Source of the DNA: Bacteroidales bacterium
GTDB taxonomy: Bacteria > Bacteroidota > Bacteroidia > Bacteroidales > G3-4614
DNA length: 64,000 nt
NCBI GenBank assembly: GCA_017559955.1
Contig: JAFYPQ010000024.1
Coordinates: 1 to 64,000 of the forward strand
Direction: 5' to 3'
The notes below the pieces were generated by a model. It was not told where the DNA came from and searched no databases. It saw nothing but the letters and a program-made list of their open reading frames with translations. Of this stretch, positions 1 through 64,000 are shown piece by piece. Made by a program: the position numbers and the translations under genes. Numbering within the stretch: the first letter of the stretch is position 1; each line of letters starts with the position of its first letter.

Positions 1-3
1 CCG

Positions 4-90
4 AAGGTGCGTTTTCCTATAAATTTCACCCTCAAAAAGGTGCGTTTTCCTATAAATTTCACCCTCAAAAAGGTGCGTTTTCCTATTTTT
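4..90. repeat. 33-bp tandem repeat, 2.6 copies
   Basis: Three copies with a period of 33 bp begin at 4, 37 and 70. Each contains AAGGTGCGTTTTCCTAT, and the last is truncated. The array may extend left of the window. A diverged pair with a period of about 32 bp lies at 48523-48580, so this is a dispersed family. It sits upstream of the proC promoter. No function is known to me. Confidence 0.85.
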
Positions 91-171
91 AGGATATAAA
101 TACACCTAAAAAGATTGTCAAATATTCAACTTCTTGAACATCAGCTACAATAAACAAGTGCATAAAATATT

Positions 172-202
172 TTTGCTATTCTGATAATAACATATATCTT
201 TG
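172..202 (+). promoter_or_regulatory. proC promoter, Bacteroidota type
   Basis: TTTG at 172-175 and TATCTTTG at 195-202 are separated by exactly 19 bp, matching the Bacteroidota primary sigma consensus (TTTG, then TAnnTTTG). The predicted transcription start is near 209, about 40 bases before the proC ATG. Confidence 0.75.
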
Positions 203-248
203 CGAAGTAGATTATAGCCATAATGGCAAACAATAAAAACAAAGAATT

Positions 249-1019
249 ATGAAAATAGCAATTATAGGAGCAGGCAATATTGGCGGCGCAATAGCTTCGG
301 GATTAATGCAATCTGAAATGGGGAGAAACTTTTCGGTTGTAATTTCTGACCCTGATACAGCAAAAACCTCTCAACTTGCCGAGCAATATCAAAATATTAG
401 TGCCGAAGCAGATAATCAAAAGGCTGTTTCAGATGCCGACATTGTTATATTGGCCGTTAAACCTTGGTTAGTGGAAAAGGTTTTGAGTTCTATCGCCCTT
501 CAGCCTTCTCAAATTTTGGCTTCAGTTGCAGCAGGCATAACTTTTGAACAGCTAAAATCGTTCTGCAATGCTGAAGTTGCTATGTTCCGCATTATACCAA
601 ACACAGCCATCAGTTTGAGAGAGAGCATGAACATTATCTCTTCTTGCAACGCAACAAAAGAACAAGAGTCTGTAATTATGGATATTTTCAACCAATTAGG
701 TTTTTCAATGTTGGTTACCGAAAGCCAAATGGCAGCAGGCACTGCTCTTTCTTCATGCGGTATTGCATACGTACTTAAATACATTCAGGCAGGTATGCAA
801 GCAGGCGTTGAAATGGGTATTTACCCCCACGATGCCATGATGATGGTTGCTCAATCGGTTAAAGGTGCAGCAGAGCTTATTCTTAAAGGCGACACTCATC
901 CTGCCTCTGAAATTGACAAGGTTACTACACCCGGTGGTATAACAATTAAAGGAATTAATATCCTCGAAAGCGAAGGTTTCCCCGCTGCTATTATTAAAGC
1001 AATGAAAAGCAGTAAGTAG
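249..1019 (+). CDS. proC: Pyrroline-5-carboxylate reductase
   Basis: Catalyses the last step of proline synthesis, NAD(P)H-dependent reduction of pyrroline-5-carboxylate to proline, in the cytoplasm. The 256-residue length is normal. The N-terminus has the Rossmann motif GAGNIGG (residues 7-13). The C-terminal domain carries the family signature TTPGG followed by ITIKG (about 226-235), which helps bind substrate. The ATG at 249 lies just downstream of a good promoter, so this start is secure. The gene converges on argD; the two share the hairpin at 1070-1104. In many Bacteroidales proC is the last gene of the arginine operon on the same strand, so its opposite orientation here suggests a local rearrangement (inference). 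Confidence 0.95.
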   Translation: MKIAIIGAGNIGGAIASGLMQSEMGRNFSVVISDPDTAKTSQLAEQYQNISAEADNQKAVSDADIVILAVKPWLVEKVLSSIALQPSQILASVAAGITFEQLKSFCNAEVAMFRIIPNTAISLRESMNIISSCNATKEQESVIMDIFNQLGFSMLVTESQMAAGTALSSCGIAYVLKYIQAGMQAGVEMGIYPHDAMMMVAQSVKGAAELILKGDTHPASEIDKVTTPGGITIKGINILESEGFPAAIIKAMKSSK

Positions 1020-1069
1020 TTATCAGTTTTTAGTTGTTAGCAACAAAGGGAAAACAATACTTTAAACAT

Positions 1070-1104
1070 AAAGTGGGACAGATTCTTTTAATCTGTCCCA
1101 CTTT
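1070..1104. terminator. Bidirectional terminator between proC and argD
   Basis: A perfect 15-bp stem (1070-1084 with 1090-1104) and a 5-base loop sit between two convergent genes. The stem ends are A-rich on one side and T-rich on the other, so it can stop transcription from both directions. Confidence 0.85.
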
Positions 1105-1143
1105 ATTATTGGACTAATTAGACTAATTGGTCTAATTAAAAAA

Positions 1144-2271
1144 CTAACAACTTAATACTTTCTTAAATCTCGCTAAGAACTCGTCTGCCAACTCTTTTGT
1201 TAAGCAAAGGGGTGGTAATAGACGAATTACGTTTGTTCCTGACACTCCTGTGAATACATGCTCTTCAAACAATAGTTTTGTGCGTATCTCTTTTACAGGC
1301 TCAGCAAACTCCAATCCTATCATCAAACCGCGTCCGCGAACCTCTTTGATTTGTGGAAGTTTTTGCAACTCCTCCATCAAATATGCTCCCACTGCTGCAG
1401 AGTTCTCAACAAGTTTCTCCTCTTTTATGATGTCCAACACCGCAATGGCTGCTGCACATCCAAGATGGTTGCCTCCGAAAGTTGTACCCAACATTCCGTA
1501 TGTTGCTGTGAATTTAGGACTAATCAACACTGCTCCGAATGGATATCCGTTTGCAATTCCTTTTGCCGATGTGATTATATCGGGTTTTATGCCTGTATAT
1601 TGGTGCGCAAAGAATTTTCCGCTACGTCCGTATCCCGATTGTATCTCATCAAGAATCAATACGGTATTGTATTTTTCGGTTAATTCGCGGAGTTGAACCA
1701 TAAAGTCATCGGCAGGTACTTTTATTCCGCCAATTCCTTGTATTCCTTCAATTATTACTGCACACACATCGCCTTTTTGCAACTCTTGCTCAACGGTTGC
1801 AATGTCGCCAAGTTCGCAATATACTACATCGATATTATCGTTTATGGGCGCTACTATTTTAGGGTTATCGGTTACTTTTACCGCTGCCGATGTGCGTCCG
1901 TGGAACGATTTTTTGAATGATATTACTCGTTTGTTTCCTGTGTGGAACGATGCCAATTTTAGGGCATTTTCGTTTGCCTCGGCTCCCGAGTTTACCAAGA
2001 ATAGCGAATACTCTTCGCATCCCGAAATTTCACCCAACTTCTCTGCCAACTCAACTTGTAGCTTATTTTGAATTGAGTTTGAGTAAAATACCAACTTCTC
2101 TGCCTGACTCTTTATTGCATCAACATAGTGTGGATGCGAGTGTCCCACAGATATTACTGCGTGTCCTCCGTAAAGATCGATATATTCTGTTCCGTTTTGG
2201 TCGTAAACTTTACATCCTTTTCCCTCTTTTATCTCTATATCAAATAAGGGATATACATCAAATAGTTTCAT
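1144..2271 (-). CDS. argD: Acylornithine aminotransferase (class III PLP)
   Basis: Transfers an amino group from glutamate to N-acylglutamate semialdehyde, giving N-acylornithine in arginine synthesis. It is a 375-residue class-III aminotransferase. The PLP lysine is K237 in the motif SAKGIANG, and LILDEIQSG just upstream holds the cofactor-binding Asp. In Bacteroides the pathway is known to use N-succinyl instead of N-acetyl intermediates (the succinylornithine transcarbamylase ArgF'), so the substrate may be the succinylated form; the sequence does not decide this. It is the distal gene of the arg run, but about 1.1 kb of repeats and a DUF559 gene separate it from argC. It ends at the shared terminator with proC. 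Confidence 0.92.
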   Translation of the reverse strand: MKLFDVYPLFDIEIKEGKGCKVYDQNGTEYIDLYGGHAVISVGHSHPHYVDAIKSQAEKLVFYSNSIQNKLQVELAEKLGEISGCEEYSLFLVNSGAEANENALKLASFHTGNKRVISFKKSFHGRTSAAVKVTDNPKIVAPINDNIDVVYCELGDIATVEQELQKGDVCAVIIEGIQGIGGIKVPADDFMVQLRELTEKYNTVLILDEIQSGYGRSGKFFAHQYTGIKPDIITSAKGIANGYPFGAVLISPKFTATYGMLGTTFGGNHLGCAAAIAVLDIIKEEKLVENSAAVGAYLMEELQKLPQIKEVRGRGLMIGLEFAEPVKEIRTKLLFEEHVFTGVSGTNVIRLLPPLCLTKELADEFLARFKKVLSC

Positions 2272-2370
2272 CTATATTCAAAATTGCTCTTTATTTTACA
2301 AACTATATTTATATACTTACCCCTCAGTCCTACGGACAGTTCCCCTAAAACAGGTGAGCATTTTCTTCTT

Positions 2371-2567
2371 AACTCCTCCCCTGTAGTAGGGGAGGTGGCT
2401 ATTAGCCGGAGGGGTTAATTTATTTTTTCTCCAACAATAATATGAGTTCAACTTTTAACCCCTTCACCCTGCGGGGACTCCCCCTAAAACAGGGGGAGAG
2501 TTTTTATTTAACCTTCCTAACTCCTCCCCTGTATTAGGGGAGGTGGCTGAAAGCCGGAGGGGTTAAT
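2371..2567. repeat. Palindromic tandem repeat array, left part
   Basis: Two kinds of palindromic block alternate. Block B (AACTCCTCCCCTGTAGTAGG and on to a GGAGGGGTTAAT end) occurs at 2371-2418 and 2519-2567. Block A (starting AACCCCTTCACCCTGCGGGG, with CCCCCTAAAACAGGGGG inside) occurs at 2457-2500. A degenerate A block lies near 2320-2360. The combined unit is about 149 bp. Both blocks fold into strong hairpins and the orientation is constant, as in REP-like intergenic elements. Confidence 0.9.
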
Positions 2568-2572
2568 ATGTA

Positions 2573-2980
2573 TCATCTATTGTTTTTTATCTCTTGCAAT
2601 ACTCGTTTTATCTCAAATAATATGGAATCTACATCCTTCCAAACCATATCATTTTCAAAGCGTATCAACTTAACCCCATAAACATTATTCAACTGAATAG
2701 TTCTAAAATCATCATATTCCATACCTGGCAAAGTATAGTGGCTATTTCCATCTAATTCTATTCCTAATTTTGCCTTGGGACAATAGAAGTCTATAATGTA
2801 AGGTCCAACTGAGAATTGACGTCGCCATCTCCAACCTTCAAGTTGTTTATTCTTAAGATGCAACCACAACATTGCTTCTGCCGACGTTCCAAAAGTTCTT
2901 AAACTTTTTCTCTCTTCTACTAAGTCAGGTCTATTATTTGTCTGAAAATCTTTATTTTCTTTTTTACCTTCCATCGTCAT
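2573..2980 (-). CDS. DUF559 endonuclease-domain protein
   Basis: A 135-residue member of the DUF559 family, related to very-short-patch-repair (Vsr-like) nucleases of the PD-(D/E)XK fold. Visible motifs are E35 with LW at 38-39, the RRQ run at 53-55, D64 in IIDFYC, the IELDG block (E75, D77) and H81. These fit an intact active site. The protein is probably a DNA nuclease, but no substrate is established. The start could be 2980 or the ATG two codons inside (2974). The gene lies exactly inside the spacer of a palindromic repeat array, 6 bases from the block on its left and 17 from the block on its right, and has no functional link to the arginine genes around it. It looks like a passenger or driver of the repeats. 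Confidence 0.82.
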   Translation of the reverse strand: MTMEGKKENKDFQTNNRPDLVEERKSLRTFGTSAEAMLWLHLKNKQLEGWRWRRQFSVGPYIIDFYCPKAKLGIELDGNSHYTLPGMEYDDFRTIQLNNVYGVKLIRFENDMVWKDVDSILFEIKRVLQEIKNNR

Positions 2981-2997
2981 CAGAGATTAATTTTAGA

Positions 2998-3257
2998 CCC
3001 CTTCCCCCTGCGGGGACTCCCCCTAAAACAGGGGGAGAGTTTTTTATTTAACCTCCCTAACTCCTCCCCTGTAGTAGGGGAGGTGGCTATTAGCCGGAGG
3101 GGTTAATTTATATTTCTCCTACAACTGTAATCTGAGTTTAACTTTTAACCCCTTCCCCCTGTGGGGACTCCCCCTAAAACAGGGGGAGAGTTTTTTATTT
3201 AACCTCCCTAACTCCTCCCATGTATTAGGGGAGGTGGCTATTAGCCGGAGGGGTTAA
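2998..3257. repeat. Palindromic tandem repeat array, right part
   Basis: The array resumes after the DUF559 gene: A blocks at 2998-3040 and 3147-3190, B blocks at 3059-3106 and 3210-3257, same orientation, period about 149-151 bp. The 40-base spacer between B and A (3107-3146) closely resembles the spacer at 2419-2456. The last bases before the A block at 2998 also match that spacer end, so the nuclease gene occupies the middle of one spacer. Confidence 0.9.
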
Positions 3258-3351
3258 TTTATCACAATTGTATCTATCCTTTCTACAAAACTATTTGTAC
3301 AAATAGTTTCATCTCAACTAAAAGCTAATAACTATCAACTAAAAACTATAG

Positions 3352-4320
3352 TTAGAACGCCGATGGTTTAAGCATTAAACCTACGGTTTCTTTTAAACCA
3401 AAAAGTAAATTCATATTGTGTACGGCTGTTCCCGATGCACCTTTCAATAGGTTGTCTATTGCCGATGTAATCAAGACCTTATTGCCTTTCTTCTCAATAT
3501 GTATCAAACATTTGTTTGTGTTTACTACTTGTTTTAGATCAATTGGTTTAGTGGTTACATGAGTAAATGAGTGGTCATCATAATACTCGTTGTATATCTT
3601 ATACAACTCCTCTTCTGATACTGTGCAGTCGGTGTATAAGGTTACGAATATTCCACGAGCAAAACATCCGCGAACAGGGATGAAATATAGTTCATCTGTT
3701 GCTGTTGATTGCAATGAGTGAAGTGTTTCGCCTATCTCCGCCAAGTGTTGGTGAGTAAAAGGTTTGTATATTGATATGTTATCGTTTCGGTAACTGAAGT
3801 GCGATGTTGCTGTTGGTTTTTGTCCTGCTCCTGTACTTCCGGTTATGGCATTGATGTGTACGGGATTGTTCAACAATAGGTTTTTTGCCAATGGCAACAA
3901 CGCCAATTGTATTGCTGTTGCAAAGCATCCGGGGTTTGCAACGTGTTTGCAACGGATTAGTTTTTTGCGATTTACTTCGGGTAAACCATATACGAAGTCG
4001 TGCGATGGATCTGCCAAACGATAGTCCATTGAGAGGTCGATTATCTTCAACTCCTCTGGCAATGTGTGCGACTCCATGAATTTTTTTGTATCACCATGTG
4101 CAGTACAGAAGAACAATACGTCGATTGTCTCGAATGGCAATTCGTCTGTGAATTTCAAATCAGTTTCGCCATACAATCCTGTATGAACATCGGTTATGGG
4201 GTTGCCCGCATTACTGTTACTGTTGACAAATACTATCTCTACGTCGGGGTGGTTTATAAGCAGACGAAGCAATTCGCCTGCTGTATATCCTGCTCCTCCA
4301 ACAATTCCTGCTTTTATCAT
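3352..4320 (-). CDS. argC: N-acyl-gamma-glutamyl-phosphate reductase
   Basis: Reduces N-acylglutamyl phosphate to the semialdehyde with NADPH, the third step of arginine synthesis. It has 322 residues. The N-terminal Rossmann motif is GGAGYTAGE, and the catalytic cysteine is C132 in NPGCFAT. It starts 22 bases after argG and is clearly co-transcribed with it. Downstream lies the repeat array that splits it from argD. Confidence 0.95.
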   Translation of the reverse strand: MIKAGIVGGAGYTAGELLRLLINHPDVEIVFVNSNSNAGNPITDVHTGLYGETDLKFTDELPFETIDVLFFCTAHGDTKKFMESHTLPEELKIIDLSMDYRLADPSHDFVYGLPEVNRKKLIRCKHVANPGCFATAIQLALLPLAKNLLLNNPVHINAITGSTGAGQKPTATSHFSYRNDNISIYKPFTHQHLAEIGETLHSLQSTATDELYFIPVRGCFARGIFVTLYTDCTVSEEELYKIYNEYYDDHSFTHVTTKPIDLKQVVNTNKCLIHIEKKGNKVLITSAIDNLLKGASGTAVHNMNLLFGLKETVGLMLKPSAF

Positions 4321-4342
4321 ATCTTTTGTTTAGAAATTGTTT

Positions 4343-5551
4343 TTACTCGTTTTTCCCGTTTTTGGTTTGTACTGCATGGTATATCTTCATTTGATTACCA
4401 AGGATTTTTGTAAATCCTTTTACATCGTCTGCATTCCATGCTTTGTTTACTTCGCCATACTCACCAAAGTCAGATTTCATTAGGTCGAAGTTGCTCTCCA
4501 CTCCTACCAATACATAGTGGTAAGGTTTCAAGTCAACAAATACGCGTCCTGTTACATTGCGTTGTGAACTTTGTAGGAATGCCTCCATGTCGCGCATTAC
4601 AGGCTCAAGATATTGTGCCTCGTGTAGGAACATTCCATACCATGTTCCAATTTGGTCTTTCCAATATTGTTGCCATTTTGTTAGAGTGTGTTTCTCCAAC
4701 ATTTTGTGTGCTGCAATCAAGATTATTGGTGCTGCCGCCTCAAATCCTACACGTCCTTTGATACCGATGATTGTATCTCCGATGTGCATATCGCGACCAA
4801 TTGCATAACGTGATGCTATTGCCTCAACAGCTTGAATTGCCTCTACTTTGTTTGTGTATGCTTTACCGTTTACTGCAGAGATTTCTCCGTCAACGAAGTC
4901 AAGTACCAATTGCTCCTCTCCCTCTGCCACCATTTGTGATGGATATGCCTCTTCGGGTAGAGTCAATTCGCTTTTCAATGTCTCTTTACCACCGATACTT
5001 GTTCCCCAAAGTCCTTTGTTGATTGAGTACTCCATTTTTTTGAAGTCATCCTCAATTCCGTGTTTGCGAAGGTAATCAATCTCATACTCACGAGTAAGAG
5101 TCATATCGCGTGTTGGTGTAAGGATTTTGATTTCGGGTGCAAGAATTTGGAATGTAAGGTCGAAACGTACTTGGTCGTTTCCTGCTCCTGTACTTCCGTG
5201 TGCTACATACGAAGCCCCTACGCTTTTTGCATAGTTAATGATTGCTATTGCTTGGAAGATACGCTCTGAACTTACCGAAATGGGATATGTTCCGTTACGC
5301 AATACGTTTCCGAAAATCATATATTTGATACTCTTCTCGTAGTACTCCTCGGTAATATCAAGAGATGCGTGTTGAACAGAACCCAATTTGTATGCTTTCT
5401 CCTCAATTTTTACCAATTCCTCTGCACTGAACCCTCCTGTATTGGCTATTGCAGTATACAACTCATAACCACACTCCTCTGTTAAATATTTTGCGCAAAA
5501 CGAAGTATCCAAACCTCCGCTAAATGCTAAAACTACTTTCTCTTTTTCCAT
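4343..5551 (-). CDS. argG: Argininosuccinate synthase
   Basis: Joins citrulline and aspartate using ATP, giving argininosuccinate, AMP and pyrophosphate. The 402-residue protein begins with the PP-loop ATP-binding motif SGGLDTS (residues 11-17). A second conserved block contains HGSTGAGNDQVRF, which contacts ATP and citrulline. The length fits the short form of the family. It lies 15 bases after the GNAT gene and 22 before argC, within the arg operon and so presumably under ArgR control. Confidence 0.95.
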   Translation of the reverse strand: MEKEKVVLAFSGGLDTSFCAKYLTEECGYELYTAIANTGGFSAEELVKIEEKAYKLGSVQHASLDITEEYYEKSIKYMIFGNVLRNGTYPISVSSERIFQAIAIINYAKSVGASYVAHGSTGAGNDQVRFDLTFQILAPEIKILTPTRDMTLTREYEIDYLRKHGIEDDFKKMEYSINKGLWGTSIGGKETLKSELTLPEEAYPSQMVAEGEEQLVLDFVDGEISAVNGKAYTNKVEAIQAVEAIASRYAIGRDMHIGDTIIGIKGRVGFEAAAPIILIAAHKMLEKHTLTKWQQYWKDQIGTWYGMFLHEAQYLEPVMRDMEAFLQSSQRNVTGRVFVDLKPYHYVLVGVESNFDLMKSDFGEYGEVNKAWNADDVKGFTKILGNQMKIYHAVQTKNGKNE

Positions 5552-5566
5552 GATATATTTTTGTTT

Positions 5567-6136
5567 TTATTTTTTTACTTCATCGTTTTTATGCTCTTCG
5601 GGGTCGTACAACATTCCTGTACACAAACACATACGGCGATTTGTACGTTGCAATATGTCGTAGTTTACACATGTGCTACATCCTTTCCAAAATGCTTCGT
5701 CATCTGTAAGCTCTGAAAATGGGACAGGACGATAACCCAACTCTGAGTTTATTTTCATTACTGCCAAACCTGTTGTTAATCCAAAGAGTTTAGCATCGGG
5801 AAAACGCTCGCGTGACACTTGAAACGATTTTGTTTTTATTCGTTTTGCCAATCCGTGACCGCGGTATTTTTCTACAACTATCAATCCAGAGTTTGCCACA
5901 AATTTTTTGTTACTCCAGCTCTCGATGTAACAGAATCCTGCGAACTCATCGCCATCCATAGCAATGATAACCTTTCCTTCCAACATCTTTTGCTTTACAT
6001 ATTCAGTTGAACGACGTGCAATACCTGTTCCTCTGACTTTTGCAGCTGCTTCAATTGTATCGAGGATTGTCTCAGCAAGCGGAACATGACGCTCGTCTGC
6101 GACCATTATCTGGATGTTATCTTTCTTCTCCTCCAT
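5567..6136 (-). CDS. GNAT acyltransferase of the arginine operon
   Basis: A 189-residue GCN5-type N-acyltransferase placed between argR and argG. The acyl-CoA loop is YRGHGLA (residues 91-97). From its position it is probably the first enzyme of the pathway, making N-acetyl- or N-succinylglutamate from glutamate (inference; no argA or argJ is present in the window). The C-terminus carries two cysteine pairs, C153/C156 and C170/C172, an arrangement that could bind zinc or another metal. The spacing of 15-16 bases to both neighbours supports one transcript. Confidence 0.8.
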   Translation of the reverse strand: MEEKKDNIQIMVADERHVPLAETILDTIEAAAKVRGTGIARRSTEYVKQKMLEGKVIIAMDGDEFAGFCYIESWSNKKFVANSGLIVVEKYRGHGLAKRIKTKSFQVSRERFPDAKLFGLTTGLAVMKINSELGYRPVPFSELTDDEAFWKGCSTCVNYDILQRTNRRMCLCTGMLYDPEEHKNDEVKK

Positions 6137-6152
6137 CTTTTATCTATTTTTA

Positions 6153-6629
6153 CTATTTGTCTATAATAGGTATTATATCTCTCAAAATATTAATCAACTC
6201 TTTTTTACGAACACCACCTCTTAATATTACAAGAATTGTATCATCTCCGGCTATTGTTCCCATTATTTGATCTGCTTCTTTTGCATCAATATCAAGAGCT
6301 ATTCCTCCTGCATATCCGGGACGTGTTTTTATTACACAAAACTGTCCTGAAAAATCAATTGAAATAAACCAATTTGAAGCAGGTACCGATGATGAATGCG
6401 AAGTATTAAGAGTTTTTGCAACATTTTGTCCGGGCAATATATATGAATATCCTCCACATCCATCGCCAACCTTTGCTATACGCATACGTTTAAGGTCGCG
6501 AGACAGTGTTGCCTGAGTCAAATCATAACCCTCTTCCAATAAAATATCAAGGAGTTGCCCTTGCGATTCTATCTTGGTTGAGGAGATGATCTCCTTAATT
6601 TTTTGTATTCTCTCTATTTTATTCTTCAT
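6153..6629 (-). CDS. argR: Arginine repressor
   Basis: Arginine-responsive DNA-binding repressor, 158 residues. The N-terminal winged helix includes TLSRDL (41-46), the usual recognition-helix signature. The C-terminal oligomerisation and arginine-binding part contains GTIAGDDTIL (124-133), with the paired Asp that binds arginine. It is the first gene of the minus-strand arg operon, so it probably regulates itself and the genes below. Confidence 0.93.
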   Translation of the reverse strand: MKNKIERIQKIKEIISSTKIESQGQLLDILLEEGYDLTQATLSRDLKRMRIAKVGDGCGGYSYILPGQNVAKTLNTSHSSSVPASNWFISIDFSGQFCVIKTRPGYAGGIALDIDAKEADQIMGTIAGDDTILVILRGGVRKKELINILRDIIPIIDK

Positions 6630-6736
6630 TACACCTTTTACAATGTATATTTTTTCAATATTTTAAAACATTTATAATCAGTGCGATATATTTAATATCC
6701 AAAATTATACCGCACTTTTATTGCAAAATTCGGGAA

Positions 6737-6744
6737 CAAAGATA
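6737..6744 (-). promoter_or_regulatory. Possible -7 element of the argR operon
   Basis: Read on the minus strand this is TATCTTTG, matching TAnnTTTG, about 108 bases before the argR start. No clear TTTG lies 19 bp upstream, so the assignment rests on the -7 element alone. Confidence 0.45.
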
Positions 6745-6809
6745 ACTATTATGTTGGATATATATGCAAGAAAAGAGGAATATTTTTCTATAAAAATTGA
6801 AATTTTTAC

Positions 6810-6830
6810 CGTATAAATAAATTTTATACG
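6810..6830. promoter_or_regulatory. AT-rich palindrome upstream of argR, possible operator
   Basis: Perfect 8-base arms (CGTATAAA and TTTATACG) flank a 5-base centre. It lies upstream of the putative argR promoter and beyond the surE terminator. ArgR sites are AT-rich palindromes of about 18 bp, so this could be an ARG box, but it does not match the E. coli or Bacillus consensus closely. Confidence 0.3.
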
Positions 6831-6880
6831 TATTTTTATGCAATTATTGGTTTTAGTTGAGAAATACTATGTTACAAAAA

Positions 6881-6902
6881 AAAGTGGAGTTGCCTCCACT
6901 TT
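6881..6902 (-). terminator. Terminator after surE
   Basis: A 9-bp stem (6881-6889 with 6894-6902) with a 4-base loop, followed on the minus strand by a run of eight T. It lies 27 bases past the surE stop and separates surE from the argR operon. Confidence 0.85.
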
Positions 6903-6928
6903 ATATCACATATACGTAAGTATTAAGC

Positions 6929-7684
6929 TTATAGGATATTCTCTACATAAGAGATTGCTGATGTTGCTGTTCTATCACACGATGTGGGGACTATTGTTAT
7001 ATAGCCTTGTGACAATAAGTCCTCGTCTGTTGTGCTATCCTTTGGTGAGGTGTTTACAAAGTGTCCTGTAAGAGAATATGATATTTGATTATCAGCATCA
7101 ACTATTTTATTATACTCCTCAGTCCAGTAACCCATTGCCTGTTTGCACACCTTTATTCCTTTTATCTCAACCCCTACAGGTACATTTACATTTAAGCATA
7201 CCGATGCAGGTAATCCATTTTTAAGCACAGCCTTACATACCTTATCCACAACTTCGGCACATGGTGTGAAATCGGCAGATGGAGAGTGGTCGCACAAAGA
7301 GAAACCTACCGAAGGTATTCCTATGATTGCCCCCTCGTATGCTGCACCCATTGTTCCCGAATACATTGTGCTTACTCCACTATTTGACCCGTGATTTATT
7401 CCCGAGAGTATCATATCGGGACGGCGATGTAGCACGTCATTTATTGCAAGTTTTATGCAATCCACAGGCGTTCCAGTAACTTTATAATATGTTACACTAC
7501 CCTCTTCCTTTACCTTAAACAATTGCAACGTTTTTGTTACGGTTATTGCACATGACTGCCCCGAGCGTGGTGAATCGGGAGCTACCACTACTACATCACC
7601 TAACGAAGCAACCTGTTTTGCCAAAAACTCTATTCCTCTTGCTTCAATTCCGTCGTCGTTTGTTATAAGTATTAAAGGTTTCAT
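6929..7684 (-). CDS. surE: 5'-nucleotidase SurE
   Basis: Metal-dependent nucleoside monophosphate phosphatase, 251 residues. The metal-binding NDDG motif is at residues 9-12, and the other family blocks GTPVDCIKLA and LSGINHGSN are present. In Bacteroidales surE usually lies next to lpxB; here a lipoprotein gene lies between them on the same strand. It ends at a strong terminator. Confidence 0.95.
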   Translation of the reverse strand: MKPLILITNDDGIEARGIEFLAKQVASLGDVVVVAPDSPRSGQSCAITVTKTLQLFKVKEEGSVTYYKVTGTPVDCIKLAINDVLHRRPDMILSGINHGSNSGVSTMYSGTMGAAYEGAIIGIPSVGFSLCDHSPSADFTPCAEVVDKVCKAVLKNGLPASVCLNVNVPVGVEIKGIKVCKQAMGYWTEEYNKIVDADNQISYSLTGHFVNTSPKDSTTDEDLLSQGYITIVPTSCDRTATSAISYVENIL

Positions 7685-7695
7685 TTTTATTAATT

Positions 7696-7790
7696 ATGAA
7701 TGAGGAATTAGGAATTAGAAATGATTTGTTTAATTCCTAATTTCTAATTGTGGCAAAGCCACGAACTAATTCCTAATTTCTATTTCTACT
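7696..7790. repeat. Short direct and inverted repeat with hairpins
   Basis: ATTCCTAATTTCT occurs twice in direct orientation (7733-7745 and 7769-7781). Its inverse, AATTAGAAAT, lies at 7713-7722. Between them is a small hairpin, GTGGC-AAA-GCCAC (7750-7762). The right-hand copy forms the last codons and stop of the lipoprotein gene. Repeats of this look are common between genes in Bacteroidota. Confidence 0.7.
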
Positions 7791-9193
7791 ATTTGATAAG
7801 CTCCCACATCGGGATTTACACCCAAAGGACGCTCCACCCCATACATATCGGTGCGAAGTTCGGGGGTAAGATACGACTCACTACCCATTTGATATGCACT
7901 CGACTCTGTTGTGGAAATTCTATAATCGTAATAGTAAATATCACCACCAACACAGTTGAACATTGGATTTGCACTCCATATAGAGTTTATGAAGTTTGCA
8001 TCATCGCTTCCTGCAACCGTAAATAGACAGTTTCTAAATAAAATGTTTGTATAAGTGGATATATCTGAAGGAGACATTATCCTTGACGAACCCACAATTA
8101 TAGTATTGTCGAAAACTGCATTGGGGGTTGTAGGCAACGACTCATCATCAAATCTATTAAAAACCAACATGGGTTCTCTAATCACCTCAAACAACGAGAA
8201 GTAATTTGCCAACGTGCATTGAATAACATTTACCACACCTCCGTCGCACATTATCAATGCCCCTGCTCCATTTGATATTTCGCTATTGGTAACTATTACC
8301 TTGCTTTGATTTACGGTTAGCAGGTTTCCTTTTGAATTGTGCAATATAGAATTGTGTATTTTTATCTTCTCTTGCGATACATCAGACGAGTCGAGCACCA
8401 TTCCGTTTACCGTTCCACGCATAATGGTGTGTACAAAACGATTATTATAGCTATCTTTCGAAATATACAATCCATCCCATTGCCCAGGCAATCGGTCGTA
8501 TGGGAGATACGAGAACATATTATCCATTCTATCCCCTCTCAATACCACGGGGTCTGTCTGTGTACCCTCACTCAAAAGTTTGCCTCGCACCACAATCTTT
8601 GCCTTGTCGTGCATAAAGAGTTTTGCTCCTGGAGAGAGAGTAAGAGTTGCTCCGCTCTCAACCACCAAAGAATCGTATATTATATAAGGTTTTTCAGAAG
8701 TATATTTTGTATCTGATACAATTATCTCTCCCTTCTTTCGCACTGCATCCTGCCCATACGCCTCTAATTTAACATCTTGACGTACTCCGTTTGTAACAAA
8801 CACAATAGAGTCTTTTATCAAATACGGCATATTGCTATTGGTTGCCTTAGGTGTTACCTCAACAAAAACATAGATACTATCTTTTGCAGGAACCTCCACA
8901 TTGTATATATCTGGTCCTTTTGAGCCATCAACATTTATAAAGAATCCCGAGTTTTCGGCATCATCCAATATCACAGAGGTGATGATTAACGATTTGTCGT
9001 GATTATTATAAACCTTAAACGTTTTGGTTACAGCCCCCTGCTCGGTAAATACGGTATCAAATTTTACGCTATCGGTTGAGAAAGACAATAGATGAGAGGG
9101 CGATGTTGTAAATTCATCATCGAAACAACTTGTCATCATAGCCGACATCACAAGCATAAGCAACACGTAGAATATATGTAATCTCTTTCTCAC
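7766..9193 (-). CDS. Surface or periplasmic lipoprotein, beta-helix-like
   Basis: I chose the GTG at 9193: the first residues then read as a classic lipoprotein signal, with RKR, a hydrophobic stretch and the lipobox MTSC. An ATG further upstream (9262) would overlap lpxB and place a poor leader ahead of it. The mature part is 450-odd residues. It starts with an Ig-like segment; the second half has repeated short strands rich in N, S and V (such as HNSILHNSKGN), which suggests a right-handed parallel beta-helix. Function unknown; the position beside lpxB suggests a cell-envelope role. The C-terminal residues are encoded by an intergenic-type repeat. Confidence 0.75.
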   Translation of the reverse strand: MRKRLHIFYVLLMLVMSAMMTSCFDDEFTTSPSHLLSFSTDSVKFDTVFTEQGAVTKTFKVYNNHDKSLIITSVILDDAENSGFFINVDGSKGPDIYNVEVPAKDSIYVFVEVTPKATNSNMPYLIKDSIVFVTNGVRQDVKLEAYGQDAVRKKGEIIVSDTKYTSEKPYIIYDSLVVESGATLTLSPGAKLFMHDKAKIVVRGKLLSEGTQTDPVVLRGDRMDNMFSYLPYDRLPGQWDGLYISKDSYNNRFVHTIMRGTVNGMVLDSSDVSQEKIKIHNSILHNSKGNLLTVNQSKVIVTNSEISNGAGALIMCDGGVVNVIQCTLANYFSLFEVIREPMLVFNRFDDESLPTTPNAVFDNTIIVGSSRIMSPSDISTYTNILFRNCLFTVAGSDDANFINSIWSANPMFNCVGGDIYYYDYRISTTESSAYQMGSESYLTPELRTDMYGVERPLGVNPDVGAYQIVEIEIRN

Positions 9194-9248
9194 TATTTTT
9201 ATAACGAAATAATATCTATAAAATTGTAGAGAAATAGTTTTCTTGCAA

Positions 9249-10379
9249 CTAAAAACTAACAACTCTTTTAACTATAACCTTTGCCGCATGACGGGGCGCT
9301 CCTACCGCTCCCAAACGGTTTCGCATAAGTTCATATCCCTCCAACATTTTCTCTCGGTAAAGCGGTTGTAATATTTTTTCCAACTCCTCTCGGGTGTTCT
9401 CGGGAGTAAACAGATATGACAACAACTCTTTGACAACCTCTTTGCCAGCTATAAGATTTACCAAAGAGACGTAATCTATTTTCAACAACAGTTCAAACAT
9501 CTTATACGAAAGTTTGCCTCCTGCAACATAATAGCACACAACCTGAGGAACTCCCATCAAAGCAGTTTCAAGCGTTGCTGTTCCCGATGTCACCAATGCT
9601 GCTGTTGCTTGTTGCATAAGACGATATGTCTTACCATATACCACCTTTACATCTCTCTCACCTATTATTTCATTATAAAGTTGAGGTGATATTGACGGCG
9701 CGCCTGCAACCACAAACTGATAATCATTCATTCCCTTAACAGCCTCAATCATTCTGGGAAGCGAACCTTTTATCTCTCCAACTCGGCTTCCCGCAATAAG
9801 TGCTATGATTGGTTTGTTGTTCAAGCCGTTTAACTTGGTAAATTGTTCAAAAGTTTCATCTGCATCCTCTCTTATAGCCAATTCATCGACTGTTGGGTTA
9901 CCAACATAATCAACCTTATAACCAAGTCCATTGAAATAATCAACCTCAAATGGGAGAATAGAGTACATATAATCGACATATTTTTTAATCTGCTTTATAC
10001 GACGTTCTTTCCATGCCCATATTTTTGGGGCTATATAGTAGTGTGTAGGTATTCCCAATTTTGTTTTTACATATTTGGCAATTTTTAGGTTAAACCCGGG
10101 ATAATCAACCAATATGACTGCATCGGGGGAAAAGTTTTTTATATCTCTCTTGCACTCTCTCATATTACGCAATACGGTACGAAGATTCTTCACTACTGCA
10201 ACAAATCCCATAAACGCCATCTCTCGATAGTGTTTTACAAGCGTTCCACCCTGTGCAGCCATTAATTCGCCACCAAAGAAACGGAACTCCGCTTCGGGAT
10301 CGTTCTTCTTAATCTCGCTCATCAAATGCGATGCGTGTAAATCGCCCGACGCCTCTCCTACAACCAAATAATATTTCAT
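9249..10379 (-). CDS. lpxB: Lipid-A-disaccharide synthase
   Basis: Glycosyltransferase (family GT19) that joins UDP-diacylglucosamine and lipid X to give the lipid A disaccharide at the inner membrane. The 376-residue length is standard. The N-terminal block is VVGEASGDLHA, followed by FFGGELMAAQG; the C-terminal half contains TSGTATLETALMGVPQVVCY, the nucleotide-sugar site. It starts 5 bases after the ABC ATPase gene, in a long minus-strand run. Confidence 0.95.
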   Translation of the reverse strand: MKYYLVVGEASGDLHASHLMSEIKKNDPEAEFRFFGGELMAAQGGTLVKHYREMAFMGFVAVVKNLRTVLRNMRECKRDIKNFSPDAVILVDYPGFNLKIAKYVKTKLGIPTHYYIAPKIWAWKERRIKQIKKYVDYMYSILPFEVDYFNGLGYKVDYVGNPTVDELAIREDADETFEQFTKLNGLNNKPIIALIAGSRVGEIKGSLPRMIEAVKGMNDYQFVVAGAPSISPQLYNEIIGERDVKVVYGKTYRLMQQATAALVTSGTATLETALMGVPQVVCYYVAGGKLSYKMFELLLKIDYVSLVNLIAGKEVVKELLSYLFTPENTREELEKILQPLYREKMLEGYELMRNRLGAVGAPRHAAKVIVKRVVSF

Positions 10380-10384
10380 CTCTT

Positions 10385-11173
10385 CTATTTTAGTTTAGGG
10401 ATAAATCTTCCCGTATTTTTATCAAATGCTATTCCTCTCTCTTCAAACAAACTCTCCACATCGCCACACTCTATAGCCTCCGCAGTTGATTTAAACTTCA
10501 CCTCTCCGCCCTTTATAAGCAACAACTTGTCGGCAACCGAAAGAGATTGTTCCACATCGTGAGTAGACAATAGTATGGTCTTATTCTCCTCTTTTGTCAA
10601 ACGTTTTAAAAGATATAGTATCTCTATTCTGCTTGGGAGGTCTAAAAATGCGGTGGGTTCGTCAAGAATTATCAATGGAGTCTGTTGAGCAAGAGCTTTC
10701 GCTATCATAATCTTTTGTCTCTCGCCATCAGATAGTTGAGAGAGATATTTCTTAGATTTACCTGCCATTCCCACTAACGATAGCGACGATTGAACCATCT
10801 CTCTATCCTCTCTCCCCATTTTACCGAAAAATCCTGTATATGGATAACGACCTAAAGCAACAACCTCTTCAACCAAAAGACCACCCGCCATTGTCTTGTC
10901 CGTAAAAACAGCCGCAACTCTTTGAGCCAACTCTCGCGGAGATGTCTCAAATATATCCTCTCCGCAAATTTTAACCTCTCCCGATAGGGGGTGCTGCACA
11001 GATGAGAGAGTACGCAACAGTGTAGATTTTCCTGCGCCATTACATCCGAGTATCAAAGCAAGTTCTCCTTGATTAAGAGCAAAGTTTATCCCCTCTGCAA
11101 TTTTTGTTGCTGAGGCATCTTTGCCATAGCCAATCGTAAGACTCTTTACCTCTAATACAGTAGTTATCTCCAT
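10385..11173 (-). CDS. ABC importer ATPase, BtuD/FecE type
   Basis: Energy-coupling ATPase of an iron-siderophore, haem or cobalamin importer, 262 residues. Walker A is GCNGAGKST (43-51), the ABC signature is LSDGERQ, and the Walker B region reads LIILDEPTAF. Its start overlaps the permease stop by one base, so the two are translationally coupled. Vitamin B12 is a reasonable substrate given the BtuB operon 8 kb away, but no riboswitch precedes this set, and iron complexes or haem remain possible. Confidence 0.88.
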   Translation of the reverse strand: MEITTVLEVKSLTIGYGKDASATKIAEGINFALNQGELALILGCNGAGKSTLLRTLSSVQHPLSGEVKICGEDIFETSPRELAQRVAAVFTDKTMAGGLLVEEVVALGRYPYTGFFGKMGREDREMVQSSLSLVGMAGKSKKYLSQLSDGERQKIMIAKALAQQTPLIILDEPTAFLDLPSRIEILYLLKRLTKEENKTILLSTHDVEQSLSVADKLLLIKGGEVKFKSTAEAIECGDVESLFEERGIAFDKNTGRFIPKLK

Positions 11174-12183
11174 TAGTTGAAATACTCTATTTTTGAACGA
11201 TTTATTATAACATATATTATTACAGGTGCTCCAAATATAGGCGTTATCGCATTAAGCGGAAGCACTCCGCTCTGCCATGGCATTGAACACACAAGGGTAC
11301 ATACAAGCGCCGTTGCTGAACCTGCAAGAAGAGTTGCAGGCAAAAGCGTATGGTGGTTTGATGATTTTGTCATCAATCTTGCAACATGCGGAACTGCCAA
11401 TCCCAAAAACGATATTGGTCCGCAATACGAAGTCACTATTGCAGTAAGCAAACCTGTACACAAAAGCAACAATACCCTTGCTCTTTTTATATTCACACCT
11501 AAATTTGCGGCATACCTATCGCCTAATAGCAATGCATTAAGTGGTTTCATCAGCAATACCGAAAGGATAATTCCAATAAAGGATACCCCAACAAAGAGTG
11601 GCATATCCGAAAGTGATACACTCGAAAAATCACCCATTCCCCAAATCGTATATGAGAACACATTCTTTTCCGATGCAAAAAAGTTCAAAAGAGTAATTGC
11701 CGAATTTGTTACATACCCAACCATTATTCCCACTATAAGCAACATCACATTGCTCCGAACCACCATTGAAAATAGGATTATCACTCCAAGCGTTAATATT
11801 GCTCCTATAAAAGCTCCTAAAACATTTGTCATTGAACCTGAAACAGCACCCATAACACCACCTGTTGCCAACATTACCACTGCAACGCCCAACGATGCAC
11901 CTGATGTTATTCCCAATATAGATGGCCCCGCCAACGGATTTGAAAAGGCTGTTTGCAACAACAATCCTGCAACAGCCAAACTTGCCCCTGCAAGAAGAGC
12001 TGTTATGGCTTGAGGTAATCGCGACTGCAATACTATACTTTCGGCTACCTTGTTATCTGTTTCAAACCCCAAAAGCACATTAAAAGCATCCGCAAAAGGG
12101 ATATTCACCGAACCCATAAAGAGATTGGCAATAAAAAGCAACAGTGTCAATATAGACAAAAATAGTATTGGTCTTCTACTCAT
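11173..12183 (-). CDS. ABC importer permease, BtuC/FecCD type
   Basis: Inner-membrane permease of about 336 residues with around ten hydrophobic segments, FecCD family. Typical blocks are SRLPQAITALLAGASLAVAG near the N-terminus and CGPISFLGLAVPHVAR near the C-terminus, the latter forming the coupling helix. I chose the ATG at 12183, which gives MSRRP then a membrane segment and overlaps the binding-protein stop by 8 bases. The longer form beginning at 12243 adds an unlikely 20-residue polar leader. Confidence 0.88.
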   Translation of the reverse strand: MSRRPILFLSILTLLLFIANLFMGSVNIPFADAFNVLLGFETDNKVAESIVLQSRLPQAITALLAGASLAVAGLLLQTAFSNPLAGPSILGITSGASLGVAVVMLATGGVMGAVSGSMTNVLGAFIGAILTLGVIILFSMVVRSNVMLLIVGIMVGYVTNSAITLLNFFASEKNVFSYTIWGMGDFSSVSLSDMPLFVGVSFIGIILSVLLMKPLNALLLGDRYAANLGVNIKRARVLLLLCTGLLTAIVTSYCGPISFLGLAVPHVARLMTKSSNHHTLLPATLLAGSATALVCTLVCSMPWQSGVLPLNAITPIFGAPVIIYVIINRSKIEYFN

Positions 12184-13291
12184 CTTGTAACTTCTTGAAA
12201 TATCGGGTTGTATCAGACTCATTGAATAGCTCGGGATGAGCAATAAGCATTAAATCTCGCAATACATATTGCGGATATAGAGGCATCTCCTCATAAAACG
12301 GAACTTTTAGAGCATTTACTCCCCATACGTTTTTGGTTTTGTAGGAGGCAAAATTCCTATATGGAAGATACTCGTCCTTTAGCGATTTCAAAGTTTTATC
12401 ACACTCATCTGCATACTTCATTATCCATAAATCCGCATCAGCTCCACGAGCAAACACCTCCTCATACGATAAGGAGATAGAACCTTTATCTTTATTATCG
12501 CACCAAAGATAATCTATTCCTGCATCTCTATAAAGTCGTGCCATATAGCTATCACCACCTGGCTGATACCACACACCTCCTGTTTTGAGTTCACAAAACA
12601 GAGTAGGTCTGTTTTTAGCATCTCGCCCCATCTCAGCCAAGTTGTTATATTGTGCCTCAGTTTCTCTAAATAGAGAATCTGCTACATACTCGCAATCAAA
12701 AAGCATTGAGAGAAATTTTATCCACTCAGTGCGAGCAAGCGGAACACTCTCCATATAATCCGCCATCTCAATTATGGGTATTCCCAAACGAGCGACCTTA
12801 TCATCTCTATTATCCTTGTACGAAGAGACTATTATCACCTCGGGAGCAATGGATACTATCTTTTCCACGTCAGGAAGAAAAGAGCTACCTAAATCAGCAA
12901 CCTCTCCCTCTGCGACTCGTCTTTTCAAATCGTTATCAGCATTATAATGAACATCACAAATTCCTGTTATAACCGACTCTTTACCCAACTCTTTTATCAT
13001 TCCGCAATGCAACGAGGCATAAACTGCAGCACTCTCAACAGGAGTTCTCACAACAACACCTTTAGGCATTTCATCGGATAAATCCGCACTTTTTGAAACC
13101 AATATATAGCGTTGTAAGACCTTAAGTGTATCCCATGGATTTTGTACCTCAACTACGGTATAGCCATCAAACTTTTCTACAGCATAACCTTGTGCATAAT
13201 CGTTTGAAGTAGTAATTGTTCTCTCTCCGCCAGTTTTTGAACAAGCGACAAAAAGAACCAACAGCAATATGTATATTACACGACTAAACAT
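12176..13291 (-). CDS. Substrate-binding lipoprotein, BtuF/FepB type
   Basis: A 371-residue binding protein for the adjacent permease and ATPase. It has a lipoprotein signal ending in FVACSK, so it is anchored by lipid. The fold is the TroA-like helical-backbone type: two lobes, with blocks such as PDVEKIVSIAPEVIIVSSY. It directly abuts the radical SAM gene (0 bases between) and overlaps the permease gene. The ligand is not evident; cobalamin is likely by neighbourhood (inference). Confidence 0.85.
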   Translation of the reverse strand: MFSRVIYILLLVLFVACSKTGGERTITTSNDYAQGYAVEKFDGYTVVEVQNPWDTLKVLQRYILVSKSADLSDEMPKGVVVRTPVESAAVYASLHCGMIKELGKESVITGICDVHYNADNDLKRRVAEGEVADLGSSFLPDVEKIVSIAPEVIIVSSYKDNRDDKVARLGIPIIEMADYMESVPLARTEWIKFLSMLFDCEYVADSLFRETEAQYNNLAEMGRDAKNRPTLFCELKTGGVWYQPGGDSYMARLYRDAGIDYLWCDNKDKGSISLSYEEVFARGADADLWIMKYADECDKTLKSLKDEYLPYRNFASYKTKNVWGVNALKVPFYEEMPLYPQYVLRDLMLIAHPELFNESDTTRYFKKLQDE

Positions 13292-14221
13292 CTACTTTTC
13301 ATATAACGAGCCTTGATAAACTCCTCGTTGTTGCATACTCTTTATCAATTTTGCGGTAAATTCGTAGTTTTTTAACCCCCAACGTGGTGCTATCAAAAAT
13401 TCAGGAGGGCATTGCGATACAAATCTATCCAAAGCAATATCGGGACGCAAACGTTCGATGAAATCGGACACTACAGATATATATTCTTCAATGTCATAAA
13501 GATGCACTATTTCGGGATTTACCTCATACTCCTTTGCTAAACGTGTAGCACGAATTATCTGCAATTGATGAAGTTTTAATGATTTTATAGGAAGTTTAGA
13601 TACCTCTTTCGCCGATTGCATCATTGACTCCCTATCCTCTGTGGGCAATCCCAATATTAAATGCAAGCCACAATCAAGCCCATACTTATGCGTACGCAAT
13701 ACCGTATCTACCGTATCTTGCCAAGTATGGCAGCGATTTACTCTCTCCAAAACAGCATTATTACAACTCTCTGCTCCATACTCTATGAATATGAACTTTT
13801 CTTTTGAGACTTGTTGCAGATACTCCAAAATTTCATCGGGCATACAATCGGGACGTGTCGCAATAATCAATCCCTCAACCATTGGTTGCGACAAAGCCTC
13901 ACTATATCGGGCGATAGCCACCTCTGTCTCAGCATAACTGTTTGTGTATGATTGAAAGTAAGCCAAGTACCTCATTTGTGGATACTTTCGAGCAAAAAAC
14001 CCCTTACCCTCTTCAAGTTGGTTAGCTATTGAGCTGTATTGGTCACAATATCCCGGAGTAAATGAAGAATTATTGCAATATATACACCCTCCACGACCTT
14101 TACTACCATCTCTGTTTGGGCAAGTAAAGCCTGCATTGACCGATATTTTTTGAACCTTAAAATCGGGGAATTTTGCTTTTAAATATTCGCTAAAATCGTA
14201 AAATGGAATATCTGTCGCCAT
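13292..14221 (-). CDS. Radical SAM protein, TIGR01212/YhcC family
   Basis: A 309-residue radical SAM protein of the TIGR01212 (YhcC-like) family. The iron-sulfur cluster cysteines are in TCPNRDG and GGCIYCNN, the family's long-spaced Cx(n)CxxC arrangement near residues 28-50. The block HLILGLPTE follows. The exact reaction of the family was not known when last I can say. It sits between aroC (22 bases upstream) and the importer genes and shares their strand. Confidence 0.88.
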   Translation of the reverse strand: MATDIPFYDFSEYLKAKFPDFKVQKISVNAGFTCPNRDGSKGRGGCIYCNNSSFTPGYCDQYSSIANQLEEGKGFFARKYPQMRYLAYFQSYTNSYAETEVAIARYSEALSQPMVEGLIIATRPDCMPDEILEYLQQVSKEKFIFIEYGAESCNNAVLERVNRCHTWQDTVDTVLRTHKYGLDCGLHLILGLPTEDRESMMQSAKEVSKLPIKSLKLHQLQIIRATRLAKEYEVNPEIVHLYDIEEYISVVSDFIERLRPDIALDRFVSQCPPEFLIAPRWGLKNYEFTAKLIKSMQQRGVYQGSLYEK

Positions 14222-14243
14222 TACAAGTTATCTTAAAACACAA

Positions 14244-15317
14244 TTATAATCTTACTGTCTTAGAGATGAGATAACTATCCAAAAGAACCATTGCTGCCAT
14301 TGCCTCCACAACAGGAACTGCACGAGGCAAAACACATGGATCGTGACGTCCTTCGGCAGTTACCGAAACCTTATTCCCATCCACATCAACGGTATCTATT
14401 GGTTGCAACAGAGTTGCCACTGGTTTAAAAGCCACTCTGAAATATATATCCTCTCCATTTGAGATTCCACCTTGAATACCTCCCGAATTATTCGTAAGTG
14501 TTGAGACTTTACCATCTTCACAAACAAATACATCGTTCATCTGCGAGCCTCGATTTGCCACACCGGCAAAGCCCATACCATATTCAAAACCTTTTACAGC
14601 ATTGATTCCCAACATCGCACTGCCTAACTTTGCATGAAGTTTATCAAACACAGGTTCTCCCCAACCCACAGGCACGCCGTTTGCAACGCAGGTAATCACT
14701 CCTCCTATGGTATCGCCCTCTCTTTTAACCTCTGCTATCAAATCGCTCATACGCTCTGCGACCTCAACATCAGGACAACGTACCGCATTGGTTTCAATAA
14801 GCGAAAAATCGTATTTTTTATAATCTCTATCTAATTCAATATCTCCCACTTGCGATGTATAGGCTGTAATTCTTACACCCAATTCTTTTAATGCCAATTT
14901 TGCAAATGCTCCTGCCACCACTCGTGCAATGGTTTCACGAGCAGAAGAGCGGCCTCCTCCTCGATGATCCCTCACACCATAGTGCTGAGAGTATGTATAA
15001 TCGGCATGCGAAGGGCGATATATATTGCGAAGATTTTCATAATCCTTACTCTTCATATTGGTATTGTAAACCACAAAGCCTATTGAAGTTCCTGTTGTTA
15101 CTCCTTCAAAAACTCCCGACAAAATCTCAACTTTGTCATTCTCCTTGCGTTGTGTCACAATAGAAGATTGACCAGGTTTACGACGATTCAACTCACTTTG
15201 TATAAAATCCATATCAACAGCAATACCCGCAGGCATTCCATCAATAACTCCTCCTACCGCAACTCCGTGTGATTCTCCAAACGAAGTGAGAGTAAATAAT
15301 GTCCCGAACTTATTCAT
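14244..15317 (-). CDS. aroC: Chorismate synthase
   Basis: Converts EPSP to chorismate, the last step of the shikimate pathway, using reduced FMN. The 357-residue protein has all three family signatures: [18 protein letters not shown] near the start, then RPSHADYTY, and the [18 protein letters not shown] region with conserved His and Arg residues. It is the first gene of the long minus-strand run and is divergent from the DJ-1 gene, with 84 bases between them. Confidence 0.96.
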
Positions 15318-15362
15318 CTAAATTATCATTATATAATTGTGCGAAGATAATAAAAAATTATC

Positions 15363-15370
15363 TATCTTTG
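15363..15370 (+). promoter_or_regulatory. -7 element of the DJ-1 gene promoter
   Basis: TATCTTTG matches TAnnTTTG, 31 bases before the ATG at 15402. The upstream element is poor (TTGT at 15337-15340, spacing 22). Confidence 0.5.
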
Positions 15371-15401
15371 AATTTAGAAATAACGAGAAATATTTTTGAC
15401 T

Positions 15402-15950
15402 ATGAAAAAGAGCTTTGTTTTTATGGCAGATGGTTTTGAGGAGATTGAAGCCCTTGCTGTTGTTGATATGTTAAGACGTGCAGCTATGCCTGTGAGTATG
15501 GTTTCTATTTCAGATGAATTCGACGTAGAAGGTGCTCATGGCGTAACAATAGTTGCAGACGAAATAATTACCGAAGCCGACTTCTCTGACGCAGAGTGGC
15601 TTATCCTTCCCGGAGGCATGCCGGGTAGTGCAAATCTTGCTGCTTGTACTCCACTTGTAAACCTACTAAAAGCACACAACGAAGATGGCGGTAAAATTGC
15701 CGCAATATGCGCAGCTCCTATGGTATTAGGAGAAAACGGAATATTGGAAGGTAAAAATGCAACTTGTTACCCAGGTTTTGAAGATCACCTAAAGGGTGCA
15801 AATTATACTGCCTCTCAAATTGAACGCGACGGTAACATAGTAACAGGAAACGGTCCTGCACAAGCAATTATGTTTGCAGCTGCCATTATAGAAAAGAGTT
15901 TGGGCGAAGCTACCGCCCAACGCATCCTTGAAGGTATGATGAGAAAATAA
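15402..15950 (+). CDS. DJ-1/PfpI family protein
   Basis: A 182-residue protein of the DJ-1/ThiJ subfamily of the class I glutamine amidotransferase-like fold. The nucleophile-elbow cysteine is C103 in AAICAAP, and E16 (in EEIEAL) is the usual partner that stabilises its sulfenate or sulfinate state. Such proteins act in oxidative or carbonyl-stress protection or as glyoxalase/deglycase enzymes; the exact activity is not predictable. A TTG two codons earlier is possible, but the ATG at 15402 gives the normal family start. The gene is followed after 1 base by the RNase H gene. Confidence 0.88.
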   Translation: MKKSFVFMADGFEEIEALAVVDMLRRAAMPVSMVSISDEFDVEGAHGVTIVADEIITEADFSDAEWLILPGGMPGSANLAACTPLVNLLKAHNEDGGKIAAICAAPMVLGENGILEGKNATCYPGFEDHLKGANYTASQIERDGNIVTGNGPAQAIMFAAAIIEKSLGEATAQRILEGMMRK

Positions 15951-15951
15951 A

Positions 15952-16572
15952 ATGGCAGGTAAAAATAAATTTTACGTTGTTTGGCAAGGTGTTAATCCTG
16001 GCATATACAATTCGTGGGAGGAGTGCTTATTACAGGTAAAGGGCGTGCAAGGAGCAAAATACAAAGGTTTTGAAAATCGCACCGAAGCAGAAGCCGCTTT
16101 TGCCGAAGGAGCACCTACATACACCCTCGGACATAAAGCCGTTCAGACTCCCAAACAACTGCCAGCAGATATAAACAGTGCTATAGCTGTCGATGCCTCG
16201 TGCTTAGGCAATCCCGGCAAAATGGAGTACCAAGGCGTTTGGGCTGCAGACGGAGGATTAATATTCCGAGTAGGGCCATTTGAAGATGGTACTAACAACA
16301 TCGGAGAGTTTTTAGCCATTGTTCATGCTCTTGCATGGATGGAGAAAAACAATGTAAACTATACGATATACTCCGACAGTCGAAACGCAATGTTGTGGGT
16401 TGCCAATAAAAAATGTAAAACAAAATTAGAACGCACCGGACGTAACGATGAAATTTTCAACTTAATTGAGCGTGCCGAACGTTGGTTGAATACCCACTCA
16501 TTTAGAGCAAAAATTGTCAAATGGGAGACTAAACTTTGGGGAGAAGTTCCCGCTGATTTCGGCAGGAAATAA
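15952..16572 (+). CDS. rnhA: Ribonuclease HI with N-terminal RNA/DNA-hybrid binding domain
   Basis: Cleaves the RNA strand of RNA-DNA hybrids. It has 206 residues in two parts: an N-terminal caulimovirus viroplasmin-like hybrid-binding domain (about 6-50, with YVVWQGVNPGIY), then a type I RNase H domain. The acidic active-site set is visible as D81, E119, D142 and D166. It is co-transcribed with the DJ-1 gene and ends before a shared terminator. Confidence 0.93.
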   Translation: MAGKNKFYVVWQGVNPGIYNSWEECLLQVKGVQGAKYKGFENRTEAEAAFAEGAPTYTLGHKAVQTPKQLPADINSAIAVDASCLGNPGKMEYQGVWAADGGLIFRVGPFEDGTNNIGEFLAIVHALAWMEKNNVNYTIYSDSRNAMLWVANKKCKTKLERTGRNDEIFNLIERAERWLNTHSFRAKIVKWETKLWGEVPADFGRK

Positions 16573-16616
16573 GGGATTTATCATTAAATAATCATTATAA
16601 TCCATTAAAGAAAAGA

Positions 16617-16665
16617 GAACCGACTCTTGCTTATATAAAATATAAAAGCCTGAGTCGGTTCTTTT
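16617..16665. terminator. Bidirectional terminator between rnhA and a glycosyltransferase
   Basis: The 10-bp arms GAACCGACTC (16617-16626) and GAGTCGGTTC (16652-16661) enclose a 25-base loop. TTTT follows on the plus side and a T-rich tract on the minus side. It lies between convergent genes. Confidence 0.8.
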
Positions 16666-16688
16666 ATAAAGAGTTTCTCTAAGAAATA

Positions 16689-17861
16689 TCAAATATTCAA
16701 CTCCGAAAAAAGAGATTTCCATGCCGACAAAGTCTTTTTAGCGGAGAAACGTTTTACCGCCTCTCTGCCATTATATGCTATCTTACTTCTCAACTCGTCG
16801 TCATTCATTAATTTGTGTAGTGCCTCTGCATATCTCTTCTCATCAAATGCATCAATCAATACCCCATTTTGCCAAGAAGGAGATAAAATCTCCTCAATTC
16901 CCGCACTGCTGTTAAAAGCAATTGTTGCACACTGATTTGCCTGAGCTTCGAGCAACACCATTGGCCAACCCTCAAACGAAGATGTCATACACACTATGGC
17001 AGCTCTATCGTAATACTCTTTGGTATTTGCAGAATATCCTAAAAACGAAACTCGCTGTAAATTCAAATCCTCCTTTTGCTTCAATAGATTTTCATACTCA
17101 AGCCCTGAACCAACAAGGTTCAGACTCCATTCGGGATTATCTTTTTCAACCAACGACCATATACGTAATAACCTATCAACTCGCTTGGCAGTATAATTAA
17201 ATCGCCCTATAAAATATACCTCTCGCCTCTTCTCCTCCACAACATTTTGCAACTCCTTTACATAGTTAGGCAAAACTCTTATCTTAGACGTTGAGTACTC
17301 TAACCCTAATTTTTCGGCAAGTTCCCTACCAAAACCCTCACTTAAAACTGCAAATATATCGACGCTATTGTAAATATCAATATATCTCTTTTTTACAACA
17401 TTAAATTGCAATCCCAATTTATATTTCGGATAACGAAGCAGATACCACTCTAACTTTTTTATAAACGAATTCTTAATTTTTCGCTTTGTCCTATACATTT
17501 TCGATAAGTATTCCCAAAAAGGCATACTATGCAAAACATATACAACTTTAACATCGGTATCTCTCTTTATTTGCTCTATAAAGGGGAAATAGTTAGTATC
17601 AACAGGAACAATCAACACTTCAATACCGCACTCCTTTATTGTCCTCAATACCAAAGGATAATTCTCCTCATTATCATTCGGGAATGGCAACTTTATAAAC
17701 TTAATCTTATCGTTATGCTCCGAAATATTCTCGGCTTCTAATTTATGAGTAAAGACATATACATCTCTTGCATCATCTTTCAATACCGATGCAACATCTA
17801 AAGTTACAGTCTCCACTCCACCGTCAGGAAACTTTTTATGAAAAAAGGCAATATTCCCCAT
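16689..17861 (-). CDS. Glycosyltransferase, GT4 family
   Basis: A retaining GT-B glycosyltransferase of 390 residues. The N-terminal lobe starts with a glycine-containing loop (FPDGGVE). The C-terminal lobe has FIGRFNYTAKRVDRLL and the E-x7-E type block EGWPMVLLEA that binds the nucleotide sugar. It probably adds a sugar to lipopolysaccharide or a surface glycan. It follows the MsbA-like exporter by 6 bases, which fits a lipid-linked glycan role, but donor and acceptor are unknown. Confidence 0.85.
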   Translation of the reverse strand: MGNIAFFHKKFPDGGVETVTLDVASVLKDDARDVYVFTHKLEAENISEHNDKIKFIKLPFPNDNEENYPLVLRTIKECGIEVLIVPVDTNYFPFIEQIKRDTDVKVVYVLHSMPFWEYLSKMYRTKRKIKNSFIKKLEWYLLRYPKYKLGLQFNVVKKRYIDIYNSVDIFAVLSEGFGRELAEKLGLEYSTSKIRVLPNYVKELQNVVEEKRREVYFIGRFNYTAKRVDRLLRIWSLVEKDNPEWSLNLVGSGLEYENLLKQKEDLNLQRVSFLGYSANTKEYYDRAAIVCMTSSFEGWPMVLLEAQANQCATIAFNSSAGIEEILSPSWQNGVLIDAFDEKRYAEALHKLMNDDELRSKIAYNGREAVKRFSAKKTLSAWKSLFSELNI

Positions 17862-17867
17862 ACAATT

Positions 17868-19700
17868 CTACGCAACATTTTGCATATCAACAAGTTTCTT
17901 GTAATAACCGTTCAATGCTATCAACTCGTCGTGTTTGCCTCGCTCAACTATTTGACCCTCGTGCATAACGCAAATCAAATCGGCATTTTTAATTGTTGAA
18001 AGACGGTGTGCAATAACCAAAGTTGTGCGATTACGCATAAGATTTTCCAATGCCTCTTGCACCAAACGTTCGCTCTCGGTATCAAGAGCCGATGTTGCCT
18101 CATCAAGAATAAGTATCGGAGGATTCTTCATTATGGCACGGGCAATACTCAAACGTTGACGTTGTCCTCCCGACAAACGACAACCCCTATCTCCGATATA
18201 GGTATCATAACCATTCTCGGTTGCCATAATAAAATCATGTGCATTTGCAATCTTGGCAGCCTCTATAACCTGATCCATAGTTGCACTCTCCACTCCGAAA
18301 GTGATGTTATTATAGAATGTATCATTAAAAAGAATTGCCTCTTGATTGACATTACCCATTAAAGCTCTTAAACTAAATGGAGTAACATCCCTTACATCAA
18401 CCCCGTCAATTAAAATACTACCTTTATTGGCATCGTAAAAGCGGGGAATTAAATCGGCCATAGTTGTTTTACCCGAACCCGATTGACCTACAAGAGCTAC
18501 GGTTTGACCCTTCTTTATAGTAAGATCAACACCTTTTATAACAAACTCATCTTTATACTTAAACCATACATCTTTATACTCGATGCAATCCTTCAAGCGT
18601 TCAAGCGATTTTGGATTTTCGGGAGCTTTAATCGGATTCTCGGCACTTAATATCTTATCCACACGCTCCATCGACGCCAATCCCTGTTGAATGGCATAAA
18701 AACCTTTTGTCAAATCCTTTGCAGGATTTATAATACTATAAAATATAATAAGGTAATAGATAAACTCAGGAGCTGTGATCATACCCGACCCCTTCAAAAT
18801 CAAACTTCCTCCAAAGCACAAAACTATTGCAATTGTAAGAGTCCCCAAAAACTCACTCATCGGGTGTGCCAACGATTGACGACGAGCTATTCTGTTACTA
18901 AATTTAAATAGCAGATTGTTTGTTTTATGGAAACGTCCTTTAATCTTCTCCTCAGCATTAAAAGCTTTGATAATTCTCAAACCGCCTAACGTCTCATCAA
19001 TTTCTGAGAATAATACTCCCGCCTGTCTTTGAGCATCGGAAGAGGCACGTTTTAATGTTTTCGAAACCTTGCCCATTATATAACCCGAAACCGGCAATAA
19101 CACCAATACAAATAGTGTCAACTGCCAACTGATAAAGAACATTGTTGTCAAATAGACAATTATCATTATGGGGTTTTTTGAAATCATCTCCAACGATGCC
19201 ATAATCGAGTTTTCCACTCCTCCTACGTCGCCTGTCATACGAGCCATTATATCCCCTTTACGTTCTGCCGTAAAAAAGCCTATCGGCAAAGAGGTTACTT
19301 TGTCGTATAAAAAATTACGTAAATCTCTGACAACTCCGATACGCAATGGAATTATAAAGTACGAACTTAAATAGGCAGACATAGTTTTTAGGAATGTCAT
19401 CACAACCAATATCGCAGCCATTAGAAACAGCACCCAAGCCTGCCCATATTCAGCCACCTGATCATTTACGATATAGTAAAAATTATTTATAAATACATCC
19501 TTAGCACTTCCGCTTCCCCACTCCATCCACTCATACGAAGTTTCGTTTATTTTAAACAAAATCTCCAAAATGGGGATAATCGTTGCAAACGAGAACAATG
19601 TAAGAATGGTTGAAAGTATATTAAAGAAAAGATTTAACAGAAAATACTTTTTATATGGAGGTACAAATCTTACAAGCAGTTTTAATAGATCTTTAAACAT
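17868..19700 (-). CDS. MsbA-like ABC exporter
   Basis: A half-transporter with fused domains, 610 residues. Residues about 1-340 hold six membrane segments, and the rest is the nucleotide-binding domain: Walker A GQSGSGKTT, signature LSGGQRQR, Walker B ILILDEATSAL, and the switch His in IAHRLST. The closest type is the lipid A/phospholipid flippase MsbA, consistent with the glycosyltransferase just downstream, but a drug or peptide exporter cannot be ruled out. A -7 element at 19767-19774 is the likely promoter. Confidence 0.88.
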   Translation of the reverse strand: MFKDLLKLLVRFVPPYKKYFLLNLFFNILSTILTLFSFATIIPILEILFKINETSYEWMEWGSGSAKDVFINNFYYIVNDQVAEYGQAWVLFLMAAILVVMTFLKTMSAYLSSYFIIPLRIGVVRDLRNFLYDKVTSLPIGFFTAERKGDIMARMTGDVGGVENSIMASLEMISKNPIMIIVYLTTMFFISWQLTLFVLVLLPVSGYIMGKVSKTLKRASSDAQRQAGVLFSEIDETLGGLRIIKAFNAEEKIKGRFHKTNNLLFKFSNRIARRQSLAHPMSEFLGTLTIAIVLCFGGSLILKGSGMITAPEFIYYLIIFYSIINPAKDLTKGFYAIQQGLASMERVDKILSAENPIKAPENPKSLERLKDCIEYKDVWFKYKDEFVIKGVDLTIKKGQTVALVGQSGSGKTTMADLIPRFYDANKGSILIDGVDVRDVTPFSLRALMGNVNQEAILFNDTFYNNITFGVESATMDQVIEAAKIANAHDFIMATENGYDTYIGDRGCRLSGGQRQRLSIARAIMKNPPILILDEATSALDTESERLVQEALENLMRNRTTLVIAHRLSTIKNADLICVMHEGQIVERGKHDELIALNGYYKKLVDMQNVA

Positions 19701-19766
19701 AATGTCTCTTTTTATTTACTTATATTATAAAAACATATTTGTTGCCTCTTATACAGAAACAAAGGA

Positions 19767-19774
19767 CAAAGATA
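19767..19774 (-). promoter_or_regulatory. Possible -7 element of the MsbA-GT4 operon
   Basis: TATCTTTG on the minus strand, 67 bases before the ABC exporter start. No convincing TTTG lies 19 bp upstream. Apart from this and the -7 element of the next gene, I see nothing in 19701-19912. Confidence 0.4.
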
Positions 19775-19885
19775 ATTCAATATTCTTAATAACAGGCATC
19801 AATCAAAGCAAATAGTCCCAAAATAGGTATAAAAATATTATCTCTTTTTATAGTTACACTGGGGTATCATATCGATATTTTTATC

Positions 19886-19893
19886 TACTTTTG
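19886..19893 (+). promoter_or_regulatory. Possible -7 element of the GT2 gene
   Basis: TACTTTTG matches TAnnTTTG, 19 bases before the ATG at 19913. The leader would be short, about 13 bases. No TTTG stands 19 bp upstream. Confidence 0.4.
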
Positions 19894-19912
19894 TCAAAAG
19901 TAATCTCATTTT

Positions 19913-20887
19913 ATGGCTGACAATCCCTTAGTAAGCATATGCACATTAACATATAATCACAATCCTTTTATTAAGGAGTGTTTAGATGGTATTCTTATGC
20001 AAAAAACCAATTTTGCATTTGAACTCATTGTTCACGATGATGCATCAACAGACGGAACAGCGGAGATAATTAAAGAGTATAAAGCTAAATATCCCGATAT
20101 AATAACCTCCGTATATCAAACTGAGAATCAATATTCGAAAGGCAAACGTGTAATGCAAGAGTTTGTCTATCCCAAGACCAAAGGCAAATATATTGCCATA
20201 TGTGAGGGTGATGACTTTTGGACCGACCCTTATAAACTGCAAAAACAAGTTGATTTGTTGGAAGCTGCACCTGAGTATGGAGTGTGCTACACCCCTGCAA
20301 ATATATTGCACTTAAACAAAAACCTTACCGAGGAGTTTTTAAGAGAAGGAGATCCTACTATTGACGATTTGATAGTAAACAACCCTATATGTACTCTTAC
20401 TACAATTTTTAGAAAAGAGTTACTGCTTAAGTATCTCGAAGAGGTAAAACCTGAAAATAAAAATTGGAGAATGGGAGACTACCCTCTATGGATATGGTTT
20501 GCCATACACTCAAAAATAAAATACCTACCTTGTATCACAGCTACATATCGCTATCTCGAAGGAAGCGTGTCTCATAGCACAGATAAAGAGAAAAAGATGC
20601 TATTTTCGCTCAACACCATAGAGATACGAGAGTATTTCAAGAACAGATACAACGTAACTCCTCCTCGAAAAAGGTATCTGAAAAAATTATCTCGCATATA
20701 CTTTGGAAACAGATTTACCGCAATAGAAATTGGGAGATGGGATATTATAAAATCTGAACTTAAAGTTTTACTAAAATTGGGGTATTTGGGTAAATATGCC
20801 TGTCTCTCTTGCATATATATATTTAGAAATAGTAAAAAAATAAGAGAGTTTTTATTAAGAAGATTTTACCCCAATATTTATACATAA
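19913..20887 (+). CDS. Glycosyltransferase, GT2 family
   Basis: An inverting GT-A glycosyltransferase of 324 residues. The N-terminal block VSICTLTYNHNPFI starts the fold, HDDASTDGT binds the nucleotide, and CEGDDFWTDPYKL contains the DxD-like metal site followed by the family's EGDDYW-type signature. Enzymes of this subgroup usually act on O-antigen or capsule. It is a single-gene unit divergent from the exporter operon. Confidence 0.87.
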   Translation: MADNPLVSICTLTYNHNPFIKECLDGILMQKTNFAFELIVHDDASTDGTAEIIKEYKAKYPDIITSVYQTENQYSKGKRVMQEFVYPKTKGKYIAICEGDDFWTDPYKLQKQVDLLEAAPEYGVCYTPANILHLNKNLTEEFLREGDPTIDDLIVNNPICTLTTIFRKELLLKYLEEVKPENKNWRMGDYPLWIWFAIHSKIKYLPCITATYRYLEGSVSHSTDKEKKMLFSLNTIEIREYFKNRYNVTPPRKRYLKKLSRIYFGNRFTAIEIGRWDIIKSELKVLLKLGYLGKYACLSCIYIFRNSKKIREFLLRRFYPNIYT

Positions 20888-20944
20888 CAAGTACCAAAAA
20901 CTATTTCATACAGATTGACGAATCAAATATTTTTTGACATTTAA

Positions 20945-20975
20945 TTTGTTGAGTAGAAAAAATTACCTACCTTTG
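20945..20975 (+). promoter_or_regulatory. Promoter of the cobalamin operon
   Basis: TTTG at 20945-20948 and TACCTTTG at 20968-20975 are separated by 19 bp, a perfect match. Transcription would begin at about 20981, exactly at the first base of the riboswitch P1 stem. Confidence 0.85.
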
Positions 20976-20980
20976 TACCC

Positions 20981-21146
20981 GTATCGGTTCTCACAAGAAG
21001 ATTAAAATGGGAATAGGGTGTAAATCCCTGACAGTCCCGCTGCTGTGAGTTTCACAATAAGGCTTGGAAAGCCACTTTTACACGACACAGTGTAATGGGA
21101 AGGCAATCCTGTAAAAGCCGGAACGAGTCAGAAGACCTGCCGATAC
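20981..21146 (+). ncRNA. Cobalamin riboswitch
   Basis: The P1 arms GTATCGG (20981-20987) and CCGATAC (21140-21146) close the element. Inside are the conserved B12 landmarks: GGGAATAGGGTG near the start, the AAGCCAC box in the middle, GGGAAGGC after it, and the 3' block GAGTCAGAAGACCTGCC. Binding of adenosyl- or methylcobalamin should reduce expression of the btuB operon downstream. Confidence 0.95.
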
Positions 21147-21273
21147 ATATTACTAACAGCTTTCGAGGAAAGAGCGTGTGGTGTCAAAAAAAGAGGAATA
21201 CTCCCCCTTCTTAATGCCATTATCGGCAAAAGTCCGCATCAACTTCTCCAAAGGAAGCATATTTAAAAAGCGG

Positions 21274-23307
21274 ATGACTTTACAACAACACATTAAGAAT
21301 TTTACTTTGGCAATACTTATTGGCATTGCTCCATTTAATATTTCAGCTAACGAAGTTGAAGAGAGCACCATTGACTCTATGCTCTTGCAACTAAATCTCA
21401 ACGAGGTAAGTATTACGGCAAACCGATTTAGAGAGATGACTCCTGTTCAACGCCTCTCGGGCAAAGCATTGGAGAAATTGAACAGCTACTCTGTTGCCGA
21501 TGCCCTACGTCATTTTACAGGAGTTCAACTTAAAGATTACGGAGGTGTCGGGGGTATCAAAACCATTGATATTCGCAGTATGGGAGCAAACCACGTAGGC
21601 GTTTTTTACGATGGGATTCAACTCGGGAATGCACAAAACGGACAAATCGATCTCTCCATGTACTCTCTCGACAACATCGACGAGTTGGCTGTATATAATG
21701 GACAAAAGGGAGAGATATTTCAACCCGCTAAAGACTTTGGCTCGGCAGGAATGTTATACATCCGTTCACGCCGTCCAAAATTTGAAAATGGGAAAAACTA
21801 CCACTTGAAAGTTTCTTCCAAATTTGGCTCATTTGCGACAATAAACCCCTCGCTCTTATTAGAAACAAAAATAAACGATAGCATATCTGTCTCCGTCTCG
21901 GCAGAGTACCTATCTTCGAGCGGAGAGTATGATTTCAGATATCGCAGAGTTACTCCAAATGGAGAGGTTGCGTACGACACAACAGCCACCCGTCAAAACG
22001 GAGATATAAAAGCCCTGAGGGTTGAAGGAGGCGTTTTCGGAATTATTGAAGACGGATATTGGCGAGTAAAACTATATACATATAATTCCGAACGAGGAAT
22101 ACCAGGAGCCATAGTAAACAACGTTTGGCGACGTGGAGAACGTCTTTGGGATAACAATACCTTTGTTCAAGGAACATTCAGTAAGGACATAAACCGATAT
22201 TACCGAACAATGGTAAATGCCAAATATGCATACTACAACACTCATTATGTAAATAATGATGCAAAACTTATTGAGGTCGACAACAGATACAAACAGAAAG
22301 AATTTTATATATCAACTTCTCACGCTTTTACGCCATTCCGTTTTTGGGATATTGCTCTTGCATACGACTACCAATTTAATGCCTTAAACAGCGATATAGC
22401 AAACTTCGCATTCCCTAAACGTCATACAAATATGTTGGCTCTTGCAACATCGTTTCAAATATGGAGAATGAAGATACAGGGTAGTTGTTTGGCAACATTC
22501 ATAAATGATAAAACCCAAACAGGCGACAATGAAGGCAAAAAGCGAGCCTTCTCTCCTTCGGTTTTATTTTCTCTTAAACCCCTTAAAAATGGAGACTTAA
22601 CGTTACGAGCATTCATAAAACGAAGTTTTACAATGCCAACATTCAACGACCTTTATTACACCGATTTGGGGAATGCTTCACTTAAACCAGAATATGTTAC
22701 CCAATACGACGGAGGTGTTACATACATGCGTCAGTGGAATAAAAAGTTTGTGCGACAATTCCGTATTCAGGCTGACGGATATTACAACCATGTTACAGAT
22801 AAAATTGTGGCATATCCCAAAGGGCAACAATTCCGCTGGACAATGCTGAATTTGGGAGAGGTTGAAATTAAAGGTTGCGATGTTGCAACAGAGGTTACGG
22901 TATCTCCTGTAAATAAACTTTTCTTTACTATAAAAGGGCAATACACATACCAACACGCTGTGGATGTAACCAACGAGAACGACAGCTATTATGGCGACCA
23001 AATTCCATATGTACCTCGTCATAGTTGCTCAGCCGCAGTACAAGGAGAGTATGACGGATGGTGCATAAATTATAGTTTCATATACGCAGGAGAGAGATAC
23101 TCACAGCAACAAAACGTGAGGGCGAACCATATGCAACCATGGTACACCCACGATATATCTCTTACAAAAGAGTTTAAACTAAAACGTGGAAGTGCTCTGA
23201 AAGGGACATTTGAGGTAAACAACTTCCTCAATCAGGCATACGATGTTATACAAAACTACCCTATGCCGGGTATAAATTATCGTTTTACTCTATCATTCGA
23301 AATTTAA
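21274..23307 (+). CDS. btuB: TonB-dependent cobalamin receptor BtuB
   Basis: Outer-membrane TonB-dependent transporter, about 677 residues from the chosen start. I prefer the ATG at 21274 because MTLQQHIKNF followed by a hydrophobic run and ISA forms a proper signal peptide; the open frame extends to 21178. Next come a TonB-box-like segment (VSITANRF), the plug domain (with LSGKALEKLNS and DIRSMGANHVGVFYDG), then a 22-strand type barrel ending in an aromatic-rich strand. The riboswitch directly upstream identifies the substrate as vitamin B12 or another corrinoid. The next gene starts 1 base after the stop. Confidence 0.93.
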   Translation: MTLQQHIKNFTLAILIGIAPFNISANEVEESTIDSMLLQLNLNEVSITANRFREMTPVQRLSGKALEKLNSYSVADALRHFTGVQLKDYGGVGGIKTIDIRSMGANHVGVFYDGIQLGNAQNGQIDLSMYSLDNIDELAVYNGQKGEIFQPAKDFGSAGMLYIRSRRPKFENGKNYHLKVSSKFGSFATINPSLLLETKINDSISVSVSAEYLSSSGEYDFRYRRVTPNGEVAYDTTATRQNGDIKALRVEGGVFGIIEDGYWRVKLYTYNSERGIPGAIVNNVWRRGERLWDNNTFVQGTFSKDINRYYRTMVNAKYAYYNTHYVNNDAKLIEVDNRYKQKEFYISTSHAFTPFRFWDIALAYDYQFNALNSDIANFAFPKRHTNMLALATSFQIWRMKIQGSCLATFINDKTQTGDNEGKKRAFSPSVLFSLKPLKNGDLTLRAFIKRSFTMPTFNDLYYTDLGNASLKPEYVTQYDGGVTYMRQWNKKFVRQFRIQADGYYNHVTDKIVAYPKGQQFRWTMLNLGEVEIKGCDVATEVTVSPVNKLFFTIKGQYTYQHAVDVTNENDSYYGDQIPYVPRHSCSAAVQGEYDGWCINYSFIYAGERYSQQQNVRANHMQPWYTHDISLTKEFKLKRGSALKGTFEVNNFLNQAYDVIQNYPMPGINYRFTLSFEI

Positions 23308-23308
23308 T

Positions 23309-24460
23309 ATGAGAGATAAATTCATATATTTTGCAACCATAATTGCCTTACTCTTTTATACTTCGTGCCGAGAAGAGGAGTATATCATACTTTCGGAAGA
23401 TGAGAGTATTGAGGCTGCAATAGAGCCGAATGCCAACCCATACGGTTTTTACCTCTTAAACGAAGGGAATATGGGGAGCAACAAAGCCACTCTCGATTTT
23501 ATGAACTTTACAACAGGGGTATATACTCATAACATATATGCTGAACAAAATCCAAATGTTGTAAAAGAGTTGGGCGATGTAGGCAACGACTCAAAAATTT
23601 ACGACAACAAACTATGGTTGGTTATAAATGCATCGCACAAGGTAGAGGTAGTTGATGCAAAAACAGCAATACGTATCGGACAAATTGATATTCCAAATTG
23701 CAGATATATTGTTTTTGATGGCAATTTTGCATACGTTTCGTCATATGTAACCACAATTATAGGCGACGTCAATGCTCAAGAAGGAGCCATATTCAAAATA
23801 GATATAAAGAGTCTCGAAATAACGGGAGAGGTAAAAGTAGGACGACAACCCGAAGAGATGGTTATAAAAGGCGGATACCTATACGTTGCAAATTCGGGCG
23901 GATACAACTCCGATAACTACGACAACACCGTTTCGGTAATAAGACTCTCATCTTTTACTCAAATAGAGAAAAAAGAGGTAGCAATAAATCTTCACAGAAT
24001 GAGACTTGACAAGAATGGCAAAATATGGGTACTCTCAAGAGGGGATTACTACACAATGCCTCCTCAATTATTTCGGCTTGAGACAAATAGCAATGGTAGT
24101 ATAAAAAGAGTTGAGGCTACAAATCTTCAATGCTCAAACTTTGATATTTGCAACGATAAAATTTATATGTATAATGCACCTTACAAAGGCAATGCTATAT
24201 CGAATAATATAACATACTCTGTTGCCGATATCGAAACCGCAACCATAATTGACGACAACTTTATTAAGGATGGTACTGAGAAATTAATAAAAGTACCATA
24301 TACAATAAAAATAAATCCTGAAACGAAAGAGGTATTTATTTGTGATGCAAAAAATTATGTTTCCTCAGGAACGATAACCTGTTACTCTCCCGAAGGGGTA
24401 AAGAGATGGAGTGTTTTTACCGGCGACATACCCTCTACTATAACATTTATATATAAGTAA
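23309..24460 (+). CDS. BtuG-like B12-binding surface lipoprotein
   Basis: A 383-residue lipoprotein with the lipobox YTSC (signal about 1-20), then acidic residues (REEE) compatible with export to the cell surface. The body shows repeated blade-like units, such as NKLWLVINASHKVEVVDA and GYLYVANSGG, of a YncE/DUF5074 beta-propeller. Bacteroides BtuG has this fold, caps BtuB and binds B12 with extreme affinity (established for B. thetaiotaomicron). Position directly behind btuB under a cobalamin riboswitch makes the same role very likely here. Confidence 0.87.
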   Translation: MRDKFIYFATIIALLFYTSCREEEYIILSEDESIEAAIEPNANPYGFYLLNEGNMGSNKATLDFMNFTTGVYTHNIYAEQNPNVVKELGDVGNDSKIYDNKLWLVINASHKVEVVDAKTAIRIGQIDIPNCRYIVFDGNFAYVSSYVTTIIGDVNAQEGAIFKIDIKSLEITGEVKVGRQPEEMVIKGGYLYVANSGGYNSDNYDNTVSVIRLSSFTQIEKKEVAINLHRMRLDKNGKIWVLSRGDYYTMPPQLFRLETNSNGSIKRVEATNLQCSNFDICNDKIYMYNAPYKGNAISNNITYSVADIETATIIDDNFIKDGTEKLIKVPYTIKINPETKEVFICDAKNYVSSGTITCYSPEGVKRWSVFTGDIPSTITFIYK

Positions 24461-24462
24461 AT

Positions 24463-25617
24463 ATGAAAAATTTAGGTATTAAATATATAAGCATATTATT
24501 GGCAATAATATATACAAGTTGCAATAATGGTATTGACACCACTTCAATCGGTATTGAAGACACATACACCGTCCCTCGCCTACAAAAACTTATTCTTTCG
24601 ACAGGAGCAGCAGGAGAGAGCTTCAAATGGGAAATCATATCTAAAAACGGAGAAACTTCTATTCTATCGGAGGGAAGAGAGTGCATATTTATAGCCGAAG
24701 AGGTGGGAACCTACTCTCTTGTATTAACCATTAACGACAACGGAGAAGAGGTTATACAAACTTCCGCTATCATAGTTCTTACAGAAGAGATAGAGTACAA
24801 ATCCTCTATGACAAAAGTTATTGAATTTAATCCTGCTCCGGGACAATTCATAAACGACCTTCCCGAATACGAAGAGGGAGATACAAAAGAGAGAATAAGG
24901 CAAAAAACCGAACAGTACTTGCTAAATGGCAGCATGGTTTCACTCGGAAGTTTTGGAGGATACATAGTAGTTGGTTTCGACCACTCGATACTAAACAAAG
25001 AAGGTAAAGATTTCTTTTTAGGAAGCAATGCCTTTACAGGAAGTGCCGAGCCAGGAACAGTATCTGTATCAATTGACCGAAACAACAACAGCATTGCCGA
25101 CGATGAATGGTATGAACTTGCAGGAAGCGAATACAACAAATCTGAGACAATCAAAAATTACCAAGTAACATACTATCGCCCCGAAGAGGGTAAAACCCCT
25201 ATTCCCGGTAAAAACGGAGTTGTCGATGTAGAGTATATAAAATGGGAAGACAATATGGGAGGCACAGGCTTCATCGAACAAAACAGCTTCTCAAATCACT
25301 CGCTCGATTACTGGCCCAAATGGAGCAGTAACAACTCCTTAACATTCAGTGGTACGTTATTAGCATCTAACTATACCATAAAAAGCAACGGACAATATTT
25401 CCTCGATAAATATGAGTGGGGATACGCCGACAACTATGCAAATAAAGATACCGAAAACAACTCATTCGATATATCGTGGGCAGTTAACGGCAACGGAGAA
25501 AAAGTAGAATTAAGATGTATCGACTTCATAAAAGTATCAACTGCCCTACTACAAAACTGCGGACAGATAGGCGAAACATCGACTGAGTTTTTGGGAGCAA
25601 AAGATTTGAATTTATAA
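24463..25617 (+). CDS. PKD-like surface lipoprotein of the B12 operon
   Basis: A 384-residue protein with a lipoprotein signal (lipobox YTSC, followed by NNG). Residues about 40-110 resemble a PKD/Ig-like domain (SFKWEIISKNGE, then GTYSLVLTINDNGEE). The larger C-terminal domain has SLGSFGGYIVVGFDHSI and a calcium-site-like DRNNNSIADDEWYE. Related proteins accompany BtuG in Bacteroides B12 loci, but their biochemical role is not clear to me. It starts 2 bases after the btuG-like gene and is therefore riboswitch-controlled. Confidence 0.75.
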   Translation: MKNLGIKYISILLAIIYTSCNNGIDTTSIGIEDTYTVPRLQKLILSTGAAGESFKWEIISKNGETSILSEGRECIFIAEEVGTYSLVLTINDNGEEVIQTSAIIVLTEEIEYKSSMTKVIEFNPAPGQFINDLPEYEEGDTKERIRQKTEQYLLNGSMVSLGSFGGYIVVGFDHSILNKEGKDFFLGSNAFTGSAEPGTVSVSIDRNNNSIADDEWYELAGSEYNKSETIKNYQVTYYRPEEGKTPIPGKNGVVDVEYIKWEDNMGGTGFIEQNSFSNHSLDYWPKWSSNNSLTFSGTLLASNYTIKSNGQYFLDKYEWGYADNYANKDTENNSFDISWAVNGNGEKVELRCIDFIKVSTALLQNCGQIGETSTEFLGAKDLNL

Positions 25618-25635
25618 GATTTTAAAAATATATTT

Positions 25636-27417
25636 ATGAAACATCTTTACAAACTTATCAGTTGCATATTTTTTGCACTTCTTGTCTCATTGCCAACCTA
25701 TGCAGCAAAAGAGACAATAGTATTAGACTTAACCAAACCTTCAAATCCTACAACATTTGAGTATAACGAAAGAAACGTTTGGAGTGAGACCTACAATGAT
25801 ATTGATTATACACATTGGGAATCGCAGGTGTTCCGTTTTTCTCACTTGATTGACGGAGAAGGTTCGTCATGGGGAGGAATAGCTTGGGATGGTTTTACCG
25901 TTAGTAAAAATGCAGAGACAACTCCTGCCGACGACCTTTTAGACAGCCAATGGGGATGTATGGCAGGCGGAGGAATAGCCGATGTTGTTGACAACAATAT
26001 TATTACAGACCCTTCACGACCATACGCAATTGCATATTATAGTCTTATGTCGATGCAAAATAGTTTGTCAATTACTTTTAACGATGGCAATAACTACTCA
26101 GCAGAGGGAATGTATGTAACAACATCTCCCTATATTTATTACGCCACAAAAGATGGATACTTTGTGGCAAGACCCTTTACGGAGGAAGGTGATTACTTAA
26201 AGATAATTGCTCACGGAGTTAAAGAGGACAATAGCGAAACTACAACAGAAATGACCATTGCCGAGTTTACTAACGGCACATTTTCGGCGTTGGATAAATG
26301 GGAATGGTTCGACCTATCACCATTGGGAGAAGTTAAAGAGATTTACTTTACAATGGAATCGACCGATGTTGACCCGATGTGGGGAATGAATACTCCCGGA
26401 TACTTCTGTATGGATCGTCTTACAGTTTCAAAAGAGGTTGAAGAAGAGGAGTTTGACGGAATTACACTCGATTTGACAAACCCGACAAACCCTGAGACAT
26501 TTACATTTAACACAACAGGCGAATGGACAGAAACATACAACGACATTGATTACACACATTGGGAATCGCAGGTATTCCGTTTCTCTCACCTAATCGGTGG
26601 CGAAGGCACTTCGTACGGAGGATTGGCTTGGAACGGATTTACAGTAAGCAAAAACGCAAGCAGTGCATATGCCGATTATCTTTTAGATACACAATGGGGA
26701 TGTATGGCTGAAGGAGGAATTGCAGCCAAGAGCGGAGACAATGCAATTGTAGATAGCTCTCGCCCATACATCGTGGCAAATTACAGCTCTTGGGAAACAC
26801 AACAAAGCCTATCAATCACCTTTAACGATGGCAACCTATATACCGTGAACGGAATGTATGTAGTAAACTCGCCATACCCATACTACACTAACATTTCAGG
26901 CGATGACTTTGCAAACGGACTTACCAACGAAGGCGACTACTTTAAACTTATTGCCCACGGAGTAAAAGAGGATAATACCGAAACTACAACCGAATTTATG
27001 CTTGCCGAATACAAAAACGGCATACTTAGTCAGGTTGAAGAGTGGACTTGGTTCGACCTCACATCACTTGGCACTATAAAAGAGGTTTATTTCACAATGG
27101 AATCAACCGATGTAGGTCAATGGGGGATGAACACTCCTGCATACTTCTGTATGGACCGTATCTCTGTCAGCAACCCTGTTGCAAGCGGTATTGAAGAGAG
27201 TCAAATTACCGAAAACAAAACCGAAATATATTATGCAAATAATAATATATATGTTACAACATCAAGTGCAACTATTGTAAATGTATATTCTGTAAACGGA
27301 ATAGAAGTTATCTCTCAACCGATAAACGAAGGTATAACAACTATATCTACAGCATCACTGCCAAGCGGAATATATGTAGTAAAAGTTGGAGCAAAAGCAA
27401 TAAAGTTCTCTAAATAA
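25636..27417 (+). CDS. Tandem DUF4465 protein with T9SS sorting domain
   Basis: A 593-residue protein: signal peptide (ending near YAAKE), two homologous DUF4465 modules (about 24-270 and 275-515) sharing phrases such as THWESQVFRFSHLI and WGMNTP, and a Por-type C-terminal sorting domain (about 525-593, ending VVKVGAKAIKFSK). It is the last gene of the cobalamin operon. DUF4465-like proteins may correspond to the B12-binding BtuH lipoproteins of Bacteroides; I recall this only loosely. Unlike those it has no lipobox and two copies, and would be placed on the surface by type IX secretion. Confidence 0.8.
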   Translation: MKHLYKLISCIFFALLVSLPTYAAKETIVLDLTKPSNPTTFEYNERNVWSETYNDIDYTHWESQVFRFSHLIDGEGSSWGGIAWDGFTVSKNAETTPADDLLDSQWGCMAGGGIADVVDNNIITDPSRPYAIAYYSLMSMQNSLSITFNDGNNYSAEGMYVTTSPYIYYATKDGYFVARPFTEEGDYLKIIAHGVKEDNSETTTEMTIAEFTNGTFSALDKWEWFDLSPLGEVKEIYFTMESTDVDPMWGMNTPGYFCMDRLTVSKEVEEEEFDGITLDLTNPTNPETFTFNTTGEWTETYNDIDYTHWESQVFRFSHLIGGEGTSYGGLAWNGFTVSKNASSAYADYLLDTQWGCMAEGGIAAKSGDNAIVDSSRPYIVANYSSWETQQSLSITFNDGNLYTVNGMYVVNSPYPYYTNISGDDFANGLTNEGDYFKLIAHGVKEDNTETTTEFMLAEYKNGILSQVEEWTWFDLTSLGTIKEVYFTMESTDVGQWGMNTPAYFCMDRISVSNPVASGIEESQITENKTEIYYANNNIYVTTSSATIVNVYSVNGIEVISQPINEGITTISTASLPSGIYVVKVGAKAIKFSK

Positions 27418-27451
27418 TAGTTCCGAATAGAGGCAACTCTATTTGAGTAAG

Positions 27452-27524
27452 AGGCTGACTAAAAGTCCAATAGAACTCAAGTCAGCCTAATCAAACGAGA
27501 GCATCCACACATGGGTGCTCTCGT
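27452..27524 (+). terminator. Two consecutive hairpins after the B12 operon
   Basis: AGGCTGACT (27452-27460) pairs with AGTCAGCCT (27480-27488), and ACGAGAGCA (27495-27503) pairs with TGCTCTCGT (27516-27524). They begin 35 bases past the stop. T-tracts are weak, so they could also be a mobile-element end. Confidence 0.5.
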
Positions 27525-27644
27525 CGTTTCATATATCCTACCTACATATACCTACTACTTTTCAATATGTTTTCTGTTAGTAATTTTAACGTGAGTTCGA
27601 TATAAAGAATTAAAAATATTTTTAAATTAAACATTTAAAAATTA

Positions 27645-27717
27645 GGAGAATAGCGATAAAAGTTGTAAATTTAAGTAGACAAAAAAACACCTACAAACTC
27701 TTACCGCTATATTCTCC
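27645..27717. repeat. Imperfect inverted repeat upstream of IS remnant
   Basis: GGAGAATAGCGATAAAAGTT (from 27645) is the imperfect inverse of the arm at 27692-27717, which ends in CGCTATATTCTCC. The two flank about 24 bases. It precedes a transposase fragment and is probably part of an IS end or its leader hairpin. Confidence 0.6.
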
Positions 27718-27810
27718 GAGGATAAAATTACTGAAATTTTTTATTTAGCAGATGAATTCTGCAAGTTTTTTAATGCACAACAAGAAAAATATTTGCTTTT
27801 TATGAAATAA
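27700..27810 (+). pseudogene. IS982-type transposase remnant, N-terminus only
   Basis: The frame ending at the TAA at 27808-27810 reads EDKITEIFYLADEFCKFF and about a dozen more residues. I recognise this as the start of Bacteroidota IS982-family transposases (EDKxTEIFxxxDDFCK). No ATG precedes it and the rest of the transposase is missing, so it is a scar. Recognition is from memory of the family pattern; a protein search would settle it. Confidence 0.5.
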
Positions 27811-27867
27811 ATATTTATCTTGTAAAAAAAATTTTTCATTGAATATTAACTTCTAAATTATAAGGTC

Positions 27868-29169
27868 ATGAAAAAGTCTTTATTTGTATTGGGAATGTTC
27901 GTTATAGTAACGACTTTCCATACTTCAGCACAATTACATGTAGATAGTTTGGGTAGAACATTCGTAGGATATGAGACACTGCCAACTACATCTGTCAAAA
28001 CATTAAATGTCGCATCTCCCGACTCAACAGCAGGACTTAATATCGGAAATATATTATCAATATATTCAAAATCGTCAAATGGATTTGTGGGAGGATATAT
28101 AACCGCATCAAATAGTAACCACGGATTAAAAATGTCGGAGCAAGGAAAGATAAAAATAGTCCCAAACGATGGAGATTTAGAACAAACATTAGAGACAGCA
28201 GCGGGATATACATACTATTCACCTCACACAACAATCTATCCCCAGTATTCCGAAGCGGCAGTGAATATAATAACAAACGGAAGCGTAGGCTTACATTCAA
28301 TAATAAAATACCCGACCACAACTACAGGTATCCCAATGGAAGGAATCCGCTAAGATGTTACAAATTCATCAGTATATCCATTTGTTGCATATCAAAAATG
28401 GGGAGGATATTCAGAAAGAACATTTTATGTAAAAGGAAATGGAGAAGTATATGCAGGTGGCGGTTATGTAGAATTATCAGATGCCAATCATAAAGAAGAT
28501 ATAGAAACAATAACCACATCATCATTAGCAAAAATAGACTCGTTACGCCCAGTAACCTACCGCTTTAAAAATAATGCTTCTCAACAAAATAAATCTCAAA
28601 ATAATAGTACCGCCACAGCAAACACCAATCCCAAGAAAATAGGATTAATAGCCCAAGAAGTAGAACAGGTAATCCCCGAAGCAGTACGAACAGCAGAAGA
28701 CGGAACAAAAGGAATAGCATATAATGAAATAATACCATTACTAATAAATGCCATACAAGAACTCAATACCGCAGTACAAGACCAACAAATAGAGATAACT
28801 GAATTACAAGCAGAAATAGAGGAATTAAAAAATCCCTCAACACCATTGTTGCCACAACCCATAACAACAAAAAGTGTAGCACAAAATTCATCAAGCATAT
28901 CAAATACTATTGATGAAGCATATATGTCGCAAAACGCCCCCAACCCATTTAGTGGCGAAGCAGAAATAAGATACCAAGTACCACAAACAGCAATATCAGC
29001 ATATATAGGAATATATAATCTTAATGGCCTGCAAATACAACAATACCCATTAGAAAAAGGAGCAGGAACAATAACAATATCAGCAGGAAATCTTTCATCA
29101 GGAATATACATATACTCTCTTATAATAGATGGAGAGGAAGTAGAGACACGAAGAATGGTAGTGCAATAG
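27868..29169 (+). pseudogene. S74-chaperone/T9SS protein interrupted by in-frame stop
   Basis: Two open stretches (27868-28353 and 28354-29169) lie in the same frame, split by a single TAA at 28351-28353; together they would give 433 residues. The first half has a signal peptide (ending TSAQ). The second holds a peptidase_S74 intramolecular-chaperone-like domain (SDANHKEDIETI, then KKIGLIAQEVEQVIPEAV), a short coiled coil, and a complete Por-type sorting domain (SQNAPNPFSGEAEIRYQVP). No frameshift is needed and the codon quality is the same on both sides. It is therefore a recent nonsense mutation, a sequencing error, or an unusual readthrough. Confidence 0.8.
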
Positions 29170-29219
29170 GACATCATATACGATAAGGACAAAAGTAATA
29201 ACCTCTAAAATGCACTATT

Positions 29220-32200
29220 ATGAAATCAAAAAGATATACTCCCAAAATATTGTCAATAATAATATTATTGGCAACAATGTTATTGCCATACACAATAACA
29301 GCCCAAAACATAACAGGAGGATTAGACCCTGATACTTTAGACATCTCGTTAGGGAAAACAGGGACATATGATGATATAGAAGCAAAAGGCTTAGAGCAAT
29401 ATGCTGAAGAGGGATTTCCTGCACTTCCCTCAAAGAGATTACGCTATGTATTACCACAAGGAGCAGAAATAACCAATATAGAGATTGTTTACAGCGATAC
29501 AACTCTATATCCCGGATTGTATAATATATTTCCACAACAGCCAGCAGAATATTATTGGAATCCCGAAGAAACAACCACCCTTGTAAAAAATGATAGTATA
29601 TACAGTTTAAATCAATCATACCCCGCTGAAGGAGTAAGAATAGTATCACAAGGAGAAGAGTTTGGGTATAATATCGTAACAATAGAGGTAACACCCTTTA
29701 TATATAACCCCATAACAAAAGTGTTATGTGTTAGAGATGTAGAATATACACTAAACCATACACAAGATTCTCTCCCGATAAGACAGCCAAAGATGTCTCA
29801 ATCACGCTTTAAGAAAATACAATCATTAGTAAAAGCAACAATTGAAAATAAAGAAGACATTGAAGAGTATGCCCCTGCTGTAATAATAACAGGCCAAATG
29901 CAAAATGCGGCATTGGTAACAACCCAAACAAGAGGAGGGTTAAAATCAATAGCAGATGCCACACCATTACAATTTTTAGGAGAAGTAACACCTGAATATA
30001 TTGTTATAACTTGTGATTCATTAATACCTGCATTTTCAAAATTAATAGAATGGAGAAAAGATTTAGGTTATAGAACCATAGTAAAGAGTGTAGAATCGAT
30101 ATACGAAGAGTATAATACTGGAAGTAAAATACATAGCATAAAAGCCTATTTAGATGAATGCTATAAAAATTGGGGTACTCTATATATTTTATTCGGAGGA
30201 GATATTGATATAGTTCCCTCACAAATAAATGATAATAGGTATGCACATGACTATTTTTATGTAAAACAAGAATCGAATAATACACATCTATTCTCTCGTA
30301 TCCCAGCACAAAATAGTCAAGAGGCAAGAATTATTATTGATAAAATAATCACATACGAAAAAGGTAATTTTTATAACCCTTCTTATGTCAATAATTATCT
30401 TGCTATATGTGGAATTATTAGATCTAATAAAGATACTATTTACAACCATGAGTATTTTAGAAAATGGGATTTATATAAGAATAACAATTCTATTAATGTT
30501 AATGATTATTATATTGTTGATGATGTTAATTGTTCAAGATACATCTATAAAGACGAATCTGAATTGGAATTTCAATGTCCAATATTTTCTCCCGATAGTG
30601 CTGTAGAACTGAATTCTCTAAATATGTTCAATGGAATAAATGGAGAATTATTCAATAATACTAAATTTCATATTGTTTATCACGAAGACCATAGTATGGA
30701 GGATAATTTTGGAAGTTCTTCAAATGATAAAAGAGAAAGTATATTTATTAAAGACATAGAAGCTTTGGCAAATTGTAATAGGTTATACCAAATTGTATAT
30801 TCAAATGGATGTAAAATATCTAATTTTGCAATGGATTGCATTTCTGAAAGTTATATAAAACACCCTAATTCTGGATGTATTGCATTTTTTGGTAATTCTC
30901 CTAATGGTTATGCTGAAAAATATGGTTATGATAGCTTTATATCTGCAATTCATAATACAAAGAATAATAGAGTTTCAGAATTACTAAATATTATAACAAC
31001 AGATATAAAGTATTATAAAATGGCAGTTTTTGGAGATCCATTAACTTCTGTATGGACTAAAATCCCCCAAACATTATCTGTTAATGTAGAAGATATAAGC
31101 AATGATGGAGGATATACACTTTTACCTATATCTGTTACAAATCTTCAAGAAGGAGAAATTGCAGAAGTAACAATAAGAAACGGTAATGATATATTTGCGA
31201 AGGCTGAAATAACCTCTACAGATAATAGTAAAACATTTGCATTCTTGCCACATACAAACGATAGTATAACAGTATCTGTTACATCACTTGATTATAAACC
31301 TGTAATAATGAAAGTTGCAGATATTGTACCTGAAAATAGGCTTACTCTAAGTGAATATGAAGATATAATATTTACGACAGAAAATCCAACCATAATAACA
31401 GATGGCGCAATTGCGGGGGCAACAACAAAAATATCTTTACCAATTGCAAATAGAGGAATGTCTCAAGCCTCAGGGGTATCTGCAACACTTAGATATATTC
31501 AAGAATCATTGTCTGATACAATAATAACTATATTAGATTCAATACAAGTTTATGGGAATATAGCTCCTGGGGCAGAAGTTACAAAAGAGTTTACTATTAT
31601 AACAGATAAAAATGCCCAAACATTGTTAAGAGATGGAGCATTAAATGGTAATAAACTACAACTACAAATAAGCGATTCAGAAGGCAATAGTTATACGGAA
31701 ACATTTAAAATAAATATATATGCACCTGAAATAGATATTGTAAATTATTCTCATAGAAGCACAAATGTTACATTAACATTTAGAAATAAAACAGTAGTTC
31801 CTATATGCTTAAACTATTTTGGAGGGACAAACAATATCGTAGATAGTACAACGGTTGTCAATTTCACACCTGTAATGGATGAATATATAATAGGAGCAGG
31901 AGAAACCATAAAAAGAACATTTAAAGTAACAAAAAGTACATTAAACAACAATATACATTGCAATATTGTAGTGAAGAGCAAATATGGGCAGGAGTGGGAA
32001 TACACATTTGATACAGAAGATAGACCTCCTAAAGTAATTTTAAAAGCTCAATCAGAAGGAGATAATATAAAATTATCTTGGGTTTTTAAGAGAAATCAAG
32101 ACAAAAATATAGAAATTTCAGGATATAAAATAATTAGGCATGATGTAAATACTGACGGAATAATTAGCAATACATCTCTCTATCTCAACGAATATCCAAT

Positions 32201-34136
32201 TAATACTAAATCATATACGGATTATAACGCATCTGCTAATGATTATTATTATAGAGTTGCAGCAGTGTCAGAATATGGAAGAATAGGAATATATGATACG
32301 GTTTATGTGTATAAAGAGAATAGGATTAAAGAAGGTTTTCCTATAAAGTATCTCCCAAGAGGAGTAGAAAAAGATACTACTTTCAAATATACATATAGTG
32401 GATATTCTCCAGTTCTTTTAAAAGATATAGATAACGATGGGGAAGATGATATATTTACTGCCTTTTCAGGTGTAAGCACAGATAAATGTATTGGGAATAT
32501 AGTAGCAGTAAAAGGTTCTGGCGAGAAAATAATGTTTATGGAGAATGATACAATAAGAGACCATAACAATATGCTATCATTTATGAGGGGTGCAATTGCC
32601 ATAGATGATTTAAATAATAATGGGACATATCAAATGGTTTGTGCGACTAATGATACAAAAGGTACTCCATCGCCAATAAATAAATATAATTTTGAAGATG
32701 GAGTATTTAAAACAGATACTTCTATTCTTTGTGCAGGAGCAGGTCATTATGCCCCTTATGGTGCAATAATTACAAATTTAAGTGAAAACAATAAAGATAA
32801 AAGTATTATAGTCAGGACATCTCCATATTCATGGAATAATAACGGATCAAGAATACATATTTATGACAAAAACTTAAAAATTATTCAGAGTCTCACCGAT
32901 TCTCTTGTATATGAAGGAGATCAAGAAATAAGTATTGAATTAAAATCTTTTGGTCGAATAGCAATCGCAGATGTTAATAACGATTGCAAAAAAGAGATAT
33001 TTGCTGCATGTAGTAATGAAAAAGATACTACATATTTACATAAAGGAATATATATGTGGAGTATGGAAGAAAATGGCAAATATTATGGAATGAGAATATA
33101 TACTAATGATAGTGTACAATTTTGTAGCGATATAGTAATTGGAGATATAGATGGAGACCTACAAAAGGAGATAATATTTGCTGCAAAAATGAATAGAGAT
33201 ACAACATTTACATTTAATATTTTGAAAAAAGATATTAATGGTAATTATTACTGTAGTTTTTCTCAGTATATCCCATACAATTTGAATTCAGAATTTAAAG
33301 TTCTACCATTATCACTTGGGGATATTACGGGAGATAATATCCCTGAAGTAGTATTTGTTGTTACTTATGAATATAGTAAATTTGTAGATGGGAATGAACA
33401 AAGATCTAATATAAATTATGTTTACACATATAATATTGATGATGGTCTTAAATGTCTTGGTAAAGATTTAAAGGTATATACAAATGTATCTCCTTTAATT
33501 GCAGATGTTAATGGAGATAATATAGCAGAAATAATACTTCAATCTGAAGGGGAAGAAGGAGAATCTGGAGTTATATATGCATATAATTATGATGGAACAG
33601 CCGTAAAAGGATTCCCTATAAATTTGAGAACCAATTTTACAGGAAGTATTGCAGCAGGAGATATAGATGGTGATGGAAAGACAGAACTTGTAGGAGGCTC
33701 ATATCGTAGCATATATGCATGGGATACAGAAGGAGATGTATCACTGATAGAATGGGGAATGGCACATGGTAATTACCCTTCTACAGGAGAATATATAAAT
33801 AACAAAAAATATACGACTTTAAAATCAAATACAACCATAGATTCTTCAATTCTTAAAATTCCAATGGTTATCCCTTCGGGTTTAACATATAGAGTTACGG
33901 GAGAATTAACTTCAATATCAGATTGTGGCAAACAAGCAAATTCTATAACTATTTTGGACGGAGGAACATTAATAATAGATGGAGGTATTATTCATGATGC
34001 CTTTATAAAAGTATGCTCAGGAGGAACATTAACTATTACAAACGAAGGAGTAATAGATATGACAATAGAGGGAGAACAAAAAATAGATATAGAACAAGGA
34101 GCAATATTCAATTTGATAAAAGGAATAATTAAATAG
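29220..34136 (+). CDS. Secreted C25 (gingipain-family) peptidase with FG-GAP repeats
   Basis: A 1,638-residue exported protein. After the signal peptide (ending ITAQN) and a propeptide-like region comes a caspase-fold C25 domain (about 255-620), beginning PEYIVITCDSLIPAF. Candidate catalytic residues are H488 or H491 in VYHEDHS and C531 in SNGCK, about 40 residues apart as expected for the family. Ig-like and fibronectin-like segments follow. Calcium-binding FG-GAP repeats (DIDNDGEDDIF, DIDGDLQKEI, DVNGDNIAEI, DIDGDGKTEL) cover about 1065-1500. The C-terminal 100 residues look like a beta-helix (GGTLIIDGG) and lack an obvious type A sorting signal. It is probably secreted by T9SS; substrate unknown. 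Confidence 0.75.
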   Translation: MKSKRYTPKILSIIILLATMLLPYTITAQNITGGLDPDTLDISLGKTGTYDDIEAKGLEQYAEEGFPALPSKRLRYVLPQGAEITNIEIVYSDTTLYPGLYNIFPQQPAEYYWNPEETTTLVKNDSIYSLNQSYPAEGVRIVSQGEEFGYNIVTIEVTPFIYNPITKVLCVRDVEYTLNHTQDSLPIRQPKMSQSRFKKIQSLVKATIENKEDIEEYAPAVIITGQMQNAALVTTQTRGGLKSIADATPLQFLGEVTPEYIVITCDSLIPAFSKLIEWRKDLGYRTIVKSVESIYEEYNTGSKIHSIKAYLDECYKNWGTLYILFGGDIDIVPSQINDNRYAHDYFYVKQESNNTHLFSRIPAQNSQEARIIIDKIITYEKGNFYNPSYVNNYLAICGIIRSNKDTIYNHEYFRKWDLYKNNNSINVNDYYIVDDVNCSRYIYKDESELEFQCPIFSPDSAVELNSLNMFNGINGELFNNTKFHIVYHEDHSMEDNFGSSSNDKRESIFIKDIEALANCNRLYQIVYSNGCKISNFAMDCISESYIKHPNSGCIAFFGNSPNGYAEKYGYDSFISAIHNTKNNRVSELLNIITTDIKYYKMAVFGDPLTSVWTKIPQTLSVNVEDISNDGGYTLLPISVTNLQEGEIAEVTIRNGNDIFAKAEITSTDNSKTFAFLPHTNDSITVSVTSLDYKPVIMKVADIVPENRLTLSEYEDIIFTTENPTIITDGAIAGATTKISLPIANRGMSQASGVSATLRYIQESLSDTIITILDSIQVYGNIAPGAEVTKEFTIITDKNAQTLLRDGALNGNKLQLQISDSEGNSYTETFKINIYAPEIDIVNYSHRSTNVTLTFRNKTVVPICLNYFGGTNNIVDSTTVVNFTPVMDEYIIGAGETIKRTFKVTKSTLNNNIHCNIVVKSKYGQEWEYTFDTEDRPPKVILKAQSEGDNIKLSWVFKRNQDKNIEISGYKIIRHDVNTDGIISNTSLYLNEYPINTKSYTDYNASANDYYYRVAAVSEYGRIGIYDTVYVYKENRIKEGFPIKYLPRGVEKDTTFKYTYSGYSPVLLKDIDNDGEDDIFTAFSGVSTDKCIGNIVAVKGSGEKIMFMENDTIRDHNNMLSFMRGAIAIDDLNNNGTYQMVCATNDTKGTPSPINKYNFEDGVFKTDTSILCAGAGHYAPYGAIITNLSENNKDKSIIVRTSPYSWNNNGSRIHIYDKNLKIIQSLTDSLVYEGDQEISIELKSFGRIAIADVNNDCKKEIFAACSNEKDTTYLHKGIYMWSMEENGKYYGMRIYTNDSVQFCSDIVIGDIDGDLQKEIIFAAKMNRDTTFTFNILKKDINGNYYCSFSQYIPYNLNSEFKVLPLSLGDITGDNIPEVVFVVTYEYSKFVDGNEQRSNINYVYTYNIDDGLKCLGKDLKVYTNVSPLIADVNGDNIAEIILQSEGEEGESGVIYAYNYDGTAVKGFPINLRTNFTGSIAAGDIDGDGKTELVGGSYRSIYAWDTEGDVSLIEWGMAHGNYPSTGEYINNKKYTTLKSNTTIDSSILKIPMVIPSGLTYRVTGELTSISDCGKQANSITILDGGTLIIDGGIIHDAFIKVCSGGTLTITNEGVIDMTIEGEQKIDIEQGAIFNLIKGIIK

Positions 34137-34165
34137 ATATTATAAACTTTAAATACGCAAAGATT

Positions 34166-35161
34166 ATGAAACGAATAGATAAAATAATAACTAAATTGGT
34201 TTTGTTAGTTTTGTTTACAACCTCAAATATATCTGTATATGCACAAACAGAAGAAGATATAAAACTTCCCGATGTATTCCCTACTGAAGATGCCGTTTGG
34301 ATAATATCTAAAAAGGCAGAATATTACCATGGGACTCCTTATGAATATTCATGGAAAGAATCATATTATTTATTGGGAGACACAATTATAGAAAATAAGA
34401 AATACTCTAAATTATATTCATTAGAAGGAACATTAGATTCTTTAAAGGTGAAATCTTGTGACTTCTATACCGAAAATCAGTTATATGTAGGAGCAATAAG
34501 AGTTGAGGGAGAACAAGTTTATTTACGACCTCATGAGGTGATATATCATGCAGATGGAAAAATATGTCCTCATATTTTAGGTATAGATTATAATGGTTAT
34601 CCTTATTACAAAAATGAAGATATCGATTATAGTTTTTTTGAAAACGATATTCTTATGTATGATTTTAGTGTAGAGGTATCAGAACGTTTATATATTGACA
34701 ATTATCCATTATCTATTACCAACAATTCTACATGGTGTCTCCATTTTCTTGCTACAGGAATAGTAAAAGGAGTTGGAGAACCACATTCATGGATAAAGGG
34801 AATAGGATCAACTGGAGGGTTATGGTTTAATTTTGATGAACCTAATATGGAAACAGATGAATGGATTTCTCACAATCTTCATTCTTTCCACTACAAAGGC
34901 AAACAATTTTACCCTACTGAAGAATCAGGAATTAACGAAACTCCCAAAGAGGTTAGCAACACCAGAGCATACGTTTCAAATGGCGTGTTGTATATAGAGA
35001 ATGCTGAAGGTATCAACTCAGTAGAGATATATGATACAACAAGCAAAATAATAACCTCAGGAACATACGATAACGCTTCAGTTCAAATTTCATTGCCATC
35101 AACACTTAAAGGAGTGATAATGGTTAAGGTTAACAATGAGGTTGTGAAGGTGATAATTTAA
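34166..35161 (+). CDS. Secreted T9SS protein, paralogue 1
   Basis: A 331-residue protein with a signal peptide (ending VYAQ) and a Por-type sorting domain at the end (about 258-331). It shares the segment EEDIKLPDVFPTEDAVW after the signal, and LHSFHYKGKQFYPTEESGIN before the sorting domain, with the next gene; the middle differs. Catalytic motifs are not recognised. It follows the C25 peptidase by 29 bases and is probably co-transcribed with it. Confidence 0.75.
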   Translation: MKRIDKIITKLVLLVLFTTSNISVYAQTEEDIKLPDVFPTEDAVWIISKKAEYYHGTPYEYSWKESYYLLGDTIIENKKYSKLYSLEGTLDSLKVKSCDFYTENQLYVGAIRVEGEQVYLRPHEVIYHADGKICPHILGIDYNGYPYYKNEDIDYSFFENDILMYDFSVEVSERLYIDNYPLSITNNSTWCLHFLATGIVKGVGEPHSWIKGIGSTGGLWFNFDEPNMETDEWISHNLHSFHYKGKQFYPTEESGINETPKEVSNTRAYVSNGVLYIENAEGINSVEIYDTTSKIITSGTYDNASVQISLPSTLKGVIMVKVNNEVVKVII

Positions 35162-35197
35162 ATATCAACAAAAATAGTTTTATTTAGTCCCAGTTAT

Positions 35198-35238
35198 AGG
35201 GGCAGAGCCATTGGCTTTTGCCTCTATTTTTTGTTTTT
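35198..35238 (+). terminator. Terminator between the two paralogues
   Basis: A 12-bp imperfect stem (35198-35209 with 35213-35225) is followed by a T-rich tract ending at 35238. It lies 37 bases past the stop of paralogue 1. Confidence 0.75.
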
Positions 35239-35264
35239 AATTCTTTTTTTATAAAAAATATATT

Positions 35265-35272
35265 TATATTTG
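35265..35272 (+). promoter_or_regulatory. Possible -7 element of paralogue 2
   Basis: TATATTTG matches TAnnTTTG, 36 bases before the ATG at 35309. It lies behind the terminator, suggesting separate transcription. No TTTG is found at the right spacing. Confidence 0.4.
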
Positions 35273-35308
35273 GGGAGATTAGTATTAACTATTAAAAACT
35301 ATTAGGGT

Positions 35309-36271
35309 ATGAAACGTGTATTATATTTATCAATGGTATTAGCATTGTTTATAGCCTCAAACATCTCTATATATGCACAAACAGAAGAAGATATAAAACT
35401 TCCCGATGTATTTCCTACTGAAGATGCAGTTTGGGTAATAGAAGTAGAAGCACAAGCAGAAAGATCTTGGGCAAATCCAGAAACAGGATTATGGTATGAT
35501 ATATATTATACATACTACACATATTATTTAGAAGGGGATACTATTATGAATGATAAAAAATATTCTAAATTATATGTAAAAGACATACAAAATAATATAG
35601 ATTATGGGTATGTTGGAGGAATAAGAGTTGAGGGTGAGAAGGTATATATTGACCCTGTCGATTTCGATTACGAAACTTTAAATTATGTTACAGGAGGGAG
35701 GGCTCGCATATTTTTTGGAGTTGAAGAAGACGAAGAAGGAGTGTTTGATGAGTTTTGTCTGTATGACTTTTCTTTGAATGAAGAAGATGAGTTTATTACA
35801 GTAAGCATTGCAGAAGGAATAGGAACTCCATATTGTACACCTTTTGAATATAACATTGATTGGGGTTCCTATATTCAATATATTCAAGAAGAATGGATAA
35901 AAGGAATAGGTTCAAAATTTGGTTTATGGTATGATAGGATTGCATATATGACAGGAAGATCTTCATCTTACACGATATATTCTCTTCATTCTTTCCACTA
36001 CAAAGGCAAACAATTTTACCCAACTGAAGAATCAGGTATTAACGAAAGTATTGCAGATACACCCAAAACCAAAGCATACGTTTCAAATGGGGTGTTATAT
36101 ATTGAAAATGCCGAAGGCATAAATTCTGTAGTAGTTTACGATGCAACAGGCAAAGTAATAACTTCTGCTAATGCAAATGGTGTAACTTCTACTCAAATTG
36201 CATTACCTTCAACCATTAAGGGTATGATAATGGTAAAAGTAAATTCAGAAGTAATAAAAGTAGCGATTTAG
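35309..36271 (+). CDS. Secreted T9SS protein, paralogue 2
   Basis: A 320-residue tandem paralogue of the preceding gene: signal peptide ending IYAQ, the shared EEDIKLPDVFPTEDAVW segment, an acidic central region rich in Y and E, then a Por-type sorting domain (about 248-320, ending VNSEVIKVAI). The two copies agree best at both ends and have diverged in the middle, typical of duplicated secreted proteins under selection for the binding part. Function unknown. Confidence 0.75.
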   Translation: MKRVLYLSMVLALFIASNISIYAQTEEDIKLPDVFPTEDAVWVIEVEAQAERSWANPETGLWYDIYYTYYTYYLEGDTIMNDKKYSKLYVKDIQNNIDYGYVGGIRVEGEKVYIDPVDFDYETLNYVTGGRARIFFGVEEDEEGVFDEFCLYDFSLNEEDEFITVSIAEGIGTPYCTPFEYNIDWGSYIQYIQEEWIKGIGSKFGLWYDRIAYMTGRSSSYTIYSLHSFHYKGKQFYPTEESGINESIADTPKTKAYVSNGVLYIENAEGINSVVVYDATGKVITSANANGVTSTQIALPSTIKGMIMVKVNSEVIKVAI

Positions 36272-36281
36272 TAATCGACAC

Positions 36282-36515
36282 TATCCATTAGAAATAAGAA
36301 AAATAATTTATACAATTAATATTATTGAAAATTTAAATGGTAAGATTAGAAAGTACTCTAAATCAAAGCTTTCATTCCCTTCGGATGAAGCCGTTAAGAA
36401 AACCGTTTTTCTTTCCATTAGAGAGATTGAAAAGAAATGGACTCAACCTATTCAGAATTGGGGATTGATTATGAATCAATTTATTCTTATATTTGAAAAC
36501 AGAATTCAGATATAA
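36282..36515 (+). pseudogene. IS256-family transposase remnant, C-terminus
   Basis: An open stretch without start codon reads YPLEIRKIIYTINIIENLNG, then a region with SKLSFPSDEAVKKTVFLS, and ends in PIQNWGLIMNQFILIFENRI before a TAA at 36513. This is the characteristic C-terminus of IS256/Mutator transposases (IYTTNxIExLN, then KKWTxPIxNW). The N-terminal four-fifths is missing. Confidence 0.85.
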
Positions 36516-36539
36516 AGGTGGTATCTGAATCCTGTTTTC
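36495..36539. terminator. Strong hairpin at the IS256 remnant end
   Basis: An 18-bp stem with one mismatch (36495-36512 with 36522-36539) and a 9-base loop overlaps the transposase stop codon. It may serve as terminator for the IS and, from the other side, for the topA operon. GGACACTGCC at 36558-36567 may be the IS terminal repeat, abutting the topA stop. Confidence 0.65.
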
Positions 36540-36569
36540 TCATTTACACAATCTATTGGACACTGCCTA

Positions 36570-38900
36570 TTATTTTTTTGATTTACCTCTCTTTGCCGTT
36601 TTTTTTGCAGGCTTCTCTCCTTGCTCATCTATTATCTTCTTACAATCTTCGAGAGTTAATTCCTCTGTAACTGCACCTTTAGGTAATTTGTAGTTACTTT
36701 TGTTATATGCAATATATGCTCCGTAACGACCATTTATTATTTGCAGTTCAGGCTCTTCGTCAAATGTCTTTAATATTCTGCTTTGCTCCTCACTGCGTTT
36801 GGCAATAATAAGTTGTGCAGCCTCTTCAAGTGTAATTTCTAAAGGTTTATGTTCTTTTGGAAGTGATGTAAATTTCCCGTCGTGGCGAATGTATGGACCG
36901 AATTTACCCACACCTATTACCACCTCTTTATCTTCGAAAGTTCCCAAGGTTCGAGGCAATGCAAATAATTTCAAAGCTTGCTCTAATGTTATATTGTTTA
37001 GGGTTTGCCCTTCCATTAGCGAAGCAAATATAGGTTTTTCCGACTCCTCAGCTGTTCCAATCTGTACAACGGGACCGAAACGTCCTATTTTTACAGAGAC
37101 TCTACGTCCTGTTGCGGGGTCGGTACCTAATATGCGTTCTCCTACTTTATTGTCGGAGTGTTGGGTTGATGCCGATAAAACTTCAGGATGGAATGTCTCA
37201 TAAAATGACGCTATTGTTCCATTCCAAGTATTCTCTCCATCTGCAATACTATCAAATTCTTCTTCTACTTTGGCAGTAAAGTTATAGTTCAATATATCGG
37301 GGAAGTTTTCTGTCAAATAATCATTTACTACAATTCCTATGTCGGTAGGTATTAATTTACCTTTTTCACTTCCTATATTTTCGCTTTTTATGGTAGAGGT
37401 TATTTTTCCTTTTTTTAGAGTTACTATTCTATATTCTCGCTTAACTCCGCTTTTTGTGCCACGTTCGACGTATTCTCTTTGTTGAATTGTTGATATGGTG
37501 GGAGCATATGTTGACGGACGTCCTATTCCTAACTCCTCAAGCTTATGCACTAAACTTGCCTCTGTATAACGAGCAGGAGCCATTGTGAATCGTTCTATCG
37601 CCTCTCCCGAAGAGAGAGCTAACAGATCTCCTTTTTTTACCGGAGGCAGTATAGCTGTTTCATTATCTTTTTCGCTCTCATCATCGTCAGTCTCAACGTA
37701 AAGATGCAAGAATCCATCAAACTTAACAACCTCTCCTGTTATTGCAAATTTCTCTTCTCCGTTTACTGCCTGAACATTTATGGTTGTCTTTTCTGTTTGT
37801 GCAGGTGTCATTTGCGATGCTACCGTACGTTTCCAGATTAAATCATAAAGGCGTTTTTCTTGCGAATTTCCGTCAATCTCTCTGTTGGCTATATAGGTAG
37901 GCCGAATTGCTTCGTGAGCCTCTTGTGCTCCCTTACTATTTGTATGGAAATTGTGTGGATATGAGTACTCGTTACCAAAGTTCTCGATAATTGTTTCTTT
38001 AGCCGCATTGATTGCAAGCGATGAGAGATTTACCGAGTCGGTACGCATATAGGTTATAAGTCCGGCTTCGTACAAGTGTTGTGCCACACGCATTGTTTGA
38101 GATACTGTAAATCCTAATTTACGAGCAGCTTCTTGTTGCAAAGTTGAGGTTGTAAATGGAGGTGCCGGATATTTTTGTAAAGGTTTTACTGTTATGTCAT
38201 TTACAATGAAATCCTCTTCTGACAACTTTTGTAAAAGTGCCTCTGCATCTTTTTCGGTTGTTGGGCGTTGTTGCAACTCTCCTTTTAAATTATTTCCTGC
38301 CTCATCTTTAAAAATTGCTGTTACTTTAAAAGAGGCTTCAGGGATAAAGTTTTCAATTTCACGTTCTCTCTCCACTATTAAACGTACAGCAACCGATTGT
38401 ACTCGACCTGCCGATAAGGCAGGCTTTATTTTACGCCACAAGATAGGAGACAATTCAAATCCTACTATTCTATCTAATACACGCCTTGCTTGTTGTGCAT
38501 TTACCAAATTTATATCTATATCTCGAGGATTTTCTATTGCAGACAGAATGGCGTTTTTTGTTATTTCATGAAATACTATACGACGAGTTTTTTCAGGTGT
38601 TAAGCCCAAAACTTCATATAGATGCCATGCTATAGCCTCTCCCTCTCGGTCCTCATCGGAAGCCAACCAAACCATTTCCGATTCTTTAGATGCCTTTTTT
38701 AAGGTATCTACAACCTGTTTCTTATCAGCAGGGACCTCGTAAATAGGCATAAAGCCCTTTTCGATATCAATACTGAAATCTCTTTTCTTAAGGTCTCGTA
38801 TATGTCCGTAACTCGACAGAACCTTATACTCTTTCCCTAAGAATTTTTCAATTGTCTTCGCTTTTGCGGGAGACTCTACTATAACTAGATTTGATTGCAT
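36570..38900 (-). CDS. topA: DNA topoisomerase I
   Basis: Relaxes negatively supercoiled DNA; type IA enzyme of 776 residues. The N-terminal Toprim domain starts VIVESPAKAKTIEKFLG. The catalytic tyrosine is Y284 in GLITYMRTDS. The C-terminal third has repeat domains with GRFGPVVQIG, GKFGPYIRHDG and GRYGAYIAY in place of zinc fingers, then a lysine-rich tail. It is the last gene of the acpP-fabF-rnc/gpmI-DUF3109 run, 15 bases behind DUF3109. An IS256 remnant ends right at its stop. Confidence 0.96.
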   Translation of the reverse strand: MQSNLVIVESPAKAKTIEKFLGKEYKVLSSYGHIRDLKKRDFSIDIEKGFMPIYEVPADKKQVVDTLKKASKESEMVWLASDEDREGEAIAWHLYEVLGLTPEKTRRIVFHEITKNAILSAIENPRDIDINLVNAQQARRVLDRIVGFELSPILWRKIKPALSAGRVQSVAVRLIVEREREIENFIPEASFKVTAIFKDEAGNNLKGELQQRPTTEKDAEALLQKLSEEDFIVNDITVKPLQKYPAPPFTTSTLQQEAARKLGFTVSQTMRVAQHLYEAGLITYMRTDSVNLSSLAINAAKETIIENFGNEYSYPHNFHTNSKGAQEAHEAIRPTYIANREIDGNSQEKRLYDLIWKRTVASQMTPAQTEKTTINVQAVNGEEKFAITGEVVKFDGFLHLYVETDDDESEKDNETAILPPVKKGDLLALSSGEAIERFTMAPARYTEASLVHKLEELGIGRPSTYAPTISTIQQREYVERGTKSGVKREYRIVTLKKGKITSTIKSENIGSEKGKLIPTDIGIVVNDYLTENFPDILNYNFTAKVEEEFDSIADGENTWNGTIASFYETFHPEVLSASTQHSDNKVGERILGTDPATGRRVSVKIGRFGPVVQIGTAEESEKPIFASLMEGQTLNNITLEQALKLFALPRTLGTFEDKEVVIGVGKFGPYIRHDGKFTSLPKEHKPLEITLEEAAQLIIAKRSEEQSRILKTFDEEPELQIINGRYGAYIAYNKSNYKLPKGAVTEELTLEDCKKIIDEQGEKPAKKTAKRGKSKK

Positions 38901-38915
38901 ACTTATCTTTTCGGT

Positions 38916-39503
38916 TTATACATTTTCGCCTTTTTGGCGGAAATACTCTTCGGCAACAAGTTTTAACTCTTCGTACCACTCATTACCAAAGTGCCTTACG
39001 AGAGGTCCTTCAAGAAATTGGTAAACTCTTATACCCTTTTCTCGTCCAAGTTTTACCGCTCCTCTGCATATCTTCCTCTCGTCGTAATTTACTGCTGTAA
39101 AGGTTGGGTATTCGGTAAGTCTGATTGGATATAGATGACACGATACCGGCTTTTTAAAGGTACATTTACCACTATTGTATCCTATCTCCAACGCACAAAG
39201 GCATATGCCTTTTTTATCGTATGTACAAAAGACGCAATCCTTGTTGCCGATAATAGAGGTAACTAAATCTCCCTCTTCATCGACATATGATACTCCTTGT
39301 TTTTTTATAACCTCAACAGCCTCTTTAGGTAACTGCTCTATAACGGCAGGAAGTGCCTCTTTTATGGCTTGCTCCTCATCTTCGGTTATAGGAGCTCCGG
39401 CATCTCCCTCAATACAGCAAGCCCCTTTGCAATCGTCAAGATTACAACAAAAGTAACATTCAATTACGTCAAGGCTTACCAGAGTGTCCCCTATCTTTAT
39501 CAC
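38916..39503 (-). CDS. DUF3109 cysteine-rich protein
   Basis: A 195-residue member of DUF3109, conserved in Bacteroidota. It has many cysteines in the pattern of iron-sulfur or zinc proteins: CYFCC and DDCKGACC at the N-terminus, then CVFCTYDKKGICLC and CHLYP. This resembles the CxxCxxxCC arrangement of the YkgJ-like cluster proteins. The function is not known. It lies 8 bases after the gpmI stop and 15 before topA. Confidence 0.85.
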   Translation of the reverse strand: MIKIGDTLVSLDVIECYFCCNLDDCKGACCIEGDAGAPITEDEEQAIKEALPAVIEQLPKEAVEVIKKQGVSYVDEEGDLVTSIIGNKDCVFCTYDKKGICLCALEIGYNSGKCTFKKPVSCHLYPIRLTEYPTFTAVNYDERKICRGAVKLGREKGIRVYQFLEGPLVRHFGNEWYEELKLVAEEYFRQKGENV

Positions 39504-39511
39504 TTATATAA

Positions 39512-41026
39512 CTATTTTATAAGGTTCTTACCATTCATTTCAGCAGGTTGCTCCAATCCCATTATATTTAAGATTGTTGGTGCAACATCGGCCAATATTC
39601 CGTTTTCAATTTTTGCCGATGTATTCTCTGTAACATATACGCAAGGTACAGGGTTCAAAGAGTGAGCTGTATTTGGAGTATCATCGCTGTTTACAGCATT
39701 GTCGGCATTACCATGGTCGGCTATTATTATTGCCTCGTAACCTGTTGCTTTTGCTGCTTCAATTACATCTTTTACACAAGCATCTACTGCAACAACAGCT
39801 TTCTCGATAGCCTCATATATTCCTGTATGTCCAACCATATCTCCGTTTGCAAAGTTTACTACTATAAAATCAAATTTATCCGATTTTATAGCTTCAACCA
39901 ATTTATCCTTAACTTCATATGCACTCATTTCGGGTTTAAGGTCGTATGTAGCAACTTTAGGAGAGGGAACAAGGATACGCTCCTCGTTATCGTATGGAGT
40001 TTCACGTCCTCCGTTAAAGAAGAATGTTACGTGAGCATATTTCTCTGTCTCTGCAATATGCAATTGGGTTTTTCCTTTGTTTGCAAGATATTCTCCAAGG
40101 GTATTTACTACATTCTCTTTATCGAATAGGATATGTACTCCTGTAAATGAAGCATCGTATGGAGTCATACAATAGTATTGTAATCCCGGAATGGTCATCA
40201 TTCCCTCCTCAGGCATATCTTGTTGTGTTAGAACAACTGTCAACTCTTTTGCTCGGTCGTTACGATAGTTGAAGAAAATTACTACATCCCCCTCTTTAAT
40301 TGTTCCGTCAAAAGCACTGTTTACAATTGGTTTGATAAACTCATCGGTAACTCCTTCGTCATATGATTCTTGCATTGCCGCAACCATATCTTCAGCTTTT
40401 TTACCAACACCTTTAACCAAAAGGTCGTATGCCTCTTTTACTCGTTCCCAACGTTTGTCTCGATCCATTGCATAATAGCGACCTATAATTGACGCTATCT
40501 TACCTGCACTTTTAGCACAATGTGCAGTTAATGCTTCGATAAATCCTTTACCGCTTTTAGGATCGGTGTCTCGACCATCCATAAAGCAATGAATATAGCA
40601 ATTGTCGATTGAATACTCTTTAGCTATGTCGCAAAGTTTATATAGGTGATCTAATGAACTATGTACTCCTCCATCAGATGTCAATCCCATAAAGTGTATG
40701 TTTTTACCATTCTCTTTTGCATATGAGAATGCCGATATAATTTCGGGATTTTGCATAATTGTATTCTCTTTGCAAGCCTTATTGATTTTTACAAGATCTT
40801 GATATACAACACGACCTGCACCAATGTTAAGGTGTCCTACTTCTGAATTTCCCATCTGTCCGTCAGGTAATCCAACATTTTCTCCACTTGCTTGTAGTTG
40901 AGAGTTTGGATATGTGCTTACCAAATAATCCCAATATGGAGTAGGAGTGTTGTAGATAACGTCTGCTTTATCATGGTTGCCAATTCCCCAACCATCCAAA
41001 ATCATTAAAAGGGCTTTTTTACTCAT
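39512..41026 (-). CDS. gpmI: 2,3-bisphosphoglycerate-independent phosphoglycerate mutase (internal start)
   Basis: Interconverts 3- and 2-phosphoglycerate in glycolysis, using two metal ions. If translated from the internal ATG at 41026 it gives a normal 504-residue enzyme. The first metal Asp is in MILDGWGIG and the phosphoserine nucleophile is in [15 protein letters not shown]; the C-terminus has the metal block ADHGNADN. The frame is continuous with RNase III upstream, so the enzyme may be made alone, as a fusion, or both. No ribosome-binding site of the E. coli kind is visible, which is normal for this phylum. Confidence 0.85.
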
Positions 41027-41896
41027 AGCTTTAAATATTTTGTTGTTATAATTATTTTCTTTTTCAATGTTTTCGGAGTTGTACCCTGAATTTTGTTGCG
41101 AAGTTACTCTATTTTCTGCTAACTTCGAATAGTTTTGAGCATCAAAAATTCGCTTTTTAATATCTTTATCGTTTATAATCAATTTATAAGCCTTGCGGGC
41201 AGCTTCTTGTTGTGCCTCTTTTTTTGAATACCCTTTTCCTCTACCGCAAGCAATACCCTCAATAAATACTTCGAATTTAAATATCTGATGATTGCCTTTT
41301 TCAGTGTGATTATCGAGTAGAATATAATCTATATCTACTCTGTTTTTTTGCCCCCATTCCATTAATCTCGATTTATAATTCTCCTCTGTTGTTGCCAACA
41401 TATCTAAATTAATGTATGGAGAAACTATTTTTTCTTTAACAAATTTGCGACATACGTCATAACCTTTATCCAAATATATTGCACCGATAAGAGCTTCGAG
41501 AGCATTACCCCCTATATGATTGTGGTCAAATGTTATATTGTCGGAAACCGATAGAATATCTTTTATATTCATCTCTTGGGCGATATGATTTAAACTTTTA
41601 CGCTGAACTATGCTTGCTCGCATATTGGTTAAAAAGCCCTCTCTCTCATTAGGATATTGATGATATAATATGTCGCTGACGATGCTGTCCAAGATGGTGT
41701 CGCCCAAGAACTCCAATCGTTCATTATTTAGCTTCTCACCGTCTTTACGCACCACCTTAACAGAAGCATGCGAAAGTGCCTCCTTATAAATTTCAAGATT
41801 ATTCGGAATAAATCCCAACATCTTATATAGTAAAAAATAAGGCTTCTTACCCCAAAGAGTAAAAAGCCTTATTTTAGAATATAGTTCGCTTAACAC
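39512..41896 (-). CDS. rnc: RNase III fused in frame to phosphoglycerate mutase
   Basis: One open frame of 794 residues. Residues 1-about 245 are RNase III: the signature [13 protein letters not shown] and the metal-site [10 protein letters not shown] in the nuclease domain, then a double-stranded RNA-binding domain (about 170-245, with [16 protein letters not shown]). An Asn/Ser/Glu-rich linker follows (about 250-290), and M291 begins a complete phosphoglycerate mutase. In related genomes rnc directly follows fabF as here (2 bases between). The fusion may be real, or the rnc stop may have been lost; the low-complexity linker supports a run-on extension. RNase III processes rRNA and other structured RNA. 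Confidence 0.85.
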
Positions 41897-41898
41897 CT

Positions 41899-43161
41899 CT
41901 ATTTTACAAATTTTTTAACAATAAGACTTGCGTTGTGTCCTCCAAATCCAAATGTATTTGATAGAGCCACGTTCACAACTCTTTTTTGTGCTTTGTTAAA
42001 TGTAAAGTTAAGAGAATAATCTATTTCAGGATCTTCATCTCCCTCTTCGTGATTAATTGTAGGAGGAACAATATCCTCTTGAACAGTTTTAACACAAACA
42101 AGAGCTTCCATTGCTCCGGCAGCACCTAAAAGGTGTCCGGTCATAGATTTTGTAGAGCTGATGTTCAAATTTTTAGCATGTTCTCCAAAAACCTCCTTAA
42201 TAGCTTTAACCTCAGAAATATCTCCAACAGGAGTTGAAGTTCCGTGAATATTGATGTAATCAACATCTTCGGGCTTAATCTCTGCATCGGCAAGAGCATT
42301 TTGAATAACCAATTTAGCTCCTAAACCTTCGGGGTGAGATGCAGTTAAGTGATATGCATCAGCCGAAAGACCTCCTCCTATAACCTCAGCATATATTTTG
42401 GCACCACGAGCTAATGCGTGTTCTTTCTCTTCAAGGATAAGACAAGCAGCTCCCTCTCCAAGGACAAAACCATCACGACTTGCACTTAACGGGCGGCTCG
42501 CTGTTTGAGGAGAATCGTTACGAGTAGATAATGCGTGCATAGCATTAAATCCACCTATTCCGGTTATATTTACTCCCGCTTCTGCTCCTCCTGCCACAAT
42601 TATATCTGCTTTACCTAAACGAATTAGGTTGAAAGCGTCAATAAGAGCATTGGTTGATGAAGCACATGCAGATACTGTTGCGTAGTTGGGACCTCTAAAT
42701 CCGTAACGCATTGATATATGTCCTGCTGCTATATCAGGAATGATTTTTGGGATGAAGAATGGGTTGAATTTTGGACCTTTTTCTGGGTGAAGGAAGTATT
42801 CTCCCACCTCTTCTTCAAATGATTTCAATCCTCCGATACCTGCGGAATAGACAACTCCAACACGATCTTTATTGACTGTCTCCATATCGATAGCCGCATC
42901 CTCAACCGCTTGTACCGCCGAAGCTATTGCCAAGTGAGTATAACGATCTAATCTGCGAGCATCTCTACGCTCAATATATTGTGTAGGATCGAAGTTTTTA
43001 ACTTCGCATGCAAATTGTGTCTTAAATAATGAGGCATCGAAAAGAGTAATAGGTCCGGCACCGCTTACCCCGTTAATAAGAGCATTCCATGTAGTTTCTA
43101 CATCATTACCTAACGGAGTAACCGCTCCCAAACCTGTTACTACAATTCTTTTTAATTCCAT
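41899..43161 (-). CDS. fabF: 3-oxoacyl-[ACP] synthase II
   Basis: Condenses malonyl-ACP with acyl-ACP in fatty-acid elongation; 420 residues, thiolase fold. The active-site cysteine is C166 in SACASST; the two histidines are in NIHGTSTP and [13 protein letters not shown]. It starts 21 bases after acpP, the usual Bacteroidota order acpP-fabF-rnc. Confidence 0.96.
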
Positions 43162-43182
43162 AAGATTATAAAAGTAATCTGA

Positions 43183-43419
43183 TTACTGTAGTTTAGACTC
43201 GATGAATTTGATTGCGTCACCTACAGTTGAGATTGACTCTGATTGATCCTCGGGAATAGTAATATCAAATACTTTCTCGAACTCCATAATCAACTCTACT
43301 GTGTCAAGAGAATCAGCACCAAGGTCGTTTGTGAAGCTAGCCTCAGGAGTTACTTCTGACTCAGAAACACTAAGTTTGTCTACAATAATTGCTTTTACTT
43401 TTTCAGAAATCTCAGACAT
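43183..43419 (-). CDS. acpP: Acyl carrier protein
   Basis: Carries growing fatty acyl chains on a phosphopantetheine arm attached to S37 in GADSLDTVE. It has 78 residues, is strongly acidic, and has the usual four-helix size. It is the first gene of the operon, with a promoter-like element 45 bases upstream. Confidence 0.96.
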
Positions 43420-43463
43420 AATTTTAAGATTTAAATTAATAAAATAAAATATCTAATCGGTTG

Positions 43464-43492
43464 CAAAGATAACTCTTTTTATACTTCACAAA
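43464..43492 (-). promoter_or_regulatory. Promoter of the acpP operon
   Basis: On the minus strand TTTG (43492-43489) and TATCTTTG (43471-43464) are separated by 17 bp, slightly short of the usual 19. It lies 45 bases before the acpP ATG. Confidence 0.55.
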
Positions 43493-43595
43493 AAAATATT
43501 TAGCCATTAAAATTCAAAAAATTGCACATTTGAATATCTAATGTGCAATTTATGAGAAAGTTAATATAAGGTTAATATATGTTAAATCAAAGAGT

Positions 43596-44696
43596 TTATG
43601 TATTGAACCCTAAATTTTTAAGGATAGTTAAATCCTCCTCATTCACTCCTATTACTTTGTAGGCTCCAAATTCACGTCGGAGAGGATATTCTACTCTTAA
43701 CGTTTCAAAGTTTGCAGGATTTTTCTTTAAATCCTCGAAATCACACATCGGATTATAGGTGTGAAGTACAGCATCAAGAAGAGAGTTTTTAGAGTTTGTC
43801 AAATCAATTATGCGATTTTGCGGCTCAACCCTATTGGGTGTAAACTCAATTTCAACCCCTAAATATTTCGCAACCTCCTCGGCCGAAGTACGAGAGCCGT
43901 TAAATTTTCCATCGTCAGAATATCCTGCAATATGAGAAGTGGCAATAAAAGCCTCATCAATCAAAGGAGTATATATACCGCCGGGTTCATTCTCCCACGT
44001 ATCAATTACAAAGTCCGAAATTTTACCATCAATTTTTGCTTGCAAAAGAGCTTTATCATCTGTAACTCCTCCCCTTGCACTATTTATAAAGAGAGGTTTC
44101 TTAACAAGTTTATTGAAAAACTCGCTATTTGCCAAATGTTTTGTCGGATAGTAGCTACCTTTTATTAATGGGGTATGAAGAGTTATTACGTCGCATTGTT
44201 CAGCTATCTCATCAAGCGATACAAAACCCTCTCCCCCTTCTTGCTCAGCCCTTGGAGGGTCGTTAACGAGAAGTTTAAAACCTGCTTTAGAAAGATAATC
44301 GCAAACAGCCTTACCCACATTACCCACACCTACAACACCAACTGTCAAATTAGCAGGGGAAAGAGATCTCTTATCGCAAAACAAGAGCAACGATGACAAT
44401 ACATATTGAGCAACCGAATAAGCATTGCAACCAGGCGAGTTACGCCACATTATGCCATTTGCATTACAATAATCTGTATCGATATGGTCAACACCTATAC
44501 TGGCCGTCATAATAAACTTAACACAACTCCCCTTCAATAATGCAGAAGTACACTTTGTCGGAGTACGAATAATTAATACATCTGCATCTTTTATTGCTCT
44601 ATTATCAATGTCTTCAGCAGGGACATACTCAACTTCTGCATACGAATCGAGAACACCTCTTAAATATGGTATATGAGCATCAATAACAATCTTCAT
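43596..44696 (-). CDS. pdxB: Erythronate-4-phosphate dehydrogenase
   Basis: NAD-dependent oxidation of 4-phosphoerythronate in pyridoxal phosphate synthesis. The 366-residue protein belongs to the D-isomer 2-hydroxyacid dehydrogenases: Rossmann motif GVVGVGNVGKAV, the catalytic Arg in NSARGGV, and His in TSHIAGYS. The extra C-terminal domain of PdxB (about 280-366) distinguishes it from SerA-type enzymes. It has the same strand as the macro-like gene upstream (40 bases between). Confidence 0.9.
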   Translation of the reverse strand: MKIVIDAHIPYLRGVLDSYAEVEYVPAEDIDNRAIKDADVLIIRTPTKCTSALLKGSCVKFIMTASIGVDHIDTDYCNANGIMWRNSPGCNAYSVAQYVLSSLLLFCDKRSLSPANLTVGVVGVGNVGKAVCDYLSKAGFKLLVNDPPRAEQEGGEGFVSLDEIAEQCDVITLHTPLIKGSYYPTKHLANSEFFNKLVKKPLFINSARGGVTDDKALLQAKIDGKISDFVIDTWENEPGGIYTPLIDEAFIATSHIAGYSDDGKFNGSRTSAEEVAKYLGVEIEFTPNRVEPQNRIIDLTNSKNSLLDAVLHTYNPMCDFEDLKKNPANFETLRVEYPLRREFGAYKVIGVNEEDLTILKNLGFNT

Positions 44697-44736
44697 AATT
44701 TACTATTTCAAAAAATACACATCCACCAAATTAAGT

Positions 44737-45135
44737 TTAATCAAGATACAAAATAACCTCGACAAACTCTCTTGGCAACATTACATTCTTCAATGATATT
44801 GCATTTGCAAATAAAGGAGCAATCTCTCTCGGAGTAAAACCGGCTATCCCACATCCGATTTTTGTAACCCAAAAAGTATATTCTTTATGCATCCGTGCAA
44901 AATCTATAAATTGATTAACATATGGTCTGATCGCTTCAATATCACCATGCATTGTCGGGATAGCATAACTTCGCCCTTGCAAACCGGCACCTAAGCCCCA
45001 TACCGCACCGAATAATTTATATGCTATACCGGCAGCACCGCTATAATGGTTTCCCTTGATATTACTGCCAAAAACAAAAATTTCGTTTTCTCCAAGATAT
45101 GTAATATTTTCAGGAGTAAAAATTCTATTATACAT
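44737..45135 (-). CDS. Macro-domain-like protein (A1S_2505 type)
   Basis: A 132-residue protein. FVFGSNIKGNHYSGAAGIAY, then GLQGRSYAIPTMHG, is the glycine-rich pattern of the A1S_2505/phage-related family, which resembles macro domains that bind or hydrolyse ADP-ribose. An interaction with ADP-ribose or nucleotide derivatives is a guess from that likeness. It has its own well-formed promoter (45180-45210) and is followed by pdxB. Confidence 0.65.
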   Translation of the reverse strand: MYNRIFTPENITYLGENEIFVFGSNIKGNHYSGAAGIAYKLFGAVWGLGAGLQGRSYAIPTMHGDIEAIRPYVNQFIDFARMHKEYTFWVTKIGCGIAGFTPREIAPLFANAISLKNVMLPREFVEVILYLD

Positions 45136-45179
45136 AATAACTCACTTTGCGAAAAGTTTCACGAAATATATCATTATTA

Positions 45180-45210
45180 CAAATATAGATTTGATTTTTC
45201 AAACCTCAAA
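45180..45210 (-). promoter_or_regulatory. Promoter of the macro-like gene and pdxB
   Basis: On the minus strand TTTG (45210-45207) and TATATTTG (45187-45180) are exactly 19 bp apart. It lies 45 bases before the ATG at 45135. Confidence 0.75.
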
Positions 45211-45354
45211 GCAATTCATTATATTTATTTTAAACGGCCAATGGCAAATAAAATAAAATCAATTAACAACAGATAACATAAATACAAATTTTAAAATTGT
45301 ATGTTTGTAAAACATTTGCTTACTTTGCAAAATATAATTTTTGTCCGATAGAAT

Positions 45355-45894
45355 ATGACATTTAGCGAAAAGTGCAATCGAATATTTTGGAATGTCTGCC
45401 TCGATTATCATAAACACAACGACGTAGATGCTTGTATGCAAAATCCATACAAAACATCAACAATAGAATATTCGCTATACAAAAAATGTTGGATTGATGC
45501 CATACTCTGGCATCTTGAAGATATAATTTGCAATCCTAAGATTGAATCAATTACAGCGTTATATATAAAGAGAAGAATAGATAAGTCAAATCAAGACCGA
45601 ACTAAATTGGCAGAAATAATAGATTGTTACTTTCTCGATAAATACAAAGATGTAAAAGTTGCGTCTAACCTCAATATAGTTGCCGAAAGTCCGGCAAAGA
45701 TTATTGACAGTCTATCTTTTTCATCCCTAAAAATATATCATACACAGCAAAAGGTCGAACACATTGATACAACACCCGAACAAAAAGAAAAGTATCAAGC
45801 AAAACTCGATGTTTTGTTAAGACAACGAATCGACCTCTCGGCAGAACTCGACAAATTACTAAAAGCAATAGAGGCAGGAGAAAAGGGAATATAG
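45355..45894 (+). CDS. DUF4254 protein
   Basis: A 179-residue member of DUF4254, found throughout Bacteroidota, often near glycosyltransferase genes. Recognised from the N-terminal pattern [16 protein letters not shown], then the block [19 protein letters not shown] and [15 protein letters not shown]. The C-terminal quarter is a predicted coiled coil ([17 protein letters not shown]). Function unknown. It precedes ruvB by 28 bases and may share its transcript. Confidence 0.8.
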
Positions 45895-45922
45895 TCATAA
45901 AAAAAACAACCATACACCATAT

Positions 45923-46948
45923 ATGGAGCAAGATTTTGACATAAGAAATATAACAAGCTACGACGAACGTGATACCGATAAAGTGTTGCGTCCTCTCAAT
46001 TTTGATGATTTCAGCGGTCAGGATAAAATCATCGAAAACCTGAAAGTGTTTGTTGCCGCAGCAAAGTTACGTGGCGAATCGCTCGACCACCTACTTCTTC
46101 ATGGTCCTCCCGGACTCGGCAAAACAACCCTTGCCAATATTGTGGCAAACGAGTTGGGCGTAGGATTTAAAGTAACATCAGGCCCTGTATTAGACAAACC
46201 CGGCGACTTAGCGGGCTTGCTAACCTCACTCGAACCTAATGATGTATTGTTTATTGACGAAATACACCGCCTCAGCCCCATAGTAGAAGAGTATCTCTAC
46301 TCGGCAATGGAGGATTTCAGAATAGATATAATGATTGACAAAGGTCCGAGTGCACGCTCAATACAGCTATCGCTAAACCCCTTTACGCTTGTTGGAGCAA
46401 CAACACGCAGTGGACTGCTAACCAGCCCGTTGAGAGCCCGTTTTGGAATAAACAGCCACTTGGAGTATTACGACCACAAAACACTTGCCAACATAATAAA
46501 ACGTTCGGCAACCATCCTCAAGGTACCATGCACCGAAGAGGCGGCAATAGAAATATCGTTACGAAGCAGAGGTACTCCACGTATTGCAAATGCCCTTTTG
46601 CGAAGAGTCCGAGACTTTGCACAGATAAAAGGCAGCGGCAAAATAACACTCGACATCGCAAAATTCTCGTTGGAGGCACTAAACATCGATAAATTCGGAT
46701 TGGACGAGATAGACAACAAGATTCTAACAATAATAATCGACAAATTCAAAGGCGGACCCGTAGGAGTAAACACCATTGCAACCGCATTAGGGGAAGACTC
46801 GGGAACTCTCGAAGAGGTATATGAACCATTCCTTATAAAAGAGGGATTCATAAAACGCACACCTCGAGGAAGAGAGGTAACCGAACTTGCATATAAACAT
46901 TTGGGACGTACCCCTTTGGCACAACAAGGCTCACTATTTGAACTATAA
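45923..46948 (+). CDS. ruvB: Holliday junction helicase RuvB
   Basis: AAA+ motor that drives branch migration of Holliday junctions with RuvA. It has 341 residues: Walker [10 protein letters not shown] (61-69), Walker [10 protein letters not shown], the arginine-finger block [14 protein letters not shown], and a C-terminal winged helix (RTPRGREVT). It is 5 bases upstream of the flippase gene. Confidence 0.97.
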
Positions 46949-46953
46949 TAGAG

Positions 46954-48429
46954 ATGGCAGGATTAAAATCATTGGCAAAAGATACCGCAATATACGGACT
47001 AAGCAGCATATTGGGCAAGTTCCTGAATTGGTGCTTCGTATTTTTGTATATAAACGTACTTAAATCCACTTCTGACTACGGTATAGTAACAAATCTATAT
47101 GCCTATATGGCACTGTTACTTATAATCCTCACCTACGGAATGGAGACCGGATTTTTCCGTTTTGCCAACGACAAAGACTGCGACAACCCATTACGTGTTT
47201 ATAGCACTACGCTAATATCGATAGCCTCAACATCTGCACTATTCATCGGAATAGTGGCACTCTTTCTCTCTCCCATATCAACAATAATGGGATACCCCGA
47301 CGAACAGGAATGCGTATTGATGTTGGCAATAATAATAGCAATCGATGCCTTTATTTCGATACCTTTTGCATATTTGCGATACCAAAAAAAGGCTCTACGC
47401 TTTGCCACACTCAAACTCATAAACATAGCACTTAACATAGCACTCAACCTGTTCTTCTTTTTGCTATGCCCCTTTATTTACGAGCGTAATCCCGAAGCCA
47501 TATCGTGGTTCTTCTCATACGATAAACTCGTATATTACATCTTTGTATCAAACCTGATAAGTTCGGCAGCCACACTCTTGATGTTATTGCCACAACTGAA
47601 AGGGTTCAAATACACATTCGATAAAAAACTATGGCGAACAATGATACGTTACTCACTGCCTATACTCATATTGGGAATAGCCGGAATAATGAATCAAACA
47701 TTCGATAAAATATTCTATCCACACCTTGCTGCCGACCGCCCGGGCTGTATGGAGGAGTTAGGAATATACGGAGCAGTATTTAAAATAGCTATAGTAATGG
47801 TAATGTTCACACAAGCATTCCGCTTTGCCTACGAACCATTCATCTTCGCCAAAAACAAAAACGAAGGAGGCGATGCCAAAGCCATGTATGCCCTAACAAT
47901 GAAATACTTCATCGTAACATCACTTTTGATATTTATGGGAGTGATGTTCTACATCGACATCGTATCATTTATGATGCCCCCTGCCTACTTCAAAGGCATA
48001 CATATAGTACCTGTAATAATGGCGGCTGAGGTATTCTTTGGCATAATATTCAACCTGTCGTTATGGTATAAACTAACCGACCGTACCCAATGGGGAGCAT
48101 ATCTCGCCATATTCGGTTTTATAATACTTGCACTGACAAATATACTATTCGTACCCCAATATGGCTATGAAGCTTGTGCGTGGGCATCGTTCATCTGCTA
48201 TTTTGCAATGATGATAGCTTCATATTTAATAGGACAACACTACTACCCCATAGCATACCCCCTAAAAGAGATAGGACTATACACCATGCTTGTAGCTGCA
48301 TTGTACGCAGTAGGAATGTACACCCCTATCGAAAACACCATACTCAAATACACCCTTCGCACTACCCTACTGCTTATTTACGTAATTGCCGTAACAAAAC
48401 CAATGCTTAAAGCAAGGAGAGGGCAATAG
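46954..48429 (+). CDS. Polysaccharide flippase (Wzx/MurJ-like, MOP superfamily)
   Basis: A 491-residue membrane protein with about 12-14 hydrophobic segments, of the polysaccharide-biosynthesis/oligosaccharide flippase type. The N-terminus (LAKDTAIYGLSSILGKFLNW) is typical of these proteins in Bacteroidota, where the gene is a frequent neighbour of ruvB. It probably flips a lipid-linked oligosaccharide across the inner membrane; the substrate is unknown. Confidence 0.85.
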   Translation: MAGLKSLAKDTAIYGLSSILGKFLNWCFVFLYINVLKSTSDYGIVTNLYAYMALLLIILTYGMETGFFRFANDKDCDNPLRVYSTTLISIASTSALFIGIVALFLSPISTIMGYPDEQECVLMLAIIIAIDAFISIPFAYLRYQKKALRFATLKLINIALNIALNLFFFLLCPFIYERNPEAISWFFSYDKLVYYIFVSNLISSAATLLMLLPQLKGFKYTFDKKLWRTMIRYSLPILILGIAGIMNQTFDKIFYPHLAADRPGCMEELGIYGAVFKIAIVMVMFTQAFRFAYEPFIFAKNKNEGGDAKAMYALTMKYFIVTSLLIFMGVMFYIDIVSFMMPPAYFKGIHIVPVIMAAEVFFGIIFNLSLWYKLTDRTQWGAYLAIFGFIILALTNILFVPQYGYEACAWASFICYFAMMIASYLIGQHYYPIAYPLKEIGLYTMLVAALYAVGMYTPIENTILKYTLRTTLLLIYVIAVTKPMLKARRGQ

Positions 48430-48778
48430 AGGAAAGAGCTTAATTCGGAAATTACACCCATTATTCGCCGAAAATTTTATGTTTGTGTTACAAATACTAA
48501 CTCAATGAGATATATTTTTTAATCCAGGTACATTTTCTGATAAAAAAAGCATCAAAAAGGTGCATTTTCCGATAAAGGGGCACTATTCCCATAGCGTACC
48601 TCTTAAGATATATGGCTATACACCTCTCTCCATACAAGATATTATACGTGCATAAAATAGGTATTGATAAAAATTATTTCATTTTTAATGAACAATATAT
48701 CCTATAAGGTTGTTATAATAGAATAACATCACACTATAAATAATTCTGAAAAGTCATTAAATAACCCGACACATAAAA
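48430..48778. other. Gene-free stretch with degenerate 32-bp repeat
   Basis: No gene is seen. At 48523-48580 two copies of a roughly 32-bp unit (AGGTACATTTTCTGATAAA and AGGTGCATTTTCCGATAAA) are diverged relatives of the 33-bp repeat at the start of the window. The rest is AT-rich without recognisable signals. Confidence 0.6.
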
Positions 48779-48822
48779 AACGAGGTTGCCTTACTCTCTT
48801 AAGAGAGAAAGACAACCTCGTT
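48779..48822 (-). terminator. Terminator after rng
   Basis: The outer stem AACGAGGTTG/CAACCTCGTT encloses an inner stem CTCTCTT/AAGAGAG. On the minus strand it is followed by a run of six T. It lies 43 bases past the rng stop. Confidence 0.85.
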
Positions 48823-48864
48823 AACTTTTTTTGTTTGCTCGTTGCTTGCAGATGATAAAGGTTT

Positions 48865-50442
48865 TTATAGTTTTACCTCTATCTCATCTTTTAAATCAAT
48901 TTCGTTTCGCTTATGGTCATAAATTTTATACTCAAGCATAGCGAGCGATTGGTTCGGTATAATTTTGATGAAGAGCGAATATTTCATTTTCCACTTCATC
49001 TTCAGCGAGAATATGCCGCTGTTTAGATATGCGGCTACGTAAGGATGCAAATGCAGTGAAAACCTTTTTACCCTCATTTTTTTAACAAGGTAGGCAATCT
49101 TTTCTTCCATTCTGTCAACAAACAATATCGAAGAGTTAATCTTGCCCTTTCCGTAACATACGGGGCAGTTTTCAGTAACAGCAATATCAAGCACCGGCCT
49201 TACTCTATGACGGGTTATTTGCATTAAACCGAATTTTGTAAGAGGCAAAATATTATGTTTTGCCCTATCGATTGACATAAGTTCACGCATACGGTCATAC
49301 AATAATTGACGATTATCGGCATTATCCATATCGATAAAGTCTACTACAATTATACCTCCCATATCACGTAATCGCAATTGTCGTGCAATCTCTTCGGCAG
49401 CTGCCAAGTTAACCTCTACGGCATTCTCTTCCTGACCATCGGCCTTTGATCGAGGTCCGCTGTTAACATCTATCACATGCAATGCTTCGGTATGCTCAAT
49501 AATAAGGTAAGCTCCATTTTTTACTGCAATGGTTTTCCCGAATGACGATTTAATTTGCTTTGTAATGGCGTAATTGTCGAAAATAGGCAACTCGCCTGTG
49601 TAAAGTTTAATAATACCTTTTCTTTCGGGGGCTATCAAACTCACATAATTCTCAATTTCGGCAAAGGTATCCTTGTCGTTCACATATATATTTTCGAACG
49701 AAGGATTATACAAATCTCGCAAAACAGCTACAGCACGAGAGGTCTCAGCATTTACCAACGAAGGCACTTTTGCTCGTTGAACCTTCATCATTGCTTCGTC
49801 CCAACACTTTACCAAAGTTTTAAGTTCGTTGTCAAGTTCGGCAACTTTTTTGCCTTCTGCTACCGTGCGGACAATAACTCCAAACCCTTGTGGCTTTATG
49901 CTCTGAATGAGCTGTTTCAAACGGGTTCGTTCGGAGTTTGATTTAATTTTTTGCGATAACGAAACTTTATCGCTGAAAGGTACAAGCACCAAAAAACGTC
50001 CGGGAATTGTAATTTCGGCTGTCAGGCGTGGACCCTTTGTCGATATCGGTTCTTTTGTTATTTGAACCAAAATTTCATCACCTACATTGAGTGCACTCTC
50101 AATAGAACCCTCTTTTTCAAGTTCGGGCTGCATTATAAACTTCGAAAGCGACTCGGGTTGCTTCTTGCGATCAGAAGTAATTTGTTTCAAGTACTTCTTA
50201 AAACTGAGATACTGTTCTCCTAAATCGAGATAGTGAAGAAATGCTTCCTTACTGTATCCTACATCTATAAACGCAGCATTTAAACCCGGCATTGTTTTTT
50301 TGACGCGAGCAAGATAAATATCGCCTACCGAAAACGATACTCCGCTTGACTCCTTTTGCAACTCAACCAAACGTTTGTCCTCTAAAAGAGCAATAGAAAC
50401 CTCTTTTTGCTGCACGTCAACCACTAATTCTGTTGTTGCCAC
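48865..50442 (-). CDS. rng: Ribonuclease G (RNase E/G family)
   Basis: Endoribonuclease for rRNA maturation and mRNA decay; 525 residues. The S1 RNA-binding domain is near residues 35-120 (VGDIYLARVKKTMPGLNAAF). The catalytic DNase-I-like part contains VVDFIDMDNADNRQLL with the metal-binding aspartates, and the zinc-link CPVC is at the C-terminal side (CPVCYGKGK). There is no long RNase E-type tail, so RNase G is the better name. It lies behind the HU and bS22-like genes, separated by a terminator. Confidence 0.93.
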   Translation of the reverse strand: MATTELVVDVQQKEVSIALLEDKRLVELQKESSGVSFSVGDIYLARVKKTMPGLNAAFIDVGYSKEAFLHYLDLGEQYLSFKKYLKQITSDRKKQPESLSKFIMQPELEKEGSIESALNVGDEILVQITKEPISTKGPRLTAEITIPGRFLVLVPFSDKVSLSQKIKSNSERTRLKQLIQSIKPQGFGVIVRTVAEGKKVAELDNELKTLVKCWDEAMMKVQRAKVPSLVNAETSRAVAVLRDLYNPSFENIYVNDKDTFAEIENYVSLIAPERKGIIKLYTGELPIFDNYAITKQIKSSFGKTIAVKNGAYLIIEHTEALHVIDVNSGPRSKADGQEENAVEVNLAAAEEIARQLRLRDMGGIIVVDFIDMDNADNRQLLYDRMRELMSIDRAKHNILPLTKFGLMQITRHRVRPVLDIAVTENCPVCYGKGKINSSILFVDRMEEKIAYLVKKMRVKRFSLHLHPYVAAYLNSGIFSLKMKWKMKYSLFIKIIPNQSLAMLEYKIYDHKRNEIDLKDEIEVKL

Positions 50443-50537
50443 GTCTAAAAATCGTTTATAGTTAGTAATTAATTATATAACAAATATTATACAGGATATA
50501 TGACACCCACCGGTACCACTCGGTTCGCTGTATATAA

Positions 50538-50585
50538 AAAAATCAAAGAACAATATCGTTGCAGATTTTAGTCCTTTGATTTTTT
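50538..50585 (-). terminator. Terminator between the bS22-like gene and rng
   Basis: AAAAATCAAAG (50538-50548) pairs with CTTTGATTTTT (50574-50585) across a 25-base loop, followed by T on the minus strand. A further small hairpin, GTCGC-TTAAA-GCGAC, lies at 50608-50622. No other gene is seen between 50443 and 50675. Confidence 0.7.
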
Positions 50586-50675
50586 CTTCACTTTCAGAAA
50601 AAGTCGCTTAAAGCGACCAAATAATCTGCCTGACACTTTTAACAGCTTACGGCTATTAAAAATAATCAGCGACTA

Positions 50676-50765
50676 CTATTTCTTCTTGTGTCTGTTCTTA
50701 CGTAATCTTTTTTTACGTTTGTGAGTAGCCATTTTATGGCCTTTTCTTTTTTTACCGCTTGGCAT
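50676..50765 (-). CDS. Small basic ribosomal protein, bS22/mS38 (COX24-AURKAIP1) type
   Basis: A 29-residue protein, MPSGKKRKGHKMATHKRKKR and so on, ending RHKKK; about half the residues are Lys or Arg. It matches the short Bacteroidota proteins annotated as AURKAIP1/COX24-domain, related to mitochondrial mS38 and mycobacterial bS22, which bind rRNA in the small subunit. The gene is too short for most gene finders. It starts 23 bases after the HU gene and ends 90 bases before a terminator hairpin. Confidence 0.88.
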   Translation of the reverse strand: MPSGKKRKGHKMATHKRKKRLRKNRHKKK

Positions 50766-50788
50766 TTTATTATAAATTTAAAGTGTTT

Positions 50789-51061
50789 TTATTTTACTTT
50801 ATTTACGAATGATTGAGCAGGTTTAAATGCTGGGATGTTGTGCTCAGGAATAATGATTGTTGTATTTTTTGAAATGTTACGAGCAGTTTTTTTAGCTCTT
50901 TTCTTAACGATAAAGCTACCGAAACCTCTCAAATATACGTTCTCACCATTCTCCAATGAATCTTTAACTGAAGCCATAAACTTCTCAACAGTAGTCAATA
51001 CAATCGCTTTTTCAATGCCGGTAGATTTTGAAATCTCCGATACAATCTCTGCTTTAGTCAT
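50789..51061 (-). CDS. HU-family DNA-binding protein
   Basis: A 90-residue nucleoid protein of the HU/IHF fold. The core signature is LRGFGSFIVKKRAKKTARN, followed by the DNA-intercalating arm (residues about 55-75, with a Pro in IPEHNIPAFKP) and the C-terminal helix. It bends and compacts DNA as a dimer. Gene order HU, bS22-like, rng is common in Bacteroidales. Confidence 0.94.
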   Translation of the reverse strand: MTKAEIVSEISKSTGIEKAIVLTTVEKFMASVKDSLENGENVYLRGFGSFIVKKRAKKTARNISKNTTIIIPEHNIPAFKPAQSFVNKVK

Positions 51062-51228
51062 CTTCTTAAATTTTTATTTTTTTACTATTTCTTTGTCTAT
51101 AAGTTGGAATGTTTTTCCATTTTGGGTTGCAAATATAGGCATTTTTATTCGTTCGACAAAAAAAAACGTCAAAAACAGAGCATTAAACCTCAAATAAGTC
51201 CCAAAAAAGTTAAAAAAAGGCTTAATCC

Positions 51229-51891
51229 TTATGGTTCAACCATTTTAAAACGTTTCCCGCTCCAAGTGTAACGTAACGGTGATTTAATCTTTTTATCCAA
51301 TAGCAACGCACTGACACCCCTGTCTAAAACATCCAACCACATATCGTCGAGCGACACAAATAAATCTCCTCCTTCCGAAACATCTACTTTCAAAAACATC
51401 ATCGAAATTCTATCCATAACTCCCTGTAAAAGTTTGTTATCAGTTTTCGTAAAGAAATTCTTAAACTCAGGCAATTCAAAAAGTTTATTCGAATTAATCA
51501 TTTCGCAATTATTGTCGTAAAACTTAACACTGCTATCGGCAATGGGAGTATATAAAGTTTTAACTACGGCAAAAATAGTTTCGCCTCGTTTCTTCTCAAA
51601 AGCCCTAATAGTCAAATAACACTTTCCGTCAGCCAAAACAACATCAATTTGCGACGAATCGATATATGAAATCCACGACTCTCCACCCAACAAATTACGA
51701 ACTCTCTTTGAAGAGTTACGCACATACAAATCAACCATATCGCTCTTTAACGACATATTCAAATATTCAATCTCATTGTCGGGCATAGCAACAAAAAACT
51801 TATCGACAGAATTACCAACACCCTCTGCCCACACAACAACCGAATACGTCGCAAACAAAACAACAAAAGCCAAACGCTTAAAAATATACAT
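51229..51891 (-). CDS. DUF3256 exported protein
   Basis: A 220-residue protein with a signal peptide (cleavage near VVWA). The rest matches DUF3256 of Bacteroidales: NSVDKFFVAMPD followed by LYTPIADSSVKFYD and a C-terminal W-rich end (RYTWSGKRFK). It is probably periplasmic. Function unknown. Confidence 0.8.
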   Translation of the reverse strand: MYIFKRLAFVVLFATYSVVVWAEGVGNSVDKFFVAMPDNEIEYLNMSLKSDMVDLYVRNSSKRVRNLLGGESWISYIDSSQIDVVLADGKCYLTIRAFEKKRGETIFAVVKTLYTPIADSSVKFYDNNCEMINSNKLFELPEFKNFFTKTDNKLLQGVMDRISMMFLKVDVSEGGDLFVSLDDMWLDVLDRGVSALLLDKKIKSPLRYTWSGKRFKMVEP

Positions 51892-51996
51892 ATAACAATT
51901 AAAAATAAATACAGTGCGAAGTTATTAAAAACAAGAACAAAAGCCATAATAAAAACAAAAAAATATATAAATTAGCAGCCTAAACAATAAAAAAAC

Positions 51997-52899
51997 ATGT
52001 GGTTAGTACTCGCATTCATATCGGCATCACTATTAGGGATATATGACATATTCAAAAAAACAGCACTAAAAAACAATGCAGTAATACCGGTATTGTTCCT
52101 AAATACAATGTTTTGCAGTCTGCTATTTCTGCCTCTAATAATAGCCTCGAGAGTAGCACCCGACACCCTGCAACAAACAATATTCTATATACCTCAAGCA
52201 CCATTAGAGCAACACCTATTTGTAATGCTAAAAGCCGTAATAGTGCTGACATCATGGATACTTGCCTACTTTGCCATAAAACACCTACCCATAACCATAG
52301 CATCACCCATTAAAGCGAGTCAGCCTGTATTAACACTGTTGGGAGCTACACTCATATTTGGCGAACAGCTGAACCTATACCAATGGACAGGAGTGATACT
52401 TGCCATCACATCATTTCTGATGTTATCGTGGAGCGGCAAAAGCGAAGGCATAAACTTCTCGCATAACAAATGGATAATGTTCATAGTACTTGCAACAATA
52501 GCGGGAGCCGCAAGCGGACTTTATGACAAGTACTTGATGAGTAACGGATTTGACCGAATGACGGTGCAAGTATGGTACACTTATTATCAAATGGCACTGA
52601 TGGCAATGGTAATGATATTTATGTGGTATCCAAAACGCAAAACAACCACGCCATTTCGCTGGACACCGGCTATACTTATGGTATCGCTCTTTCTTGTAGC
52701 CGCCGACTTCATATACTTTTATGCCCTATCATATCCCGACTCAATGATATCGGTAGTATCTATGACTCGTCGAAGCGGAGTTGTAGTAGCCTTTATAGGC
52801 GGAGCACTCTTCTTTAAAGAAAAAAATATACGCAAAAAGAGTCTCGATCTCGCCTTAGTACTACTCGGAATGTACTTTTTGTATTTAGGAAGCGAATAA
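51997..52899 (+). CDS. EamA/DMT-family transporter
   Basis: A 300-residue inner-membrane protein with ten predicted membrane helices in two homologous EamA halves (about 1-140 and 155-298). The N-terminal half ends in the conserved stretch IASPIKASQPVLTLLGA followed by FGEQLNLYQWTG. DMT proteins export amino acids or metabolites; this one cannot be assigned. It is divergent from DUF3256 and followed by tRNA-Phe. Confidence 0.85.
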   Translation: MWLVLAFISASLLGIYDIFKKTALKNNAVIPVLFLNTMFCSLLFLPLIIASRVAPDTLQQTIFYIPQAPLEQHLFVMLKAVIVLTSWILAYFAIKHLPITIASPIKASQPVLTLLGATLIFGEQLNLYQWTGVILAITSFLMLSWSGKSEGINFSHNKWIMFIVLATIAGAASGLYDKYLMSNGFDRMTVQVWYTYYQMALMAMVMIFMWYPKRKTTTPFRWTPAILMVSLFLVAADFIYFYALSYPDSMISVVSMTRRSGVVVAFIGGALFFKEKNIRKKSLDLALVLLGMYFLYLGSE

Positions 52900-53002
52900 A
52901 AACATCGAGCGTAAACATTTAATATATAATGCATTAGATGGGGAAAGCGTAAATAAAAACAAAAAATATTGTAAAAAATTAGGTCAAATAAAAAAAATAA
53001 CA

Positions 53003-53010
53003 TAACTTTG
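53003..53010 (+). promoter_or_regulatory. -7 element of the tRNA-Phe gene
   Basis: TAACTTTG matches TAnnTTTG and lies 17 bases before the tRNA. The upstream element is not clear. Confidence 0.5.
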
Positions 53011-53027
53011 CAACCGCAAAACAGCAA

Positions 53028-53100
53028 GGTGCCATAGCTCAGTTGGTAGAGCAAAGGACTGAAAATCCTTGTGTCCCCGGTTCGATTCCTGGTGGCACCA
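53028..53100 (+). tRNA. tRNA-Phe (GAA)
   Basis: A 73-base tRNA. The acceptor stem GGTGCCA pairs with TGGCACC, the discriminator is A, and the anticodon stem AAGGA/TCCTT holds the loop CTGAAAA with anticodon GAA. The T arm contains GGTTCGATTCC. CCA is not encoded and must be added. tRNA genes like this are frequent integration sites, and the DNA downstream is accessory. Confidence 0.97.
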
Positions 53101-53103
53101 CGC

Positions 53104-53135
53104 AAAGAGGTCGGTTTTACCGACCTCTTTTGTTT
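53104..53135 (+). terminator. Terminator after tRNA-Phe
   Basis: A 12-bp perfect stem (53104-53115 with 53119-53130) with loop TTT, followed by TGTTTTT. Confidence 0.9.
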
Positions 53136-53207
53136 TTATACCTACACCATATAAAGACATAGAGACCTCTCAATCATTCAATAATACCACAAACACCATT
53201 TGCCCCC

Positions 53208-53238
53208 GAAAGGGTATAAATTATTATTTCGTTGTGCA
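53208..53238 (+). repeat. Direct repeat, copy 1
   Basis: GAAAGGGTATAAATTATTAT continues into TTCGTTGTGCAT; a diverged copy (GGAAGGGTATGATGTTTTTT, then CGTTGCAA) lies at 53839-53868. They bracket the small unknown gene at 53248-53646. Confidence 0.5.
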
Positions 53239-53247
53239 TTTTATACC

Positions 53248-53646
53248 TTATCGGGTATAATTTGACTTTAAAATCTTATGATAAATATATTCACAAATTT
53301 CTTCCTTTAATGAAGCACCAGCACTTGAACCAATCAGACAATTAAACAAAACTCTTAAAAATCCTATAAGTGTTAGTTTATTTAATTCATAACCCTGCTC
53401 TCGCAGTTTAACCTCTGTTACAGCTACAAAATTTTTATCAATAAAGCACTTACTATATTTTCCCCAAATATAAGTATTGCATTTTATCATTCTTTCAAGA
53501 TCTCCCCACATTATTTCTTGCCATATATATTTTATATCCATCTTTAATTCTTCCTCAAAAGGAGTATTTAGATTAATCTTGTCAAGAAATTTCCCAACAA
53601 AATCTATAAAAGCCTTTGCTTCATCGTTCAAATTGTCTCTTCCCAT
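53248..53646 (-). CDS. Unknown small protein of the accessory region
   Basis: A 132-residue protein I do not recognise. I chose the ATG at 53646 (MGRDNLNDE) instead of 53673 because a truncated paralogue at 54287-54409 starts at the equivalent codon (MGQDKISAE). The N-terminal 24 residues are shared by both (EAKAxIxFxGKFLDKI). The middle has a Trp-containing amphipathic region (KYIWQEIMWGDLERMI) and the C-terminus a hydrophobic helix (LTLIGFLRVLFNCLIGSS). Immunity or small-effector roles are conceivable but unsupported. Confidence 0.5.
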   Translation of the reverse strand: MGRDNLNDEAKAFIDFVGKFLDKINLNTPFEEELKMDIKYIWQEIMWGDLERMIKCNTYIWGKYSKCFIDKNFVAVTEVKLREQGYELNKLTLIGFLRVLFNCLIGSSAGASLKEEICEYIYHKILKSNYTR

Positions 53647-54029
53647 ATTGTTATATTTAATATTTAAACCCAAAGGAAAAGCAATAAATCAAGCAATTAT
53701 ATTAATATAACATAAAAACATTATCCCCAACCGTTAAAAATTATTATCAAACAGATTGATAATCTATTTTATGTAAAAATATGGGTAGGGGTAATAATAA
53801 ACGTAAAACTCCCTATCGGTATCCTACCCTCCAAAGTCGGAAGGGTATGATGTTTTTTCGTTGCAAATACATTCGCTCTATACACAAGTTTATAAAATTT
53901 AAGTTACACACTACATATCATATCATTATTTTTTAGCAATATGCAATTGCTAATATTAAGCCAACATCAACATTCATTTAATAAAAAAGAGTATTTTTGT
54001 TGTAGAAAAAACTAAAATTGCTCATAATT
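53647..54029. other. Gene-free AT-rich stretch
   Basis: No gene is seen. It contains copy 2 of the direct repeat (53839-53868), a small hairpin around TACCCT/AGGGTA (53825-53847), and a TATTTTTG -7-like element (53992-53999) that could serve the membrane protein downstream. Confidence 0.5.
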
Positions 54030-54218
54030 ATGAATTTCTTAATTGATTTATTAATAGGAGTTGTAATAATTGCAGTATGTTATCTCATCCTTATTGTAAT
54101 AATACAACTACCTGAATTAGCAAACAAAATAGGTATAGTATTCTTTATAATTATGTGTATCAATATAATTGCTGGCATCATTGGTGGCATTATACTACTT
54201 TTTAGCATTATATCATAA
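54030..54218 (+). CDS. Small two-helix membrane protein
   Basis: 62 residues, nearly all hydrophobic: one helix from about 3 to 27 and another from about 33 to 60, joined by PELANK. I chose the ATG at 54030; a TTG at 54018 is possible. A -7-like element (TATTTTTG) lies 31 bases upstream. No family is recognised. Small membrane proteins of this kind occur as holin-like or toxin-like proteins beside defence genes, but nothing proves that here. Confidence 0.45.
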   Translation: MNFLIDLLIGVVIIAVCYLILIVIIQLPELANKIGIVFFIIMCINIIAGIIGGIILLFSIIS

Positions 54219-54286
54219 CGACGGATAAATATTTTTTGGTAAAGAGAAACGATAGAAATAGAGGAATACAAAATGCAAACCAACAC

Positions 54287-54409
54287 CTATGTAAAAAGTT
54301 CACAAAGAATCTTATTTTTATAAATTGACAAAAATAGAATTTTGTCAAGAAATTTTCCTGCGAACTCTATTCCTGCTTTAGCTTCTGCACTTATTTTATC
54401 TTGTCCCAT
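54287..54409 (-). pseudogene. Truncated paralogue of the gene at 53248-53646
   Basis: A 40-codon open frame begins MGQDKISAEAKAGIEFAGKF, then LDKI. It matches the first 24 residues of the neighbouring unknown protein at about two-thirds identity, then diverges into unrelated sequence and stops. It is on the same strand, 0.7 kb away. This looks like a duplicated gene cut off by a deletion or insertion. Confidence 0.6.
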
Positions 54410-54593
54410 AGTAGCTTTCCTTTTTAGTCACAAAAAAAATATAGAATATCCTTCACTTTAGTTAATTTAGTATAAAAGATTAATATGCTATTGTTAAATA
54501 TTATTTTCTAATTTTATCTGAGCTCTAAAGAGATAGAAAACCATATTCCTAGAAACAAAACTAAAATTAGGAATAAAAAATAAATCAATTTAT

Positions 54594-54624
54594 TTTGTTC
54601 TTGCCTCAGTTTGCATTAAATTTG
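54594..54624 (+). promoter_or_regulatory. Promoter of the defence operon
   Basis: TTTG at 54594-54597 and TAAATTTG at 54617-54624 are exactly 19 bp apart, a perfect Bacteroidota promoter 29 bases before the XRE-gene ATG. The XRE protein may bind here to control the operon. Upstream (54545-54574) is a 7-bp inverted repeat ATTCCTA/TAGGAAT; nothing else is seen between 54410 and 54593. Confidence 0.75.
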
Positions 54625-54652
54625 CGGTATACGCCAATAAAATGTGTAAATA

Positions 54653-54856
54653 ATGAAAGATTTAAATAGACTCAAAGTAGTATTGGTTGAACAAAAGAAA
54701 ACCGGCAAATGGCTTGCCGAGCAGTTAGGCAAAGACCCCTCAACAGTTTCCAAATGGTGCTCCAACAAAATGCAACCATCGTTGGAGATGCTGACAAAGA
54801 TTGCACAGGTGTTAGATGTTGATACCAGAGAACTAATCGTTATTACGAAACAATAA
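54653..54856 (+). CDS. XRE-family transcriptional regulator
   Basis: A 67-residue single-domain helix-turn-helix protein of the Cro/CI type: KWLAEQLGKDPSTVSKWCSN is the HTH, followed by PSLEMLTKIAQVLDVD. It is the first gene of the operon, with its own promoter, and its stop is 2 bases from the helicase start. It probably represses the operon, as in other restriction-type systems (inference). Confidence 0.88.
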   Translation: MKDLNRLKVVLVEQKKTGKWLAEQLGKDPSTVSKWCSNKMQPSLEMLTKIAQVLDVDTRELIVITKQ

Positions 54857-54858
54857 CT

Positions 54859-57800
54859 ATGGGAACAAACTTTTTCACAAACGAAAAAGAAAATACTCTC
54901 CTTGAAAAAATAGAAGGAGTATTCAAATATAAAAAAGTGCATTTCTTTGATGCACTTGTAGGATATTTCCGAGCATCAGGATATTTTCGTATCAGGAAGT
55001 TTATACAACAAACTCCCAAGATTCGTATTTTGGTTGGTATCAATGTAGACAAACTCACTTATCAAGCAAATCAGCAGGGACTACTTTTCAATCCTAACGC
55101 AGAGCAGTCTCAGGAGGAGTTTTTCAACGATATAAAGCGTAATATTCAGGAAGCGAAATACGACAAAGAAGTTGAGGATGGTATGTATCAGTTCATAGAA
55201 GATATTGTAACTGGTAGAATAACTATGCGCATACATCCTAAACAAAATATCCATGCTAAGATTTATATTTTCCGAGAGGAAGTTTACCATCCCCATGGTT
55301 ATGGTTCTGTTATCACAGGTTCTAGCAATTTAACTGAGGCTGGACTTGAAAAGAACTTCGAGTTCAATGTGGAGTTGCGTTACGACGATGATATACAATT
55401 TGCTACTGAAACATTTGAAAGGTTATGGGAAGAGTCTGTAGAGATAGACATAACACATATAGATAAGATTAAGAACGATTCGTATCTTAATCCGAACTTC
55501 ACTCCATACGAAGTATATCTCAAATTCTTATTGGAATACTTCGGTAAGAGTATTGACTTTGACCCCAATTCTGTTTCCGACTTACCTCCAGGTTATAAAA
55601 AGTTGTCGTATCAAATTGATGCGGTTAATGATGGCTATGCAAAAATGATGAAGCACAATGGTTTTTTTCTTTCCGATGTTGTCGGATTGGGAAAAACAGT
55701 CGTTTCTGCACTTATAGCTAAGAAATTCTTTTTCTCTAACGGATTTCCTACACATCGCTCTCATATATTGGTAATAGTTCCTCCTGCAATGAAGGATAAC
55801 TGGGAAGAGACTCTTACGGAATTCAAATTAGATAATTTCAAAATCATAACTAACGGAAGCCTCCATAAAGTTAAGAATCCCGAACTCTATGACCTAATTA
55901 TAGTTGATGAGGCACATAAGTTCAGAAGTGACACAGCATCAATGTATAATGTATTGCAGAAGTTGTGTAAGACCAAAACCAAGAGATATGATGGTAGCTT
56001 GCATGATAAAAAGGTTATACTTGTGTCTGCTACGCCACTTAACAATAGACCAGAGGATATTGCCAATCTTGTATATCTTTTCCAAGACTCAAAAGATAGT
56101 ACCTTGGAAGAAGGTAATTTGCAGCGTTTCTTCCGTGAACATATTGATAGATATAATAAGCTGAAAAAACAAAAGGACTTAACTCTTATCGCTGACGAAG
56201 TTAAGGCAATCTATGAGAGAATTCGTATCAAGGTTGTGGAACCATTAACTGTACGCCGAACTCGTACAGACTTAATGGAGAACGATGCATATCGCAAAGA
56301 TTTAGAGGAACAGAACATTCATTTCCCAGATGTAAAATCTCCTCGCAAGATATATTATCAATTGGATACAGAGTTGGAGACTTTGTACGATAAGACTATA
56401 ATGTATCTTAGTGACAAGATAAACGGACTTAAATATTACAGATATCAGGCGATCAAATATCTAAAGTCTCCTAAGAAGAGCAAGTATAAAAAGGCAGATA
56501 TGATTTCTATCCAATTGGCAGGCATTATGAAGACACTGCTTGTCAAGCGAATAGATAGTAGTTTTTATGCCTTCAAGCAATCACTGCGTCGATATTATGA
56601 GGCCAATAAGGTGATGCTTGATATGTTTGCCAACGGCACTATATACATTGCTCCCAATCTAAAAGTCAATGAGCTACTTAGCGAAGGCAAAGAAGATGAG
56701 TTGATAAAGTTGATTGAGGAAGCAAGATATACCGATCCAACAATAGAAGTTTGTACGCCAAATGACTTTGAAGATGGTTTCGAAGATGGCATTAAGGCTG
56801 ATAATGAGATATTGAAAGAGTTGGTTTCTATGTGGGATGCTGTTAATGCTGATCCTAAGTTAGATATATTTATTCAATATCTTAAAGATACGTTATTGGA
56901 TAAAACCATTAACCATGAAGGGAAATTAGTTATATTCTCAGAATCAAAAGAGACCACCAAATATCTATATGACGCTCTAAAAAGTCATGGTTTTGACAAG
57001 ATTATGACTGTACAGAGCGACAACAGAGATACACAAATGCTGCTCTTGAAGGAGAACTTCGATGCAAACTACAAGGGGGATAAGAAAAACGATTATAACA
57101 TCGTTATCTCTACCGAGGTACTTGCCGAAGGTGTAAACCTCCATCGTGCCAATGTTATCGTAAACTATGACACACCTTGGAACTCTACAAGGCTTATGCA
57201 GCGTATCGGTCGTGTGAATCGTATCGGTAGCACTGCCAAAGAGGTATATATTTTCAATTTCTTCCCTACATCAAAAGTTAATGATGACATTGAGTTGGAG
57301 AAGAAGGCGAAAATGAAACTCTTTGCTTTCCATGCTGCATTGGGCGAAGACAGTCAGATATATTCTACTGATGAGAATCCTGAGAGCTTCGGTTTGTTTG
57401 ATAAGGATGTAGATGAGGAGCGTGATGAGAAATTACGCTACCTGATGTTGCTTCGACAGCTCAAACAAGACGATCCTGATTTGATTAAGCGAATCAGCAA
57501 ACTGCCGTTGCGAGCACGCACAGGTCGCAAGAGTAAATTTATACCGGGTAGTACCATTGTGTTTATCCGAAACAAACGCCGCGATGCATTTACCTTCGTC
57601 CGCGAAGATGGTAGCATTGAAGAGCTTACTTTCTTGGAAGCCGTTAAAGAATTTGAAGCCCGTATTGACGAAAAGTCTATACCGCTACATAATATGCACC
57701 ACGAGCAAGTAAAAGCAGCACTTGATGCTTTTGCTACACAAGAGGAAGATACTAAAGCAACAAAGCTGAAGGTTAATCCGGCACAGGGTCCTAATGAAAA

Positions 57801-58119
57801 GAAGGCTATTGCCTATCTTGACGGTTTTGTTAGCATTCCTAACATTACCGAGCAGGAACTAGAGCTGATTAATAAGGCAAAACGAGCTATTACAACGGGT
57901 AAATTCCAGCAGTTGCAACGAGATATAAATAAGCTAAAAACAGCAACAAAGAAAACGCCTGTCAAGCCAGTGGTTTTACTTGAGCAATTGATAAAGATTA
58001 TATCAGCATATCCATTGGAGCATGTCCAAGGTGGAAATGTTGAAAAACAAGTAGATGTGCTTAAAGTGTCAAAAGATTTTATGCCTGAGATTATTATTTC
58101 GGAGAGTTTTAACTTGTAG
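54859..58119 (+). CDS. PLD-domain SNF2-type helicase
   Basis: A 1,086-residue protein. Residues about 1-185 form a phospholipase-D-like nuclease domain with one HxK motif: H132 and K134, then GSSN at 154-157 and E164. Residues about 245-820 are a superfamily 2 helicase of SNF2 type: Walker A GLGKT (276-280), DEAH (350-353), SATPLNNR, and motif VI QRIGRVNRIGS. The last 250 residues are unassigned. The PLD part may cut or bind DNA while the motor moves. DISARM also uses a helicase and a PLD protein (as separate genes), but this fusion fits helicase-methylase-ATPase systems better. Confidence 0.9.
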   Translation: MGTNFFTNEKENTLLEKIEGVFKYKKVHFFDALVGYFRASGYFRIRKFIQQTPKIRILVGINVDKLTYQANQQGLLFNPNAEQSQEEFFNDIKRNIQEAKYDKEVEDGMYQFIEDIVTGRITMRIHPKQNIHAKIYIFREEVYHPHGYGSVITGSSNLTEAGLEKNFEFNVELRYDDDIQFATETFERLWEESVEIDITHIDKIKNDSYLNPNFTPYEVYLKFLLEYFGKSIDFDPNSVSDLPPGYKKLSYQIDAVNDGYAKMMKHNGFFLSDVVGLGKTVVSALIAKKFFFSNGFPTHRSHILVIVPPAMKDNWEETLTEFKLDNFKIITNGSLHKVKNPELYDLIIVDEAHKFRSDTASMYNVLQKLCKTKTKRYDGSLHDKKVILVSATPLNNRPEDIANLVYLFQDSKDSTLEEGNLQRFFREHIDRYNKLKKQKDLTLIADEVKAIYERIRIKVVEPLTVRRTRTDLMENDAYRKDLEEQNIHFPDVKSPRKIYYQLDTELETLYDKTIMYLSDKINGLKYYRYQAIKYLKSPKKSKYKKADMISIQLAGIMKTLLVKRIDSSFYAFKQSLRRYYEANKVMLDMFANGTIYIAPNLKVNELLSEGKEDELIKLIEEARYTDPTIEVCTPNDFEDGFEDGIKADNEILKELVSMWDAVNADPKLDIFIQYLKDTLLDKTINHEGKLVIFSESKETTKYLYDALKSHGFDKIMTVQSDNRDTQMLLLKENFDANYKGDKKNDYNIVISTEVLAEGVNLHRANVIVNYDTPWNSTRLMQRIGRVNRIGSTAKEVYIFNFFPTSKVNDDIELEKKAKMKLFAFHAALGEDSQIYSTDENPESFGLFDKDVDEERDEKLRYLMLLRQLKQDDPDLIKRISKLPLRARTGRKSKFIPGSTIVFIRNKRRDAFTFVREDGSIEELTFLEAVKEFEARIDEKSIPLHNMHHEQVKAALDAFATQEEDTKATKLKVNPAQGPNEKKAIAYLDGFVSIPNITEQELELINKAKRAITTGKFQQLQRDINKLKTATKKTPVKPVVLLEQLIKIISAYPLEHVQGGNVEKQVDVLKVSKDFMPEIIISESFNL

Positions 58120-58125
58120 ACTATC

Positions 58126-59142
58126 ATGAAGAATTTAACGACATCAGAGATTGCACGAAAAAATGTGCTGAACAATAAATATGCACTTGAAGAAGTGCAG
58201 AAAGCCATAGGTTTGCGAGGCGTAGTTTTTGAGGGAGAACTTAAATTTACCAAACAGCAAATAGCTTCCTTCTTCGAGGTAAGCGAAAGGTCCATCAATA
58301 GTTCCCTTCAACAGAACGATCAAGAGCTAAGATCGAATGGTTACGATGTTATAAGAGGTAATAGATTGAAATTGTTTAAGTTAGCGGCTATTGATGGTGA
58401 TGTTAAGGAAGTTAACTTCCCGAACAAAACGCCGCAACTGGGAATCTTTAATTTTCGTGCTTTTATCAATATCGCTATGTTGCTGAACAAAAGCGAAAGA
58501 GCTCGTGAAGTAAGAAGTCTTGTTCTTGACATAGTGATAGACACTATTAACAAACGTACTGGTGGGAACACTAAATACATCAATCAGCGTGACGAAGACT
58601 TTATTTTTAACCTCCTAAACAATAAGGACTACCATAGTGAAATGGTACTGGCCTTACGAGATTGTGTCGATTTAGGAAATGTTAAATACCTTTTGTATAA
58701 TGACAAGGTATATCGGAGTGTTTTTAGAGAAGATGCCGACGAATATCGTAAAGTACTTAAATTGTCCAAGGAGGATGATGAACGCCACACGATGTATGCT
58801 GAAATTTTGGATTTGATTGCAAGTTATGAGGCAGGATTTGCTGACGAACTGCGTAAAGAATTTGTCCGCATAGGTCGTAAACTCACACAAATGGAAACAG
58901 ATGCTCTATATGCGAGTTTTGAGCAGCAAAGATTATGGGTACCTCTCGTCAATAAGGCTAGGGCAAAAATGGCCAGTAGAGATCTTTGTTTCCGAGATGC
59001 GTTACACGCTAACCTAAAAGAGTATATCGGTGCAGTGCCTACTGACGATTTCGAACGTTTCATCGGTGATAAGAGTATGGAACTTAGTGCGCGGTTGGAA
59101 ACTTATATTGAAGCTTTGAAACGCCTAAAAAACAGGGATTGA
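58126..59142 (+). CDS. RhuM-like DNA-binding protein, partner of Doc protein
   Basis: A 338-residue protein of the RhuM/virulence-protein type often annotated as a DNA-binding protein. Residues about 35-80 contain a winged-helix-like part (FTKQQIASFFEVSERSI). A second block, FNFRAFINIAMLLNKSERAR, then RTGGNTKYINQRDEDFI, is the family's best-conserved region. Its C-terminal half is helical (MASRDLCFRDALH). It precedes the Doc-like gene by 1 base and is the likely antitoxin or regulator of that protein (inference). It interrupts the helicase-methylase order. Confidence 0.7.
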   Translation: MKNLTTSEIARKNVLNNKYALEEVQKAIGLRGVVFEGELKFTKQQIASFFEVSERSINSSLQQNDQELRSNGYDVIRGNRLKLFKLAAIDGDVKEVNFPNKTPQLGIFNFRAFINIAMLLNKSERAREVRSLVLDIVIDTINKRTGGNTKYINQRDEDFIFNLLNNKDYHSEMVLALRDCVDLGNVKYLLYNDKVYRSVFREDADEYRKVLKLSKEDDERHTMYAEILDLIASYEAGFADELRKEFVRIGRKLTQMETDALYASFEQQRLWVPLVNKARAKMASRDLCFRDALHANLKEYIGAVPTDDFERFIGDKSMELSARLETYIEALKRLKNRD

Positions 59143-59143
59143 T

Positions 59144-59599
59144 ATGACTATTTATATTTCAAATGAGCAAGCAATTGAAACCCACCGAAAGACCATAGAG
59201 TATAGTGGAGGTGGCAGCTATGAGGTGCTCAACATCGAGTATTTGTATAGCGTTCTTGAACATATTCAGAACGATGACTATTACCCGACCTTTAAGGACA
59301 AGCTCGTTCACTTGATTTGGTCTATCAACCGCAATCACCCCTTCTCCGATGGTAACAAACGGCTATCTATCACATTGGGAGCGCAATTCCTTTTGTTAAA
59401 CGGGTATATGTTTTGTGTTAAGCACTTTATGGAAGAGATGGAAAATATAAGTTATCATCTTGCGGCTGGGCGAATTGAGAAAGAGCTATTGCATAAGCTA
59501 ATCCACTCATTCCTAGAAGGAGAAGATGATTTCGATGAAGAGGTAAAGCTGGAATACCTATTAGCCTCTTCCGACGGCAATATAGGTTTCGACGAATAA
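59144..59599 (+). CDS. Doc/Fic-family toxin-like protein
   Basis: A 151-residue Fic-fold protein. The active-site motif is HPFSDGNKR (65-73), with the Lys typical of Doc (which phosphorylates EF-Tu) where AMPylating Fic proteins usually have Gly. The N-terminus has the Doc-like MTIYISNEQAIETH. The C-terminal 60 residues extend past the standard Doc core. It probably modifies a host or phage protein, with the RhuM-like neighbour as antitoxin. Its place inside the defence operon suggests that it acts with the system or guards it (inference). Confidence 0.83.
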   Translation: MTIYISNEQAIETHRKTIEYSGGGSYEVLNIEYLYSVLEHIQNDDYYPTFKDKLVHLIWSINRNHPFSDGNKRLSITLGAQFLLLNGYMFCVKHFMEEMENISYHLAAGRIEKELLHKLIHSFLEGEDDFDEEVKLEYLLASSDGNIGFDE

Positions 59600-59635
59600 T
59601 TATATACCATAAGAATAATTAAACAACAGCATATT

Positions 59636-62600
59636 ATGAATCAAGCATATTTGAAAAATATACTATCTGCAAAATTTGATTTTGATATTTGGAAAGATTT
59701 ACTGGAAAAGATCTTTCCCAAAGTTGAAATCTTTACAAGTGTTGCCAAGATTGTAGATTCACATGTCAAAGATGGTGGTCATGTAGGAAACATCCGTTTA
59801 GATGACGGGCGTTCATTGGCAATATTCCGCTTTGAGGTAGCCGACAATGTGCAAATATCACGCAACCGTAAAAGTTTACGCGATATTGCTGCTAAGTATG
59901 TAGATCAAGGCTTGATTCATGGAGCTTTGGTTTTCTATTATTCGCAAAACCAAGATGACTATCGCTTGACATTTATTGCCAAGCAGACCTATTTCAATGA
60001 AAGTGGAGAATTAGTAAAGAAGGAAACAGCTCCTAAACGATATACATTCTTGTTAGGCAAGAATGAGCCTTGTACCACAGCAGCAAGCCGACTTAAAGAA
60101 TTGGCTGATAAGAAAATCTATGGTTCCATTTATTTAACAGATGTTACCGATGCATTCTCTGTTGAACGACTTAACAAAGAGTTTTTCAATGGCTACAAAG
60201 CCCAATATAAGAAATTTATTGATACGCTTTCTGATACCAAGTCACATCGCGACTATGTCAAGAAGTTATTAGGCCGTTTGGTGTTCTTGCAGTTCTTACA
60301 AAAGAAAGGCTGGATGGGTGTGCCTGAATCAAATACTAAATGGGAAGGCGGAAATAAAAAATTCCTAAGTAATCTTGTTGAGAGGCATATCGATAATAAG
60401 AGACTATTAAGTGATGTGTTTGAGCCTTTATTCTTTGGTATTCTTAACACAAAACCAGAAGATAGAGAGACATTATTCATTAGTAAAAATTGGGATGTAC
60501 GACTCTTGGAAGAGTTTAGTGGCATTCCATATCTTAATGGCGGTTTATTCGAGGCGGATGATGTGGATAAGCAGCCTATTGATTTCTCATATGCTCACTT
60601 TAAGGATTTGATGGATTTCTTTTCGCAATACAACTTCACCATTGACGAGAACGACCCCGATGATAGCGAGGTTGGTATTGATCCTGAAATGTTGGGACAT
60701 ATTTTCGAGAATCTTTTGGAGGACAACAAAGATAAAGGAGCCTTCTATACTCCCAAAGAGATTGTTCAGTATATGTGCCGTCAGAGTGTTATCCAATACC
60801 TCAAAACACACGAGCCGTCAGAACGGTATGCAGAAGCTATTGAACAGCTCATTAATGATGGCGTGGTGAATCCTATACTCCAAAGCAAAAACATAGCAAT
60901 ACGCTTTACTCAACTGCTTAAAGAGGTTAAGGTATGTGATCCAGCCATCGGTTCGGGAGCATTTCCGATGGGTGTCCTTTACGTATTGTATCACGCAATA
61001 CATCACTTGCATTCACACGCAGAACCTCACGGCAACTTTGATTCGACTCAAACAAAGCGAGATATTATCCAAAATAACATCTTCGGTGTCGATATCGAGC
61101 AAGGTGCTGTCGATATCGCTCGTTTGCGTTTCTGGTTGGCATTAGTTGTCGATGCCGACAAGCCACAACCTCTACCAAACTTGGATTATAAAATTACTTG
61201 TGGCAACTCATTATTGAGTCGCTATCCTATTGACGCCCCTATTGAGAATGTCTTTGTAGAGTACAACAAGGGCAAAAAAGAAGATGAGAAAATGACACTT
61301 GCCAAATATAAGGAGTTGGTAAGTGGCTATACCAATACATCAAATCATCAAACCAAGGAGACTATTGAGGATATAAAGTGTGCCTTCAAGACAGAACTGA
61401 GCAAACAGTTTAAGGAAAAACTTGCAAAGTTAAGAGGCAAAGTTATTATGCTTGAAGGCCCAACCTTATTTGGAGAGAGAACAAGGGCTGAAAAGGCTGA
61501 GTTGAAGAAGTCAAAAGAAATGTTGAAGGTTCTTGAAAAAGAACAAAACGATATAATAAACAACAAGCTATATGAAGGAGCTTTCGAATGGCGTTTTCAA
61601 TTCCCACAGTTACTTGATGATAATGGCCTGTTCGTTGGATTTGATATTGTAATAGGCAATCCTCCTTATATTGATTCCGAGACAATGGAAAAAAGTATGC
61701 CAGAATATCGTAGCTTATATAAAAGTATTTATCAAACAGCTAAAGGTAACTGGGATATATATGTTCCATTTATTGAGAGAGGAAATAATCTATTAAAAAC
61801 AGATGGAATCCAGACCTATATAATTCCCAATAAACTTATTTCTGTTAAATATACGGAAGCTTTAAGACATTATATTAGTCAGCAAACACTTATATCTATA
61901 AGAGATTATGGTAGTGTTTCAGTCTTTGAAGCAGATGTTTATCCGTGTGTTTTTATATTGCGAAATAATTGTGGTATAGAAGATAGTTTTGTTTCATTTG
62001 AAATGATGTTAGATTTATCAACTTACAAAAGTCATAATGATATTAATATCAACAATATCCGATTTGATTTGTATTGGGATAAATTTTTTGTCAGTACCGC
62101 AGATTTAGCCAATGTTGTATCTATATCAAAGCATAGCAAGTTAAACGAATATGTTACAGAGATATGTGGAGCAGCAACTGTTAGCGAAGCCTATGATTTA
62201 AAGCAATACATCGTTGAATATGAAGAATGTAATGATGATAGAATTTTTAAATTTATTAATACTGGTACTATTGACCCATATTCTACATTGTGGGGAGAAA
62301 AGAAAACTCAATATATAAAAGGGGCTTATAATCATCCTATAATTTCAGCATCTCAACTACAGAATTATAGTATTCGTAGATATGAGCAAAGCCTGTCTCC
62401 TAAAATTATAGTAGCTGGCATGTCATTATATTTGGAAGCATTTTATGATGACGACGGTGAATATATTGCTGGTAAATCCACTACATTGATACTCGGGGAT
62501 AAAGTAAACTTAAGGTATGTATTAGCTATCCTTAATAGCAAATTAATGGGCTATTATTTAAGAATTGTTTTTAATTCACTGAAGATGGCTGGAGGTTATA

Positions 62601-63013
62601 TTAACTTTGGAGTGAATGAGCTAAGTCAAATTCCTATTGCAGATACTACAATAAAAACAAAACTATTAATTGGAGACCTTGTTGAATACATTATTTTTAT
62701 TGAAAACAATAAGGAAAAGTTAACAGATATTGTAAGTAATTATGCCATACAAGATTATTTTAAAAATATACTTAATGGCTGTGTGTATGAATTGTACTTT
62801 AAAGAACATATGCTGGAGCGAGAAATCAATATAATTGATTCAGCGTTGGAACTCATAAAGCCGATCATACACCTATCCTCAGATAAAGAAAAAGCAGATA
62901 TGATACTTGATGTATTTATGAATATCAAGAAAACGGATAATCCAATAAGGAACCGCTTAGATTTATTTACATTGAGAAGTCCCGAAATACTCAAACTTAT
63001 AATTGAAGGATAA
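59636..63013 (+). CDS. Eco57I-type adenine-specific DNA methyltransferase
   Basis: A 1,125-residue protein. Residues about 1-340 form an N-terminal region that may hold a nuclease-like or DNA-binding part (DDGRSLAIFRFEV). The methylase core follows: GAFYTPKEIVQYMC, SAM motif I DPAIGSGAF (D435), FGVDIEQGAVDIARLR, and catalytic NPPY (675-678) for N6-adenine methylation. Residues about 780-1125 include a target-recognition-like region (TLWGEKKTQYIKGAYNHPII, then LRYVLAILNSKLMGYYL). This layout resembles type IIG enzymes and BREX PglX. It starts 36 bases after the Doc-like gene and ends 2 bases before the ATPase. Confidence 0.9.
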   Translation: MNQAYLKNILSAKFDFDIWKDLLEKIFPKVEIFTSVAKIVDSHVKDGGHVGNIRLDDGRSLAIFRFEVADNVQISRNRKSLRDIAAKYVDQGLIHGALVFYYSQNQDDYRLTFIAKQTYFNESGELVKKETAPKRYTFLLGKNEPCTTAASRLKELADKKIYGSIYLTDVTDAFSVERLNKEFFNGYKAQYKKFIDTLSDTKSHRDYVKKLLGRLVFLQFLQKKGWMGVPESNTKWEGGNKKFLSNLVERHIDNKRLLSDVFEPLFFGILNTKPEDRETLFISKNWDVRLLEEFSGIPYLNGGLFEADDVDKQPIDFSYAHFKDLMDFFSQYNFTIDENDPDDSEVGIDPEMLGHIFENLLEDNKDKGAFYTPKEIVQYMCRQSVIQYLKTHEPSERYAEAIEQLINDGVVNPILQSKNIAIRFTQLLKEVKVCDPAIGSGAFPMGVLYVLYHAIHHLHSHAEPHGNFDSTQTKRDIIQNNIFGVDIEQGAVDIARLRFWLALVVDADKPQPLPNLDYKITCGNSLLSRYPIDAPIENVFVEYNKGKKEDEKMTLAKYKELVSGYTNTSNHQTKETIEDIKCAFKTELSKQFKEKLAKLRGKVIMLEGPTLFGERTRAEKAELKKSKEMLKVLEKEQNDIINNKLYEGAFEWRFQFPQLLDDNGLFVGFDIVIGNPPYIDSETMEKSMPEYRSLYKSIYQTAKGNWDIYVPFIERGNNLLKTDGIQTYIIPNKLISVKYTEALRHYISQQTLISIRDYGSVSVFEADVYPCVFILRNNCGIEDSFVSFEMMLDLSTYKSHNDININNIRFDLYWDKFFVSTADLANVVSISKHSKLNEYVTEICGAATVSEAYDLKQYIVEYEECNDDRIFKFINTGTIDPYSTLWGEKKTQYIKGAYNHPIISASQLQNYSIRRYEQSLSPKIIVAGMSLYLEAFYDDDGEYIAGKSTTLILGDKVNLRYVLAILNSKLMGYYLRIVFNSLKMAGGYINFGVNELSQIPIADTTIKTKLLIGDLVEYIIFIENNKEKLTDIVSNYAIQDYFKNILNGCVYELYFKEHMLEREINIIDSALELIKPIIHLSSDKEKADMILDVFMNIKKTDNPIRNRLDLFTLRSPEILKLIIEG

Positions 63014-63015
63014 TT

Positions 63016-64000
63016 ATGGCTAAAATTAATGGTATAGTTATTAATGGATTTAAGGCATTTCCATCTCTACATACAATAGAGTTGGGTGGAAAACATTTGT
63101 TAATGTATGGAGAGAATGGCAGTGGCAAGTCGTCCATTTTCTATGCTTTGCATTGTATCTTCAATTCATATAGAAAGCCAGATAGGGGAAAGAAGTATTT
63201 TGATATTAGTAATCCACAAAATCTAATTAGCCGTCCTTTTACACCAAAAGATGAATCAGATAAGCCATATGTGGCTGTCAATTGGTTTGATGGAGGAAGG
63301 AATGTGTTTTTGTCTACAGTTTCTGAACGTGGTTGTGAAGGATTTGATAGATTAGCAGAACTTGAAACATGTTTTGTGAATCATCAACTTTTAAACGGTT
63401 TCTTTAATTTTACAAATTCGAACAATATAAATCTTTTTCCTATATTCCAACGAGAGATTTTGCCTTACAAGTACATTGATGAGCAACGTACATATTTATC
63501 GTTATTATATGAGCACATTCAAGAAGAAGCATCAAAACTTGGGAATAAAAGCTCAACAAAGAACATTAATGAGCTGATTGATATTTTCAATCGTGAGTTA
63601 GAAGGTTTCATTGGAGATATTAACATTGCTGTATCAGACATATACAAAAATCACTTTAAGGCTGACGGAGAACAAGATCTATCCATTGTATTGACTTATC
63701 CTGAAGAAAACCCAAATCCAGATGTATATTTTGATGGATTTAGACTTAAATGGGACAATCGACTGATAAAAAATCAGAAAGGAGAATTAGAGAGGGCTAA
63801 AAATAAATCCTTGATTGAACCTATAATTGGAATTTCAATTAAAGAGGATGGAAATGAAATTCCTAAACCACACATATATTTTAATGAGGCAAGACTAACA
63901 GCAATCGCGCTGTCTATTCGCTTTGCATTATTAAAAGGTATCAGCCCCGATGATGTTGCGACTCCTCCAGAGGGTAGTTTCCTCGCACTGGATGACATGC
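63016..64000 (+). CDS. RecF/SMC-like AAA ATPase, partial
   Basis: The open frame runs from the ATG at 63016 to the window edge (328 codons) without a stop, so the gene is incomplete. Walker A is GENGSGKSS (32-40). Near the end is the ABC-type signature region NEARLTAIALSIRFALL, then the Walker B block FLALDDM at the last residues. The order identifies an AAA_13/AAA_23-type ATPase like RecF or Rad50, probably a DNA-end or DNA-structure sensor. It lies 2 bases behind the methylase. More members of the system may lie beyond the window. Confidence 0.85.
   Translation, partial: MAKINGIVINGFKAFPSLHTIELGGKHLLMYGENGSGKSSIFYALHCIFNSYRKPDRGKKYFDISNPQNLISRPFTPKDESDKPYVAVNWFDGGRNVFLSTVSERGCEGFDRLAELETCFVNHQLLNGFFNFTNSNNINLFPIFQREILPYKYIDEQRTYLSLLYEHIQEEASKLGNKSSTKNINELIDIFNRELEGFIGDINIAVSDIYKNHFKADGEQDLSIVLTYPEENPNPDVYFDGFRLKWDNRLIKNQKGELERAKNKSLIEPIIGISIKEDGNEIPKPHIYFNEARLTAIALSIRFALLKGISPDDVATPPEGSFLALDDM

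Follow-up and report, generated by a model that had tools for sequence, protein, structure and literature searches.

In several bacterial phyla, CCCC-tagged palindromes specifically surround standalone DUF559 genes; often they form inverted pairs that are arrayed in tandem, and the gene occupies one of the spacers of the array. This arrangement suggests that DUF559 and the palindromes form an undescribed partnership, similar to that of REP sequences and RAYT proteins but not homologous to it; in searches of an open-access library, no paper was found that links DUF559 to REP-type palindromes. Bacteria widely carry REP-type palindromes, many families of which are without a known mobiliser. The specific and recurrent partnership provides a testable role for DUF559, a domain of unknown function whose members include ycjD, and makes it a candidate cause for CCCC-type palindrome families. 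If it is true that the nuclease drives their spread, mobility would be achieved by cutting and repair rather than by a transposase.

The window analysed, namely the 64,000 nucleotides at positions 1-64,000 of the 64-kb contig JAFYPQ010000024.1, belongs to Bacteroidales bacterium GCA_017559955.1 (G3-4614), whose genome of 1.9 Mb is 86% complete and whose close relatives within the genus are Bacteroidales MAGs. The array lies between an argD-like aminotransferase gene (1144-2271, minus strand; named from its sequence and from synteny in congeners) and argC (3352-4320, minus strand; orthologues in 8/8 congeners), both taken from the ORF list. Direct reading and a repeat search resolve the alternating A and B blocks into four complete, REPIN-like units of approximately 110 nt on the plus strand: U1 (2317-2416), comprising A1 (2317-2362) and B1 (2371-2416); and the inverted pairs U2 (2457-2564; A2 2457-2502, B2 2519-2564), U3 (2996-3104; A3 2996-3041, B3 3059-3104) and U4 (3147-3255; A4 3147-3192, B4 3210-3255). 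Since the repeat search identifies block A as a diverged inverted copy of block B (48 nt, 71-73% complementary), the true unit, about 110 nt long, is A and B together as an inverted pair. The DUF559 endonuclease-fold gene (2573-2980, minus strand; 135 aa; PF04480 match, E 6.5e-27) sits between U2 and U3, where it takes the place of one spacer, and the retained end of that spacer serves as its leader.

An earlier note on this DNA had described A and B palindromes alternating with a period of about 149 bp, and the start-to-start spacings of the B blocks (148, 540 with the gene included, and 151) bear this out. Likewise, the spacer end that the note saw preserved beside the gene is present, as CAGAGATTAATTTTAGACCCC matches CTGAGTTTAACTTTTAACCCC in another spacer. 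The count of four B blocks stands, while the three full A blocks become four with the recognition of A1, a diverged block of the congener type, and the treatment of A and B as separate motifs gives way to their inverted relationship. As for the assertion that the array splits argC from argD, its position between the two genes is correct, but neither gene is broken. When one unit was compared by BLAST with the whole window genome, matches were obtained at the four array places only, and an Rfam scan of the array region returned only sub-threshold, unrelated matches. Elsewhere in the window, a 33-bp direct tandem repeat (AAGGTGCGTTTTCCTATAAATTTCACCCTCAAA) is present in nearly three copies at the contig end (4-86), and a perfect 17-nt inverted repeat with a 5-nt loop, probably a terminator, follows a proC-like gene (1068-1106).

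Both the hairpin pairing and the DUF559 protein are maintained by selection. DNA folding z-scores of the units range from -3.5 to -4.2, and 0/200 shuffles fold as well. Among the unit copies of the window and its congeners, six base pairs have changed on both sides, and the covariation score of 0.368 compares with at most 0.117 for slid structures and is reached by 0/500 shuffles. The window gene, the only DUF559 copy in its genome, has a dN/dS of 0.144 relative to that of congener G002 (argC: 0.031), indicating purifying selection on the protein. Aligning 90 standalone relatives shows no variation at T32, E35, D64, F65, D77, H81 and D90, and almost none at W39, Q55, E75 and G78. A profile of 17 DUF559 sequences matches 3hrl ('endonuclease-like protein', E 2.5e-41), the aligned residues of which are those of the Neisseria gonorrhoeae DUF559 protein of the study set. 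The same profile yields a weak and partial match (E 1.3e-5) to 3r3p, annotated as 'mobile intron protein'; we take this structure to be that of I-Bth0305I, an EDxHD homing endonuclease. The EDxHD family has been described previously (PMC3943268). An AlphaFold prediction from a three-sequence alignment reached a pLDDT of 38.7, and the model was set aside; PADLOC returned weak domain matches and no defence-system assignment, and a search of viral contigs for relatives yielded nothing usable.

Comparison with congeners reveals that the unit is variably present at this site. The full DUF559 gene and its palindromes occur in 4/8 congeneric genomes, always between argC and argD, while the other four have a short argC-argD spacer free of palindromes; relatives lacking the unit, which the earlier note had proposed looking for, thus exist. 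In one palindrome-free congener, a weak DUF559 match is the only one, and it falls in a long ORF elsewhere. In carriers, the 5' end of argD is repeated beyond the array, over 42-47 nt in G002-G004 and over 15 nt, exact, in the window. There the bracketing duplication comprises a left copy (CAAATAGTTTCATCT, 2259-2273), which covers the argD start and the bases immediately before it, and a right copy (3300-3314), a decayed version of that same 5' end. The far copy runs on into sequence resembling the empty site of G006, and in G003 (L073) the argD 5' fragment and the adjacent unit are duplicated further in tandem. A separate feature of that same locus is a unit whose B hairpin is interrupted by approximately 120 nt of unrelated sequence. 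As a general rule for DUF559 units, duplication of a host gene in the manner of argD finds only a few ambiguous cases.

For the association itself, standalone DUF559 genes of the order (n=90) were gathered by domain score, blind to their flanks, and a shared repeat was counted where the left and right 500 bp matched at 35 bits or more. Among these 90, which are not fully independent in that some are tandem copies or close relatives and three are orthologues at the window's site, left and right flank repeats occur at 62%, as against 0/19 helicase-fused DUF559 genes, 4/55 other genes of the same contigs and 0/90 mispaired flanks. The repeats are built alike, in that a CCCC-type tag precedes a hairpin whose arm contains CCC as well, and this tagged motif stands on both sides of 50/90 standalone DUF559 genes, 0/19 helicase-fused genes, 1/55 other genes and 1/27 Y1 transposase genes of the same order. 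A strict hairpin lies within 400 bp on at least one side of 65/90 standalone genes in the order (helicase-fused, 1/19; other genes, 5/55; shuffles, 4.9% for the order set), of 26/40 in a second set, drawn from further families of Bacteroidota as a replication, and in 13/15 records of Cyanobacteria, Deinococcus and alpha-, beta- and gammaproteobacteria, with shuffles of the three standalone sets giving 2-9%. The idea that helicase-fused DUF559 genes behave like standalone ones was rejected on their flanks (0/19, 0/19 and 1/19). Repeats present with DUF559 never adjacent, the pattern that the earlier note held would make the linkage accidental, were also looked for, and the outcome favoured association.

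As in the window, the gene is located in or beside a tandem array in 22/90 cases, and DUF559 protein similarity and flank similarity increase together. Some DUF559 orthologue groups are without palindromes, which counts against the mobile-unit reading. L219, L222, L225 and L227, for example, are orthologues at one conserved site that are 92-99% identical, have conserved flanks, lack palindromes and perhaps represent a settled host gene. On a plasmid of Deinococcus psychrotolerans (L160), a DUF559 gene lies within the phenylacetate operon, with paaD and paaZ as its neighbours, and is bounded by 56-nt inverted palindromes that are 98% identical.

Insertion sequences are known to target REP sequences in other settings. 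ISPpu9 is one example (PMC8450116), and this, together with the tandem duplications of host DNA at the argD site of G003, is what might be expected if palindrome arrays were hot spots that attract insertions and tandem duplications, with DUF559 landing there by chance. Such an explanation is very improbable and already contradicted by the controls: other genes of the same contigs, helicase-fused DUF559 genes and Y1 transposase genes are rarely so flanked, DUF559 paralogues bring their own palindromes along, and the empty sites of congeners are without palindromes.

Sites unrelated to one another can also hold the gene together with its adjacent palindromes as a unit. Near-identical genes at such sites have in common only the gene and about 20-230 bp on each side, stretches that hold the palindromes, indicating that gene and palindromes move together. 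Within single genomes, L208 and L209 are 90% identical with shared flanks of 21 and 43 bp, and L040 and L087 are 96% identical with shared flanks of 139 and 143 bp. The two copies in L122 are 99% identical and share 90 and 72 bp, and L102 and L109 are 93.5% identical and share 230 and 205 bp. At the G432 site orthologous to a unit of G557, the palindromes and the gene leader have been kept, the gene is gone, and a full unit is found about 1 kb away. Joint travel of gene and repeats, one of two possibilities raised in the earlier note, is well supported on three counts, namely presence and absence at the congener site, strong flank association relative to several controls, and copies at unrelated sites that share gene and palindromes.

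Palindromes of this class are also found away from DUF559 genes. One palindrome subfamily pattern, which the window genome does not match, was counted in 393 genomes, the counts including copies beside the gene: it is present in 46/123 genomes with a strong DUF559 match versus 15/232 without, and at least 10 copies are present in 10/123 DUF559 genomes versus 0/232 without. Copy number of the subfamily is correlated with whether a genome has DUF559 (permutation within families, p 0.0004), and the pattern read backwards is almost absent. Dispersed copies in G163, G020, G046 and G043 lie inside TIR elements with target duplications of 6 bp or about 10 bp, the TIRs differing between element families. 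In G163, 142-bp elements with TIRs of about 20 bp and exact 6-bp target duplications number about 30 in the genome, and those at L276, L278, L280, L281 and L283 carry the same 26-nt palindrome core as the DUF559 locus; the TIR elements of G020 and G046 are similar to these. The same core occurs in G043, a genome without DUF559, within a second TIR family (AATGTCGTTTAATTAAG; L342-L345) with target duplications of about 10 bp. Together these elements show that the palindrome cores are mobile, but a classical transposase may move them, and their TIR setting weakens the copy-number argument for DUF559.

These elements lend weight to the chief rival explanation, which holds that ordinary transposases move non-autonomous elements whose cores are the palindromes and that DUF559 hitch-hikes as cargo. 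The core-bearing elements of G163, G020, G046 and DUF559-free G043 fit it, as do the 27-nt inverted repeats found at the unit boundaries of L040. However, the ends of the dispersed TIR elements were not found at DUF559 loci, and DUF559 units are generally without TIRs and a target duplication, the combination being seen in one near-chance case among 145 standalone genes. Moreover, no transposase-bearing copy is apparent from the TIR positions in G163, and the recurrence of one gene family beside this palindrome class across phyla is left unexplained by cargo. On this evidence the passenger explanation, though a serious one, is considered unlikely.

A further alternative is that the link is functional and non-mobile, the palindromes serving as hairpins (regulatory ones or terminators) or as binding sites through which a resident host nuclease is controlled, for example one with a role resembling mismatch repair. 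Some cores look terminator-like (CCCCTAAAGGGGACTTTTT), and a part in mismatch repair, alongside an unlinked methyltransferase, has been proposed for the Caulobacter DUF559 protein VsrA (PMC12907096). Many-unit arrays on both sides of the gene, dispersed gene-less copies, and gene plus palindromes at unrelated sites nonetheless exceed what regulation would call for, and make this alternative distinctly improbable, more so than carriage as cargo.

Standalone DUF559 genes extend to well-studied species. The standalone DUF559 gene of E. coli, ycjD, has sapF and fabI as its neighbours and is present in 3365/5426 genomes (62%), and CCCC-type palindromes lie downstream of it; in K-12 MG1655 (L173) the stretch concerned is ycjD itself (1501-1854) and about 170 nt downstream. 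The associated palindrome family occupies a median of 18 places per genome, is present in 5375/5426 E. coli genomes, and is kept in many that lack ycjD, which counts against the nuclease as its mover. That this family corresponds to BoxC, a 56-bp element for which 32 copies have been listed (PMC2267715), is a guess. An empty-site comparison for ycjD was abandoned, as two strains lacking the gene have an MFS transporter gene at that position and offer no clean empty site. In N. gonorrhoeae, similar palindrome-bearing stretches of about 122 nt stand on both sides of the DUF559 gene.

Taken together, these data best support one mobile, REPtron-like unit made up of the gene and its surrounding palindromes. 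That the nuclease cuts its own palindromes and repair spreads the unit is the likeliest mechanism, at about an even chance. A small Vsr/EDxHD-related nuclease would recognise these palindromes, probably as extruded hairpins or as tag plus hairpin, and would nick or cut at them, and repair of the break would copy the unit to new places and expand it in tandem. Such cutting and repair would explain both the arrays and the duplication of about 45 nt at the argD start. Fold, linkage and arrays make the nuclease the likeliest driver of unit movement, the mobiliser role that the earlier note suggested for it, with the chances that it is so about equal either way. Against it, the window genome has no palindromes away from the gene, so that no dispersal is visible there. 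A RAYT elsewhere in that genome was considered as the mover and is unsupported, there being no PF01797 match at E 1e-3 in the 86% of the genome that is represented. The broader idea that standalone DUF559 proteins constitute a second, RAYT-independent class of enzymes spreading REPIN-type palindromes across phyla, including E. coli (ycjD) and Neisseria, is more tentative and falls somewhat short of an even chance.

Comparison with known systems places the DUF559 units near several of them. Vsr mismatch endonucleases differ in that DUF559 has a palindrome linkage and no linked cytosine methyltransferase; none is found among the ORFs within about 3 kb on either side of the window array, which read as arginine and proline biosynthesis genes. 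EDxHD homing endonucleases such as I-Bth0305I share with DUF559 the 3r3p profile match, the residues E35, D64, H81 and D90 conserved in the 90 relatives, and the linkage of a small nuclease with mobility. In contrast to that system, the 3r3p match is weak and partial, the DUF559 unit is associated with neither intron nor intein, the flanking palindromes are foreign to homing endonucleases, and the empty sites of congeners are without a palindrome. MITEs and intergenic palindromic families, such as BoxC of E. coli and RIME of Rhizobium, are likewise short, intergenic, palindromic and multi-copy, and several Bacteroidales genomes hold the same core inside TIR elements with target duplications; the window unit, however, lacks regular TIRs with a short target duplication, and the argD duplication measures 42-47 nt in congeners.

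The closest resemblance is to the REP/REPIN-RAYT systems, or REPtrons, with which the DUF559 units share short tagged palindromes, inverted pairs and one dedicated flanked gene. Gene-less dispersed copies, which may be a further point in common, exist in some genomes, partly as TIR elements, though none in the window genome. Unlike those systems, the gene encodes a DUF559 nuclease and not an HUH Y1 (IS200/IS605-like) transposase, and no Y1 transposase was detected in the window genome (PF01797 search at E 1e-3, genome 86% complete). In addition, the tag is of the CCCC type rather than the GTAG or CGTC by which REP sequences are defined (PMC3733652). The likeness to REP elements and RAYT transposases drawn in the earlier note accordingly holds as an analogy, in its inverted pairs, dedicated flanked gene and dispersed copies in some genomes, and fails as a claim of membership; by the features that define that class the DUF559-palindrome system stands outside REP/RAYT, though its organisation looks comparable.
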